Below are positions 1-64,000 of a DNA stretch of 64,000 nt, in pieces (within the stretch, counting starts at the first letter, position 1; each line of letters opens with the position of its first letter). The notes under the pieces are model-generated. The model did no database searches. It was not told the origin of the DNA and saw only the letters and a program-made list of their open reading frames with translations. A program made the translations under genes and the position numbers. Location of the stretch: contig NZ_CP130713.1 in the NCBI RefSeq assembly GCF_030553055.1, positions 4,216,001-4,280,000 of the forward strand. The letters run 5' to 3'. The stretch comes from Streptomyces sp. XD-27 (GTDB lineage: Bacteria; Actinomycetota; Actinomycetes; Streptomycetales; Streptomycetaceae).

Positions 1-18827
<18,827 letters not shown>

Positions 18828-18828
<1 letters not shown>

Positions 18829-21800
18829 TGGCTGAACCGAACGATGCCGTCGTCGAGGCATTGCGAACCTCTCTCAAGGAGAACGAACGCCTGCGCGGCG
18901 TGAACGCCGAGCTGTCCGCGGCGGCACACGAGCCCATCGCGATCGTCGGCATGAGCTGCCGCTATCCCGGCGGAGTGCGCTCACCGGAGGACCTGTGGGA
19001 GCTGGTCGCCGCCGGGCGGGACGCCATCTCCGGCTTCCCGCGCAACCGCGGCTGGGACGTCGACGGTCTCTACGCGCCCGAGCCGGGCACCCACGGCAAG
19101 TCGTACGTACGAGAAGGCGGCTTCCTGTACGACGCGGACGAATTCGACCCGGCCTTCTTCGAGATCAGCCCGCGCGAGGCGATGGCGATCGAACCGCAGC
19201 AGCGCCTGCTGCTGCAGTCCTCGTGGGAGGCGATCGAGCGGGCCGGCATCGACCCGACGACGCTGCGCGGCAGCCGCACCGGAGTCTTCGTGGGGATCGC
19301 GCGCCAGGAGTACGGGCCGGCGCTGCACGAGTCACCGGAAGCGCTCGAGGGCTACCTGATGATGGGCACCTCGGTCGCGGTCGCCTCCGGGCGCATCTCC
19401 TACGTGTGGGGATTCGAAGGACCGGCCGTCACGATCGACACGGCGTGCTCGTCGTCGCTGGTGACGATGCACATGGCCGCGCAGGCGCTGCGCAACGGCG
19501 AGTGCTCGCTGGCCCTCGCGGGCGGCGCGACGGTCATGGCGATGCCCGGCGTGTTCATCGAGTTCAGCCGCCAGCGCGGTCTCGCGGCGGACGGGCGGTG
19601 CAAGGCGTTCGCCGAGGCGGCGGACGGCACGGCCTGGGGCGAGGGCGTGGGGCTGCTGCTCCTCGAGCGCCTCTCCGACGCGCGGAAGAACGGCCACCAG
19701 GTCCTCGCCGTCATACGCGGCTCGGCCGTCAACCAAGACGGCGCTTCCAACGGCCTGACCGCCCCCAACGGCCCCTCCCAGCAACGCGTCATCCGCCAGG
19801 CCCTGGCCAACGCGCGGCTGACGGCGGACCAGGTGGACGCCGTCGAGGCGCACGGCACGGGCACCACCCTCGGCGACCCCATCGAAGCGCAGGCGCTCCT
19901 CGCCACCTACGGCAAGGACCGGCCCGTTGACCGGCCGCTGTGGCTGGGGTCGGTGAAGTCGAACATCGGCCACCCGCAGTGCGCGGCGGGCGCGGCGGGC
20001 GTCATCAAGATGGTCATGGCCATGCGCCACGGCACCCTGCCGAAGACGCTGCACGTGGACGAGCCGACGTCGCATGTGGACTGGTCGGCCGGCGCGGTGG
20101 AACTCCTCGCCGACAAGCGGCCGTGGCCGCAGACCGACGACCGGCCCCGGCGGGCCGCGGTGTCGGCGTTCGGCGTGAGCGGCACCAACGCGCACCTGAT
20201 CCTCGAGCAGGCACCCGAGCAGGAGACCGCGCCCGAGCAGCCGACGGCGCCCGCCACCGTCGATCACGTGCCGGGCGGCACCGCCGGGCTGGTGCCGTGG
20301 GTCGTGTCGGCGCGGTCGGAGGACGGCTTGCGGGCCCAGGCGGAGCGACTGCGCGACTTCGCCGCCGCCGACGCGGGCCTGGACATCGCCGACGTCGGCT
20401 GGTCGCTGGTGTCGAGCCGGGCGCGGCTTGAGCACCGCGCGGTGGTCATCGGCCGTGACCGGGACGAGTTGCTGAGCGGTCTCGCGTCGTTGAGCGACGG
20501 CGCGGAGTCCGCCCGGGTGGCGCGTGGCGTCGCGGGCAGACTCGGCGCTTCCGCCTTCATGTTCCCGGGGCAGGGCGCGGGCTGGGCCGGTGTGGCCCGG
20601 CAGATGTACGACGCCTTCCCCGTCTTCGCGCAGAGCCTCGACGAGGTCTGCGCACGCTTCGACACCCACCTGCCCTACGAGCTGAAGCCCCTGCTCCTCG
20701 CCGACGCGCTCGCGGAGGACCAGGCCCAGCGAACCGACATCGCACAGCCCGCCCTCTTCGCCCTGCAAGTCAGCCTGTACCGGCTCATGACGCGGTACTG
20801 CCCGCGGCCGGACCGCCTGATCGGCCACTCGGTCGGCGAGATCACCGCCGCCCACGTGTCCGGCGCCCTCGACCTGGACGGCGCGACCAGGCTCGTGGCC
20901 GCTCGCGGACGGGTCATGCAGACGGTCACCGAGCGGGGCGCCATGCTGGCGGTGCGCGCCTCGCGAGACGAGGTGAGCGCCCTGCTCGGCCCGTACGACC
21001 GCATCGGCGTCGCGGCGGTCAACGGTCCGGAGTCGGTGGTGGTCTCGGGCGCCCGCGACGAGGTCCTCGCACTCCGGGACCGGCTCGTCGCCGACGGCAC
21101 GCAGGCGAAACCACTGAAGGTGGACCACGCCTTCCACTCCCCGCTCATGGACCCGATCCTGGACGAGTTCGCGGCGTCGATCGACGCTCTCCCCGCGGGC
21201 GAGACGACGATCCCGGTCGTCTCCACGAGGCTGGGCCGCGAGGCCACGCTGGCGGAGCTGACGTCCGTCGAGCACTGGGTGAACCACGTCCGCGAACCCG
21301 TCCGCTTCTTCGACGCGGTGGAGCACGCCCGTGCGGCCGGTGCCCGCGTCTTCCTCGAAGTGGGCCCCGGATCGGCACTCGCGAGCATCACCAAAGAGGC
21401 CTTCGCCAGCGAGGGCGTGGACGACGCGGTGGTCCTCTCGGCGTCGCGGCGGGACCGCGAGGCACCGGAGGCCCTCATCGGCGCGCTGGCCCAACTCCAC
21501 GTCCGGGGCGGGTCCGTGGACTGGGACGCCCTGTTCGGGACACGCCGACGGGTGGATCTTCCGACGTACGCGTTCGAGCGGCAGCGCTACTGGCTGGACC
21601 CCTCGGCCGCCGCGGGCGCCGCGGACGTGGCCTCCGCCGGTCTCTCGGCCCCGCAGCACCCGCTGCTCGGTGCCGTGGTGGACCACCCCGGCACCGGCGA
21701 GGTGGTGTTCACCGACCGGTGGTCCCTGCACACCCACGACTGGCTGGCCGACCACGCCGTGTTCGGCGCGGTCGTCGTACCGGGAACGGCCTACCTGGAC

Positions 21801-24800
21801 CTGGCGCTCTGGGCGGGCGACTCCGTCGGGTGCGCGGCGATCGAGGAACTCTCCTTGGAAGTTCCCCTGATCCTGCCCGGCACGGGTGACGTGCAGGTGA
21901 GGGTCGTCGTCGGCGCGGCGGACGAGACGGGCCACCGCTCCCTGGACGTGTACTCGCGCTCCGGCGACGACGGCCGGACGGTGGGCGGCTGGACCCGGCA
22001 CGCGACGGGCAGCCTGGCACCGGACGCACCGCGACCGGCCGAGCGGACCGAAGACGCGCGCTCACTCGCCGCATGGCCACCGGCCGGGGCGAAGCAGCTC
22101 GCCATCGACGGCTTCTACGACTCCCTCGCGGACACCGGCTTCGACTACGGTCCGACCTTCCGCGGGCTGCGAGAGGTGTGGCAGCACGGCGACGACCTCT
22201 ACGTCCTTGCCGCACTGCCCACGACCCACGACGTGTCCGCCGACGGGTTCGCGCTGCATCCGGCGCTGATCGACTCGGTGCTCCACGCGGTGGCGGTCGG
22301 CGGCGTCCTCGACGTGACCGACGGCCAGGGCTGGATGCCGTTCTCGTGGTCCGGGGTGGACCTGACCGGGCAGTGCGGCCCGAGCGTGCGGGTCCGCATG
22401 ACCCCGGCGGGCGAAGGCGTCGTGTCCTTGACGATCGCCGACGAACACGGCCGCGACATCGCGCACGTCGCGGCCCTGACGTTCCGACCGGCAGGCCCCG
22501 AGCACCTGCGCTCGGCACGAGGCGGGCACCAGCGATCGCTGTACGAACTGCGATGGCTCCCCCTCCAGCGGGGCACACGAGAAACCCACCGCGGACAGTG
22601 GGGCGTTCTCGGCGCCCGGGACGGCCTGGCCTCCCGGCTCTCCACGGCGGTGCCGTACGCGTCCCTGGACGACGTCCTCCAAGGCGAGGTCCCCCGGCAC
22701 GTCGTCCTGTGCCTGGACGACTTCGTCACCGCGGGCACCGACCCGCTCGCCGAGGTCACCGACGCGGACACGCGCGTCCTCGACTGCGTCCAGCGGTTCC
22801 TCGCCGAGGAGCGGCTCTCCGGATCCACGCTGGTGGTGCTGACCCGGCTGGCCCTCGACACCGGCGGTGGGGAGAGCGTCGAAAGCCTCCCCGGCGCGTC
22901 CGTGTGGGGCCTGATCCGGTCCGCCCAGACAGAACACCCCGGCAGGTTCCGGCTGGTGGACATCGACGACGACGAGACGTCCTGGGCGTGCTTCCCCGAC
23001 GTGCTCACCCTCGGCGATGAACAACTGGCGCTGCGCGGCGGCACGTACCTCATCCCGCGCATGGCACCGGCCGCACCCGCCGACCACCAGATCGAGCCGC
23101 CCCCCACCGGCGCTCACCGCCTCGGCATCCCGGTCAAGGGCACGCTGGAGAACCTGACCTGGGTGCCGTGCCCCGAGGTGCTCGAGCCCCTGACGAGCGG
23201 GCAGGTCCGCATCGCCGTGCAGGCCGCCGGGCTCAACTTCCGGGACGTCACGATCGCCCTCGGCCTGGTGGAGCGGACCGCCTTCGGCGCCGGAATCGGC
23301 AGTGAAGGAGCCGGAACGGTCCTCGAGGTGGCCGACGACGTCACCGGTCTTGCGCCGGGCGACCGGGTCATGGGCGCGTTCTCCGGCGCCTTCGGGCGCG
23401 TGGCCGTGACCGATCAGCGCCTGCTCGTGCCCATCCCCGACCGATGGAGCCACGCCGAAGCGGCATCCGTGCCGAGCGCCTTCCTCACCGCCTACCACGC
23501 GCTCTTCCACGTGGTGAAGCTCGAAAAGGGCCAGCGCATCCTCATCCACGCCGCGGCAGGCGGCGTCGGCATGGCCGCCGTCCAACTGGCCAAGCACGTC
23601 GGCGCCGAGATCTACGCGACCGCGAGCCCGGCCAAGTGGCCCGCCCTGCGCGCCCTCGGCCTGGACGACGAACACCTGGCGTCGTCGCGGGACCTGGAAT
23701 TCGAGGACAAGTTCCGCGCCACCTCGGACGGCCGCGGCGTCGATGTCGTCCTGAACTCCCTCGCGCACGGATTCGTCGACGCCTCGCTGAGGCTGCTCCC
23801 CAACGGCGGGCACTTCATCGAGATGGGCAAGACCGACATCCGCGCCCCCCAGCAGGTGGCGGCCGACCACCCCGGAGTCGACTACCAGGCCTTCGACCTC
23901 TCCGAAGAAGACCTGGACGCGACCCACGAGCGGCTCCGAGCCCTCATGGAACTCTTCGCCGACGGGCGGATCCACCTGAACCCCCTCTCCGTACGGAGCA
24001 TCCGCGACGCGCGCAAGGCGTTCCGCGACATGAGCCAGGGCCGCCACGTCGGCAAGCTGGTCCTCGAGGTCGGCGACGCCTTCGGCGGCGGCACCGTCCT
24101 TGTCACCGGCGGGACCGGGGGAGTGGGCGCGCTGGTGGCACGGCACCTCGTCGCCGAACACGGTGTGCGGAGCCTGGTCCTCGCCAGCCGTAGCGGAACG
24201 GCGGCCGACGGGGCTCCCGAGCTGGTCTCGGACCTGGAAGGGGCAGGCGCGACGGTCACGGTCGTGGCCTGCGACGTCGCGGACCGGGCCGCCGTCGCGG
24301 ACCTGCTCGCGGACCTGCCTCGGCAGCACCCGCTGACGGCGGTCGTGCACGCGGCGGGCACGCTCGCCGACGGCACCGTCGAGTCACTGACCGCCGAGAG
24401 CCTCGAACGCGTGCTGCGGGCCAAGGTCGGCGGCGCGGTCAACCTGCACGAGCTGACCCGGGACCACACCCTGTCGGCGTTCATCCAGTTCTCCGCCCTC
24501 GCGGGCACGCTCGGCAGCGCGGGACAGGCGAACTACGCCGCGGCGAACACCTTCCTGGACGGTCTCGCGGCACAGCGCAGGGCGTCCGGCCTGGCCGGCA
24601 CGTCGCTGTGCTGGGGCTGGTGGGAGCAGCGCAGCGGCATGACCGCGGACCTGGACCAAGCCGCCCTCTCCCGGTCCCGGCGCCTCGGCGTCGCCGCGAT
24701 GCCGACGCCCGAAGCGCTGGCCCTGTTCGACTCGGCCCACGCGATCGGCACACCCGTACTCATCCCGGCCCGGATGGACCTGGCCGCGCTGCGCAACATG

Positions 24801-25405
24801 ACCGGCGACGAACTGCCGCCCCTGCTGCGCGACCTCGTCGACGGCGGCCGTCCACCCCGTGGCCGGACGAGCACCACCGGCGACAGCGGCCCCTCGGCCT
24901 GGCCACCCTGCCACAGGACGAGGCGGCGGCAGTTGCCCTCACGTGGGTCCGCGAACAGGCCGCCATCGTGCTCGGACACCCCACCAGCGAGGGCGTCGAC
25001 GCCGACCAGGCGTTCACCCACCTCGGATTCGACTCGCTGACCGCGGTCGAACTGTGCAACCGCCTGGCTTCCTCGACCGGACTGCGCCTGCCGTCCACGC
25101 TCGTCTTCAGCTACCCCACACCCCGCGAGCTGAGCCAGCACATCTGCGGTCTGCTGCGTCCGGCAGCGGACCCGCAGGCGGCCGATGACGCGCGGATCCG
25201 AGACGTACTACGGACCGTCTCGATCGAAAGCCTGCGCAACGCGGGCCTATTGGAACGGGTCCTGGCGTGCGCCGACCCGTCTCCCACGGGCACCCACGGA
25301 CCCGCGCCCGACGCGGCCCCCGACGCGGGCACGGGCGCGGACGAACTGGGGGACCTGGACCTGGAAGCACTGGTCGATCTGGCTCTGGACGAGAGGGACA
25401 AGTGA
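18828..25405 (+). CDS. Modular type I polyketide synthase B: module 5, frame-broken between KR and ACP
   Basis: Single-module PKS. ATG at 18828 is chosen because GGAGG at 18818-18822 sits 5 nt upstream; an in-frame ATG at 18825 overlaps the PKS A stop and is equally readable. The N terminus ([20 protein letters not shown]) is a coiled-coil docking element that should receive the PKS A tail. Domains: KS, AT (GHSVG and HAFH, malonyl type), DH, ER, KR, then ACP (GFDSL) and a C-terminal docking tail ([13 protein letters not shown]). The frame used from 18828 runs to a stop at 25040, inside the ACP region, whereas the ACP and tail lie one frame back and end at 25403-25405. A single missing base around 24843-24900 would restore one protein of about 2190 residues. 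Either this is a sequence error, a real mutation, or a slippage site. KR5 also has Ala at the catalytic Ser position. Confidence 0.9.
18930..25150 (+). other. PKS module 5: KS-AT(malonyl)-DH-ER-KR-(frame break)-ACP
   Basis: KS about 18930-20215 with DTACSSS, HGTGT and KSNIGH; AT about 20550-21600, the only malonyl-type AT in the window; DH about 21655-22500 with canonical HxxxGxxxxP and [12 protein letters not shown] about 23115-24075 with intact GGVG and NSLA loops; KR about 24085-24780; ACP about 24930-25150. Expected full reduction, but KR5 reads FSALAG where the catalytic Ser (13 residues before the Tyr) is Ala, which could block the whole reductive loop. Confidence 0.88.
24843..24900 (+). 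other. Reading-frame break in PKS B between KR5 and ACP5
   Basis: Upstream of this interval PKS homology lies in the frame of codons starting at positions divisible by 3; downstream it lies in the frame one base earlier. A run of four C at 24890-24893 is a natural place for one lost base: restoring a fifth C would give a continuous Gly-Pro-Leu-Gly-Leu-Ala linker into the ACP. The exact point cannot be fixed because both frames read as plausible linker here. Slippage of a CCC codon back by one base on the same run would also bridge the frames. Confidence 0.85.
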
Positions 25406-25406
25406 C

Positions 25407-28400
25407 ATGAACAACCCGCCGGATCACACGACGCAGGGCTCGGACCGGGTCCAGCGGGCGCTCCGCACACTGCTGGAGGAGCGCGACCGCCTCCGCCAGG
25501 AGAACGACGCCCTGAAGGCCGGCCGCGGCGAGCCGATCGCCGTCGTGGCCATGGCCTGCCGCTACCCCGGAGGCGTGTCGTCCCCCGAACAACTGTGGGA
25601 GGTGATCCGCGACGGCCGGGACGTCGTGGACGAGCTCCCGCAGGACCGCGGCTGGCGAGACGTGTACGACCCGGACCCCGACACCGTCGGCAGCGCGTAC
25701 ACGCGTCAGGGCGGCTTCCTGACGGACGTGGCCGGTTTCGACACGGACTTCTTCGGCATCAGTCCGCGTGAGGCGCTGGCGATGGACCCCCAGCAGCGGC
25801 TGCTCCTCGAGACGTCGTGGGAGGTCTTCGAGCGGGCCGGCATCGTTCCCGCAGGTGTGCGCGGCGCCGACGTCGGTGTCTTCACCGGAATCAGCTCGCC
25901 CGAGTACGGGGCCCGCTTCCTGGAGACCAGCGGGCACGACCTGGAGGGCTACCTGCTGTACGGCAGCACCCTGAGCATCGCCTCCGGCCGGGTGGCGTAC
26001 CAGATGGGATTCACCGGGCCCGCGGTGTCGTTGGACACGGCGTGCTCGTCGTCGCTGGTGGCCCTGCACCTGGCGGTGCAGTCACTGCGTTCGGGCGAGT
26101 GCTCGCTCGCGCTGGCCGGCGGGGTCTCGGTGATGTCGACCCCCTCGATCCTCGTGGAGTTCTCCCGGCAGCGCGCGCTGTCGGCCGACGGCCGCTGCAA
26201 GGCCTTCGCCGACGGAGCCGACGGGACCGGCTGGGCCGAGGGCGCGGGTGTGCTGCTCCTTGAGCGGTTGTCCGACGCCCGCAGCAACGGCCACCCGGTC
26301 CTTGCCGTCCTGCGTGGTTCCGCGGTGAACCAGGACGGCGCCAGCAACGGCCTGACCGCCCCCAACGGCCGCGCCCAGGAGAGGGTGATTCGCAGGGCAC
26401 TGGCGAACGCGGGCGTCGCGGCCAGCGAGGTGGACGCGGTCGAGGCCCACGGCACCGGAACCGCGCTGGGCGATCCCATCGAGGCCGGTGCGCTCCTTGC
26501 CACCTACGGCCAGGACCGGCCGCAGGACCGGCCGCTGTGGCTGGGGTCCGTGAAGTCGAACATGGGTCACGCCCAGGCGGCCTCGGGCGTCGCTGGCGTG
26601 ATCAAGATGGTGATGGCCCTGCGGCACGGGGTGCTGCCCCGCACGCTGCACGTGGACGCGCCGTCCCCGCACGTGGACTGGGCGTCGGGTGCGGTGGAGC
26701 TGCTGACCGAGGCACAGCCCTGGCCGGACGCGGGCCGCCCGCGCCGCGCTGCTGTCTCCTCCTTCGGTATCAGCGGGACCAACGCGCACGTGGTGCTTGA
26801 GCAGGCCCCGGAGGGCGGGGACGCCGCTGGCGCGGACGTGCCGGGTCCGGCGGTGGCGGCGGACGGGCCGGTGGCGGCGGATGGGCCGGTGCCGTGGCTG
26901 GTGTCGGGTAAGAGTGCGGCGGCGTTGGGGGCGCAGGCGGGGCGGTTGGCGGGCTTCGTGGCCGCCGGTGCGGACCTGTCGGCGGCTGATGTGGGGTTGT
27001 CGCTGGCGGTGTCGCGGTCGGCGTTCGACCACCGGGCGGTGGTGATCGGCCGCGAACTGGCCGACTTCGAGGCCGCGTTGGCGGAACTGGCCGTCGGGGA
27101 ACTGCCGCCGGGCGCGGTGACCGGCGCGGTGACCGCCGAGCCCGGCAAGACCGTGTTCGTCTTCCCCGGCCAGGGATCGCAGTGGCGGGGAATGGCCGTG
27201 GAGTTGGCCGACTCCTCACCGGTGTTCGCGGACCGGTTGGCGCAGTGCGCGGACGCCATCGAGGCGCATGTGGACTGGCGCGTGCTCGATGTGCTGCGGG
27301 AGGTGGAAGGGGCACCGTCGCTGGAACGGATCGAGGTCGTACAGCCGGTGCTGTTCGCCGTGATGGTGTCGCTGGCGGCGCTGTGGCAGGCCTGCGGGGT
27401 GGTACCGGCGGCGGTCGTCGGACACTCGCAAGGGGAGATCGCCGCCGCGTGCGTGTCGGGGGCGCTGTCGCTGGAAGACGCGGCGCGGATCGTCGTGCTG
27501 CGGTCGCAGTTGTTCGCGGACGAGCTGGTGGGCCAGGGCGCGGTGGCGTCGGTGGCGCTGTCGCGGGCGGACGTCGAGGCCCGACTGGACGCGTACGGGG
27601 ACCAGTTGTCGGTCGCGGGGATCAACGGGCCCCGAGCGGTGACCGTCGCCGGTGAGGTCGAGGCCCTGGAGAAGCTCGTCGCGGGCCTGGAAGCGGAAGG
27701 CGTGCGGGCCCGAGTGGTACCGGCCACCGTGGCTTCGCACTGCGTTCAGGTGGACCGGCTGCGCGAACGAATCCTCGACCTGCTCGGCTTCGTCGAGCCG
27801 CGCGCCGGATCGGTGCCGCTGTACTCCACCGTCACCGGCCAGGTCATGGACGGATCGGAGCTGAATGCCGCGTACTGGTTCGAGAACTGCCGTCGCCCGG
27901 TGGCCTTCGAACCGGTGGTGCGGTCGCTGCTCGTCGACGGATTCCGCGTCTTCGTCGAGTCCAGCGCCCACCCCGTGCTGACACTGGGCCTCGTCGACAC
28001 CGCCGACGACGCCGGGACCGAGGTCGTGGCGGTGGGCACCCTGCGCCGGGGCGAGGGCGGTCTTGAACGGTTCCACGCCTCCCTCGGTGAGGCGTGGACA
28101 CAAGGCGTGGACGTCGACTGGCCGGTGGTGTTCCAGAGCCGGGCGGCACGCGTCGTCGACCTGCCGACCTACGCCTTCCAGCACCAGCGGTACTGGCTGA
28201 ACGCCCCCTCGCACCCAGCCGTGACGGTGGAAACACCCCCGACGGAGCTGCCCACCGACGACGACCACCTCGTCCTACTGCCGGACAAGATCGCCGGACT
28301 CCCCGACAGCGACGCCGAGGCACTCGTCCTTGACCACGTCCTTAAGAAGGTCGCCGTCGTCCTCGGCCGACCCACCGCCGAGACGCTCGACCCCGACCAG

Positions 28401-28568
28401 AAGTTCGGGGACATCGGATTCGACTCGATGCTGTCGGTGGAGCTGAGCAAACGCCTGTCCGCGGCGACCGGACTCAAGCTGAGGGCGAACGTGGTGCTGA
28501 AGTACCCGACACCAAAACTGATCAGCGTGCACCTCATGTCCTCGATGGCCCGCCGCGATCCGCGGTAG
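25407..28568 (+). CDS. Modular type I polyketide synthase C: module 6, last PKS module, no thioesterase
   Basis: Single-module PKS of 1053 residues. ATG at 25407 lies one base after the PKS B stop, so the genes are coupled; the upstream purine run (GAGAGG near 25391) is a weak ribosome site. The N-terminal helix ([20 protein letters not shown]) is a docking coiled coil. KS about 25535-26810 with DTACSSS, HGTGT and KSNMGH; AT about 27140-28200 with GHSQG and VASH, a methylmalonyl-type variant; ACP about 28310-28540 with GFDSM. There is no KR, so a beta-keto group remains. The protein stops about 30 residues after the ACP core. It has neither a TE nor the C-terminal docking tail seen on PKS A and B, which is unusual for the end of an assembly line. 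Its KS-AT linker and AT tail resemble module 2 at DNA level. Confidence 0.97.
25530..28540 (+). other. PKS module 6: KS-AT(methylmalonyl-like, VASH)-ACP
   Basis: Same KS-AT-ACP layout as module 2. The AT core is not one of the homogenised copies of PKS A: its recognition motif is VASH rather than YASH, and its GHSQG context ([10 protein letters not shown]) differs. Specificity is therefore called methylmalonyl-like with moderate certainty. Confidence 0.85.
26884..27072 (+). repeat. KS-AT linker repeat, module 6 copy (189 bp)
   Basis: Partner of 6908-7096. Links the two KS-AT-ACP modules of the cluster by descent or recombination. Confidence 0.92.
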
Positions 28569-28604
28569 TCGCCCCGAGCTCCGGGGCCCCGCACCTCGCC
28601 GTAC

Positions 28605-28620
28605 GTCCCGCCGGCGGGAC
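28605..28620. terminator. 16-bp perfect palindrome between PKS C and the NRPS gene
   Basis: GTCCCGCCGGCGGGAC is a perfect palindrome in the 113-bp gap after PKS C. A looser CCCCG/CGGGG pair lies just upstream (about 28572-28586). No T-tract follows, as is common in Streptomyces. It may attenuate or end the PKS transcript before the NRPS gene; the role is inferred from structure and position only. Confidence 0.4.
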
Positions 28621-28681
28621 ACCGCAAGGCCGACCGCGGCCCGTCCCGACCCGGCACCCCACTGTCTTGACCGGCTGATCC

Positions 28682-31600
28682 ATGCTCGTGAAGGTGGAGG
28701 TGATCTGCGGGTTCCTCCGTTTCCCGGGCCTATTTGTTGAGGGGTTGATCCGTTTGCGTTCATTCGACGCGCCGGCCGCGCACAATGGGATGTGGCTGGC
28801 GCAGAAAATGACTCCCGATGCGCTGAACCACGCGATGATCATGTGGGACGTAGACGGTGAGCTGGACCCGGCGGCCATGGAATCCGCGTTCCGACACGTC
28901 CTCGGCGAGGCGGAGGTGCTGCGCGTCAACTTCGTCGACGACGGCAACGGGCTGCGCCTCGTACCTCGTGAACTGGGCGACTGGCGCCCCTTCTTCCTGG
29001 ACCTCAGCGTCGCGGCCGACCCCGAGCAGGCGGCGCGCGAAGCACTCACCGACATGGTGCGCAAGCCCTACGACCTGGAACGGGACCTGCTGTTCCGCCT
29101 CGGCGTGGTCACCCTCGCGGCGAACCGCTCCCTCGTAGTGATCACGTACCACCACCTCATATCGGATGGATACGGGGCGGCGGGCCTGCTGTCGCGGCGC
29201 CTCGCCGAGGTGTACACGGCGCTCGTGCGCGGTGCCGAGGTACCCGAGCCGCCGCACACCTGGGACGCCGAGTCGTTCGCGGCCCTGGCGGCGGAGTACC
29301 GCGCCTCCCCGGCATCCGCCGACGACACGGAGTTCTGGCGGGACTATCTGAAGGACGCGCCCGCGCCCGCGCAGGTCCCGCGCGTCGCCCTGTCCGAGTC
29401 GATGGAGTCCGCGCTCCGCGAACCGATGAGCGGCGCCGACCGCTGGTCGGAAGTGGCCGACGCCATCGGCATGGTGAGCCGGACGCTGACCGTCCCGCGC
29501 GCCGAGGCGGACGCCTGGACCGAGGCCGCGAAGTCCATGGGCATGTGGATGTCGTCGATGCTGACCGCGGCCGCCGCCGTGTACCTCCGGCACCGCTGCG
29601 ACCGCCCGGAGTTCCTCCTCTCGCTGGCCGTCGGCAACCGGGTCGGCGCGGCGAGCAGGACACCCGGTCTCGCGGTGAACGTGGTGCCGGTGCGGGTCAG
29701 GGTCCCGCTCGGCGCGACCCTCAGCGACATCGCCGACTCGGTGAGCGACGAGACGTACGAGATCTTCGACCACGCCGCCTGCCACTACTCCGAGATCCAG
29801 CGCGCCAGCGGAGCCGTCCTCAGCGGCCGCGGCAGCTTCGGCGCCGTCATGAACGTCACCGAATTCGCGGAGCAACTCCACTTCGCCGACAGCCCGGCCC
29901 GCTACCTCTGCGCGACCACCGGAACCTTCGACGAACTGTCGATCGCCGTCGGCACCGACGGAAGCCCCGAAAGCGACCTGTGCATCCGGCTCGACGCCCC
30001 CGCGGGCCTGTACTCCCGCGCGGAACTGCGCTTCATCGGCGAGGAGCTGATCGCCTACATCCGCGCCGTGACGGCCGCCGACCCGCAGTCGCCCATCGGC
30101 GCCCTTGACGTACTCAGCGGCGCCCAGCGGGACCAGGTACTGACGGCACCGAACGACACGGACGCGCCGCTGCCGGGGCTGACCGTTCCCGAACTGTTCG
30201 CCCGCCAGGTGCAGCGGACTCCCGACGCCGTCGCCGTGGACTCCGGCGACTCGACGGTCTCGTACCGGGAACTGGACGAGCGGTCGAGCCGCCTGGCCGA
30301 GGCGCTGCGACGCCACCACGTCGGACCCGAAACGGTCGTGGCGGTGGCGATGCCCCGATCGGTGGACCTCGCCGTCGCCCTCCTCGGGGTGGCGAAAGCG
30401 GGCGGAGCCTACGTTCCCGTCGACCCCGCGTTCCCGGTGGAGCAGATCGAATCGCTGGTCCGTGACTCCTCCTCGCGCGTCCTGCTCACCGACGCGAAGA
30501 CAGCCGCAGCTCTCCCCGCCGACCTGGCCGCGCCGACGGTCCTGTTCGACGACACCCACTCAGACACCACCGCCGACGGTGACGGTGCGCGGGAGACTCT
30601 GGTCCCGCCGCACCAGGACAACCTGCTGGCCGTGACGTACGACAACGAATCCACCGGTGCCGCCACCGGAGCCGCCGTCACACACCGGAACATGGAGCGC
30701 TTCGTCCTGGACCGCCACTGGCGGGACAGCACCTCCGACACCGTGCTGTGGCACGCGCCGCTCACCTCCGACGCGCTCGCCATCGAACTGTGGGTGCCGC
30801 TCCTGAACGGCGGCCGGGTGGTCGTGGCCCCTCCCGGAGAACTGGACATCGACGCGCTGCCCGCGCTGCGCACCGCACACCAGATCTCCACGGTGTGGCT
30901 GCCCGCGGCCCTGTTCTCGTCGATCGCCGCGGAACGCCCCGAGTGCGTCGCCGGGTTCCGCGAGGTGTGGACCGGCGGTGACCGCGTATCCGCGGCCGCG
31001 CTGCGACGCGTACGGGAGGCATGCCCCGGGCTGACGATCGTCAACGGCCACGGCCCCACCGAAACGACGGTGTTCGCCACCCGCCACCGCCTGACCGCGG
31101 ACGAGGCGGCCCACCACGCGAGCGCCCTCGGCCGCCCCATGGACAACACCGCCCTCTACGTGCTGGGGCCGGGCCTCGCGCCCGTACCCGCGGGCGTGAC
31201 CGGAGAGCTGTACGTCGCCGGTCCCGGCCTGACACGCGGGTACCCCGGACGGCCCGGGCAGACCGCCGAGCGGTTCGTGCCCTGCCCGTTCGGCCCCGAC
31301 GGCGGGCTCATGTACCGCACCGGACACCGGGTGCGGTGGGCAACTGACGGCCGCCTCGACCACGTGGGCCGGGCCGACTCCCAGGCGGAGATACGCGGTG
31401 TCCGCGTCGAAGCAACCGAGGTCGAAGAGACCCTGTCCGAACACCCCGGCCTCGCGCAGTCAGTCGTGGCCGTCGGCACGGACGACTCCGGACAGCAGCG
31501 ACTCGTGGCCTACGTAGTCCCGGTCGGCGGCCCCGACCTCACGGTCGGCCTCTCCGTCGAGGAACTGCGCCGGTTCGTCGCGGGACGGCTCCCGGAGTAC

Positions 31601-31990
31601 ATGGTGCCAACGGCGTTCGTGACCCTGGCACGCCTGCCGATGACGGCCGACGGCAGGGTGGCCAGGACGACGCTGCCGGAACCGACGTTCGACGACGAGC
31701 AGTACCGGGCACCGCGCAACCACGTCGAGCGCGTCCTGGCCGAAGCGTTCGCCGACGTCCTCGAAGTGGACCGGGTCGGCATCGACGACGACTTCTTCGA
31801 CCTCGGAGGCAACTCGCTGCGGGCCATCAGCCTGGTCAGCCAGATCCGGGCGGAGCTGAACCAGGAGGTGTCCATCCGCACGCTGTTCGCGGTGCGCACC
31901 GTCGCCGGCCTGTCAGACACCTGGAAGGACCTCGCCCAGTCCAGCAGGCCAACCCTGGGCCGCAGGACCAAGGACGGCGAAGTCCTCTGA
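28682..31990 (+). CDS. NRPS-like protein: condensation - degenerate adenylation - PCP, no thioesterase
   Basis: 1102 residues from the listed ATG, which lacks a ribosome site; a TTG at 28754 preceded by GAGGGG fits better with where C domains start, so the start is uncertain. The C domain (about 30-450) has HHLISDG with His and Asp-Gly intact and a normal late NVVPVR motif. The A-like domain (about 495-1000) is decayed: the P-loop reads DNESTGAATGA instead of TSGSTGxPKG, NxYGPTE reads NGHGPTE, YRTGD reads YRTGH, QVKIRG reads QAEIRG, and the catalytic Lys of NGKVDR is Arg. The PCP (about 1010-1080) has LGGNSL and should be phosphopantetheinylated. It lies directly after the TE-less PKS C, so the C domain likely accepts the finished chain from ACP6. 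The amine or alcohol partner, and how it gets onto the PCP, are unknown. Confidence 0.93.
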   Translation: MLVKVEVICGFLRFPGLFVEGLIRLRSFDAPAAHNGMWLAQKMTPDALNHAMIMWDVDGELDPAAMESAFRHVLGEAEVLRVNFVDDGNGLRLVPRELGDWRPFFLDLSVAADPEQAAREALTDMVRKPYDLERDLLFRLGVVTLAANRSLVVITYHHLISDGYGAAGLLSRRLAEVYTALVRGAEVPEPPHTWDAESFAALAAEYRASPASADDTEFWRDYLKDAPAPAQVPRVALSESMESALREPMSGADRWSEVADAIGMVSRTLTVPRAEADAWTEAAKSMGMWMSSMLTAAAAVYLRHRCDRPEFLLSLAVGNRVGAASRTPGLAVNVVPVRVRVPLGATLSDIADSVSDETYEIFDHAACHYSEIQRASGAVLSGRGSFGAVMNVTEFAEQLHFADSPARYLCATTGTFDELSIAVGTDGSPESDLCIRLDAPAGLYSRAELRFIGEELIAYIRAVTAADPQSPIGALDVLSGAQRDQVLTAPNDTDAPLPGLTVPELFARQVQRTPDAVAVDSGDSTVSYRELDERSSRLAEALRRHHVGPETVVAVAMPRSVDLAVALLGVAKAGGAYVPVDPAFPVEQIESLVRDSSSRVLLTDAKTAAALPADLAAPTVLFDDTHSDTTADGDGARETLVPPHQDNLLAVTYDNESTGAATGAAVTHRNMERFVLDRHWRDSTSDTVLWHAPLTSDALAIELWVPLLNGGRVVVAPPGELDIDALPALRTAHQISTVWLPAALFSSIAAERPECVAGFREVWTGGDRVSAAALRRVREACPGLTIVNGHGPTETTVFATRHRLTADEAAHHASALGRPMDNTALYVLGPGLAPVPAGVTGELYVAGPGLTRGYPGRPGQTAERFVPCPFGPDGGLMYRTGHRVRWATDGRLDHVGRADSQAEIRGVRVEATEVEETLSEHPGLAQSVVAVGTDDSGQQRLVAYVVPVGGPDLTVGLSVEELRRFVAGRLPEYMVPTAFVTLARLPMTADGRVARTTLPEPTFDDEQYRAPRNHVERVLAEAFADVLEVDRVGIDDDFFDLGGNSLRAISLVSQIRAELNQEVSIRTLFAVRTVAGLSDTWKDLAQSSRPTLGRRTKDGEVL

Positions 31991-32075
31991 GCGGGGCTAT
32001 GGCCGAAGCGGAGGACCGTGTGGTGGAGATGAGTTCATGACGTCACAGACGCAGGGCAACGGGGGAGGGGACGAG

Positions 32076-33596
32076 ATGGGACACACCGGAACGGACACGG
32101 ACGTGGTGATCGCGGGCGCCGGGCCGACAGGCATGATGCTCGCCTGCGAGCTGCGCCTTGCGGGCGTCGACGTGGTCGTGGTCGACCGGCTCGCGGAGCG
32201 GACCGGCGAGTCGAGAGCCGGAGGCATGCACTCCCGCACGCTGGAGGTCCTGGACCAGCGCGGAGTCCTGGACCGCTTCCTGGCGGTCGGCGAACTGCAA
32301 GGAGTGGGCCACTTCTCCGGCCTCCGCCTGGAATTCGACGAGTCCGAGTCCCGCCACCCCTACCCGCTGATGATCCTGCAGTCCGCCATCGAGCGGATCC
32401 TCGAAGAGTGGGCCACCGAACTCGGCGTACGCGTGCGCTGGTCGTCCGAGGTGAGCGGAATCCACCAGGACGACTCAAGCGTCGCGGTCGAACTGCGTAC
32501 GACACAGACGACACAGACGGCACCGGAGACACTGCGCGCCCGCTACCTCGTGGGCTGCGACGGCGGACGCAGCACCGTGCGCAAACTGGCGGGCATCGAC
32601 TTCCCCGGCACCCCGGCGACGATGACCTCACTGATCGGCGACGTCGAACTCCCCGACCTGCCCGAGGACTACATCTGGGGGCGGCGCCGCCCGGGCGGGG
32701 ACTACTCGGTGATCGCCTTCGAGCCCGGCTGGTACCGGGTCATCACCACCGAGCACGGCCGCAGCGTGGACCGCGACGAACCCACCACGTTCGAACAGCT
32801 CCGGGACTCGCTGATCAGGATCGCGGGCACCGACTACGGCATGCGGAGGCCGCGCTGGGTCTCCCGGTTCAGCGACGCCGCACGACAGGCCGCCAACTAC
32901 CGGGAAGGCCGCGTGCTGCTCGCGGGCGACGCGGCCCACATCCACTTCCCCGCCGGCGGGCAGGGTCTGAACATGGGAGTGCAGGACGCGGTCAACCTCG
33001 GCTGGAAGCTCGCCTCGGTGGTGCGCGGCCAGGCCCCCGAAAGCCTGCTGAACAGCTACCACGCCGAACGCCACCCCGTCGGGGAACGCGTCCTGCACAA
33101 CACCCGCGCCCAGGCGGCCCTGGCCCGCCCCGGCGCCCACTCGGACGCGCTGCGCGACGTGTTCTCCTCGCTCATCGTGTTCGACGACGTCAACCAGTAC
33201 CTGCGCGGCATGCTGACGGCACTTGACATCCGCTACCCGACCGACGGCGACCACCTCCTCGCGGGCCGTCGGGTCCCCGACGCCGACCTCAAGGCCCCCG
33301 ACGGCGCCACCCGCGTCTACGAACTCCTGCACGCCGCCCGCCCCGTACTGCTCGACCTGCGCGGCAGCGCCGAAGTGGCGGCGGCCGCCGAGGGCTGGGC
33401 CGACCGCGTCGACCTCGTCGAGGCACGGAGCGAGCACGACCACTGGCTCGTCCCGGCCATCGGCGAGATCCGCGCTCCCGCCGCGCTCCTCATCCGCCCC
33501 GACGGCCACGTCGCCTGGGCCGCCAACGACGCGCCCGACGCCTCCGCGCTCCGCACCGCCCTCGCCACCTGGTTCGGCCCGGCCCTACGGGCGTGA
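32076..33596 (+). CDS. Class A FAD-dependent aromatic-type monooxygenase (rifampicin-monooxygenase-like pattern)
   Basis: 506 residues. ATG 32076 is chosen because GGGGGAGGGG lies 5 nt upstream; an in-frame ATG at 32037 has a weaker site. It has the GxGxxG FAD motif (VIAGAGPTGMMLACELRLAG), the conserved DG motif in YLVGCDGGRSTVRKLAG, and the GD motif in LLAGDAAHIHFPAGGQGLN, followed by NLGWKLA. The C-terminal third resembles the thioredoxin-like tail of PheA/TfdB-type hydroxylases, without the redox cysteines. Such enzymes use NADPH and O2 to hydroxylate aromatic or enolic rings. From memory the pattern, including YHAERHPVGERVL followed by NTRAQ, is close to rifampicin monooxygenases. In this position it is most likely a tailoring enzyme for the polyketide, or a resistance enzyme. 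Confidence 0.9.
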   Translation: MGHTGTDTDVVIAGAGPTGMMLACELRLAGVDVVVVDRLAERTGESRAGGMHSRTLEVLDQRGVLDRFLAVGELQGVGHFSGLRLEFDESESRHPYPLMILQSAIERILEEWATELGVRVRWSSEVSGIHQDDSSVAVELRTTQTTQTAPETLRARYLVGCDGGRSTVRKLAGIDFPGTPATMTSLIGDVELPDLPEDYIWGRRRPGGDYSVIAFEPGWYRVITTEHGRSVDRDEPTTFEQLRDSLIRIAGTDYGMRRPRWVSRFSDAARQAANYREGRVLLAGDAAHIHFPAGGQGLNMGVQDAVNLGWKLASVVRGQAPESLLNSYHAERHPVGERVLHNTRAQAALARPGAHSDALRDVFSSLIVFDDVNQYLRGMLTALDIRYPTDGDHLLAGRRVPDADLKAPDGATRVYELLHAARPVLLDLRGSAEVAAAAEGWADRVDLVEARSEHDHWLVPAIGEIRAPAALLIRPDGHVAWAANDAPDASALRTALATWFGPALRA

Positions 33597-33697
33597 GGCA
33601 CCGCGGCACACCTCAGCGCGGGCGGTGTCGCGGCGCCGCCGCCCGGCGCTGACCACCACACGCCTCCAGCACCCGGAAGCGGAAAGGGAACGACAGA

Positions 33698-34468
33698 ATG
33701 ACGAGTCCGCTGGAAGAACGGTGGATACGCCACTACCGCGACGACGACACCTGCGGGACGAAACTCGTCTGCTTCCCCCACGCCGGCGGCTGGGCGAGCG
33801 CCTATCGCACCTGGCCCCTGGGCCTGCCCCCGGACATCGGCGTGCTCGCCGTCCGCTACCCGGGCCGAGAAGACCGGTACGCCGACCCGTTCCCGCCGGG
33901 GCTCGAGGACCTCGCGGACGACATAGCCGACGCGCTCACCGAGTTGACGCGACACCAGTTGGTGCTGTTCGGCCACAGCATGGGCGCCACGGTGGCGCAC
34001 GAGGTGGCGCTGCGCCTCCAACAGCGGGGGTGCCCGCCAGCCGCCCTGTGCGTGTCCGGCAGACGACCGCCGCACGCGCTGGACGGATCGCGGACATACT
34101 TCGACACGGACGAGAAGATCATCACGGAGATCCTGCGCTTCGACCAGAGCCGCGCCCCGGTCTTCGCGGACCCCGACCTGCGAGAACTCGTACTCCCCGC
34201 GGTTCGCGCGGACTACCGGATGGTGGACGCCTACCGCGGTGGCCCCCGCCCTCCGCTCGACTGCCCCGTATACGGCTACACCGGTGACAACGACCCCGAA
34301 GCGACCCCGAAGCAGATGCGCGGCTGGGCGGACCTGACGCACACCGCCTTCCGGCTCCGCGTGCTGCCCGGCGGCCACTTCTACCTCGTAGCCGAGGAAG
34401 CCGCGCTCCTGGCGGACTTGACCGACGTACTGGCCCGCACCAAGCGCCGTACAGAGGCCGCCTCCTGA
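33698..34468 (+). CDS. Type II (editing) thioesterase
   Basis: 256-residue alpha/beta-hydrolase that removes stalled or misprimed acyl groups from carrier proteins. It shows the type II signature CFPHAGG near residue 25, the nucleophile GHSMG near residue 92, an Asp in YTGDND and the catalytic His in PGGHFYL near residue 227. The length is usual for the family. GGAAAGGGA about 8 nt upstream supports this ATG. As the last gene of the biosynthetic operon it is the only thioesterase seen, so it could also serve product release, but type II enzymes normally do not. Confidence 0.95.
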   Translation: MTSPLEERWIRHYRDDDTCGTKLVCFPHAGGWASAYRTWPLGLPPDIGVLAVRYPGREDRYADPFPPGLEDLADDIADALTELTRHQLVLFGHSMGATVAHEVALRLQQRGCPPAALCVSGRRPPHALDGSRTYFDTDEKIITEILRFDQSRAPVFADPDLRELVLPAVRADYRMVDAYRGGPRPPLDCPVYGYTGDNDPEATPKQMRGWADLTHTAFRLRVLPGGHFYLVAEEAALLADLTDVLARTKRRTEAAS

Positions 34469-34803
34469 CGCACGACCAACACAGCGGCCGCGCACCGCAG
34501 CGCCCTGACTCTGCAAAGTCGTGCTCGATAGCACCAAGATCCTCGATCAGCAGATGCGGAGCGCTGTTCATGTGCGTCCCCCGATGCTCCGTAGGGGCCC
34601 TGAGGCGCGGCTTTCGCCGGCCGACGGGGCGGAAACGGAGGAGAGCCTGCTACGGATACGCCGATGGTAGAGCCGATGCGGCGCGGGGTGACAGTATGTT
34701 TTCCGAATTCACCCCGGCCGGGTGGAACTCCCGGGCGGAGTTCGGGGCGGAGTTCGGGGCGGAACCCTTCGCCGTCCGAACAACGGTCCGCATACCGGCC
34801 GGA
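34469..34803. other. Intergenic gap at the right edge of the biosynthetic cluster
   Basis: 335 bp without a credible gene. It holds two adjacent small palindromes: an imperfect GACTCTGCAAAGTC (34507-34520) and GTGCTCGATAGCAC (34521-34534, 5-bp stem). It also holds a 12-bp tandem duplication GCGGAGTTCGGG (34735-34758). The paired palindromes look like the end of a lost insertion element, but no transposase remnant can be read. No tRNA or attachment site was seen. Confidence 0.5.
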
Positions 34804-36174
34804 TCAACCCGCCAGGGGTAGTTGGACGACCAGCAGCTTTCCGGCCATGGTCACGCCGCCGTCCATCGCGATGGCGAGATCGTCGGCGTAGACGTGCGGT
34901 CCTTCGACGGACGGGGCGCCGCCGTCCTCGCCGTCTTCCGAGCCGACCTCGCCCAGCAGATACGGAATGGGGCTGTGGCCGTGCACGATGCGCTGCCCGC
35001 CGTAGGCGTCGAGCAGCTCGCGCACCGCCACCGGGCCGGCGTCCTCGTCGCGGAAGGCGAAGCGCTTGGTGAACTTGCGGAACAGGTCCCAGCACTCGTC
35101 GGCGTCGCTGCGCTGCAGGGCCTCCGTCACGGCGTCGTTGACCGCCTCGATGGAGTCGCCGTACTCCAGGTAGGCGGTGGTGTCGGAGTGCACCAGCAGG
35201 TAGCCGTCCGCCTCGGTCATCGCGTCGAGCCGGGACATCCACTGGAGGTGGTGGTCCTGGAGCCGCTCCATGTCGGTGCGCTGGCCGCCGTTGAGCAGCC
35301 AGGCGGCCTGGAAGGAGGCGGTGCCGGCGCCGGAGTTGACCGGGGTGTCGCCGAACCGCTTGGCGCCGATCAGCAGCAGCTCGTGGTTGCCCATGAGTGC
35401 CTTGCAGTAGCCGCCCGCGGCGGCGGCCTGCGCGGACAACTGCATGACGAGGTCGATGACGCCGATGCCGTCCGGGCCGCGGTCGGTGAAGTCGCCGAGG
35501 AACCACAGCCGGGTGTTGCCCGCGGCCCAGTCGCCGTTCTCGTCGATGAGCCCTTCGGCGGCCAGCGCCCCGCGCAGTTCGTCGTGGTAACCGTGGACGT
35601 CGCCGACGACGTAGAGCGGGCCGGGGCCGTCGCCCTCGGCTGCCGCGCGCGCCGGATCGGGGACGGGGGTGAGCGCGACGGTCGGCCGGTCCTGCGGCGC
35701 GACCAGAGGGCGGTCCACCAAGGTGTGGCCGGGGCCCATGGCCGGCAGGCTGCGCTCGGTCGGGGTGTACTCCGGGATGTTCTGGATGTCCGGCCGCTGG
35801 GTGGAGGTGGCCACCGGGCCCGGGTTGGCGTACGGCCGCGGCCGCACGGGCGGAGGCACGGGCGACGAGGCATGGGGAGGCACGGACGCCTGCGAAGGCA
35901 CGGACGCCTGCGAAGGCGCGGATCCCTGGGGAGGCACGGCCGCCTGGAGGGATACGGACGGCGACGCCTGGGGCGGTACGGACGCCTGGGCGAGGACGGG
36001 CGACGGCACCTGGGGAGGCACAGTCGGCGAGGCATGGGCATTGGCGGGCGAGGACGCCGGAACGGGTGCGGGCGACGACGCCGGGCCGGGTACGGGCGAC
36101 GACGCGTACGCGGGTACGGGCGGTACCGCCGCCGTGGTCCGTGCCGTGGGTCCCTGACCGGCCCCCTGAGTCAT
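34804..36174 (-). CDS. PPP-family metallophosphoesterase (serine/threonine phosphatase-like)
   Basis: 456 residues. The catalytic half (about 205-440) has the metal-binding sequence GDVHGY, GDFTDRGPD, GNHE and a later HGHSP, as in PPP phosphatases and related Ap4A hydrolases. The first 150 residues are a low-complexity stretch rich in Pro, Ala, Ser and Val, partly made of short imperfect repeats, probably a flexible tail. The start at 36174 has GGAGGGG 3 nt upstream. An alternative in-frame ATG at 36246 lies 6 nt after a TATGAT box and could be a leaderless start adding 24 residues. The substrate (phosphoprotein or dinucleotide) cannot be told. It is not part of the biosynthetic cluster; transcription converges on the cluster end. 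Confidence 0.88.
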   Translation of the reverse strand: MTQGAGQGPTARTTAAVPPVPAYASSPVPGPASSPAPVPASSPANAHASPTVPPQVPSPVLAQASVPPQASPSVSLQAAVPPQGSAPSQASVPSQASVPPHASSPVPPPVRPRPYANPGPVATSTQRPDIQNIPEYTPTERSLPAMGPGHTLVDRPLVAPQDRPTVALTPVPDPARAAAEGDGPGPLYVVGDVHGYHDELRGALAAEGLIDENGDWAAGNTRLWFLGDFTDRGPDGIGVIDLVMQLSAQAAAAGGYCKALMGNHELLLIGAKRFGDTPVNSGAGTASFQAAWLLNGGQRTDMERLQDHHLQWMSRLDAMTEADGYLLVHSDTTAYLEYGDSIEAVNDAVTEALQRSDADECWDLFRKFTKRFAFRDEDAGPVAVRELLDAYGGQRIVHGHSPIPYLLGEVGSEDGEDGGAPSVEGPHVYADDLAIAMDGGVTMAGKLLVVQLPLAG

Positions 36175-36246
36175 CGACCCCTCCACCATCGCGCCGCACG
36201 TGCACCCTGTGGACCGTGCCTGGTCGAGGGCGGTCCGCGGTGTCAT

Positions 36247-36258
36247 CCGCCCATCATA
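36247..36258 (-). promoter_or_regulatory. Candidate -10 box upstream of the phosphatase gene
   Basis: On the - strand TATGAT (36258-36253) is followed after 6 nt by an in-frame ATG (36246). This is the TANNNT-to-ATG spacing of leaderless Streptomyces transcripts. No good -35 box was found. Confidence 0.4.
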
Positions 36259-36394
36259 GGAATGACCGTCAGGGCTTGTGACGCACCAGGGTGCCGTCAA
36301 TCGGAATGAGGCTCCACTCCACTAGGGATTTCTCCCGAATTGGTCCGGTAGAGACCCGCCCCAGACTACCGAGCCCGCTCCAGTGGAGCTCCGC

Positions 36395-37495
36395 TCATTC
36401 TCCCGTCGGGCCGCGTGGCGGGCTGATGGTGGTGCGCGGTGAGCGGCGCTGCGAGGAGGTGCGGACCATCAGCTCGGTCGGTATCACCTGCTCGACGGGG
36501 CGCCCGGCGTCGTGTCCTTCGATGGCGTCGATCAGCAGCTGGACGACGGCGGTGCCGATCCGGCGCGGCTTGAGGGACAGGGTGGTGATGGGCGGGTCGG
36601 TGTTGGCGTACACGGCGGACTCGCTGCAGCACACGAGCAGCAGATCGTCGGGGACGCGCAGACCGTAGCGGCGGGCGGCGGCGAGCAGGTCGGTGCCGTT
36701 GGGGTCGAAGAGGCCGTAGACCGCGTCGGGGCGGTCGGGGCGGGCGAGCAGCCGGTCGGCGGCGACCGCCCCGGCGCAGGGGTCGTGGGCCGGGTACTCC
36801 TCGTACACCGGGTCCTGGCCGACCCGCTCGCACCAGTTCAGGTACGCGGTGGTGGACAGCCGGGTGTAGGTGTCGGTGGTGGTGCCGGTGAGCAGGCCGA
36901 TCCGGCGGGCGCCGGCCTCGGCGAGATGGTCGAGCAGGCCGGCGACGGCGGCCTCGTGGTCGTTGTCGACCCAGGCGGTGACCGGGAGCGTGCCGGCCGG
37001 GCGGCCGTCGCTGACCACGGGGATGCCCTGGCGGAGCAGCTCGGTGACGACCGGATCCTGGTCGGAGGGGTCGATGACGACGGTGCCGTCGAGGGCGACG
37101 TTGGACCACACGTCGTGCCGGGAGGTGGCGGGCAGGATGACCAGGGCGTAACCGCGGGCCAGCGCGGCGGAGGTCGCGGCGCGCGCCATCTCGGCGAAGT
37201 ACGCGAACTCCGTGAAGGTGAAAGGTTCATCCCCGTACGTGGTCACGGTCAGCCCGATCAGGCCCGACTTGCCGGTGCGGAGCGTGCGGGCCGCGGCGGA
37301 CGGGCGGTAGCCGAGCCGGTCGGCGACCTCGCGGACATGGCGGCGGGTGGCGTCCGGTAACCGGCCCTTGCCGTTGAGCGCGTCGGAGACAGTCGTGATC
37401 GAGACGCCGGCCGCGGCGGCCACGTCCCTGATGCCCGCCCGCCCCAACCGGCGGCCGGTCGACCCGCTCACCTGGTGCTTCCCTGCTGCTGTCAT
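36395..37495 (-). CDS. LacI-family transcriptional regulator
   Basis: 366 residues. The N-terminal helix-turn-helix (about 18-70, IRDVAAAAGVSITTVSDALNG) and the hinge helix (AAARTLRTG) are typical LacI features, followed by a periplasmic-binding-protein-like sensor domain (about 75-335). ATG 37495 is chosen because upstream in-frame extension gives sequence unlike the family, which normally begins 10-20 residues before the helix-turn-helix. The ligand is unknown; sensor domains of this kind usually bind sugars or nucleosides. It is transcribed away from the aminotransferase gene across a 401-bp spacer. Confidence 0.92.
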   Translation of the reverse strand: MTAAGKHQVSGSTGRRLGRAGIRDVAAAAGVSITTVSDALNGKGRLPDATRRHVREVADRLGYRPSAAARTLRTGKSGLIGLTVTTYGDEPFTFTEFAYFAEMARAATSAALARGYALVILPATSRHDVWSNVALDGTVVIDPSDQDPVVTELLRQGIPVVSDGRPAGTLPVTAWVDNDHEAAVAGLLDHLAEAGARRIGLLTGTTTDTYTRLSTTAYLNWCERVGQDPVYEEYPAHDPCAGAVAADRLLARPDRPDAVYGLFDPNGTDLLAAARRYGLRVPDDLLLVCCSESAVYANTDPPITTLSLKPRRIGTAVVQLLIDAIEGHDAGRPVEQVIPTELMVRTSSQRRSPRTTISPPRGPTGE

Positions 37496-37896
37496 GGCGA
37501 GCCGATAGTAGGGCTCCGCCGGTACGGCTGAGGGGTGCCCCGAATGGAGATCGGAAGGCACGATTCTGCAAGGCCGCGCCCCGCTGTTTGCCTTGGAAGG
37601 GCAGGTGGCGAAGGGGGCGGCTGGGTCCATCCAGGCCTCTGGCATATCCACGCCTGGTGATTGGTCCAGGTTTCGAAGAGGTCTCAACTCACCTTCATGG
37701 GTGATGCGCGCTACGGCGCCCGCCACCGGCGCGCGAAGAAATGGGAGTGCGCCCCCCTCCGGGCCGGGAAGCGGCCGGGCGGCTCAGGGCGGGAAGCGGC
37801 CGGGCGGTCCCGCCCCGGTTCCTCCTTACGGTGACCGGGTGAATCCTCCTAAGGTGTGGAGTATTGATGAGCCAGGACGGTCGAGGAGGACCCGCG
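37496..37896. promoter_or_regulatory. 401-bp divergent intergenic region between LacI regulator and aminotransferase
   Basis: Must hold promoters for both flanking genes. Visible elements are an 18-bp perfect direct repeat CGGGAAGCGGCCGGGCGG at 37765-37782 and 37790-37807 (25-bp period) and a TAAGGT box at 37849-37854. The less GC-rich stretch 37640-37700 resembles operator DNA, but no clear LacI-type palindrome could be defined. Confidence 0.4.
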
Positions 37897-38976
37897 GTGT
37901 CTGACAAGAGCCCCAAGCTGCGTGCTGCGCTGGACGGCATCCCCACCTACAAGCCGGGCAAGCCCGCCGCCGAGGGCGGCCCCGCGGCCTTCAAGCTGTC
38001 CTCCAACGAGAACCCCTACCCGCCGCTGCCGGGCGTGCTGGAGAGCGCCACCCGAGCCGCCGCCTCCTTCAACCGCTACCCCGACCTGATGTGCAGCGGT
38101 CTGATGGCCGAGCTCTCCGAGCGCTTCGAGGTGCCCGTGACGCATCTGGCCACCGGCACCGGCTCGGTCGGTGTCGCCCAGCAGCTCGTCCAGGCCACCT
38201 CGGGCCCCGGCGACGAGGTGATGTACGCGTGGCGGTCCTTCGAGGCGTACCCGATCATCGCCCAGGTCTCGGGCGCCACCTCGGTGCGGGTGCCGCTGAC
38301 CGACGCCGAGGTCCACGACCTGGACGCGATGGCCGCCGCGATCACCGACCGGACCCGGCTGATCTTCGTCTGCAACCCCAACAACCCCACCGGCACCGTG
38401 GTGCGCCGCGCGGAGCTGGAGCGCTTCCTGGACCGGGTGCCCTCGGACGTGCTGGTGGTGCTGGACGAGGCGTACAAGGAGTTCATCCGCGACGAGCAGG
38501 TGCCGGACGGCATCGAGCTGTACCGGGACCGGCCGAACGTCTGCGTGCTGCGCACCTTCTCCAAGGCCTACGGCCTGGCCGGGCTGCGGGTCGGCTTCGC
38601 CGTGGCCCACGAGCCGGTCGCGGCGGCGCTGCGCAAGACGGCGGTGCCGTTCGGGGTGAGCCAGCTGGCGCAGGACGCGGCGGTCGCCTCGCTGCGCAGC
38701 GAGGACGCGCTGCGGGAGCGGGTGGACGCGCTGGTGGCGGAGCGGACCCGGGTCGTCGCGGCGCTCGCCGCGCAGGGCTGGACGGTGCCGGAGACGCAGG
38801 CGAACTTCGTGTTCCTGCGGCTGGGGGACCGTACGCAGGACTTCGCCGCGGCGTGCGAGAAGGCGGGCGTGGTCGTCCGCCCGTACGGGGACGAGGGAGT
38901 GCGGACGACGATCGGCGAGGTCGAGGCGAACGACATCTTCCTCCGGGCGGCGGAGGAGTTCCGCGCCCAGCTGTAG
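37897..38976 (+). CDS. Class I/II PLP-dependent aminotransferase, HisC/aromatic aminotransferase type
   Basis: 359 residues. It converts an alpha-keto acid or histidinol-phosphate precursor with glutamate as amino donor. Motifs: SSNENPYPP near the start, CNPNNPTGT (substrate and PLP pocket), DEAYKEF (Asp contacting the PLP ring nitrogen), and the Schiff-base Lys in [18 protein letters not shown] 37897 is preferred over ATG 37867 because GGAGG at 37885-37889 lies 7 nt upstream, and family members begin about here. As an isolated gene outside a his operon it more likely acts on aromatic amino acids, as the actinobacterial Pat enzymes do; sequence alone does not separate the two. Confidence 0.93.
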
Positions 38977-38997
38977 CGGTGTAGCGGTTTCGGCTCG

Positions 38998-39032
38998 GAC
39001 GGCCTGCGGCGTGCAACGCGCCGCAGGCCGTC
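38998..39032. terminator. Strong hairpin terminator after the aminotransferase gene
   Basis: Perfect 14-bp stem (38998-39011 with 39019-39032) around a 7-nt loop TGCAACG, starting 22 bp after the stop. No T-tract, typical of high-GC actinobacterial terminators. Confidence 0.8.
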
Positions 39033-39106
39033 GCGTATGGGGTACCCCCGGTAGCCCACCCCCGGTGAGGGCAGCCGAAAGCCTGTGCGTCATAATTGCT
39101 TGTGAA

Positions 39107-39122
39107 TGTGAATGCATTCACA
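39107..39122. promoter_or_regulatory. Rex operator upstream of cydA
   Basis: TGTGAATGCATTCACA is a perfect palindrome fitting the Streptomyces Rex site TGTGAA-N4-TTCACA. A direct TGTGAA copy sits immediately before it (39101-39106), giving a wider 11-bp inverted repeat. It lies 95 nt upstream of the cydA start. Rex is the redox repressor that senses NADH/NAD+ and is known to repress cyd genes in Streptomyces; a rise in NADH under low oxygen should derepress this operon. Confidence 0.93.
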
Positions 39123-39217
39123 AGCTCCGCGTTTTGTGGTGCTTTGCGGGGGTGGGGGCACCTGCGGAGGGGTCTGCGGCCGCGGCCGCGGTGACGCACG
39201 ACGGTAAGGAGAACGAC

Positions 39218-40813
39218 GTGGACCTGGCTCTGGCGCCAGAGACACTGGCGCGCTGGCAGTTCGGCATCACGACCGTCTACCACTTCCTCTTCGTCCCGCT
39301 GACCATCAGCCTCGCCGCCTTCACGGCGGGTATGGAGACGGCCTGGGTCCGCACGGGCAAGGAGAAGTACTTCCATGCCACCAAGTTCTGGGGAAAGCTC
39401 TTCCTGATCAACATCGCGATGGGGGTGGTCACCGGCATCGTGCAGGAGTTCCAGTTCGGCATGAACTGGTCCGACTACTCCCGCTTCGTCGGTGACGTCT
39501 TCGGCGCCCCGCTCGCGATGGAGGCGCTCATCGCCTTCTTCTTCGAGTCCACCTTCATCGGCCTGTGGATCTTCGGCTGGGACAAGCTGCCCAAGAAGCT
39601 GCACTGCGCCTGCATCTGGATCGTCGCCGCGGGCACGGTGCTGTCCTCGTACTTCATCCTGGCCGCCAACTCCTGGATGCAGCACCCGGTCGGCTACAGC
39701 ATCGACAAGGCCACGGGGAAGGCGCAGCTCACCGACATCTGGGCGGTGCTGACCCAGAACACCACCCTGGTCGTGGTCTTCCACACTCTCACCGCCGCCT
39801 TCCTCACCGGTGCCGCGTTCGTCGTCGGCATCGCCTCCTTCCATCTGTGGCGCGCCAAGCGCGCCCTGGACAAGGGGGAGGAGCCGAGCGTGAAGCGGAG
39901 CAAGCAGATCGGCGCCATGCGCTCCTCGCTGCGGGCCGGTCTGGTCATCGCGGTGATCGCGGGCCTGGGCACCGCCATCAGCGGTGACGAGCTCGGCAAG
40001 GTGATGTTCGAGCAGCAGCCCATGAAGATGGCCGCCGCCGAGGCGCTGTGGGACAAGCAGGCGCCCGCGCCGTTCGCGGTCTTCGCCGTCGGCGATGTCG
40101 GCGAGGGGCACAACAGCACCGAGCTGGAGATCCCCGGACTGCTCTCCTTCCTCGCGCACAACAACTTCTCCGACGCCGTCCCCGGCATCAACGACCTCGC
40201 CGAGCGGGAGGCGGAGCTCTACGGCGGCGAACCCGAGGACTACATCCCCAGCATCTTCATGACCTTCTGGGGCTTCCGGCTGATGATCGGCTTCGGGATG
40301 ACCTCGTTCGCCGCCGGTGTCATCGGCCTGTGGACCACTCGCCGCAAGCTCTGGCTCGCCCCCGAGTTCCGCACCGGGGCCAACGAGGTGCCCCGGCTGA
40401 TGCTGACCCGGCGCCGGGAGCTGAACCCGTTCCTGACCCGCTGGGCCTGGCGGCTGGGCATCCTCACCATGGGCTTCCCGCTGATCGCCAACTCCTTCGG
40501 CTGGATCTTCACCGAGATGGGCCGTCAGCCATGGGTGGTGTACGGGCTGATGAAGACCGGCGACGCCGTCTCGCCCGGTGTGGGAACCGCCGAAGTGCTG
40601 GTCTCCATGGGCGTGTTCACCCTGCTGTACGGCGTGCTCGCGGTGGTCGAGGTGCGGCTGCTGGCCAAGTACGCCAAGGCCGGGCCGGACGTCGACGAGA
40701 AGCCGCCCGCGAAGGACCCGCGGCTGCGGATGCCGTCGGACCCGGGCGGCACCGGATCATCCGGATCGACCGGATCAGAGGACGCCGACCGCCCGCTGAC
40801 CTTCGCGTACTGA
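39218..40813 (+). CDS. cydA: Cytochrome bd ubiquinol/menaquinol oxidase subunit I
   Basis: 531 residues. Heme-carrying subunit of the bd-type terminal oxidase in the cytoplasmic membrane, reducing O2 to water with electrons from menaquinol. It begins with the typical LALAPETLARWQFGITTVYHFLFVPLT, where the first helix carries the family's conserved His. Other conserved stretches are the GRQPW region (EMGRQPWVVYGLM) and the helix with MEALIAFFFESTFIGLWIFGW. About nine membrane segments are visible. GTG 39218 is chosen: AAGGAG lies 6 nt upstream, while the upstream in-frame sequence runs through the Rex operator. It is first in cydA-cydB-cydDC under Rex control. The short charged C-terminal tail is Gly/Ser rich. 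Confidence 0.98.
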   Translation: MDLALAPETLARWQFGITTVYHFLFVPLTISLAAFTAGMETAWVRTGKEKYFHATKFWGKLFLINIAMGVVTGIVQEFQFGMNWSDYSRFVGDVFGAPLAMEALIAFFFESTFIGLWIFGWDKLPKKLHCACIWIVAAGTVLSSYFILAANSWMQHPVGYSIDKATGKAQLTDIWAVLTQNTTLVVVFHTLTAAFLTGAAFVVGIASFHLWRAKRALDKGEEPSVKRSKQIGAMRSSLRAGLVIAVIAGLGTAISGDELGKVMFEQQPMKMAAAEALWDKQAPAPFAVFAVGDVGEGHNSTELEIPGLLSFLAHNNFSDAVPGINDLAEREAELYGGEPEDYIPSIFMTFWGFRLMIGFGMTSFAAGVIGLWTTRRKLWLAPEFRTGANEVPRLMLTRRRELNPFLTRWAWRLGILTMGFPLIANSFGWIFTEMGRQPWVVYGLMKTGDAVSPGVGTAEVLVSMGVFTLLYGVLAVVEVRLLAKYAKAGPDVDEKPPAKDPRLRMPSDPGGTGSSGSTGSEDADRPLTFAY

Positions 40814-40833
40814 CGGGGCAGGGAGAGCTCGAC

Positions 40834-41895
40834 ATGCACCTTCACGACATCTGGTTCCTGGCGATCGCCGTCCTGTGGATCGGCTACTTCTTCCTCGAGG
40901 GATTCGACTTCGGCATCGGGGTGCTGACCAGGCTGCTGGCCAGGGACCGCACCGAGCGCCGCGTACTGATCAACACCATCGGGCCGGTCTGGGACGGGAA
41001 CGAGGTGTGGCTGCTGACGGCGGTCGGCGCGACCTTCGCCGCCTTCCCCGACTGGTACGCCACCCTCCTCAGCGGCTTCTACCTGCCGCTGCTGGCCATC
41101 CTGGTCTGCCTCATCCTGCGCGGCGTCGCTTTCGAGTACCGGCACAAGCGTGACGAGGAGCGCTGGCAGCGCAACTGGGAGCACGCGATCTTCTGGTGCT
41201 CGCTGATCCCGGCCTTCCTGTGGGGTGCGGTCTTCGCCGCGATGGTCCGGGGCGTGCCGATCGGCCCCGACAGGAACTACGCCGGGGACGTCGGCGATCT
41301 GCTCAGCCCGTACGCGCTGCTGGGCGGGCTCGCCACGCTGGCGCTGTTCACCTTCCACGGCGCGGTGTTCGCCGCGTTGAAGACGGTCGGCGACATCCGG
41401 GTACGGGCCCGTCGCCAGGCCGGGCTGCTGGGCCTGGGCGCGGCGGCGCTGCTGGTGGCGTTCCTGGCCTGGACCCAGGCCGACAGCGGCAACGGCCGCA
41501 GCCTGGCCGCGCTCGCCGTGGCGGCCGCGGCGCTGGCCGGTGCGCTGGCCATGAACGCCCGGGGCCGGGAGGGCTGGTCCTTCGCGCTGTCCGGCGTCGC
41601 CGTCGCGGCGGCGGTCGGCATGCTCTTCCTGGCGCTGTTCCCCGACGTCATGCCGTCCTCGCTGGACCCGCGGTGGAACCTGACGGCCGACAACGCGGCG
41701 TCCAGCCCGTACACGTTGAAGATCATGACGTGGGTGGCGCTGGTGATGACGCCGCTCGTCGTGGCCTACCAGGCGTGGACGTACTGGGTGTTCCGCAAGC
41801 GGATCGGCGTTCAGCACATACCCGCGGGGCATCAGCCGGTGCCGGTCGGCTCTGCCGTGCGTCAGCCCGCGGCGCGTAAGCCCGTGGTGGACTGA
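40834..41895 (+). CDS. cydB: Cytochrome bd oxidase subunit II
   Basis: 353 residues, membrane partner of CydA. It starts with the family hallmark LHDIWFLAIAVLWIGYFFLEGFDFG and contains GPVWDGNEVWLL, both strongly conserved in CydB. About eight membrane segments. It starts 20 bp after the cydA stop, with a GGGAGAG ribosome site. Length is normal for the family. Confidence 0.98.
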   Translation: MHLHDIWFLAIAVLWIGYFFLEGFDFGIGVLTRLLARDRTERRVLINTIGPVWDGNEVWLLTAVGATFAAFPDWYATLLSGFYLPLLAILVCLILRGVAFEYRHKRDEERWQRNWEHAIFWCSLIPAFLWGAVFAAMVRGVPIGPDRNYAGDVGDLLSPYALLGGLATLALFTFHGAVFAALKTVGDIRVRARRQAGLLGLGAAALLVAFLAWTQADSGNGRSLAALAVAAAALAGALAMNARGREGWSFALSGVAVAAAVGMLFLALFPDVMPSSLDPRWNLTADNAASSPYTLKIMTWVALVMTPLVVAYQAWTYWVFRKRIGVQHIPAGHQPVPVGSAVRQPAARKPVVD

Positions 41896-41908
41896 GGGGC
41901 GGCGGACC

Positions 41909-44900
41909 ATGCGTCCTGTGGATCCCCGGCTGCTGCGCCACGCCCGTGCCACCCGCGGCTTCCTCGCCGCGTCCGTGGCGCTCGGGCTGGCGGGGGCCGG
42001 GCTCGTCGTCGCCCAGGCGACGCTCATCGCCGAGCTGGTCGTCGGGGCGTTCCAGCAGGGCCGGTCGGCTGGGGAACTGGCCTGGCCGCTGGCCCTGCTG
42101 GCAGCCGTGGCGCTCGGCCGCGCGCTCGTCTCCTGGCTGACCGAACTGGCCGCCCACCGGACGAGCGCGGCGGTGAAGTCCGCACTGCGCATGCGGCTGT
42201 TGGCGCACGCGACGAGGCTGGGGCCGCGACGTTTCACGTGGAACATCGGCGAGTTGACCACACTCGCCACGCGTGGCGTCGACGCGCTCGACGACTATTT
42301 CGCCCGCTATCTGCCCCAGTTGGGGCTCGCGGTCGTCGTACCCGTCGCGGTGCTCGCCCGGATCGTGACCGCCGACTGGGTCTCGGCACTGATCATCGCG
42401 GCCACGCTGCCGCTGATTCCGCTGTTCATGGTGCTGATCGGCTGGGCGACGCAGAGCCGGATGGACCGGCAGTGGCGGCTGCTGACCCGGTTGTCCGGGC
42501 ACTTTCTCGACGTGGTCGCCGGACTGCCGACGCTCAAGGTCTTCGGCCGCGCGAAGGCCCAGGCGGCGTCGATCCGTACGATCACCGCCGACTACCGCCG
42601 AGCCACCCTGCGCACGCTGCGGCTGGCGTTCCTGTCCTCCTTCGCGCTGGAGCTGCTGGCCACGCTGTCGGTGGCGCTGGTCGCGGTCGGCATCGGCATG
42701 CGGCTGGTCCACGGGGAACTGGACCTGGCCACTGGGCTGGTGGTGCTGATCCTGGCGCCGGAGGCGTATCTGCCGCTGCGGCAGGTGGGCGCGCAGTACC
42801 ACGCGGCGGCGGAGGGCCTGGCGGCGGCGGACGAGGTGTTCGCGGTCCTGGAGCGGGAAGCCCCCGCGGCGGGCGGGCTGGAGGTACGGGTCGGCCACGC
42901 GGGTGCGGTCGGGGCGGAGGCAGGGAGCGGCCAGGCGGGTGCGGTCGCGGCGGAGGCGGGGGGCGGCCGCACGGCTGCCGTGTTGGCGTTCGAGGACCTG
43001 GTCGTCACGTATCCGGGCCGCACGGAACCGGCGCTCGCGGAGACGTCGTTCGCGGTCCGGCGCGGGGAGACGGTGGCCCTGGTCGGCCCGAGCGGGGTCG
43101 GCAAGAGCACGCTGCTCGACGCGGCCCTGGGTTTCGTCACGCCCGCAGGCGGCCGGGTGCTGATCGACGGTACGGACCTGGCGGAGCTGGACGCGGAGAG
43201 CTGGCGGCGGCAGGTGGCCTGGGTACCGCAGCGGCCGTACCTGTTCGCCGGGACGATCGCGGACAACGTGCGACTCGCCCGGCCGGACGCGGACGACGCG
43301 GCGGTACGGGATGCCCTGCGGGCGGCCGGGGCGCTGGCGTTCGCGGAGGCGCTGCCCGGCGGGATCGACGCGGCGGTCGGCGAGGGCGGGGCGGGCCTGT
43401 CGGCCGGTCAGCGCCAGCGGATCGCCCTGGCCCGGGCCTTCCTGGCGGACCGGCCGGTCCTGCTGCTGGACGAGCCGACGGCAAGCCTGGACGGGGAGAC
43501 GGAGGCGGGCATCGTCGACGCCGTACGGAGGCTGTCGGCGGGCCGCACGGTGCTCCTGGTCGTCCACCGCCCGGCACTGCTGGCGGCCGTGGACCGCGTG
43601 GTCCGCCTGGCGCCTTCCGGCCCGGTCACGGTTTCGGGCGGCCGTGCCGGTGGCGCGGGCGCCGCCTCGGCGCTCCCGGGTGCGCCGGATGAGGTCGGGG
43701 CGAGCCCGGGCGAGGTCGCGTGCGCGGTGCCGGGTGACCGCAGCCTGCGCGAGGGGGACCATGCGCCGGACACGGGCGCGGCGGTGCCGGGGGACCGGGG
43801 CAAGGGCGCGGTGGCGGGGGGTCGTGGCGCGGGCGCGGTGTCAGGTGACCGTGGCCAGGACATGGGCGCGGCGGTGCCGGAGGGTCGGGGGATGGGCGCG
43901 GTGGCGGGGGTGTTGGCGGGGTGTCGGCCGCGGCGTGGGCGGTTCGGGCTCGCGCTGCTGCTCGGCGCCCTCGCCCTCGCAAGCGCCGTCGGCCTCATGG
44001 CCGTATCCGGCTGGCTGATCTCGCGCGCCTCGCAGCACCCGCCCGTCCTCTATCTCATGGTCGCCGTCACCGCGACCCGCGCCTTCGGTATCGGCCGCGC
44101 CGTCTTCCGCTACGCCGAGCGGCTCGTCTCGCACGACGCCGCCCTCCGGGTCCTGGCCGATCTGCGCGTCGCCGTCTACCGGCGGCTGGAACGGCTGGCC
44201 CCGGCCGGTCTGCGCGACACCCGGCGCGGCGACCTCCTCTCCCGCCTCGTCGCCGACGTCGACGCGCTCCAGGACCACTTCCTGCGCTGGCTGCTCCCCG
44301 TCGGCACGGCGTGCGCCGTCTCGGCCGCGTCCGTCGGCTTCACCACGTGGCTGCTCCCCGAAGCGGGCGCCGTCCTCGCGGCCGGTCTGCTGACCGCCGG
44401 GGTCGCCGTTCCGCTGCTGTCCGGCGCGCTCGCGCGCCGCGCCGACCAGCGGCTGGCCCCCGCCCGCGGCGCGCTCGCCACCGAGGTCGTCGATCTGCTG
44501 CACGGGACCGCCGAGCTGACGGTCGCCGGTGCTCTGCCGCGCCGCCTCGACTCCGTACGCCGCGTCGACCGCGCGCTCACCCGGATCGCCCGCCGCGCGG
44601 CCGCCGCCACCGCCCTCGGCGCCGGATTGTCCGCCCTGACCTGCGGGTTGACCGTGACCGCCGCCGCCTGGCTCGGCGTGCGTGCCGTGGCGGACGGGCG
44701 GCTGGGCGGCGTGTGGCTGGCGGTCGTGATCCTGACGCCGCTCGCCGCGTTCGAGGCGGTCGCGGGGCTGCCGCTCGCGGTGCAGTACCGGCAGCGGGTG
44801 CGGCGTTCCGCCGAGCGGGTGGCGGAGGTACTGGACGCGCCGCCCCCGGTGACCGAGGGCACGGGCGAGGCCCCCGCCTCGCCGTTCCCCCTCGTCGTAC

Positions 44901-45739
44901 GGGATCTGACCGCCCGGTATCCAGGGCGGACCGCGCCCGCCCTCGACGGGTTCGGCCTGGAGCTGACCGCCGGGCGCCGGGTGGCCGTCGTCGGCGCGTC
45001 CGGCGCGGGCAAGTCCACGGTCGCCCAGGTGCTGCTGCGCTTCCTGGACGCCGAGTCCGGTACGTACACGCTCGCGGGCCGGGACGCCGCCGCGCTGGAC
45101 GGGGACGGCGTCCGGCGGCTGGTGGGGCTGTGCGCCCAGGACGCGCACGTCTTCGACAGCTCGTTGCGCGAGAACCTGCGGCTCGCCCGGCCCGGCGCCG
45201 GCGACGGCGACCTGCGGGCGGCGCTGCGGGCCGCTCGCCTGCTGGAGTGGGTGGACGGGCTGCCGGACGGTCTCGACACCGCCGTCGGCGAGTTCGGCGC
45301 CCGCCTCTCCGGCGGCCAGCGGCAGCGCCTGGCCCTGGCCCGCGCGCTGCTCGCCGACTTCCCCGTCCTGCTGCTCGACGAACCGGCCGAACACCTCGAC
45401 CCTGCGACCGCGGACGCCCTGACGGCCGATCTGCTGGCCGCCACGGAGGGGCGCACGACGGTGCTGATCACGCACCGGCTGGCGGGTCTCGCCGGGGCGG
45501 TGGACGAGGTGATCGTCCTGGCGGAGGGGCGGACGGTGCAGCGTGGGACGTACGAGGAGGTGACGGCGGCGGACGGGCCGTTCCTGCGGATGCTGGAACG
45601 GGAGCGGCTGGTGGAGCGGGAACTGCTGGTGGAGCGGGACCAGCCGGGGGAGCGGGAGCGGGCCGCCGAAGGCGCGGAGGACGTCGCCGAGCGCACGGCG
45701 GGCAATCAACAACTTTCCCTGGCAAAAGGTGCTTATTAG
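41909..45739 (+). CDS. cydDC: Fused thiol reductant ABC exporter CydDC, needed for cytochrome bd assembly
   Basis: 1276 residues: two complete ABC half-exporters in one chain. The CydD half (about 1-570) has six membrane helices and an ATPase with Walker A GPSGVGKST, signature LSAGQRQR and Walker B VLLLDEP. The CydC half (about 670-1276) has a second membrane domain and an ATPase with GASGAGKST, LSGGQRQR and VLLLDEP. In E. coli CydD and CydC are separate and export cysteine/glutathione; fusion is usual in Streptomyces. A linker of about 100 residues (nt 43630-43920) joins the halves. It is low complexity, built from imperfect repeats of Ala-Val-Pro-Gly-Asp-Arg and Gly-Ala-Val-Ala-Gly, and is probably flexible. 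It starts 13 bp after cydB, so the genes are cotranscribed. Confidence 0.97.
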   Translation: MRPVDPRLLRHARATRGFLAASVALGLAGAGLVVAQATLIAELVVGAFQQGRSAGELAWPLALLAAVALGRALVSWLTELAAHRTSAAVKSALRMRLLAHATRLGPRRFTWNIGELTTLATRGVDALDDYFARYLPQLGLAVVVPVAVLARIVTADWVSALIIAATLPLIPLFMVLIGWATQSRMDRQWRLLTRLSGHFLDVVAGLPTLKVFGRAKAQAASIRTITADYRRATLRTLRLAFLSSFALELLATLSVALVAVGIGMRLVHGELDLATGLVVLILAPEAYLPLRQVGAQYHAAAEGLAAADEVFAVLEREAPAAGGLEVRVGHAGAVGAEAGSGQAGAVAAEAGGGRTAAVLAFEDLVVTYPGRTEPALAETSFAVRRGETVALVGPSGVGKSTLLDAALGFVTPAGGRVLIDGTDLAELDAESWRRQVAWVPQRPYLFAGTIADNVRLARPDADDAAVRDALRAAGALAFAEALPGGIDAAVGEGGAGLSAGQRQRIALARAFLADRPVLLLDEPTASLDGETEAGIVDAVRRLSAGRTVLLVVHRPALLAAVDRVVRLAPSGPVTVSGGRAGGAGAASALPGAPDEVGASPGEVACAVPGDRSLREGDHAPDTGAAVPGDRGKGAVAGGRGAGAVSGDRGQDMGAAVPEGRGMGAVAGVLAGCRPRRGRFGLALLLGALALASAVGLMAVSGWLISRASQHPPVLYLMVAVTATRAFGIGRAVFRYAERLVSHDAALRVLADLRVAVYRRLERLAPAGLRDTRRGDLLSRLVADVDALQDHFLRWLLPVGTACAVSAASVGFTTWLLPEAGAVLAAGLLTAGVAVPLLSGALARRADQRLAPARGALATEVVDLLHGTAELTVAGALPRRLDSVRRVDRALTRIARRAAAATALGAGLSALTCGLTVTAAAWLGVRAVADGRLGGVWLAVVILTPLAAFEAVAGLPLAVQYRQRVRRSAERVAEVLDAPPPVTEGTGEAPASPFPLVVRDLTARYPGRTAPALDGFGLELTAGRRVAVVGASGAGKSTVAQVLLRFLDAESGTYTLAGRDAAALDGDGVRRLVGLCAQDAHVFDSSLRENLRLARPGAGDGDLRAALRAARLLEWVDGLPDGLDTAVGEFGARLSGGQRQRLALARALLADFPVLLLDEPAEHLDPATADALTADLLAATEGRTTVLITHRLAGLAGAVDEVIVLAEGRTVQRGTYEEVTAADGPFLRMLERERLVERELLVERDQPGERERAAEGAEDVAERTAGNQQLSLAKGAY

Positions 45740-45749
45740 GCTCAAGGGC

Positions 45750-47459
45750 ATGGCAGCCACGGCAGGACCAGGACCAGGACCAGGACCAGGACCAGGACCA
45801 AGGCCAGGACCACAGGACGACTCCCCCGACGGTTCCCGGGACGACTTCGACGCGGCGACCGAGGCCACCCGCGGCCTGCGCGGTCTCTCCACCGAGCTGA
45901 CGTCCCGCATCCCGCGCCTGCTGGAGGCGATGCGCACCATCGGCAGCGGCCTCGACGTCCACACCGTTCTGGACCGGATCGCCCGGACGGCCGCCGAGTT
46001 CGCCGAGGCCCGCCAGGCCGCCATCGGCGTCTTCGCCGCGACCGGTGACGGCCTGGCCGACCTGAGCACGTACGGCGTGCCCGACGGAGACCGAGCGCGC
46101 GTCGCGGAGCTGCTCGCCGACCCGTCCGCCGCCCGCTCCCTCGACCTGACCTCCGCGCCGGAGCGCGACTGCCTGCGCGTACCGATCCGCGTCCAGGGCG
46201 AGCACTTCGGGGACCTGTACCTGACCGACAAGCGCGGCGGCGGCGCGTTCGGCGTCTCCGACCTCGGCATGGTGAAGGTGCTGGCGACCGAGGCGGGGAT
46301 CGCGATCGGCAACGCCCGCCTGTACGACACCACCCGGCAGCGCGAGCGCTGGATCGACGGTTCCGTGGCTGTCACCACCGCGCTGCTGTCCGGCGGCGAC
46401 GCGGAGGACGCGCTCTCCGTCGTCGCCGAACAGGCGCGCCGCCTGGCCGGTTCGACGGCCGGGATCGTGCTCGTACCGGAGGAGAACGGCGGCCTGGAGA
46501 TTGTCGCCGCGAACGCCGACGACCCGTCAGGGCTGATCGGTACGGTCGTCTCCGCGCGGTCCCCGATCGTGCCGCAGCTGCTCGCCGGTGAGCCGGTGTT
46601 CGTGGACGACTCGGCGACCGACCCGCGGATGACCGCCCCCGTCGCGCAGCGGTACGGGCCCAGCATGATGCTCCCGCTGCGCAGCGGCGACCGCGTGCTC
46701 GGCATCCTCGCCACCCCGCGCGCACGCGGCGGCCCGCCGTTCACCGACACCGAGCGGGTGCTGGCCACGCAGTTCGCGGCGCAGGCCGCGCTGGCGCTGG
46801 TCCTGGCGGAGGCGCAGCGCGACCGGGAGCGGCTCGCGGTCTACGAGGACCGCGACCGGATCGCGCGCGATCTGCACGACCTCGTCATCCAGCGGCTGTT
46901 CGCGACGGGGATGATGCTGGAGAGCGCGCAGCGCCAGGCGGACCGGCCGGAGGTGCGGGAGCAGGTCGGCCGGGCCGTCGACGAACTGGACGCGACGATC
47001 CAGGAGGTACGTACGGCGATCTTCGCGTTGCAGCAGGGTCCCGCGGAGGTGCCGTCGGGGCTGCGGACGCGCGTCCTGCGGGAGATCGGCACGGCGGCGG
47101 TGCCGCTGGGGTTCCAGCCGTCGGTGGTGTTCGTCGGGGCGGTGGACGCGCGGGTCGGCGAGCTGACGGCGAAGAACCTGATCGCGGCGCTGCGCGAGGC
47201 CCTGTCGAACGCGTTCCGGCACGCGCGCGCGGACCGTATCGAGGTCACGGTCGACGCGACGGTGACGCTGCCGGACGGCCGGGACGGGGTACGGCTCCGG
47301 GTCGCGGACAACGGCGTGGGCATCCCGGCCGGCGGCCGCCGCAGCGGCCTGCGCAACCTCGCCCGGAGAGCCGAGTCCCTGGGCGGCTCCGCCACGTACG
47401 GACCGGGCATCGGCCCGGAGGCGGCGGGCACGACGATCACCTGGGAGGCCCCGCTGTAG
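45750..47459 (+). CDS. GAF-GAF sensor histidine kinase (DevS/DosS-like layout)
   Basis: 569 residues. Two GAF domains (about 50-200 and 210-365) precede a HisKA_3 dimerisation domain with the phospho-acceptor in DRDRIARDLHDLVIQRLFATG, then a HATPase with LREALSNAFRHA and DNGVGIP. The layout and stretches such as VPIRVQGEHFGDLYLTDK match the DevS/DosS family of oxygen/redox sensors. However, the segment before VPIRV, where mycobacterial DevS carries its heme-ligand His, is short and has no His. No membrane helix is seen, so the protein is cytosolic. ATG 45750 is used; a GTG at 45729 overlaps the cydDC stop, and both starts have weak ribosome sites. Residues 6-16 are Gly-Pro repeats. Cotranscription with cyd suggests a redox role; no response regulator gene is adjacent. 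Confidence 0.9.
   Translation: MAATAGPGPGPGPGPGPRPGPQDDSPDGSRDDFDAATEATRGLRGLSTELTSRIPRLLEAMRTIGSGLDVHTVLDRIARTAAEFAEARQAAIGVFAATGDGLADLSTYGVPDGDRARVAELLADPSAARSLDLTSAPERDCLRVPIRVQGEHFGDLYLTDKRGGGAFGVSDLGMVKVLATEAGIAIGNARLYDTTRQRERWIDGSVAVTTALLSGGDAEDALSVVAEQARRLAGSTAGIVLVPEENGGLEIVAANADDPSGLIGTVVSARSPIVPQLLAGEPVFVDDSATDPRMTAPVAQRYGPSMMLPLRSGDRVLGILATPRARGGPPFTDTERVLATQFAAQAALALVLAEAQRDRERLAVYEDRDRIARDLHDLVIQRLFATGMMLESAQRQADRPEVREQVGRAVDELDATIQEVRTAIFALQQGPAEVPSGLRTRVLREIGTAAVPLGFQPSVVFVGAVDARVGELTAKNLIAALREALSNAFRHARADRIEVTVDATVTLPDGRDGVRLRVADNGVGIPAGGRRSGLRNLARRAESLGGSATYGPGIGPEAAGTTITWEAPL
45764..45799 (+). repeat. (AGGACC)x6 hexanucleotide tandem repeat in the kinase start
   Basis: Six perfect copies of AGGACC, with degenerate copies to about 45818, encode a Gly-Pro run near the N terminus of the histidine kinase. 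Copy-number change would keep the frame and only alter tail length. Confidence 0.9.
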
Positions 47460-47473
47460 GGCGCGCCCGGCAT

Positions 47474-47493
47474 GGTGCCCCGGCGAGGGCACC
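47474..47493. terminator. Small hairpin after the histidine kinase gene
   Basis: GGTGCCC (47474-47480) pairs with GGGCACC (47487-47493) around a 6-nt loop, 14 bp after the stop. The stem is short, so this is a candidate only. Confidence 0.4.
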
Positions 47494-47672
47494 GGGCTCG
47501 GGCGGAGCCAGGACACACGGGCGGGGCGGGAGGGTGTACGGCCGCGCACGCGCGGCGCGCGGGCCCGTACACCCGTCGTGGGGACGTTCGCTGCTCCGTT
47601 CGGCGTGCCGCACGGCGTGGCTCAGGCAGGCTTCGCCGCGACCGCACGGGGAGCCGGGCCACCATCCCCTTT

Positions 47673-48989
47673 ATGCGACCTCCGTACCGCGGGCGCCGAT
47701 TCACCGCCCGAGCCGTGTGCTCTCTCACGGTGGTGCTGTGTGTCCTGCCCGCGTGCGATGGCGCCGCCCTCGCGGCGGCCCCGGCGGCGGCCGAGAGCGG
47801 CGCGCGCGGTACCCGCGACCGGGCCGCCGACCGCGCCGACCGCGCCGACCGCGCCGACCGCGCCGACCGCGCCGACCGCGCCGACCGGGCCGACCGCGCC
47901 GCGCGGGTGAGCGCCGACGTGGCGCGGCTGCACCAGCGGGCCGGTGAGGTCGCGCGGCGGTACGAACGGGAACGCGCCGCCGTTCGCCGCCACCACGCCG
48001 AGACCGAACGCGTCGCCCGCGCCCTGCGCCACGAACGCCGCACCACGGAGCGGTTACGGCAGGCGGCCGGGCGCCTGGCCCGCGAGCGCTACCGCTCCGG
48101 CGCGCTGCCGTACGCACTGCTGCCGCTGCGCTCGCTCGGCGCCGACGCGCACTCCCGGCTGCGCGGCGACCGTACGCTGGCGCGGCGGCTGACCGAGGCT
48201 CAGGCACGCGGCCGCCGGCTGGCCGAACGGGAGCGGGCCGAGGCCGCCCGAACGCGTGAGCTGGCGGCTCGGGCGCGGCGGCTGAACGCCGACGTCCACG
48301 AGGTCGAGCGGAAACTGGCGGAGGCGCGGGCCACGCTGCGGCGCGTGGTGTCGCGGGTGGCGCACGACGGGCAGTGCGTCGTTCCCGGCCGCGGGGCGCG
48401 CCGGGCGCCCGGCGCGCGGGCCGGACTCCCGGCCGGATCGCCGCTCCCCCGCGCCGAGGCGGGCGGGCCCGAGCCTGACCGCGCCGGTTCCCGAACCGGT
48501 ACCGGCGGTCCACCGCGAGCCGAGCGCGGGGGGCCGCGCGTCGCGCCCCGTGCGGCGTGGACCCGCCCGGTGGCCGCCTACACGCTGTCCGCCGGGTTCG
48601 GCCGCGCCGGAGCGCGATGGGCGCACCGGCACACGGGGCAGGACTTCGCCGTGCCCGTCGGCACCCCGGTACGGGCCGTGGGCTCCGGCGAGGTCGTCTC
48701 ACTGCGGTGTGGTGGCCCGTACGGGATGAGCGTGCTGCTGAGGCACGCGCGCGGGGCCTATACGCAGTACGCGCATCTGTCGGCCGTGCTCGCCGCGCGC
48801 GGGGAGCGGGTCCGGGCGGGGCAGTGGATCGCGCTGTCCGGCGACACCGGCAACTCGACCGGCCCGCATCTGCACTTCGAGGTGCGGCGCGGCCCGAAGT
48901 CCGGCTCCGCCGTGGACCCGGTGAGCTGGCTGCGCAGGCGCGCCGTGAGCCTGCCGGCGCGGGTGGACGAGGAGCGGCGGCGGAGCTGA
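47673..48989 (+). CDS. Secreted M23-family metallopeptidase (LytM-like) with coiled-coil region
   Basis: 438 residues from ATG 47673. The N terminus has a signal-peptide core (AVCSLTVVLCVLPAC) ending in a possible, non-standard lipobox LPAC. A charged helical region (about 50-235) starts with eight Ala-Asp-Arg repeats and continues as Arg/Glu/Ala coiled coil, as in EnvC/NlpD-type hydrolase activators. A Gly/Pro/Arg linker follows, then the C-terminal peptidase M23 domain (about 300-420) with HRHTGQDFAVP (zinc His and Asp) and GPHLHFEVR (zinc and catalytic His). It should cleave cell-wall peptide cross-links outside the membrane. No ribosome site is obvious upstream, so the start rests on the signal peptide. 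Confidence 0.88.
   Translation: MRPPYRGRRFTARAVCSLTVVLCVLPACDGAALAAAPAAAESGARGTRDRAADRADRADRADRADRADRADRADRAARVSADVARLHQRAGEVARRYERERAAVRRHHAETERVARALRHERRTTERLRQAAGRLARERYRSGALPYALLPLRSLGADAHSRLRGDRTLARRLTEAQARGRRLAERERAEAARTRELAARARRLNADVHEVERKLAEARATLRRVVSRVAHDGQCVVPGRGARRAPGARAGLPAGSPLPRAEAGGPEPDRAGSRTGTGGPPRAERGGPRVAPRAAWTRPVAAYTLSAGFGRAGARWAHRHTGQDFAVPVGTPVRAVGSGEVVSLRCGGPYGMSVLLRHARGAYTQYAHLSAVLAARGERVRAGQWIALSGDTGNSTGPHLHFEVRRGPKSGSAVDPVSWLRRRAVSLPARVDEERRRS
47826..47897 (+). repeat. 9-bp tandem repeat GCCGACCGC, eight copies
   Basis: Eight consecutive units (the seventh ends in G) encode Ala-Asp-Arg repeats at the beginning of the helical region of the M23 peptidase. Near-identical units suggest expansion by slippage, in frame. 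Confidence 0.92.
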
Positions 48990-48996
48990 CGGACCC

Positions 48997-49010
48997 CGGC
49001 CCCCGGGCCG
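48997..49010. terminator. GC-rich hairpin between convergent M23 peptidase and HAD phosphatase genes
   Basis: CGGCCC pairs with GGGCCG around a very short loop in the 124-bp convergent gap. The rest of the gap is C-rich with repeated GGCCGCTGCC words. Candidate shared terminator, weak. Confidence 0.3.
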
Positions 49011-49113
49011 CTGCCGCCCTCCCGGGGCCGCTGCCCCCCCAGCCGTGCCGCTTCCCGGCGTGCTGCTTCCCGGCTGTGCCGCTCCCCGCTGCGCCGCCCC
49101 GTGCCGCTGCCGC

Positions 49114-50004
49114 TCAGAGTCCCAGGACGCGTTCGATGACGGCGGCCACGCCGTCCTCGTTGTTCGCCGCCGTACGGTGCGTCGTCGCGGCCAGGACCGC
49201 CGGGTGCGCGTTGGCCATCGCGTACGACGTGCCCGCCCAGGTCAGCATCTCCAGGTCGTTCGGCATGTCGCCGAACGCCATCACCTCGTCCGGCGCGATA
49301 CCGCGTTCCGCGCAGGCGCGGGCCAGCGTGCTGGCCTTGCTGACGCCGTGGCCGCTGATCTCCAGCAGGGCGGTCGGGCTGGACCGGGTGAAGGACCCGT
49401 AGGCGCCCGCCGCCGCACGGGCCAGCTCCAGGAAGGCGTCGGGGGAGAGCTCCGGGTGGTGCGCCAGCAGCTTGAGGATCGGCTGGTGGCCGTACTCGCC
49501 GTCCGCGGAGAGCAGCTTCTCCACCGGGGCGACCAGGCCGACCGGGTCCAGGGAGAAGGGCGGGTAGAGCGGCTCGTAGTGGACGCCGCCGGTCCGCTCG
49601 ACGGCGTAGGCGACCCCGGGCGCGGCCGTGCGGACCGCCGCCACCACGTCGAGGGCGTCGGCGCGCTCCAGCGGGTACAGGCTGACGACACGGCCGCCGT
49701 CGCGCAGGTCGACCACGGCCGCGCCGTTGGCGCAGATGGCCAGGCCGTGGCCGTGCACGTGGTCGCGGACGACGTCCATCCAGCGTTCCGGGCGCCCGGT
49801 CACGAAGAAGACCTCGATGCCCGCCCGCTCCGCGGCGGCGAGCGCCGCGACGGTGCGGTCGGAGACCGTCTTGTCGTCGCGCAGCAGGGTGCCGTCGAGG
49901 TCGGTGGCGATCAGCCGGGGCACGGCCGGGGCCGCCGTCCTGTCCAGGGACGGGGACGGGGCAGGGGCCGGGGTCTCGGGCCGCTCGGTAACGGGAGGAG
50001 TCAC
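49114..50004 (-). CDS. HAD-superfamily (Cof-type) sugar-phosphate phosphatase
   Basis: 296 residues. Motif I is DLDGTLLRDD with the nucleophile and acid Asp, motif II is the Thr in VFFVTGRP, then a cap domain, the Lys in GVSKASTL, and motif IV GDMPNDLEML. This is the Cof-type (HAD-IIB) layout acting on small phosphorylated metabolites. GTG 50004 is chosen because GGAGG ends 9 nt upstream. An ATG at 50013 sits directly against that GGAGG, too close to use it. The first 35 residues are Pro/Thr rich. Substrate unknown. Confidence 0.9.
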   Translation of the reverse strand: MTPPVTERPETPAPAPSPSLDRTAAPAVPRLIATDLDGTLLRDDKTVSDRTVAALAAAERAGIEVFFVTGRPERWMDVVRDHVHGHGLAICANGAAVVDLRDGGRVVSLYPLERADALDVVAAVRTAAPGVAYAVERTGGVHYEPLYPPFSLDPVGLVAPVEKLLSADGEYGHQPILKLLAHHPELSPDAFLELARAAAGAYGSFTRSSPTALLEISGHGVSKASTLARACAERGIAPDEVMAFGDMPNDLEMLTWAGTSYAMANAHPAVLAATTHRTAANNEDGVAAVIERVLGL

Positions 50005-50376
50005 GGCAACCATCCTCCCGCATATGCCGAGCATGCGGCGTACGGGTGTACGAAGGCCGCGCGCGTATGAGCCACCGCGCGCCGCCGAGCCCGCCCCCGC
50101 GTGGCTGGCCCGCCCCCGCGTGCGGGCCGGGCCCCGCGCCGCGGAGCCCCGCCAGGCGCGCCTGAGCGACCCGGGCGCCTGGGCCCGCCCCGTGCGTGCG
50201 GTCAGGCTCGCCCCCGCGCGGCCCGGGCTCGCCCCCGCACGCTTGAGCCACCCGTGCCCGAGACACCCCCGCTCAGCGAGTCGTCGGGTCGGCGTCTTGG
50301 GGGCCTGACCAGCGCGCGGCCTCGGGCTTCCGACCGCCACGGCCCGATGTCGTACCCACCCCTTACGCTCGGACCC
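50005..50376. other. 372-bp divergent gap between HAD phosphatase and LLM oxidoreductase genes
   Basis: Very GC-rich DNA with short imperfect repeats of a CGCGTGCGGGC-like word. Open frames through it on both strands are compositional. The only site that can be proposed is the -10 box just before the LLM gene. Confidence 0.5.
50364..50376 (+). promoter_or_regulatory. Candidate leaderless promoter -10 for the LLM oxidoreductase gene
   Basis: TACGCT (50364-50369) matches TANNNT and is followed by exactly 7 nt before ATG 50377. There is no Shine-Dalgarno sequence in front of that ATG. Both facts fit a leaderless mRNA beginning at the start codon. Confidence 0.55.
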
Positions 50377-51288
50377 ATGCGACTGAGCACCGTGATCCTT
50401 CCCATCCACCGCTGGTCCGAGGGCGGCCGCGAGGTGTGGCAGCGAGCCGAGGAGCTCGGTTTCCACGCCGCGTACACGTACGACCACCTCTCGTGGCGGT
50501 CGTTCCGCGACGGGCCGTGGTTCGGGGCCGTGCCGACCCTCACGGCGGCCGCCACGGCGACCTCGCGCATACGCCTGGGCACGCTCGTCACCTCGCCCAA
50601 CTTCCGGCACCCGGTCACGCTCGCGAAGGAGCTGATATCGCTCGACGACGTCTCGGGCGGGCGGATCACGCTCGGGATCGGCGCGGGCGGGGTCGGCTTC
50701 GACGCGACGGCGCTGTTGCGTGAGGGCGAGGAGCCGTGGCGGCCGCGGGAGCGGGCCGACCGGTTCGGGGAGTTCGTAAGCCTGCTCGACCAGCTGCTCA
50801 CGCAGGACGCGGTGTCGTACGAGGGCACCCACTACGCGGCGCGCGAGGCGCGCAACATCCCCGGCTGCGTGCAGCGGCCGCGGCTGCCGTTCGCCGTCGC
50901 CGCGACCGGGCCGCGCGGGCTGCGGCTCGCCGCCCGGTACGGCCAGGCGTGGGTGACCACCGGCGACCCCAAGATCGCCGACACCGGTACCCCGGCCGAC
51001 TCCGTCGCCGCCATCGGTCGGCAGATCGAGGGGCTGGGCGAGGCGTGCGCGGAGACCGGGCGGGACATGGCCGAGCTGGACAAGATCCTGCTCACCGGCT
51101 TCACCCCGGACCGGAACCGGCCGCTGGCGTCCCTGGACGCGTTCGTGGACTTCGCGGGCGCGCACGCGGCGCTCGGCGTCGACGAGATCGTCCTGCACTG
51201 GCCGATACCCGACTCCGACTTCGCCGCCGACCTGGCCGTCTTCGAGAAGATCGCCGCGGAGGGCCTGGCACAGCTCGGCGCCGCGTAG
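50377..51288 (+). CDS. LLM-class (luciferase-like) F420-dependent oxidoreductase
   Basis: 303 residues, TIM-barrel flavin/F420 enzyme. Family features visible: RAEELGFHAAYTYDHL in the first helix-strand unit, SRIRLGTLVTSPNFRHPVTLAKE, and the loop DDVSGGRITLGIGAGG typical of luciferase-like proteins. Later TGPRGLRLAARYGQAWVTTGD contributes to cofactor binding. In actinobacteria most such proteins use coenzyme F420 for two-electron reductions or oxidations; the substrate cannot be predicted. The start follows a leaderless-type -10 box; an ATG ten codons upstream is possible. Confidence 0.9.
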   Translation: MRLSTVILPIHRWSEGGREVWQRAEELGFHAAYTYDHLSWRSFRDGPWFGAVPTLTAAATATSRIRLGTLVTSPNFRHPVTLAKELISLDDVSGGRITLGIGAGGVGFDATALLREGEEPWRPRERADRFGEFVSLLDQLLTQDAVSYEGTHYAAREARNIPGCVQRPRLPFAVAATGPRGLRLAARYGQAWVTTGDPKIADTGTPADSVAAIGRQIEGLGEACAETGRDMAELDKILLTGFTPDRNRPLASLDAFVDFAGAHAALGVDEIVLHWPIPDSDFAADLAVFEKIAAEGLAQLGAA

Positions 51289-51364
51289 AGAGCTGGCACC
51301 CGTGCAGAGAACTTATGCCGCATAGAGGGCGGAAGGTGCAGAATCGGGTGTGGAGGTGCTCCCC

Positions 51365-52267
51365 ATGGCACGCACCCGATTCGCCCCCGACCGGGGCCTG
51401 ACGACCCGCATGGTCAGCACGATGTTCCTGATCGGGCTGCTCTACGTGGTGTTCGTCGGTGCGCTCCTGGCACTGCTGCGCGGCTCCTGGCCGGTGATCC
51501 TGCTCCTCGCCGGGGGACTGTTCATCGCCCAGTTCTGGTTCAGCGACCGGATCGCGGCGTTCAGCATGGGGGCGCGGGAGGTCACCCCGGAGCAGGCGCC
51601 CGAGCTGCACGGCGCGGTGGACCGGCTGTGCGCGCTGGCCGACATGCCCAAGCCCCGGGTGGCCATCGCCCACACCGATGTGCCGAACGCCTTCGCCACA
51701 GGGCGTAACGAGCGCACCGCGCTGGTGTGCGCCACCACCGGGCTGCTGCGGCGGCTGGAGCCGGACGAGCTGGAGGGGGTGCTGGCACACGAGCTGTCGC
51801 ATGTCGCCCACCGGGACGTCGCGGTGATGACCATCGCCTCGTTCCTGGGCGTGCTGGCCGGGCTGATCACGAGGGTCGCGCTGTGGGGCGGGTTCAGCCG
51901 GGGCAGCAGCCGCGACAACAATGCCGCGATCCTGATGCTGCTGATCCCCCTGGTCAGCGCCGTCGTCTACGCGATCAGCTTCCTGCTCACCCGGCTGCTG
52001 TCCCGCTACCGCGAGCTGTCCGCCGACCGCACCGGTGCGCTGCTGACCGGTCGGCCCTCCGCGCTCGGCTCCGCGCTCACCAAGGTCACCGGCCAGATGG
52101 CCCGGATCCCCACCCGGGACCTGCGGCAGGCCGAGCCGTTCAACGCCTTCTACTTCGCGCCCGCGCTCTCCGGCGAGACCGCGTGGCGGCTGCTGTCCTC
52201 CCACCCGACGCTGGAACAGCGCCTGGACCAGCTCGGCCGTATCTCCGCGCAGCTCGGAAGGGGCTGA
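51365..52267 (+). CDS. htpX: M48-family zinc metalloprotease HtpX
   Basis: 300 residues. Membrane-bound protease of damaged membrane proteins. Two N-terminal membrane helices (about 18-60), the zinc motif HELSH (about residue 145) with the downstream Glu in RYRELSADRTGALL, and two more membrane helices between them (about 155-210). ATG 51365 has GGAGGTG about 6 nt upstream. It is followed after 7 bp by the PspAB-like gene, the usual actinobacterial pairing, pointing to an envelope-stress role. Confidence 0.96.
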   Translation: MARTRFAPDRGLTTRMVSTMFLIGLLYVVFVGALLALLRGSWPVILLLAGGLFIAQFWFSDRIAAFSMGAREVTPEQAPELHGAVDRLCALADMPKPRVAIAHTDVPNAFATGRNERTALVCATTGLLRRLEPDELEGVLAHELSHVAHRDVAVMTIASFLGVLAGLITRVALWGGFSRGSSRDNNAAILMLLIPLVSAVVYAISFLLTRLLSRYRELSADRTGALLTGRPSALGSALTKVTGQMARIPTRDLRQAEPFNAFYFAPALSGETAWRLLSSHPTLEQRLDQLGRISAQLGRG

Positions 52268-52274
52268 TCAACCG

Positions 52275-52877
52275 GTGGGTCTCCTGGACGCCATCCTCGG
52301 GCGCAGCAAACCGGTCCGGCCCGATCTCGACCAGCTCTTCGCCCTGCCGTCCGCCGCGATCACCCTGCAGGCGGGGGCCGGGTTCACCCCGACCGGGGTG
52401 GGGTCGGTGTGCTTCGCGACCGTCGAGGGCGGCGCGTTCGAGCGCCTGCGGCAGGATGTGCGGGCCCTGCTGGACGCCGACACCGAACGCGGCGGGGCGC
52501 CGGTGGAGTTCAGCCGCGACTCCTACGGCTACACCTGGCTGCTCACCCGGCAGCCGTCCGACGACTGCGCGGCGCTCGTCAACGATCTGCACGCCGTCAA
52601 CAGCGCGCTCGAAGAGGCGGGGTTCGGCCCGCAGCTGCTCTGCTCCCTGATGGCCTTCCGGGGCGCTTCCGAAGAGGGAAGCGCCCGTCACCTGGGGCTG
52701 GTCTACCTCTACAAGCGCGGCACCTTCTACCCCTTCGCGCCGCTGCCCGACGCCGCGGAGAAACGCGACAACGCCCTGGAGCTCCAGATCAGATCGCTGC
52801 TCGCGGACGATCTGCGGATCGAGAAGGACCTGTCCCGCTGGTTCCCGGTCTGGGGCGCGCCGGGCCTCGCCGGTTGA
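52275..52877 (+). CDS. pspAB: PspA-associated protein PspAB-like
   Basis: 200 residues, soluble. The opening GLLDAILGRSKPVRPDLDQLF and the later DSYGYTWLL and LVYLYKRGTFYPFAPLP match my memory of the actinobacterial PspAB family, proteins of unknown biochemistry linked to HtpX and the phage-shock protein PspA. GTG 52275 lies 7 bp after the htpX stop, so the two are cotranscribed and possibly coupled. No pspA gene is in this window. Confidence 0.85.
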   Translation: MGLLDAILGRSKPVRPDLDQLFALPSAAITLQAGAGFTPTGVGSVCFATVEGGAFERLRQDVRALLDADTERGGAPVEFSRDSYGYTWLLTRQPSDDCAALVNDLHAVNSALEEAGFGPQLLCSLMAFRGASEEGSARHLGLVYLYKRGTFYPFAPLPDAAEKRDNALELQIRSLLADDLRIEKDLSRWFPVWGAPGLAG

Positions 52878-52906
52878 TCACGCCGCCAGGCCCGCCTGGT
52901 GGATCA
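52875..52906. terminator. Bidirectional hairpin between convergent pspAB and kptA
   Basis: CCAGG (52886-52890) pairs with CCTGG (52895-52899), and an outer TGATC/GATCA pair (52875-52879, 52902-52906) includes the stop codons of both converging genes. Short but symmetrical, so a shared terminator is plausible. Confidence 0.5.
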
Positions 52907-53446
52907 GCCGGGGAAGCGGAGGAACTCCGGCGGGACGTGGTCGACCAGCCAGACGCCGTTGGCGCTCACCTGGAAGACGTGCCCGGCGCTCCGCATGGCC
53001 GCCGCGTCCACGGACAGCACCACCGCCCTGCCGCGCCGGGCGCCGACGCGGACGGCGGTCTCCCGGTCCGGCGAGAGATGCACCGCGTGCCGGTTCATCG
53101 GGCGCAGCCCCTCGGCGCGGATCGCGGCCACGGCACGGGCGACGGTCCCGTGGAAGAGGTACGCGGGCGGCTCGGCCCTCGGCAGGCCGAGGTCGACGGC
53201 CACCGTGTGGCCCTGGTTGGCACGGATCCGGCCGCCCTCGACCGCGTACCGCTGCTTGTCGTTGGACGCGACGACCCGGTCCAGTTCGGCCCGGGTGAAG
53301 CGGAAGCCGTGCGCTGCCGCCGCCGCGATCAACACGTCGATCTCCACCCAGCCGTGGGCGTCGAGCGTGATCCCGATCCGCTCGGGGTCATGCCGCAGAT
53401 GCCGCGCCAGGTACTTCGAGATCCTCACATCGCGTCTGTCATCCAT
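52904..53446 (-). CDS. kptA: RNA 2'-phosphotransferase (Tpt1/KptA family)
   Basis: 180 residues. The enzyme moves an internal RNA 2'-phosphate to NAD+, giving ADP-ribose 1'',2''-cyclic phosphate. Family motifs: ISKYLARHLRH at the start, LFHGTVARAVAAIRAEGL (NAD+-binding HGT), RHAVHLSPD and the late FQVSANGVWL. The length is normal. ATG 53446 overlaps the end of the MerR gene by 8 bp, so translation is probably coupled; a GTG one codon earlier is possible. Its cellular role in bacteria, which lack the yeast tRNA-splicing substrate, is unclear. Confidence 0.93.
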   Translation of the reverse strand: MDDRRDVRISKYLARHLRHDPERIGITLDAHGWVEIDVLIAAAAAHGFRFTRAELDRVVASNDKQRYAVEGGRIRANQGHTVAVDLGLPRAEPPAYLFHGTVARAVAAIRAEGLRPMNRHAVHLSPDRETAVRVGARRGRAVVLSVDAAAMRSAGHVFQVSANGVWLVDHVPPEFLRFPG

Positions 53447-54617
53447 CACCTGCCATGGTGCCTCCGCGGCCCGGCTCCCGCACGGGATTATCCGGCTCCC
53501 GCACGGGGCTATCCGGCTCCCGCAGGGGATGGTGCCCTGCGGCCAGGGCGTCCATGGTGCGGGCGGCCACCTCGCGGTCGGCGGCGGCGGCGATGAAGCC
53601 GGCGGTGCCGTCGGGACCCACCAGGGCCCGCACTGCCCGCACGGTCGCGGCGGGCAGCGGCACCGCCTCGGAGCCGGGGTACGGGCCGGGACCGGCGCCG
53701 TCGCCGGACGGGTCGCCGGTGCGCGCGGCGGCCGCGATGGCGGCGAGCCGGTGCCGCACATAGCGGGTCGCCAACGTGCGCATGGCGCGGGCGAGTTCGG
53801 CGTCGACCGTCGCCTGCGCCAGCGGGCGCAGCCGCCGCACCAGGGAGGCGGCCTCGGCGGCCTCGGCGTCGCTGGGCGGGTGGTCCAGATAGCGCTCGAA
53901 GACGTACTCGGTGGTGAAGTCCAGGAAGCGGGCGGCGATGTGCTCGACCTGGCCCCGCAGTTCGCGCAGGTGGGTGGAGATGGCCAGCAGCGGGACGCCC
54001 GCGGAGTGGAGTTCCGCGGCCACCGCCAGTTCCGCGGGGCTGGGCACCAGGAACTCGTCGGGGCGGCCGGGCACCGGTTCCAGCACCCCCAGCTCCACCG
54101 CCTCCGTGACCGCCTCGGCCACGTCGGGCGCGCCGCCGAAGCACTCGGCCAGCTCGGCGCGGGTGGTGCGGGCCGTCTCCTCGTCGGACCACGGTCCGGC
54201 GGCCTCGGCGACCAGGCCGAGCACCCCGCCCAGCCCGCGGCCGTTGTCCCACGCCTCCAGCAGCTCCTTGATGCTGGCCAGGGTGTAACCGCGGTCCAGC
54301 AGTTCGGTGATCTGCCGCAGCCGGGCCAGATGCGCCTCCCCGTACAGGTTCGCCCGGCCGCGCCGCTCCGGCCGCGGCAGCAGCCCCCGGTCCTGGTAGG
54401 CGCGGATGGTGCGGACCGTGGCCCCGCTGCGGTGGGCCAGCTCCTCGATGCGGTACTCCGCGCCCGGCCCCTCGGCCCGGGGCTCCCCGGGGGAGGGCCC
54501 CGGCACCGGCGCCGGGCGGAGGGCCGACCGGGGTACCGCCGACCGGGGTACCGACTCGGAGGCCGACCGGGGTGCCGGTGGGGACGCCGGTGGCGGTGAT
54601 GGCGACTGTTCGGACAC
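53439..54617 (-). CDS. MerR-family transcriptional regulator
   Basis: 392 residues. A Pro/Ser/Arg-rich N terminus (about 1-50) precedes a MerR DNA-binding domain (about 53-125: YRIEELAHRSGATVRTIRAYQDRGLLP, then RANLYGEAHLARLRQITELLDRGYTLASIKELL). A long helical C-terminal part of unknown ligand class follows, rich in Ala/Glu/Arg, ending in Arg-Glu-Pro-Asp repeats. GTG 54617 is chosen because AGGAG lies 7 nt upstream. The stop overlaps kptA, so both are expressed from one transcript. No cysteines typical of metal-sensing MerR proteins are evident in the binding loop. Confidence 0.92.
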   Translation of the reverse strand: MSEQSPSPPPASPPAPRSASESVPRSAVPRSALRPAPVPGPSPGEPRAEGPGAEYRIEELAHRSGATVRTIRAYQDRGLLPRPERRGRANLYGEAHLARLRQITELLDRGYTLASIKELLEAWDNGRGLGGVLGLVAEAAGPWSDEETARTTRAELAECFGGAPDVAEAVTEAVELGVLEPVPGRPDEFLVPSPAELAVAAELHSAGVPLLAISTHLRELRGQVEHIAARFLDFTTEYVFERYLDHPPSDAEAAEAASLVRRLRPLAQATVDAELARAMRTLATRYVRHRLAAIAAAARTGDPSGDGAGPGPYPGSEAVPLPAATVRAVRALVGPDGTAGFIAAAADREVAARTMDALAAGHHPLREPDSPVREPDNPVREPGRGGTMAGDG

Positions 54618-54711
54618 GCGGGCACTCCTCATGGACGGCCGCGCCGCGGCCCTGGGTCGGGGCGGCGGCGCTCCGGGGATCGTACGACCGTCCGGTTGCG
54701 CGGGCACTGCT

Positions 54712-56478
54712 CTACATCGGCAGGTCGAGCCTGCCCAGCGCGCGCAGGGCCTTGGGGGATATCCGGCCCAGGAAGCGGGCGCCACGCGCCTCCGGGGTGA
54801 CCGGCACCACCGCCTGGTTGCGCGCGACGGCCCGCAGCACCGCCTCCGCGACCTTCTCCGGCGGGTAGTTGCGCCGTGCGTACAACTGCGAGGTCCTGCT
54901 CTGGCGGCGCTTCTGCTCCTCCTCCGGCACCCCGGTGAACCGGGTCGTCGCCGTGATGTTGGTGTTGACGATGCCGGGGCAGATCGCCGAGACGCCTATG
55001 CCCTGGCCCGCCAGTTCGGCCCGCAGGCACTCGCTGAGCATCAGCACCGCCGCCTTGGACGTGCTGTAGGCGGGCAGCGCCTTGGACGGCTGGTAGGCGG
55101 CCAGCGAAGCGGTGTTGACGATGTGTCCGCCCTCGCCGCGCTCGGCCATCTGGCGGCCGAAGGCCCGGCACCCGTGGATGACGCCCCACAGATTGACGTC
55201 GAGCACCTTGCGCCAGTCGTCCGTCGTGGTGTCCATGAACGAACCGGCCATGCCGATACCGGCGTTGTTGACCAGCACGTCCACCACGCCGTACTCCGCG
55301 GCGACCTTGGCCGCCAGCTTCTCCATCGCCTGCTCGTCGGAGACGTCCGCGGTCTCCGCCCAGGCCCGCGGCGCGCCGATCAGCCGGGCCAGCTCCGCGG
55401 TGCGGGCCGCGCCCTCCGTGTCCCGGTCCACCGCCACCACCCGGGCGCCCGCCTCCGCGAACGCGAACGCCGTGGCCCGGCCGATGCCGCTCGCCGCGCC
55501 CGTCACCAGCACGAGCCGGCCGCCGAACCGGTCGGCGTACGGCCCGCCGGCGCCGACCGGCTTCGGCACCTCCCGGCCGCCGTCCTCGACGGAGGCCGCG
55601 AACTCGGCGACCCACGCGGAGATCTGGTCGGGCCGGGTGCGCGGCACCCAGTGCTTGGCGGGGATCGTGCGCCGGGTCAGCCGCGGAACCCAGCGGTCCA
55701 GGTCGTCATAGAGCCGCTCCGACAGGAACGCGTCGTCCGTCGGCACGACCAGCTGCACGGGGACGTGCGCGAACGCGTCCCGGCGCGGCCGCAGCAGCCG
55801 CTCGCGCACGTTGTCCCGGTACAGCCAGGCGCCGTGTGCGGCGTCGTCGGGCAGCGACGCCGCCGGATAGTCGCCGGCCGTCGCCGTCCCCGCCGGGAGC
55901 TTCTCGACGCGCTCCAGGATCCTCGGCCAGCGCCTGCCGAGCGGGCCGCGCCAGACCGCCTCGGGCAGGGCGGGGGTGTGCAGTGCGGCCACGTACCAGG
56001 ACTTGGCGCTCTGGCCGAGCAGCTGGGCCACGCGGCGCGGGGTGGGGCGGGTCATCCGGCGCTTGATCCAGTGCCCGAAGTGGTCCAGGCAGGGCCCCGA
56101 GATGGAGGTGAAGGAGGCGATGCGGCCCTCGGTGCGCTTGACGGTGACGAACTCCCACGCCTGCACCGAGCCCCAGTCGTGGCCGACCAGGTGCACCGGC
56201 CGGTCCGGGCTGACGGCGTCGGCCACCGCCAGGAAGTCGTCGGTGAGCTTCTCCAGGGTGAAGCCGCCGCGCAGCGGGGACGGCGCGCCGGACCGGCCGC
56301 AGCCCCGCACGTCGTAGGCCACGACATGGAAGCGGTCCGCCAGCCGCCGGGCGACCTCGCTCCACACCTCCTTGCTGTCCGGATAGCCGTGCACCAGCAG
56401 CACGGTCGGCTGCTTCGGGTCGCCCCACTCGGCGACGCACAGCTCCACTCCGCCCGTCCTGACCCACCGCTCGCTCAC
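54712..56478 (-). CDS. Fusion of an alpha/beta-hydrolase and a short-chain dehydrogenase/reductase
   Basis: 588 residues. The N-terminal half (about 1-285) is an alpha/beta-hydrolase with HGYPDS and GHDWGS, where Asp is the expected nucleophile as in epoxide hydrolases and haloalkane dehalogenases. The C-terminal half (about 300-588) is an SDR with VTGAASGIGRA, NNAGIG and the catalytic YSTSK. The two activities in one chain suggest consecutive steps on one lipid-like or epoxide substrate, which is inference. GTG 56478 has GGGGGAG 5 nt upstream and overlaps the stop of the M24 gene by four bases (GTGA), so translation is coupled. Confidence 0.93.
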   Translation of the reverse strand: MSERWVRTGGVELCVAEWGDPKQPTVLLVHGYPDSKEVWSEVARRLADRFHVVAYDVRGCGRSGAPSPLRGGFTLEKLTDDFLAVADAVSPDRPVHLVGHDWGSVQAWEFVTVKRTEGRIASFTSISGPCLDHFGHWIKRRMTRPTPRRVAQLLGQSAKSWYVAALHTPALPEAVWRGPLGRRWPRILERVEKLPAGTATAGDYPAASLPDDAAHGAWLYRDNVRERLLRPRRDAFAHVPVQLVVPTDDAFLSERLYDDLDRWVPRLTRRTIPAKHWVPRTRPDQISAWVAEFAASVEDGGREVPKPVGAGGPYADRFGGRLVLVTGAASGIGRATAFAFAEAGARVVAVDRDTEGAARTAELARLIGAPRAWAETADVSDEQAMEKLAAKVAAEYGVVDVLVNNAGIGMAGSFMDTTTDDWRKVLDVNLWGVIHGCRAFGRQMAERGEGGHIVNTASLAAYQPSKALPAYSTSKAAVLMLSECLRAELAGQGIGVSAICPGIVNTNITATTRFTGVPEEEQKRRQSRTSQLYARRNYPPEKVAEAVLRAVARNQAVVPVTPEARGARFLGRISPKALRALGRLDLPM

Positions 56479-57350
56479 GCGGACTCCCCCTTCCAGCGCC
56501 GCACGTGCGGCAGATCGTCGTCCAGCCAGAACGCGCTCTCCTCGGGGTCCCGGGAGTCGGTGACCACCAGGATCTCCTCGAACTTCGCGCCCGTGCCCCG
56601 GAAACCGAGGTGCGGTTCGACCGCCCACAGCCCCGGCTGCGGCGGGTGGTCGGAGAAGCGGTACGGGCTCCACAGCGGCGACCAGCCCTCGCGGTGGCCG
56701 TGCAGCGCGTCGGACACCAGCCCCTTGAGGCTCTGGGCGCCGAACCCGAACAGGTGGGGCGCCCAGCGCCGCTCCTTGACCCGGTCCACCTTGTGCGCGA
56801 TGACCCCGAACGGATACGCGCGGTGCCGGTTCGCGTACCCCTGGCGCGCCATGAGCCGGTCCACGTCCTGGTAGATCTCGCGCAGCGAGCGCCGCTCCCG
56901 CACCTCGCGCAGGATCAGCTCACGGTGTGCCTCCAGGTCGGCGAGCAGCCGGTCGTGCACGGGGTTGAGGCCCAGGCAGCCGCTGTATCCGATGTCCGCC
57001 GTGTACCCCTTGAAGATCGGCGCCATGTCGAGGATGAACGGCATCCCCGGCTCCAGCGCCCGGTTCGTGGGGAAGAACTGCAGCGGTATGCGGAAACCGG
57101 TGAACGCCGTGCGGTCGCCGAACCACGCGAACGGCAGATGGAACCAGTCCCGCACCCCGCGCTCGCGCAGCCACTCCCGCTGCATCCGCGCCGCCTCGCG
57201 CTCCGTCACCCCGGGCCGGAGCCGCGCCGCGACCGCCTCCGCGCACTCGTAGCTGAGGCGCTGCACGTCTTTGAAGCCCCGCAGCTCGTCCCGGACACCG
57301 CTCAGCTCGGCGCCCAGCCGCCGGTCCAGCCGGCCCACAGCCGAAGTCAT
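56475..57350 (-). CDS. M24-family metallopeptidase-like protein (pita-bread fold)
   Basis: 291 residues. The expected dimetal ligands are visible: Asp in FILDMAP, Asp in YTADIG, a His in GVIAHKVDR, Glu in LWAVEPHLG and Glu in KFEEILVV. It is shorter than full X-Pro aminopeptidases and lacks their N-terminal domain. ATG 57350 is used; an upstream GTG/ATG extension would add 21 residues of unlikely sequence. It is first in a two-gene unit with the hydrolase-SDR fusion. Confidence 0.87.
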   Translation of the reverse strand: MTSAVGRLDRRLGAELSGVRDELRGFKDVQRLSYECAEAVAARLRPGVTEREAARMQREWLRERGVRDWFHLPFAWFGDRTAFTGFRIPLQFFPTNRALEPGMPFILDMAPIFKGYTADIGYSGCLGLNPVHDRLLADLEAHRELILREVRERRSLREIYQDVDRLMARQGYANRHRAYPFGVIAHKVDRVKERRWAPHLFGFGAQSLKGLVSDALHGHREGWSPLWSPYRFSDHPPQPGLWAVEPHLGFRGTGAKFEEILVVTDSRDPEESAFWLDDDLPHVRRWKGESA

Positions 57351-57391
57351 CGCCACCCGCCCGTCTGCCCATGTCTGAGCCCCGCCCGAAG

Positions 57392-57413
57392 TTGACACTG
57401 ATGAATGTGACAA
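57392..57413. promoter_or_regulatory. Quasi-palindromic candidate operator between the M24 and ABC transporter genes
   Basis: TTGACAC and GTGACAA, separated by 8 bp (TGATGAAT), form a near-symmetric site in the 245-bp divergent spacer, in DNA that is AT-richer than its surroundings. It lies 42 bp upstream of the M24 start. TTGACA may also double as a -35 hexamer. The cognate regulator is unknown. Confidence 0.4.
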
Positions 57414-57582
57414 TCCCCGGAGGCTGAGTCAAGGGTCCCGCAGTACCTGTGGATACTCGCGGTAACACCAACTTTCGTATCGCCCGGACCCCCTGCCCCT
57501 ACGGGTCGGTCAGACCCAAGGACTATGCGCCGACCGCCGCGATCCAGCCGTCAGGGCTGACGATTGTTGTGGCGCACGCCAC

Positions 57583-57595
57583 TACGGTCGAAGAC
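57583..57595 (+). promoter_or_regulatory. Candidate leaderless promoter -10 for the ABC transporter operon
   Basis: TACGGT (57583-57588) fits TANNNT and is followed by 7 nt before GTG 57596, with no Shine-Dalgarno sequence. This is the same geometry as at 50364. Confidence 0.5.
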
Positions 57596-58597
57596 GTGAC
57601 AGTGATTTCCACCGAAAGCCTGAGCAAGCGGTACCCCCGCGTCACCGCACTCGACCGGCTCTCCGTCGACATCACACCGGGCGTCACCGGCCTGGTGGGT
57701 GCCAACGGCGCCGGCAAGTCCACGCTCATCAAGATCCTGCTCGGCCTCTCCCCGGCCAGCGAGGGCACCGCCCGCGTCCTCGGCCTCGACGTGGCCACCG
57801 AGGGCGGCGCCATCCGCGAGCGCGTCGGCTACATGCCCGAGCACGACTGCCTGCCGCCCGATGTCTCGGCGACCGAGTTCGTCGTCCACATGGCGCGGAT
57901 GTCCGGGCTGCCGCCCGCCGCCGCCCGCGAGCGCACCGCCGACACGCTGCGCCACGTCGGGCTGTACGAGGAGCGCTACCGCCCCATGGGCGGCTACTCC
58001 ACCGGCATGAAGCAGCGCGTCAAACTCGCCCAGGCCCTCGTCCACGACCCGCAGCTGGTGCTGCTGGACGAGCCGACCAACGGCCTGGACCCCGTCGGCC
58101 GGGACGACATGCTCGGCCTGATCCGCCGGGTCCACACCGACTTCGGCATCTCCGTGCTGGTCACCTCCCACCTGCTCGGCGAGCTGGAGCGCACCTGCGA
58201 CCACGTCGTCGTCATCGACGGCGGCAAGCTGCTGCGCGCCAGCTCCACCAGCGACTTCACCCAGGCCACGGCCTCGCTCGCGGTGGAGGTCACCGACCAC
58301 GAGGACGCGCTGCGCGAGCGGCTGACCGCGGCCGGGCTCGCGGTGCACGCCGACGGCGTCCTGCTGCTGGTCGACCTCGACGCCGAGCGCGGGGACGCCA
58401 CGTACGACACCGTCCGCGACGCCGTCGCCGACCTCGGGGTCGGCCTGGTGCGCATGGAACAGCGCCGCCACCGCATCGCCGAGATCTTCCGCGACGGGCC
58501 GGGCCAGGAATCCCGGCCCGGCCCGGAACCCCGGCCCGATCAGGAACACGCCACCGCCCACGAGACCGCCGCCCACGCCAAGAAGGGAGCGGCATGA
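57596..58597 (+). CDS. ABC transporter ATP-binding protein (first of pair)
   Basis: 333 residues. Walker A GANGAGKST, signature YSTGMKQRVKLAQAL (a degenerate LSGGQ typical of ABC-2-type ATPases), Walker B LVLLDEPTNGLDP and the H-loop in VTSHLL. The last 35 residues are a charged Pro/Glu/His tail. It should power the permease whose gene overlaps its end by 4 bp (ATGA). The substrate is unknown; the operon pattern ATPase-permease-ATPase-permease is conserved in Streptomyces as far as I recall. Confidence 0.93.
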   Translation: MTVISTESLSKRYPRVTALDRLSVDITPGVTGLVGANGAGKSTLIKILLGLSPASEGTARVLGLDVATEGGAIRERVGYMPEHDCLPPDVSATEFVVHMARMSGLPPAAARERTADTLRHVGLYEERYRPMGGYSTGMKQRVKLAQALVHDPQLVLLDEPTNGLDPVGRDDMLGLIRRVHTDFGISVLVTSHLLGELERTCDHVVVIDGGKLLRASSTSDFTQATASLAVEVTDHEDALRERLTAAGLAVHADGVLLLVDLDAERGDATYDTVRDAVADLGVGLVRMEQRRHRIAEIFRDGPGQESRPGPEPRPDQEHATAHETAAHAKKGAA

Positions 58598-59487
58598 GCA
58601 CGGAAACCGCCCCGCGCGGCGCCCACATCCACAACATCGGCTACCGCCACTACGACGGCCCGCGCCTCGGCCGCGGCTACGCCCGCCGCTCCCTGTTCTC
58701 CCAGAGCCTGCGCGGCGCCTACGGCCTCGGCCGCTCGGCGAAGTCCAAGGTCCTGCCGATGATCCTGTTCGCGGTGATGTGCCTGCCCGCCCTGATCATC
58801 GTCGCCGTCGCGGTCTACGGCCACACCAACCGGCTGCCGGTGGAGTACACCCGGTACGCCCTGCTCCTCCAGGCCGTCATCGGCCTCTACATCGCCTCCC
58901 AGGCACCCCAGTCCGTCTCCCGCGACCTGCGCTTCAAGACGGTCCCGCTGTACTTCTCCCGCCCCATCAAGACAGCCGACTACGTCGCCGCGAAGTTCGC
59001 GGCCATGGCGTCGGCGCTGTTCATCCTCACCGCCGCGCCCCTGCTGATCCTCTACGTGGGCGCCCTGCTGGCCAAGCTCGACTTCGCCGAACAGACGAAG
59101 GGCTTCGCGCAAGGACTGGTCTCCGTGGCCCTGCTCTCCCTCCTCTTCACCGGAATCGGCCTGGTCATCGCCGCGCTCACGCCGCGCCGCGGCTTCGGGG
59201 TCGCCGCCGTGATCGCCGTACTGACCATCAGCTACGGCGCGGCCAGTGCGATCCAGGGCATCGCGTTCAACCAGGACAACACGGATGCCATCAGCTGGTT
59301 CGGCCTGTTCTCGCCGATCACCCTCATCGACGGCGTACAGACCGCGTTCCTCGGCGCGACCTCGTCCTTCCCCGGCCACTACGGCCCCGACGCGGCCACC
59401 GGCGCCGTCTACCTCCTTGTCGTCCTCGGCCTGATCGCCGGCTCGTACGGGCTGCTGACGCGCCGCTACCGGAAGGTCGGGCTGTGA
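58594..59487 (+). CDS. ABC-2-type transporter permease (first of pair)
   Basis: 297 residues with about six membrane helices (first near residue 50: VLPMILFAVMCLPALIIVAVAV). Soluble N terminus of about 45 residues with HNIGYRHYDGPRLGR. The motif SRDLRFKTVPLYFSRPI in the first cytoplasmic loop is typical of this ABC-2 subfamily. It overlaps both neighbours by four bases, so the first three genes are translationally coupled. Confidence 0.9.
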   Translation: MSTETAPRGAHIHNIGYRHYDGPRLGRGYARRSLFSQSLRGAYGLGRSAKSKVLPMILFAVMCLPALIIVAVAVYGHTNRLPVEYTRYALLLQAVIGLYIASQAPQSVSRDLRFKTVPLYFSRPIKTADYVAAKFAAMASALFILTAAPLLILYVGALLAKLDFAEQTKGFAQGLVSVALLSLLFTGIGLVIAALTPRRGFGVAAVIAVLTISYGAASAIQGIAFNQDNTDAISWFGLFSPITLIDGVQTAFLGATSSFPGHYGPDAATGAVYLLVVLGLIAGSYGLLTRRYRKVGL

Positions 59488-60401
59488 GCACCATCGCCAT
59501 CGACAACGTCTCCCGCTGGTTCGGAAACGTCGTCGCCGTGAACGACGTCAGCATGACCATCGGCCCCGGCGTGACCGGCCTGCTCGGCCCCAACGGAGCC
59601 GGGAAGTCCACCCTCATCAACATGATGGGCGGCTTCCTGCCGCCCTCCACCGGCACCGTCACCCTCGACGGCCGCCCCATCTGGCACAACGAGGACGCCT
59701 ACCGGAGCATCGGGCTGGTGCCCGAGCGCGAGGCGATGTACGACTTCCTCACCGGCCGCGAGTTCGTGCTGGCCAACGCCGAACTCCACGGCTTGGAGCG
59801 CCCGGTGGCCGCCGCCAGGAAGGCCCTGGCCACGGTGGAGATGGAAGAGGCCGCCACCCGCAGGATCGACACGTACAGCAAGGGCATGCGGCAGCGCGTC
59901 AAGATGGCCTCCGCGCTCGTCCACGACCCGTCCGTGCTGCTTCTGGACGAGCCGTTCAACGGCATGGACCCGCGCCAGCGCATGCAGCTGATGGACCTGC
60001 TGCGGCGGATGGGCGCGGAGGGCCGCACCGTGCTGTTCTCGTCCCACATCCTCGAAGAGGTCGAGCAGCTCGCCGCGCACATCGAGGTCGTCGTCGCGGG
60101 CCGGCACGCCGCCTCCGGCGACTTCCGCAAGATCCGCCGCCTGATGACCGACCGGCCCCACCGCTACCTCGTACGGTCCAGCGACGACCGGGCGCTGGCC
60201 GCTGCCCTCATCGCCGACCCGTCCACCTCCGGCATCGAGGTCGACACCCGCGAAGGCGAACTGCGCGTCCAGGCCGTGGACTTCGCCCGCTTCACCGCAC
60301 TGCTGCCCAGGGTCGCCCGCGACCACGGCATCCGGCTCCTCACGGTCTCGCCCTCCGACGAGTCCCTGGAGAGCGTCTTCTCCTACCTCGTAGCGGCCTG
60401 A
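59484..60401 (+). CDS. ABC transporter ATP-binding protein (second of pair)
   Basis: 305 residues. Walker A GPNGAGKST, signature YSKGMRQRVKMASAL, Walker B VLLLDEPFNGMDP, H-loop SSHIL. GTG 59484 overlaps the previous stop (GTGA) and has GGAAGG upstream. It forms the second ATPase of the four-gene operon; a heterodimer with the first ATPase is possible. Confidence 0.93.
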   Translation: MSTIAIDNVSRWFGNVVAVNDVSMTIGPGVTGLLGPNGAGKSTLINMMGGFLPPSTGTVTLDGRPIWHNEDAYRSIGLVPEREAMYDFLTGREFVLANAELHGLERPVAAARKALATVEMEEAATRRIDTYSKGMRQRVKMASALVHDPSVLLLDEPFNGMDPRQRMQLMDLLRRMGAEGRTVLFSSHILEEVEQLAAHIEVVVAGRHAASGDFRKIRRLMTDRPHRYLVRSSDDRALAAALIADPSTSGIEVDTREGELRVQAVDFARFTALLPRVARDHGIRLLTVSPSDESLESVFSYLVAA

Positions 60402-60416
60402 AAGGAGTCATCAGCG

Positions 60417-61145
60417 ATGTCCGCGCTCTACCACCCCACCGTCGCCCGGCTCACCTACCGGGCCCTCCTCGGCCGCCGCCGCGCGCTCCTCCTGGCGGCC
60501 CTGCCCGCCCTGCTGCTGGTGATCTCCATCGCCGTACGGGCGCTGTCGGGAGCCGACGACGACACCGCCGACGGCATCCTCGGCGGCTTCGCACTGGCCA
60601 CCATGGTCCCGCTGATCGGCGTCATCGCCGGTACGGGCGCGATCAGCCCCGAGATCGACGACGGATCGGTCGTCTATCTGCTCGCCAAGCCGGTCAAACG
60701 CCCCACGATCATCTTCACCAAGCTGATCGTGGCCGTCGCGGTCACCGTCGCCTTCTCCGCCCTCCCGACCCTCCTCGCGGGCTACATCCTCAACGGCAAC
60801 AGCCAGCAGATCGCGGTCGCCTACGCTCTGGCCGCCGCCGTCGCGTCCGTCGCCTACAGCGCGATTTTCCTGCTGCTGGGCACGGTCACCCGGCACGCGG
60901 TCGTCGCGGGCCTGGTCTACGCCCTGGTGTGGGAGTCGGTCTTCGGCAACCTGGTCGCCGGAGCCCGCACCCTCAGCGTCCAGCAGTGGGCCCTCGCGCT
61001 CGCCCAGCGGACCGCCGAAGGCGACGTGATCTCCTCCGACGTCGGGCTCCCGGCCGCCGTGGTGCTGCTGAGCGCCGTCACGGTCGCGGCGACGTGGTAC
61101 GCGGGGCGGCGGCTGCGGTCGCTGACGCTGGCCGGGGAGGAGTGA
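60417..61145 (+). CDS. ABC-2-type transporter permease (second of pair)
   Basis: 242 residues with six membrane helices (first near 22-42, LLLAALPALLLVISIAV). It carries EIDDGSVVYLLAKPVKRPTI, equivalent to the loop motif of the first permease. AGGAG about 9 nt upstream supports this ATG. It ends the operon and is followed by a strong hairpin. Confidence 0.92.
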   Translation: MSALYHPTVARLTYRALLGRRRALLLAALPALLLVISIAVRALSGADDDTADGILGGFALATMVPLIGVIAGTGAISPEIDDGSVVYLLAKPVKRPTIIFTKLIVAVAVTVAFSALPTLLAGYILNGNSQQIAVAYALAAAVASVAYSAIFLLLGTVTRHAVVAGLVYALVWESVFGNLVAGARTLSVQQWALALAQRTAEGDVISSDVGLPAAVVLLSAVTVAATWYAGRRLRSLTLAGEE

Positions 61146-61173
61146 GCAGGCTCCCCAGGTGCCCCATGGCGTT

Positions 61174-61202
61174 CCGCCCCCGGACCCTCGTTCCGGGGGC
61201 GG
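61174..61202. terminator. Bidirectional hairpin terminator between the ABC operon and the DJ-1-like gene
   Basis: Eleven-bp GC-rich stem (CGCCCCCGGA with TCCGGGGGCG plus one flanking pair) around a 7-nt loop, in the 66-bp gap between convergent genes. Confidence 0.85.
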
Positions 61203-61211
61203 CGCCTCAGG

Positions 61212-61844
61212 TCAGGCGGGCGTCGGCAGCGCCGCCAGGGCCTTGGCGACCACCTCGGGTGCGGCCGTCTGCGGCGACCCCGCGGCGTACGGCGGCTCCG
61301 GGTCGTACTGCATCAGCAGCTGGGAGACCTGCGCGACCTCGTCGCCCGCGATCCGGCCGCTCAGCGCCAGGCCCATGTCGATGCCCGCGGAGACCCCGGC
61401 CGACGTGACGTACTTGCCGTCGAAGACGTAGCGGTCCTCGACCGGCTCGGCGCCCAGCGCGGCGAGATCCTCCATGAACATCCAGTGCGTCGTGGCCCGG
61501 CGCCCCTTCAACAGCCCCGCCGCGGCCAGGATCAACGAGCCGGAGCACACCGAGGTGGTCCAGGTGCTGGTGGTGTCCGCGCGCCGCAGCCACGCCAGCA
61601 CCTTCGTGTTCGTCTGCTGCGCGGCGCAGAACGGGCTGCCGGGTACGAGCACGATGTCCGGATCCGGCACGTCCTCCAGCGCCGCCTCGGCGACCAGCCG
61701 CAGATTCCCGGCGTCGTTGGCCACGGGGCCCGGTCGCTCGGCCACGAACACCGGCTCCCAGCCCGGCAGATGGCCGAGCGACTCGTACGGGCCGATCGCG
61801 TCGAGGGCGGTGAAGCGGTCGTAGAGCAGGATGGCGATGCGCAT
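61212..61844 (-). CDS. DJ-1/PfpI-family protein (isonitrile-hydratase-like)
   Basis: 210 residues. Class I glutamine-amidotransferase-like fold with the nucleophile Cys in TSVCSGSLILAAAGLLKG and the following RATTHW, a pattern shared with isonitrile hydratases and GlxA regulators. The conserved start MRIAILLYDRFTALDAIGPYE supports ATG 61844. Unlike its upstream neighbour it has no helix-turn-helix. Being 119 bp downstream of a GlxA-type regulator on the same strand, it is probably its target or cotranscribed. Catalytic function is not established. Confidence 0.9.
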   Translation of the reverse strand: MRIAILLYDRFTALDAIGPYESLGHLPGWEPVFVAERPGPVANDAGNLRLVAEAALEDVPDPDIVLVPGSPFCAAQQTNTKVLAWLRRADTTSTWTTSVCSGSLILAAAGLLKGRRATTHWMFMEDLAALGAEPVEDRYVFDGKYVTSAGVSAGIDMGLALSGRIAGDEVAQVSQLLMQYDPEPPYAAGSPQTAAPEVVAKALAALPTPA

Positions 61845-61870
61845 GCTGACGAAACCTTTCGCGTGGTCGG

Positions 61871-61943
61871 TGGGTGTCGAGCCAGTGGGTGTCGAGCCAG
61901 CGGGTATCGAACCGGTGGGTGTCGAGTCAGCGGGTCGAACCAG
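61871..61943. repeat. 15-bp tandem repeat between the two DJ-1-fold genes
   Basis: About five head-to-tail copies of TGGGTGTCGAGCCAG. Copies one and two are identical (61871-61885, 61886-61900) and the later ones are diverged, with the last truncated to 13 bp. It lies just upstream of the DJ-1-like gene on the - strand, where a regulator such as the adjacent GlxA-type protein could bind. Confidence 0.9.
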
Positions 61944-61963
61944 TGGTGGCGAACGGCGTGCGC

Positions 61964-62950
61964 CTAATTCGCCACCGGATGGAAGCGGCGCCGGTATTCG
62001 GCGGGCGCGGCCCCCAGCCGCCGTATGAACGCCCTGCGCATCGCCTCCGGCGTGCCGTAGCCGCAGGCGCGCGAGATCTCCTCGATGCCGTCGTCGCAGT
62101 CCTCCAGCATCCGCCGGGCCGCCTCCAGGCGGACCCGCTCCACGTACTGCCCGGGCGCCATGCCGACCTCGGCCCGGAACGCGCGCGCGAAGTGCCGCGG
62201 CGACAGGTTCGCCCGGTCCGCCAACGCGGTGACGGACAGATCCGCCGACGGGTGCTCGGTGATCCACGCCTGGAGGTCGCGCAGCGGGCGGCGCTGCGCG
62301 GTCTGGGCGGCCAACTGGGCGCTGAACTGGGTCTGGTTGCCGGGGCGGCGCAGAAAGACGACCAGGTGCCGGGCCACGCGCAACGCGACGTCACGGCCCA
62401 GATCCTCCTCGACCAGCGCCAGCGCGAGGTCGATGCCGCTGGTCACCCCGGCGGAGGTGGATATCTGCCCGTCCCGGATGAAGATCGGATCGGGGTCGAC
62501 CTCCACCTCCGGATACTCCCGGGCGAGCGTCTGGCACGTGGTCCAGTGCGTCGTCACGCGGCGCCCGTCCAGCAGCCCGGCCTCGGCGAGCGCGAAGGCC
62601 CCCGTGCAGATCGAGACGACGCGTTCGGCGAGCCCGGCTCGCTCGCGCAGCCACGCCACGAGCCGGGGATCCAGCGTGCGGGTGCCCGCGCCGCCGGGCA
62701 CGATCAGCGTGTGCGGTATGGGCGCGGCCGCCAGCGAGGAGCCGGGCGTGTCCGCCAGCGAGTAGTCGGGCGTGACGATCAGCCCACTGGAGGTACGCAC
62801 CGGCTCGCCGTCGACGGTCGCGGTACGGATCCGGTAGGCGTCCGGCACGCCACCGGCTCTGTCCACCGCGTCGAAGACCTCGAGTGGGCCGGTGAAGTCG
62901 AGGCTCAGCGTTCCCTCGAAGAGCACGATCAGGATGGTCCGTGGCGACAT
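61964..62950 (-). CDS. GlxA-type transcriptional regulator (DJ-1/PfpI domain plus AraC helix-turn-helix)
   Basis: 328 residues. The N-terminal DJ-1/PfpI-like sensor domain (about 1-195) has VSICTGAFALAEAGLLDGRRVTTHW. The C-terminal AraC-type DNA-binding domain (about 225-320) has two helix-turn-helix units, with LADRANLSPRHFARAFRAEVGMAPGQYV and the closing ISRACGYGTPEAMRRAFIRRLGAAPAEYRRRF. It likely controls the downstream DJ-1-like gene and itself; the effector is unknown. Confidence 0.94.
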   Translation of the reverse strand: MSPRTILIVLFEGTLSLDFTGPLEVFDAVDRAGGVPDAYRIRTATVDGEPVRTSSGLIVTPDYSLADTPGSSLAAAPIPHTLIVPGGAGTRTLDPRLVAWLRERAGLAERVVSICTGAFALAEAGLLDGRRVTTHWTTCQTLAREYPEVEVDPDPIFIRDGQISTSAGVTSGIDLALALVEEDLGRDVALRVARHLVVFLRRPGNQTQFSAQLAAQTAQRRPLRDLQAWITEHPSADLSVTALADRANLSPRHFARAFRAEVGMAPGQYVERVRLEAARRMLEDCDDGIEEISRACGYGTPEAMRRAFIRRLGAAPAEYRRRFHPVAN

Positions 62951-62976
62951 GAACCCATCGTGGTCGGGGGCGGGTA

Positions 62977-62990
62977 CGGCAGCAATGCCG
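62977..62990. promoter_or_regulatory. Small palindrome upstream of the GlxA-type regulator
   Basis: CGGCA-GCAA-TGCCG, 27 bp upstream of the start, is a possible autoregulatory site. Short, so weak. Confidence 0.25.
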
Positions 62991-63205
62991 AATTTCCCAC
63001 CTTTTCTGCCACGCCGCCCCGGCGCGCGCCGTCAAGCGCACGGACCCATGTGCGGGAGCGTCCGCCCCTGTGCGGGTGATGATTCCGGGCCGGGCGGGCG
63101 CCCACCGCGCCGGACGCGGAATGGCTTTCCTGTAGGCCCCGGTCCTCGCCCCCGTCCCCGTCCCCGCCCCCGCTCCTGCCCGCCCTCGTCCCTCCGGGAG
63201 AAAGC

Positions 63206-64000
63206 GTGGCTCTCTGGCTGCTGAACCACCTCAGCACAGCGGCACTGACGGTCCTGGTCGTGGGCGGCGCCGTGACGCTGTCGGTGGCGGGGAGCCTCCT
63301 CGTCCGCCGCCGGTTCCCCTCGCTGGTCGCAGGCGAGCACAACGAGATGGTGGGCGTGGTGCTCGGCATGTTCGCCGCGATCTACGGCATCATCCTCGCC
63401 TTCGTCATCGTGACCCTGTGGGAGCAGCTGGAGGAGACCCGGACCACGGTCGACACGGAGGCCACCGACGTCTCGCTGATCGTGCGCGACGCGGCCTCGT
63501 TCCCGCCCGGACCGCGGGCGCGGATGGACAAGGCCGTCCACGACTACCTGCATGCCGTGGTGGAGAGGCAGTGGCCGCACATGCGGAACGGGACCGCGCG
63601 GCACAGCGTCACCGCGGGACAGATAAAGGGGCTGTACACGGCACTGCAGGACTACGAGCCCGCCACCGAGTCGCAGCGGGTCTTCTACGAGCAGGCGAGC
63701 ACCATGCTCAACGACGTGGCCGCGCAGCGCCGCGACCGGCTGGCGATGGCGCACCGCCAGCTGCCGCCGCTGCTCCAGGTCCTGGTCTTCGGCGGCGCGC
63801 TCGTGATCATCCCGCTGACGTTCCTGTACGGCATCCGGAACCGCTCGATGCAGCTGCTGTTCGTCGGATCGGTCGCCGCGCTGATCGGGTTCAGCCTGCT
63901 GCTGGTCGTGGTGCTCGACCGCCCGTTCGCGGGCGATGTGCGCGTGAGCCCGGCACCGTACATGGAGGGCTCACTGGCCCGCTTCTGGGAAGGCCCGCGG
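63206..64000 (+). CDS. DUF4239-like integral membrane protein (3'-truncated by the window)
   Basis: 265 residues visible, running off the right edge without a stop. Two N-terminal membrane helices (about 8-28 and 50-72, VGVVLGMFAAIYGIILAFVIVTLW), a soluble central part with ETRTTVDTEATDVSLIVRDAASFP, then two more helices (about 195-240). This helix-loop-helix pattern with the VxTEAxxxxxLxR segment is what I recall for the DUF4239 (bestrophin-like) family in Streptomyces. GTG 63206 has GGGAG about 6 nt upstream. The gap before it (62951-63205) contains a C-rich stretch of CCCCGT-like words (about 63139-63190). Function unknown. Confidence 0.8.
   Translation, partial: MALWLLNHLSTAALTVLVVGGAVTLSVAGSLLVRRRFPSLVAGEHNEMVGVVLGMFAAIYGIILAFVIVTLWEQLEETRTTVDTEATDVSLIVRDAASFPPGPRARMDKAVHDYLHAVVERQWPHMRNGTARHSVTAGQIKGLYTALQDYEPATESQRVFYEQASTMLNDVAAQRRDRLAMAHRQLPPLLQVLVFGGALVIIPLTFLYGIRNRSMQLLFVGSVAALIGFSLLLVVVLDRPFAGDVRVSPAPYMEGSLARFWEGPR

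Follow-up and report, generated by a model that had tools for sequence, protein, structure and literature searches.

An adenylation domain very probably dead in the first NRPS module of an azinothricin-type line of Streptomyces sp. XD-27, and a candidate route for loading its carrier protein in trans

P0001 of Streptomyces sp. XD-27 is a PlyX/ArtT-type protein and the first NRPS module of an azinothricin-type (polyoxypeptin/aurantimycin-like) PKS-NRPS line, in which it occupies a mid-line position. Judged from its motifs, its adenylation (A) domain is very probably unable to adenylate, and sequence comparison indicates that the same domain is degenerate across the PlyX/ArtT family. We consider it likely that, with this A domain (A*) dead, the amino acid is hydroxylated on a stand-alone PCP and shuttled by a cysteine enzyme to the PCP of P0001. 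The proposal is based on family-wide losses at the ATP site, the gene set and its order, and the cysteine nucleophile.

Degeneracy of the A domain in P0001 and its family

The window analyzed here is a stretch of 64,000 nucleotides whose first letter is position 4216001 of contig NZ_CP130713.1. P0001 and its motifs lie in it as follows:

28682..31990, + strand, PlyX/ArtT-type NRPS protein P0001, C-A*-PCP, 1102 aa; start codon uncertain within 28682-28790 (28790 is the start in the public gene call for P0001 in the same genome)
28784..30136, + strand, condensation (C) domain of P0001, residues 35-485; HHLISDG at 29150-29170
30197..31654, + strand, degenerate A domain A* of P0001, residues 506-991, from motif reading and family alignment
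30626..30685, + strand, A3 P-loop region LAVTYDNESTGAATGAAVTH of P0001, motif DNESTGAATG; Lys to Thr (residue 662)
31043..31075, + strand, A5 of P0001, NGHGPTETTVF; Tyr to His (residue 790)
31310..31327, + strand, A7 of P0001, MYRTGH; Asp to His (residue 882)
31367..31426, + strand, A8 of P0001, GRADSQAEIRGVRVEATEVE, motif QAEIRG; Lys to Glu (residue 903)
31634..31666, + strand, A10 of P0001, LPMTADGRVAR; catalytic Lys to Arg (residue 992)
31733..31918, + strand, PCP domain of P0001, residues 1018-1079, motif LGGNSL; GGNS serine at 31814-31816

Domain matches were Condensation (residues 35-485), AMP-binding (506-854), AMP-binding_C (913-991), and PP-binding (1018-1079). The translation confirmed all five residue losses claimed in the original prediction, along with its intact C motif HHLISDG and PCP motif LGGNSL; the A domain keeps 0/5 core residues (A3 Lys, A5 Tyr, A7 Asp, A8 Lys, A10 Lys). 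With an A domain that is very probably dead, the PCP would depend on loading in trans or the residue would have to come by some other way.

The losses extend well beyond this strain. In an alignment of 120 sequences, consisting of P0001 and the best-listed 119 of 359 relatives (P0002, the same protein, was dropped), the A3, A8, and A10 lysines are all missing in 119/120; counted singly, they are retained in 0/120, 0/120, and 1/120, and the A5 tyrosine in eight. HH..DG and GGNS are each retained in 120/120. The A7 aspartate is present in 111/120, so the A7 histidine is P0001’s own change and no family trait; changes peculiar to P0001 are limited to this residue and some P-loop letters. A scan recovered 53 PlyX-family loci by patterns outside the A-domain lysine motifs, and none retained the A3 (0/51 aligned), A8 (0/48), or A10 (0/46) lysine. 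The aurantimycin producer S. aurantiacus JA 4570 shows the same dead motifs in its protein L071, which is 71% identical to P0001 and falls with it in one clade of 54 tips (support 0.93).

Other modules behave differently. Seventeen from the family-locus scan keep the lysines at A3 (16/17), A8 (16/17), and A10 (15/17), and in the XD-27 genome itself, 11 other NRPS regions with 51 A-domain stretches gave counts of 44/46 aligned, 40/42, and 39/42, respectively. The alignment against other modules suggested in the original prediction thus finds controls that mostly keep these lysines and a family that does not. Given retention in the control modules, we reject an ordinary divergent but active A domain in P0001, and absence across the 120 sequences and the scanned loci rules out a sequencing artefact.

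The PCP is the slowest-evolving of the three domains: across 10 genomes, its median dN is 0.106, while C has 0.154 and A* has 0.213. The pocket positions of A* are conserved to the same degree as the remainder (0.85 vs 0.81) and its pN/pS is below 1 (0.46-0.62), which together indicate that A* is under constraint and may have a remaining role.

The surrounding cluster and its published relatives

P0001 sits between polyketide and tailoring genes in the window:

1..18828, + strand, 6611-aa PKS, partial, four extender modules by AT motifs
18825..25400, + strand, PKS module KS-AT-(DH)-ER-KR-ACP, approximate limits; frame change near 24855-24899 in the KR/ACP interval
25263..28568, + strand, last PKS module KS-AT-ACP, PlyW/ArtR position, acyl-chain donor to P0001
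32037..33596, + strand, FAD-dependent monooxygenase (FAD_binding_3, Rng_hyd_C), conserved within or close to the cluster in most of the relatives read
33698..34468, + strand, type II thioesterase, Ser nucleophile motif GHSMG, PlyY-like position

Upstream of the window lie the start of the 6611-aa PKS, a KSQ-type loading PKS, and, at 4182614-4203153 (13-33 kb upstream), the later NRPS modules, whose genes share their order, size, and domains with PlyF/G/H or ArtF/G/H. The last of these genes carries C, A, PCP, and a thioesterase domain; the A domain of this last module is degenerate too. It had been proposed that the assembly line ends at P0001, that no thioesterase is present in the line, and that the chain might leave on a free nucleophile. 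The upstream genes overturn the first two claims and leave the third unsupported: with a terminal thioesterase in the later modules, no unusual chain release is needed. The companion suggestion, loading of the PCP in trans, stands with the A domain very probably dead, and the search it entailed for a stand-alone A domain upstream found one, PlyC-like and with intact motifs, at 4179340-4181070.

This arrangement closely resembles the published polyoxypeptin (ply) and aurantimycin (art) clusters. Like PlyX and ArtT, P0001 has the C-A-PCP layout, a size of about 1060-1100 aa, and a place immediately behind a KS-AT-ACP PKS, and the XD-27 cluster has a stand-alone A domain, PCPs, a P450, discrete thioesterases, and NRPSs with a final thioesterase. 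In the published accounts of ply and art, gene order is as here, PlyX/ArtT precede PlyF/G/H-type modules and share the architecture, size, and location of P0001, and the common neighbors comprise MbtH, stand-alone A, PCP, FAD enzyme, NRPSs with terminal thioesterase, a further thioesterase, ABC transporter, regulator, PCP, P450, thioesterase, and KSQ-type PKS. By homology, the XD-27 product would be an azinothricin-type cyclodepsipeptide with 3-hydroxyleucine. Two features set XD-27 apart from ply/art: its loading module is followed by six PKS extender modules rather than three, and its last NRPS module contains a second degenerate A domain. The PKS frame change may mean that the XD-27 cluster is not working.

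A putative cysteine-thioesterase route to the PCP

All nine fully read clusters (9/9) contain a PlyC-like A domain, two stand-alone PCPs, and an adjoining PCP-P450-TE_S set in which TE_S (PlyS/ArtN type, ‘type II thioesterase’) directly follows the PCP and P450. The TE_S nucleophile is Cys in each of these nine, in 15/15 further PlyX genomes possessing TE_S, and in 120/120 homologues listed, the protein of polyoxypeptin strain MK498-98F14 included. The remaining triad residues among these 120 are Asp (120/120) and His (113/120); Cys alone is no proof of transfer. In a 150-genome draw of the genus, TE_S was present at 79% or more in 7/7 PlyX genomes; two of 17 PlyX genomes checked had no close TE_S, one (G293) with none and one (G299) with a 44% match on another contig, also with Cys.

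TE_S is an alpha/beta-hydrolase of the thioesterase family (Pfam Thioesterase, E 1.4e-29). Its closest solved relative by sequence is the RifR-type type II thioesterase (PDB 3fla, E 3.8e-35), which is like it in length range and fold family but has Ser at the aligned position of the Cys. ObiF1 is also among the structure-relative matches (6.2e-13). Cysteine thioesterases with a beta-lactone-forming role exist, and the Cys would be the sole support for such a role in TE_S. Cysteine is likewise used by SyrC and CmaE. By analogy, TE_S may be an aminoacyl-transferring thioesterase of the LgnA/SyrC/CmaE kind, alpha/beta-hydrolases of the same broad fold family that move aminoacyl groups between carriers; in PMC8748450, LgnA of legonindolizidine biosynthesis is a type II thioesterase shifting such groups between T domains, with a Ser nucleophile where TE_S has Cys.

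Evidence that the surrounding genes matter comes from polyoxypeptin, whose production was abolished by deletion of plyC, plyD, plyQ, plyI, plyS, or plyR, each alone, and merely lowered by deletion of plyY (PMC3943440); PCP, P450, and thioesterase are thus each essential. We hypothesize that the C domain of P0001 couples the PKS chain to a first amino acid which, by homology, would be 3-hydroxyleucine. Activation of leucine would take place elsewhere, with the stand-alone PlyC-like A domain as the simplest candidate; the residue would be loaded onto a stand-alone PCP (PlyQ/ArtL type), where the neighboring P450 (PlyR/ArtM type) would beta-hydroxylate it. The PlyS/ArtN-type Cys enzyme would then pass the thioester to the PCP of P0001, with A* remaining between C and PCP in a structural role, and the chain would proceed to the upstream-encoded NRPS modules for release by the terminal thioesterase. 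We infer the amino-acid identity in XD-27, the loading A domain, and the transfer step; arrival of the residue from the carrier of another protein follows from the gene set together with the published deletions.

Dead A domains and thioesterase shuttles both have precedents, and the published pathway assumes an active PlyX/ArtT A domain. The nearest parallel is bripiodionen, as the excerpted text of PMC10956176 describes it. BpdC/BpdD resemble P0001 in having C-A*-T after a PKS, a degenerate A between intact C and PCP, an A10 Lys-to-Arg change, and activation of the amino acid by another protein; the dead A domain was inert by mutagenesis and both T domains were required. They differ in that the line terminates there with a Dieckmann cyclase, the loader is an A-T didomain, a P450 step on a separate PCP is not described in that excerpt, and TEII deletion was without effect, unlike that of plyS.

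That dispensable TEII favors an alternative in which PCP-to-PCP transfer is enzyme-free or performed by the A-PCP pair that does the loading, and the Cys enzyme has another task, e.g., proofreading; transfer is also reportedly spontaneous for PacP/PacH (PMC8748450). We regard this as unlikely given the contrasting outcomes of plyS and plyY deletion and the position of the Cys enzyme right after PCP and P450 in 9/9 clusters. Less probable still is that the C domain draws 3-hydroxyleucine straight from the stand-alone PCP, so that its own PCP is by-passed or receives the acylated product. In its favor, the acceptor carrier is a free protein and, with A*, the P0001 PCP lacks a loader; but this PCP is the slowest-evolving domain, its GGNS is invariant, and bripiodionen needs both T domains. 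Similarly improbable is direct loading of leucine onto the P0001 PCP by the stand-alone A domain. Although that domain is intact in 9/9 clusters and CmnA-A1 serves CmnI in this way in capreomycin (PMC12400406), the essential stand-alone PCP and P450 would have no role in this residue, and NikQ-like P450 beta-hydroxylation occurs on a PCP (as cited in PMC3943440).

In the published model (PMC3943440, PMC5031334), the discrete thioesterase hydrolyzes 3-hydroxyleucine off the stand-alone PCP and the A domain of PlyX/ArtT, to which the ply/art papers assign 3-hydroxyleucine activation, re-activates the free amino acid. The conserved A* pocket agrees with this, yet the A-domain losses, ArtT of JA 4570 included, contradict re-activation by a domain that we judge dead from its sequence; with the inert A10 Lys-to-Arg domain of bripiodionen and a nucleophile that is Cys in every homologue listed, we consider the model very improbable. 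Decay of the XD-27 cluster into a pseudo-cluster, with the dead A domain as one element of that decay, is hardly credible: the PKS frame change, A7 His, and degenerate last module would fit, but the A-domain losses are common to the whole family, C and PCP of P0001 are conserved, and an assembly error may account for the frame change.

The cassette outside PlyX clusters and its implications

Among 16 TE_S-like loci outside PlyX clusters in the 150-genome draw, seven were examined. All seven are Cys-TE/P450 clusters that lack PlyX, and in five of them A is missing from, or degenerate in, a C-PCP module: degenerate in G070 and G087, absent in G072 and G019, and an 80-residue remnant in G053. The other two (G013, G024b) have the Cys-TE/P450 cassette without a C-PCP module lacking A, and only a PCP-C protein. 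G072 and G019 carry an additional stand-alone A domain immediately ahead of their PCP-P450-TE cassette; none was seen at that place in G000. One region of the XD-27 genome itself has an A-less C-PCP module, and the thioesterase seen there is of the Ser type only. A-less or degenerate modules occur in 6/8 Cys-TE clusters vs 1/10 other regions (Fisher p 0.013), a hint only, as the comparison was post hoc, counted related pairs separately, and mixed genomes.

We tentatively suggest, at somewhat short of even confidence for the reading as a whole, that PCP, P450, and Cys-thioesterase form a portable cassette for beta-hydroxyaminoacyl delivery that makes the A domain of the receiving module dispensable, and that A domains die or are lost in separate lineages. 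On the same reading, the last-module A domain of G000/G093 would now be decaying likewise, this module probably being served by a second stand-alone set of PlyC-like A, PCP, FAD N-hydroxylase, and TE_I, and a dead A domain may be retained for docking or spacing.

The ply, art, and dpn papers report an A code that is Val or unreadable where the actual residue is 3-hydroxyleucine or Thr, a mismatch termed curious in PMC10888640. Loading in trans, if true, would explain this mismatch in PlyX, ArtT, and DpnS1 and make specificity prediction from such A domains meaningless. It would also revise how the first amino acid enters in a large, widespread antibiotic family. If the Cys enzyme is a shuttle, it would be a compact tool by which modified amino acids could be supplied to any module with no redesign of its A domain.

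Cluster organization and module order

P0001, a C-A*-PCP NRPS protein of the PlyX/ArtT type (A*, degenerate adenylation domain), is at most 1102 aa long, and its ORF contains condensation, AMP-binding, AMP-binding_C and PP-binding domains. Every A-domain residue named in the original prediction is altered as described there, and the C motif HHLISDG and PCP motif LGGNSL are unbroken. We read 66 kb upstream of the window (G000:C1:4216001-4280000; G000 is the XD-27 genome) in the one-contig genome (7,549,390 bases), which yielded the features below.

Cluster features of Streptomyces sp. XD-27, in order (contig coordinates unless stated)
Upstream of the window, first in order: MbtH-like protein
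4179340–4181070: PlyC-like stand-alone A domain (AMP-binding, AMP-binding_C)
Next: PCP_D, stand-alone PCP
Next: FAD enzyme matching the PlyE place
Next: three NRPS ORFs of 2606, 3099 and 1275 aa, the 1275-aa ORF with C, A, PCP and thioesterase
Next: TE_I, thioesterase with GHSLG
Next: ABC transporter genes
Next, opposite strand: large regulator
Start near 4209511: PCP_Q, stand-alone PCP of PlyQ/ArtL type
4209780–4211027: P450 of PlyR/ArtM type
4211024–4211758: TE_S, PlyS/ArtN-type thioesterase with GHCAG
Next: KSQ-type loading PKS, active-site motif DSGQSSSL
Next: PKS of the window, P0001 (window 28682–31990, + strand), FAD monooxygenase, thioesterase with GHSMG

Gene order and gene set equal those tabulated for the polyoxypeptin (ply) and aurantimycin (art) clusters in PMC3943440 and PMC5031334. 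The stand-alone A domain sought upstream is present as the PlyC-like gene. However, the line neither ends at P0001 nor lacks a thioesterase, as had been proposed, because the last NRPS ORF upstream of the window carries one and P0001 occupies the PlyX/ArtT place, which the text available from both papers puts ahead of the PlyF/G/H or ArtF/G/H step. This module order indicates that P0001 is a mid-line module in a line with a terminal thioesterase. Just upstream of the cluster lie an SDR gene and a 973-aa ORF whose A domain is intact (G000:C1:4170589-4174354).

The loading PKS and the six extender modules that follow it occupy window 1–28568 plus 4.3 kb upstream. Aurantimycin has three extender modules, and a longer acyl chain is expected here. 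Within one PKS module the reading frame shifts between KR and ACP, near window 24855–24899; relatives read through this stretch in one frame, with a single open ORF of 2205 aa in genome G093, whose PKS ORFs are similar in length to those of XD-27. Either an error in the assembly or genuine damage could explain the frame change.

Adenylation domains of the PlyX family

Of 8000 candidates scored in a protein search with P0001, 359 relatives had E ≤1e-100. Motifs were counted in 120 sequences, comprising the best-listed 120 of the 359, minus the identical protein P0002, plus P0001. Within this set the A3 and A8 lysines are kept in 0/120 each, the A10 Lys in one (P0040, itself without the A3 and A8 lysines), the A5 Tyr in eight and the A7 Asp in 111, while C and PCP motifs are retained in all 120. 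Scanning named genomes with two peptide patterns, neither touching core motifs, gave at least 71 distinct loci. Of these, 53 share ≥50% A-domain identity and make up the family, 17 belong to NRPS modules outside it, and L113 is truncated. Family loci kept the A3 Lys in 0/51 aligned, the A8 Lys in 0/48 and the A10 Lys in 0/46; values for the other 17 modules were 16/17, 16/17 and 15/17. Hosts of the family loci are Streptomyces, Embleya, Actinacidiphila, Yinghuangia, Catenulispora, Actinoplanes, Amycolatopsis, Actinomadura, Actinophytocola and a Nocardiopsaceae bacterium. The aurantimycin producer S. aurantiacus JA 4570 (L071) is included, with A3 ATDPTGTPTTV, A8 DTQADIRG and A10 AGGRVDR. The family forms a single clade (support 0.93), and a dead A domain, as judged from its motifs, is a trait of the whole family. 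Among the 17 others, the A domain of a Streptomyces omiyaensis module (L116, 37% identical) is degenerate as well (EAAESGTPTG, AHGTLDR).

As far as read, the core motifs are intact in 13 of 15 aligned XD-27 A domains (one with Phe for the A5 Tyr, one with A10 unread behind an insertion), the exceptions being P0001 and the last module, NRPS3. Across 51 A stretches from 11 further NRPS regions of this genome, the A3 Lys is kept in 44/46 aligned, the A8 Lys in 40/42 and the A10 Lys in 39/42. The P-loop is the best-conserved stretch of live XD-27 A domains (mean majority frequency 0.89 versus 0.54 for the domain) and is below average in the PlyX family (0.68 versus 0.81). Median dN between XD-27 and ten relatives is 0.213 for A*, 0.154 for the P0001 C domain, 0.106 for its PCP and 0.102 for the live first A domain of NRPS1 (~0.10 without two non-orthologues, n = 8). 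A* pN/pS of 0.46–0.62 indicates a domain that is relaxed yet still constrained. Substrate-pocket positions placeable by motif are conserved at 0.85, on par with the rest of the domain, which speaks against A* being a pure relic.

NRPS3 (C-A-PCP-TE) lies 13 kb upstream of the window, at G000:C1:4199326-4203153, and has degenerate A motifs TSQSAGKPEG (A3), QARVRG (A8) and DGRLDR (A10). This domain is also degenerate in G093, intact at all five motifs in five relatives, and intact as far as read in G024 and G068. XD-27 and G093 are sisters nested in the intact group, indicating that this second A domain died in their lineage. By homology, the last module probably takes an N-hydroxy amino acid, a residue for which the papers, in the text available, also assume release and re-activation.

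Partner genes and related cassettes

We read nine clusters in full (G000, G093, G142, G068, G024, G132, G238, G178, G153); those of G123 and G184 stop at contig borders and are outside this count. PCP_Q, P450 and TE_S adjoin one another in 9/9, always with a Cys nucleophile in TE_S, and a PlyC-like A domain, PCP_D, PlyE-like enzyme, NRPS3-like ORF (match partial in G024 and G068) and TE_I are likewise present in 9/9. Among the best 120 of 482 TE_S homologues, Cys and Asp occur in 120/120 each and His in 113/120. P0149 (245 aa, Streptomyces sp. MK498-98F14) is identified as PlyS by strain and length.

TE_S was found at 71–89% identity in 15 of 17 named PlyX genomes, all with Cys and JA 4570 included, on the PlyX contig ~18–22 kb away in 11 and on a different contig in four. 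The sole TE_S relative in Actinophytocola algeriensis is 44% identical, also with Cys. One locus of this genome (L160, G299:C2:1185001-1197000) carries a consecutive series of two PCPs, three P450s (40–43% to the P450 of the cluster) and a thioesterase of Cys type (GHCGS). No TE_S was found in Amycolatopsis oliviviridis, where the PlyX A domain is dead as well and the cluster lacks the PCP-P450-Cys enzyme set; at least 2.3 kb downstream of PlyX are genes for a stand-alone A domain, a PCP and a radical-SAM/B12 protein (L154, 11344–15363), an arrangement that would fit another delivery set.

In a 150-genome draw of the genus, TE_S occurred at ≥79% in 7/7 PlyX genomes, and 16 further TE_S-like loci (38–71%) lay outside PlyX clusters. 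The seven of these that were read all have the Cys motif and a nearby P450. In two (G072, G019) an NRPS contains a C-PCP module that lacks an A domain altogether, G053 has an 80-residue A remnant between C and PCP, and G070 and G087 have C, a degenerate A and PCP; G013 and G024b have no C-PCP module with missing or degenerate A, only a PCP-C protein. Among XD-27 NRPS regions, A-less C-PCP occurs in c7400k (Cys TE) and c1362k (only a Ser TE seen) and is absent from the other nine. In the former (L210/L211, G000:C1:7400001-7440000) the Cys-type thioesterase has the motif GHCSG and is encoded on the opposite strand.

Proposed loading route

The alignments and fully read clusters show an A* predicted to be without its chemistry, an intact P0001 PCP and a PCP-P450-Cys enzyme set always beside them. 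We hypothesize that leucine is loaded on PCP_Q and hydroxylated there by the P450, and that TE_S would move the hydroxylated residue to the PCP of P0001. In the text available from PMC3943440, polyoxypeptin was abolished by deleting plyC, plyD, plyQ, plyI, plyS, plyR or plyE and merely lowered by deleting plyY. The published model (PMC3943440, PMC5031334, as far as accessible) has 3-hydroxyleucine hydrolysed off its carrier and re-activated by PlyX/ArtT, and the ply paper gives the PlyS triad as S/C-D-H and takes it as hydrolytic; this route requires an active A domain in PlyX/ArtT and we consider it very improbable.

A dead A domain, under no specificity demand, would account for a mismatch termed curious in the accessible part of PMC10888640, where the A codes of PlyX, ArtT and DpnS1 read Val and the actual residue is 3-hydroxyleucine or Thr. 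In the accessible text of the open-licence PubMed Central literature searched, we found no statement that PlyX/ArtT-type A domains are dead. Trans-loaded dead-A modules are already known as a kind. According to the portions available, bripiodionen BpdC is a C-A*-T protein after a PKS with A10 Lys changed to Arg, where Arg-to-Ala had no effect, both T domains were required and TEII deletion was without effect; LgnA is a type II TE with a Ser nucleophile that shifts Thr between T domains; and for another piperazate peptide a step resembling that of SyrC has been suggested (PMC10609185). A family-wide dead A domain in the azinothricin line, together with a Cys enzyme and a P450 step on a separate carrier, would thus represent a variant of this known kind.
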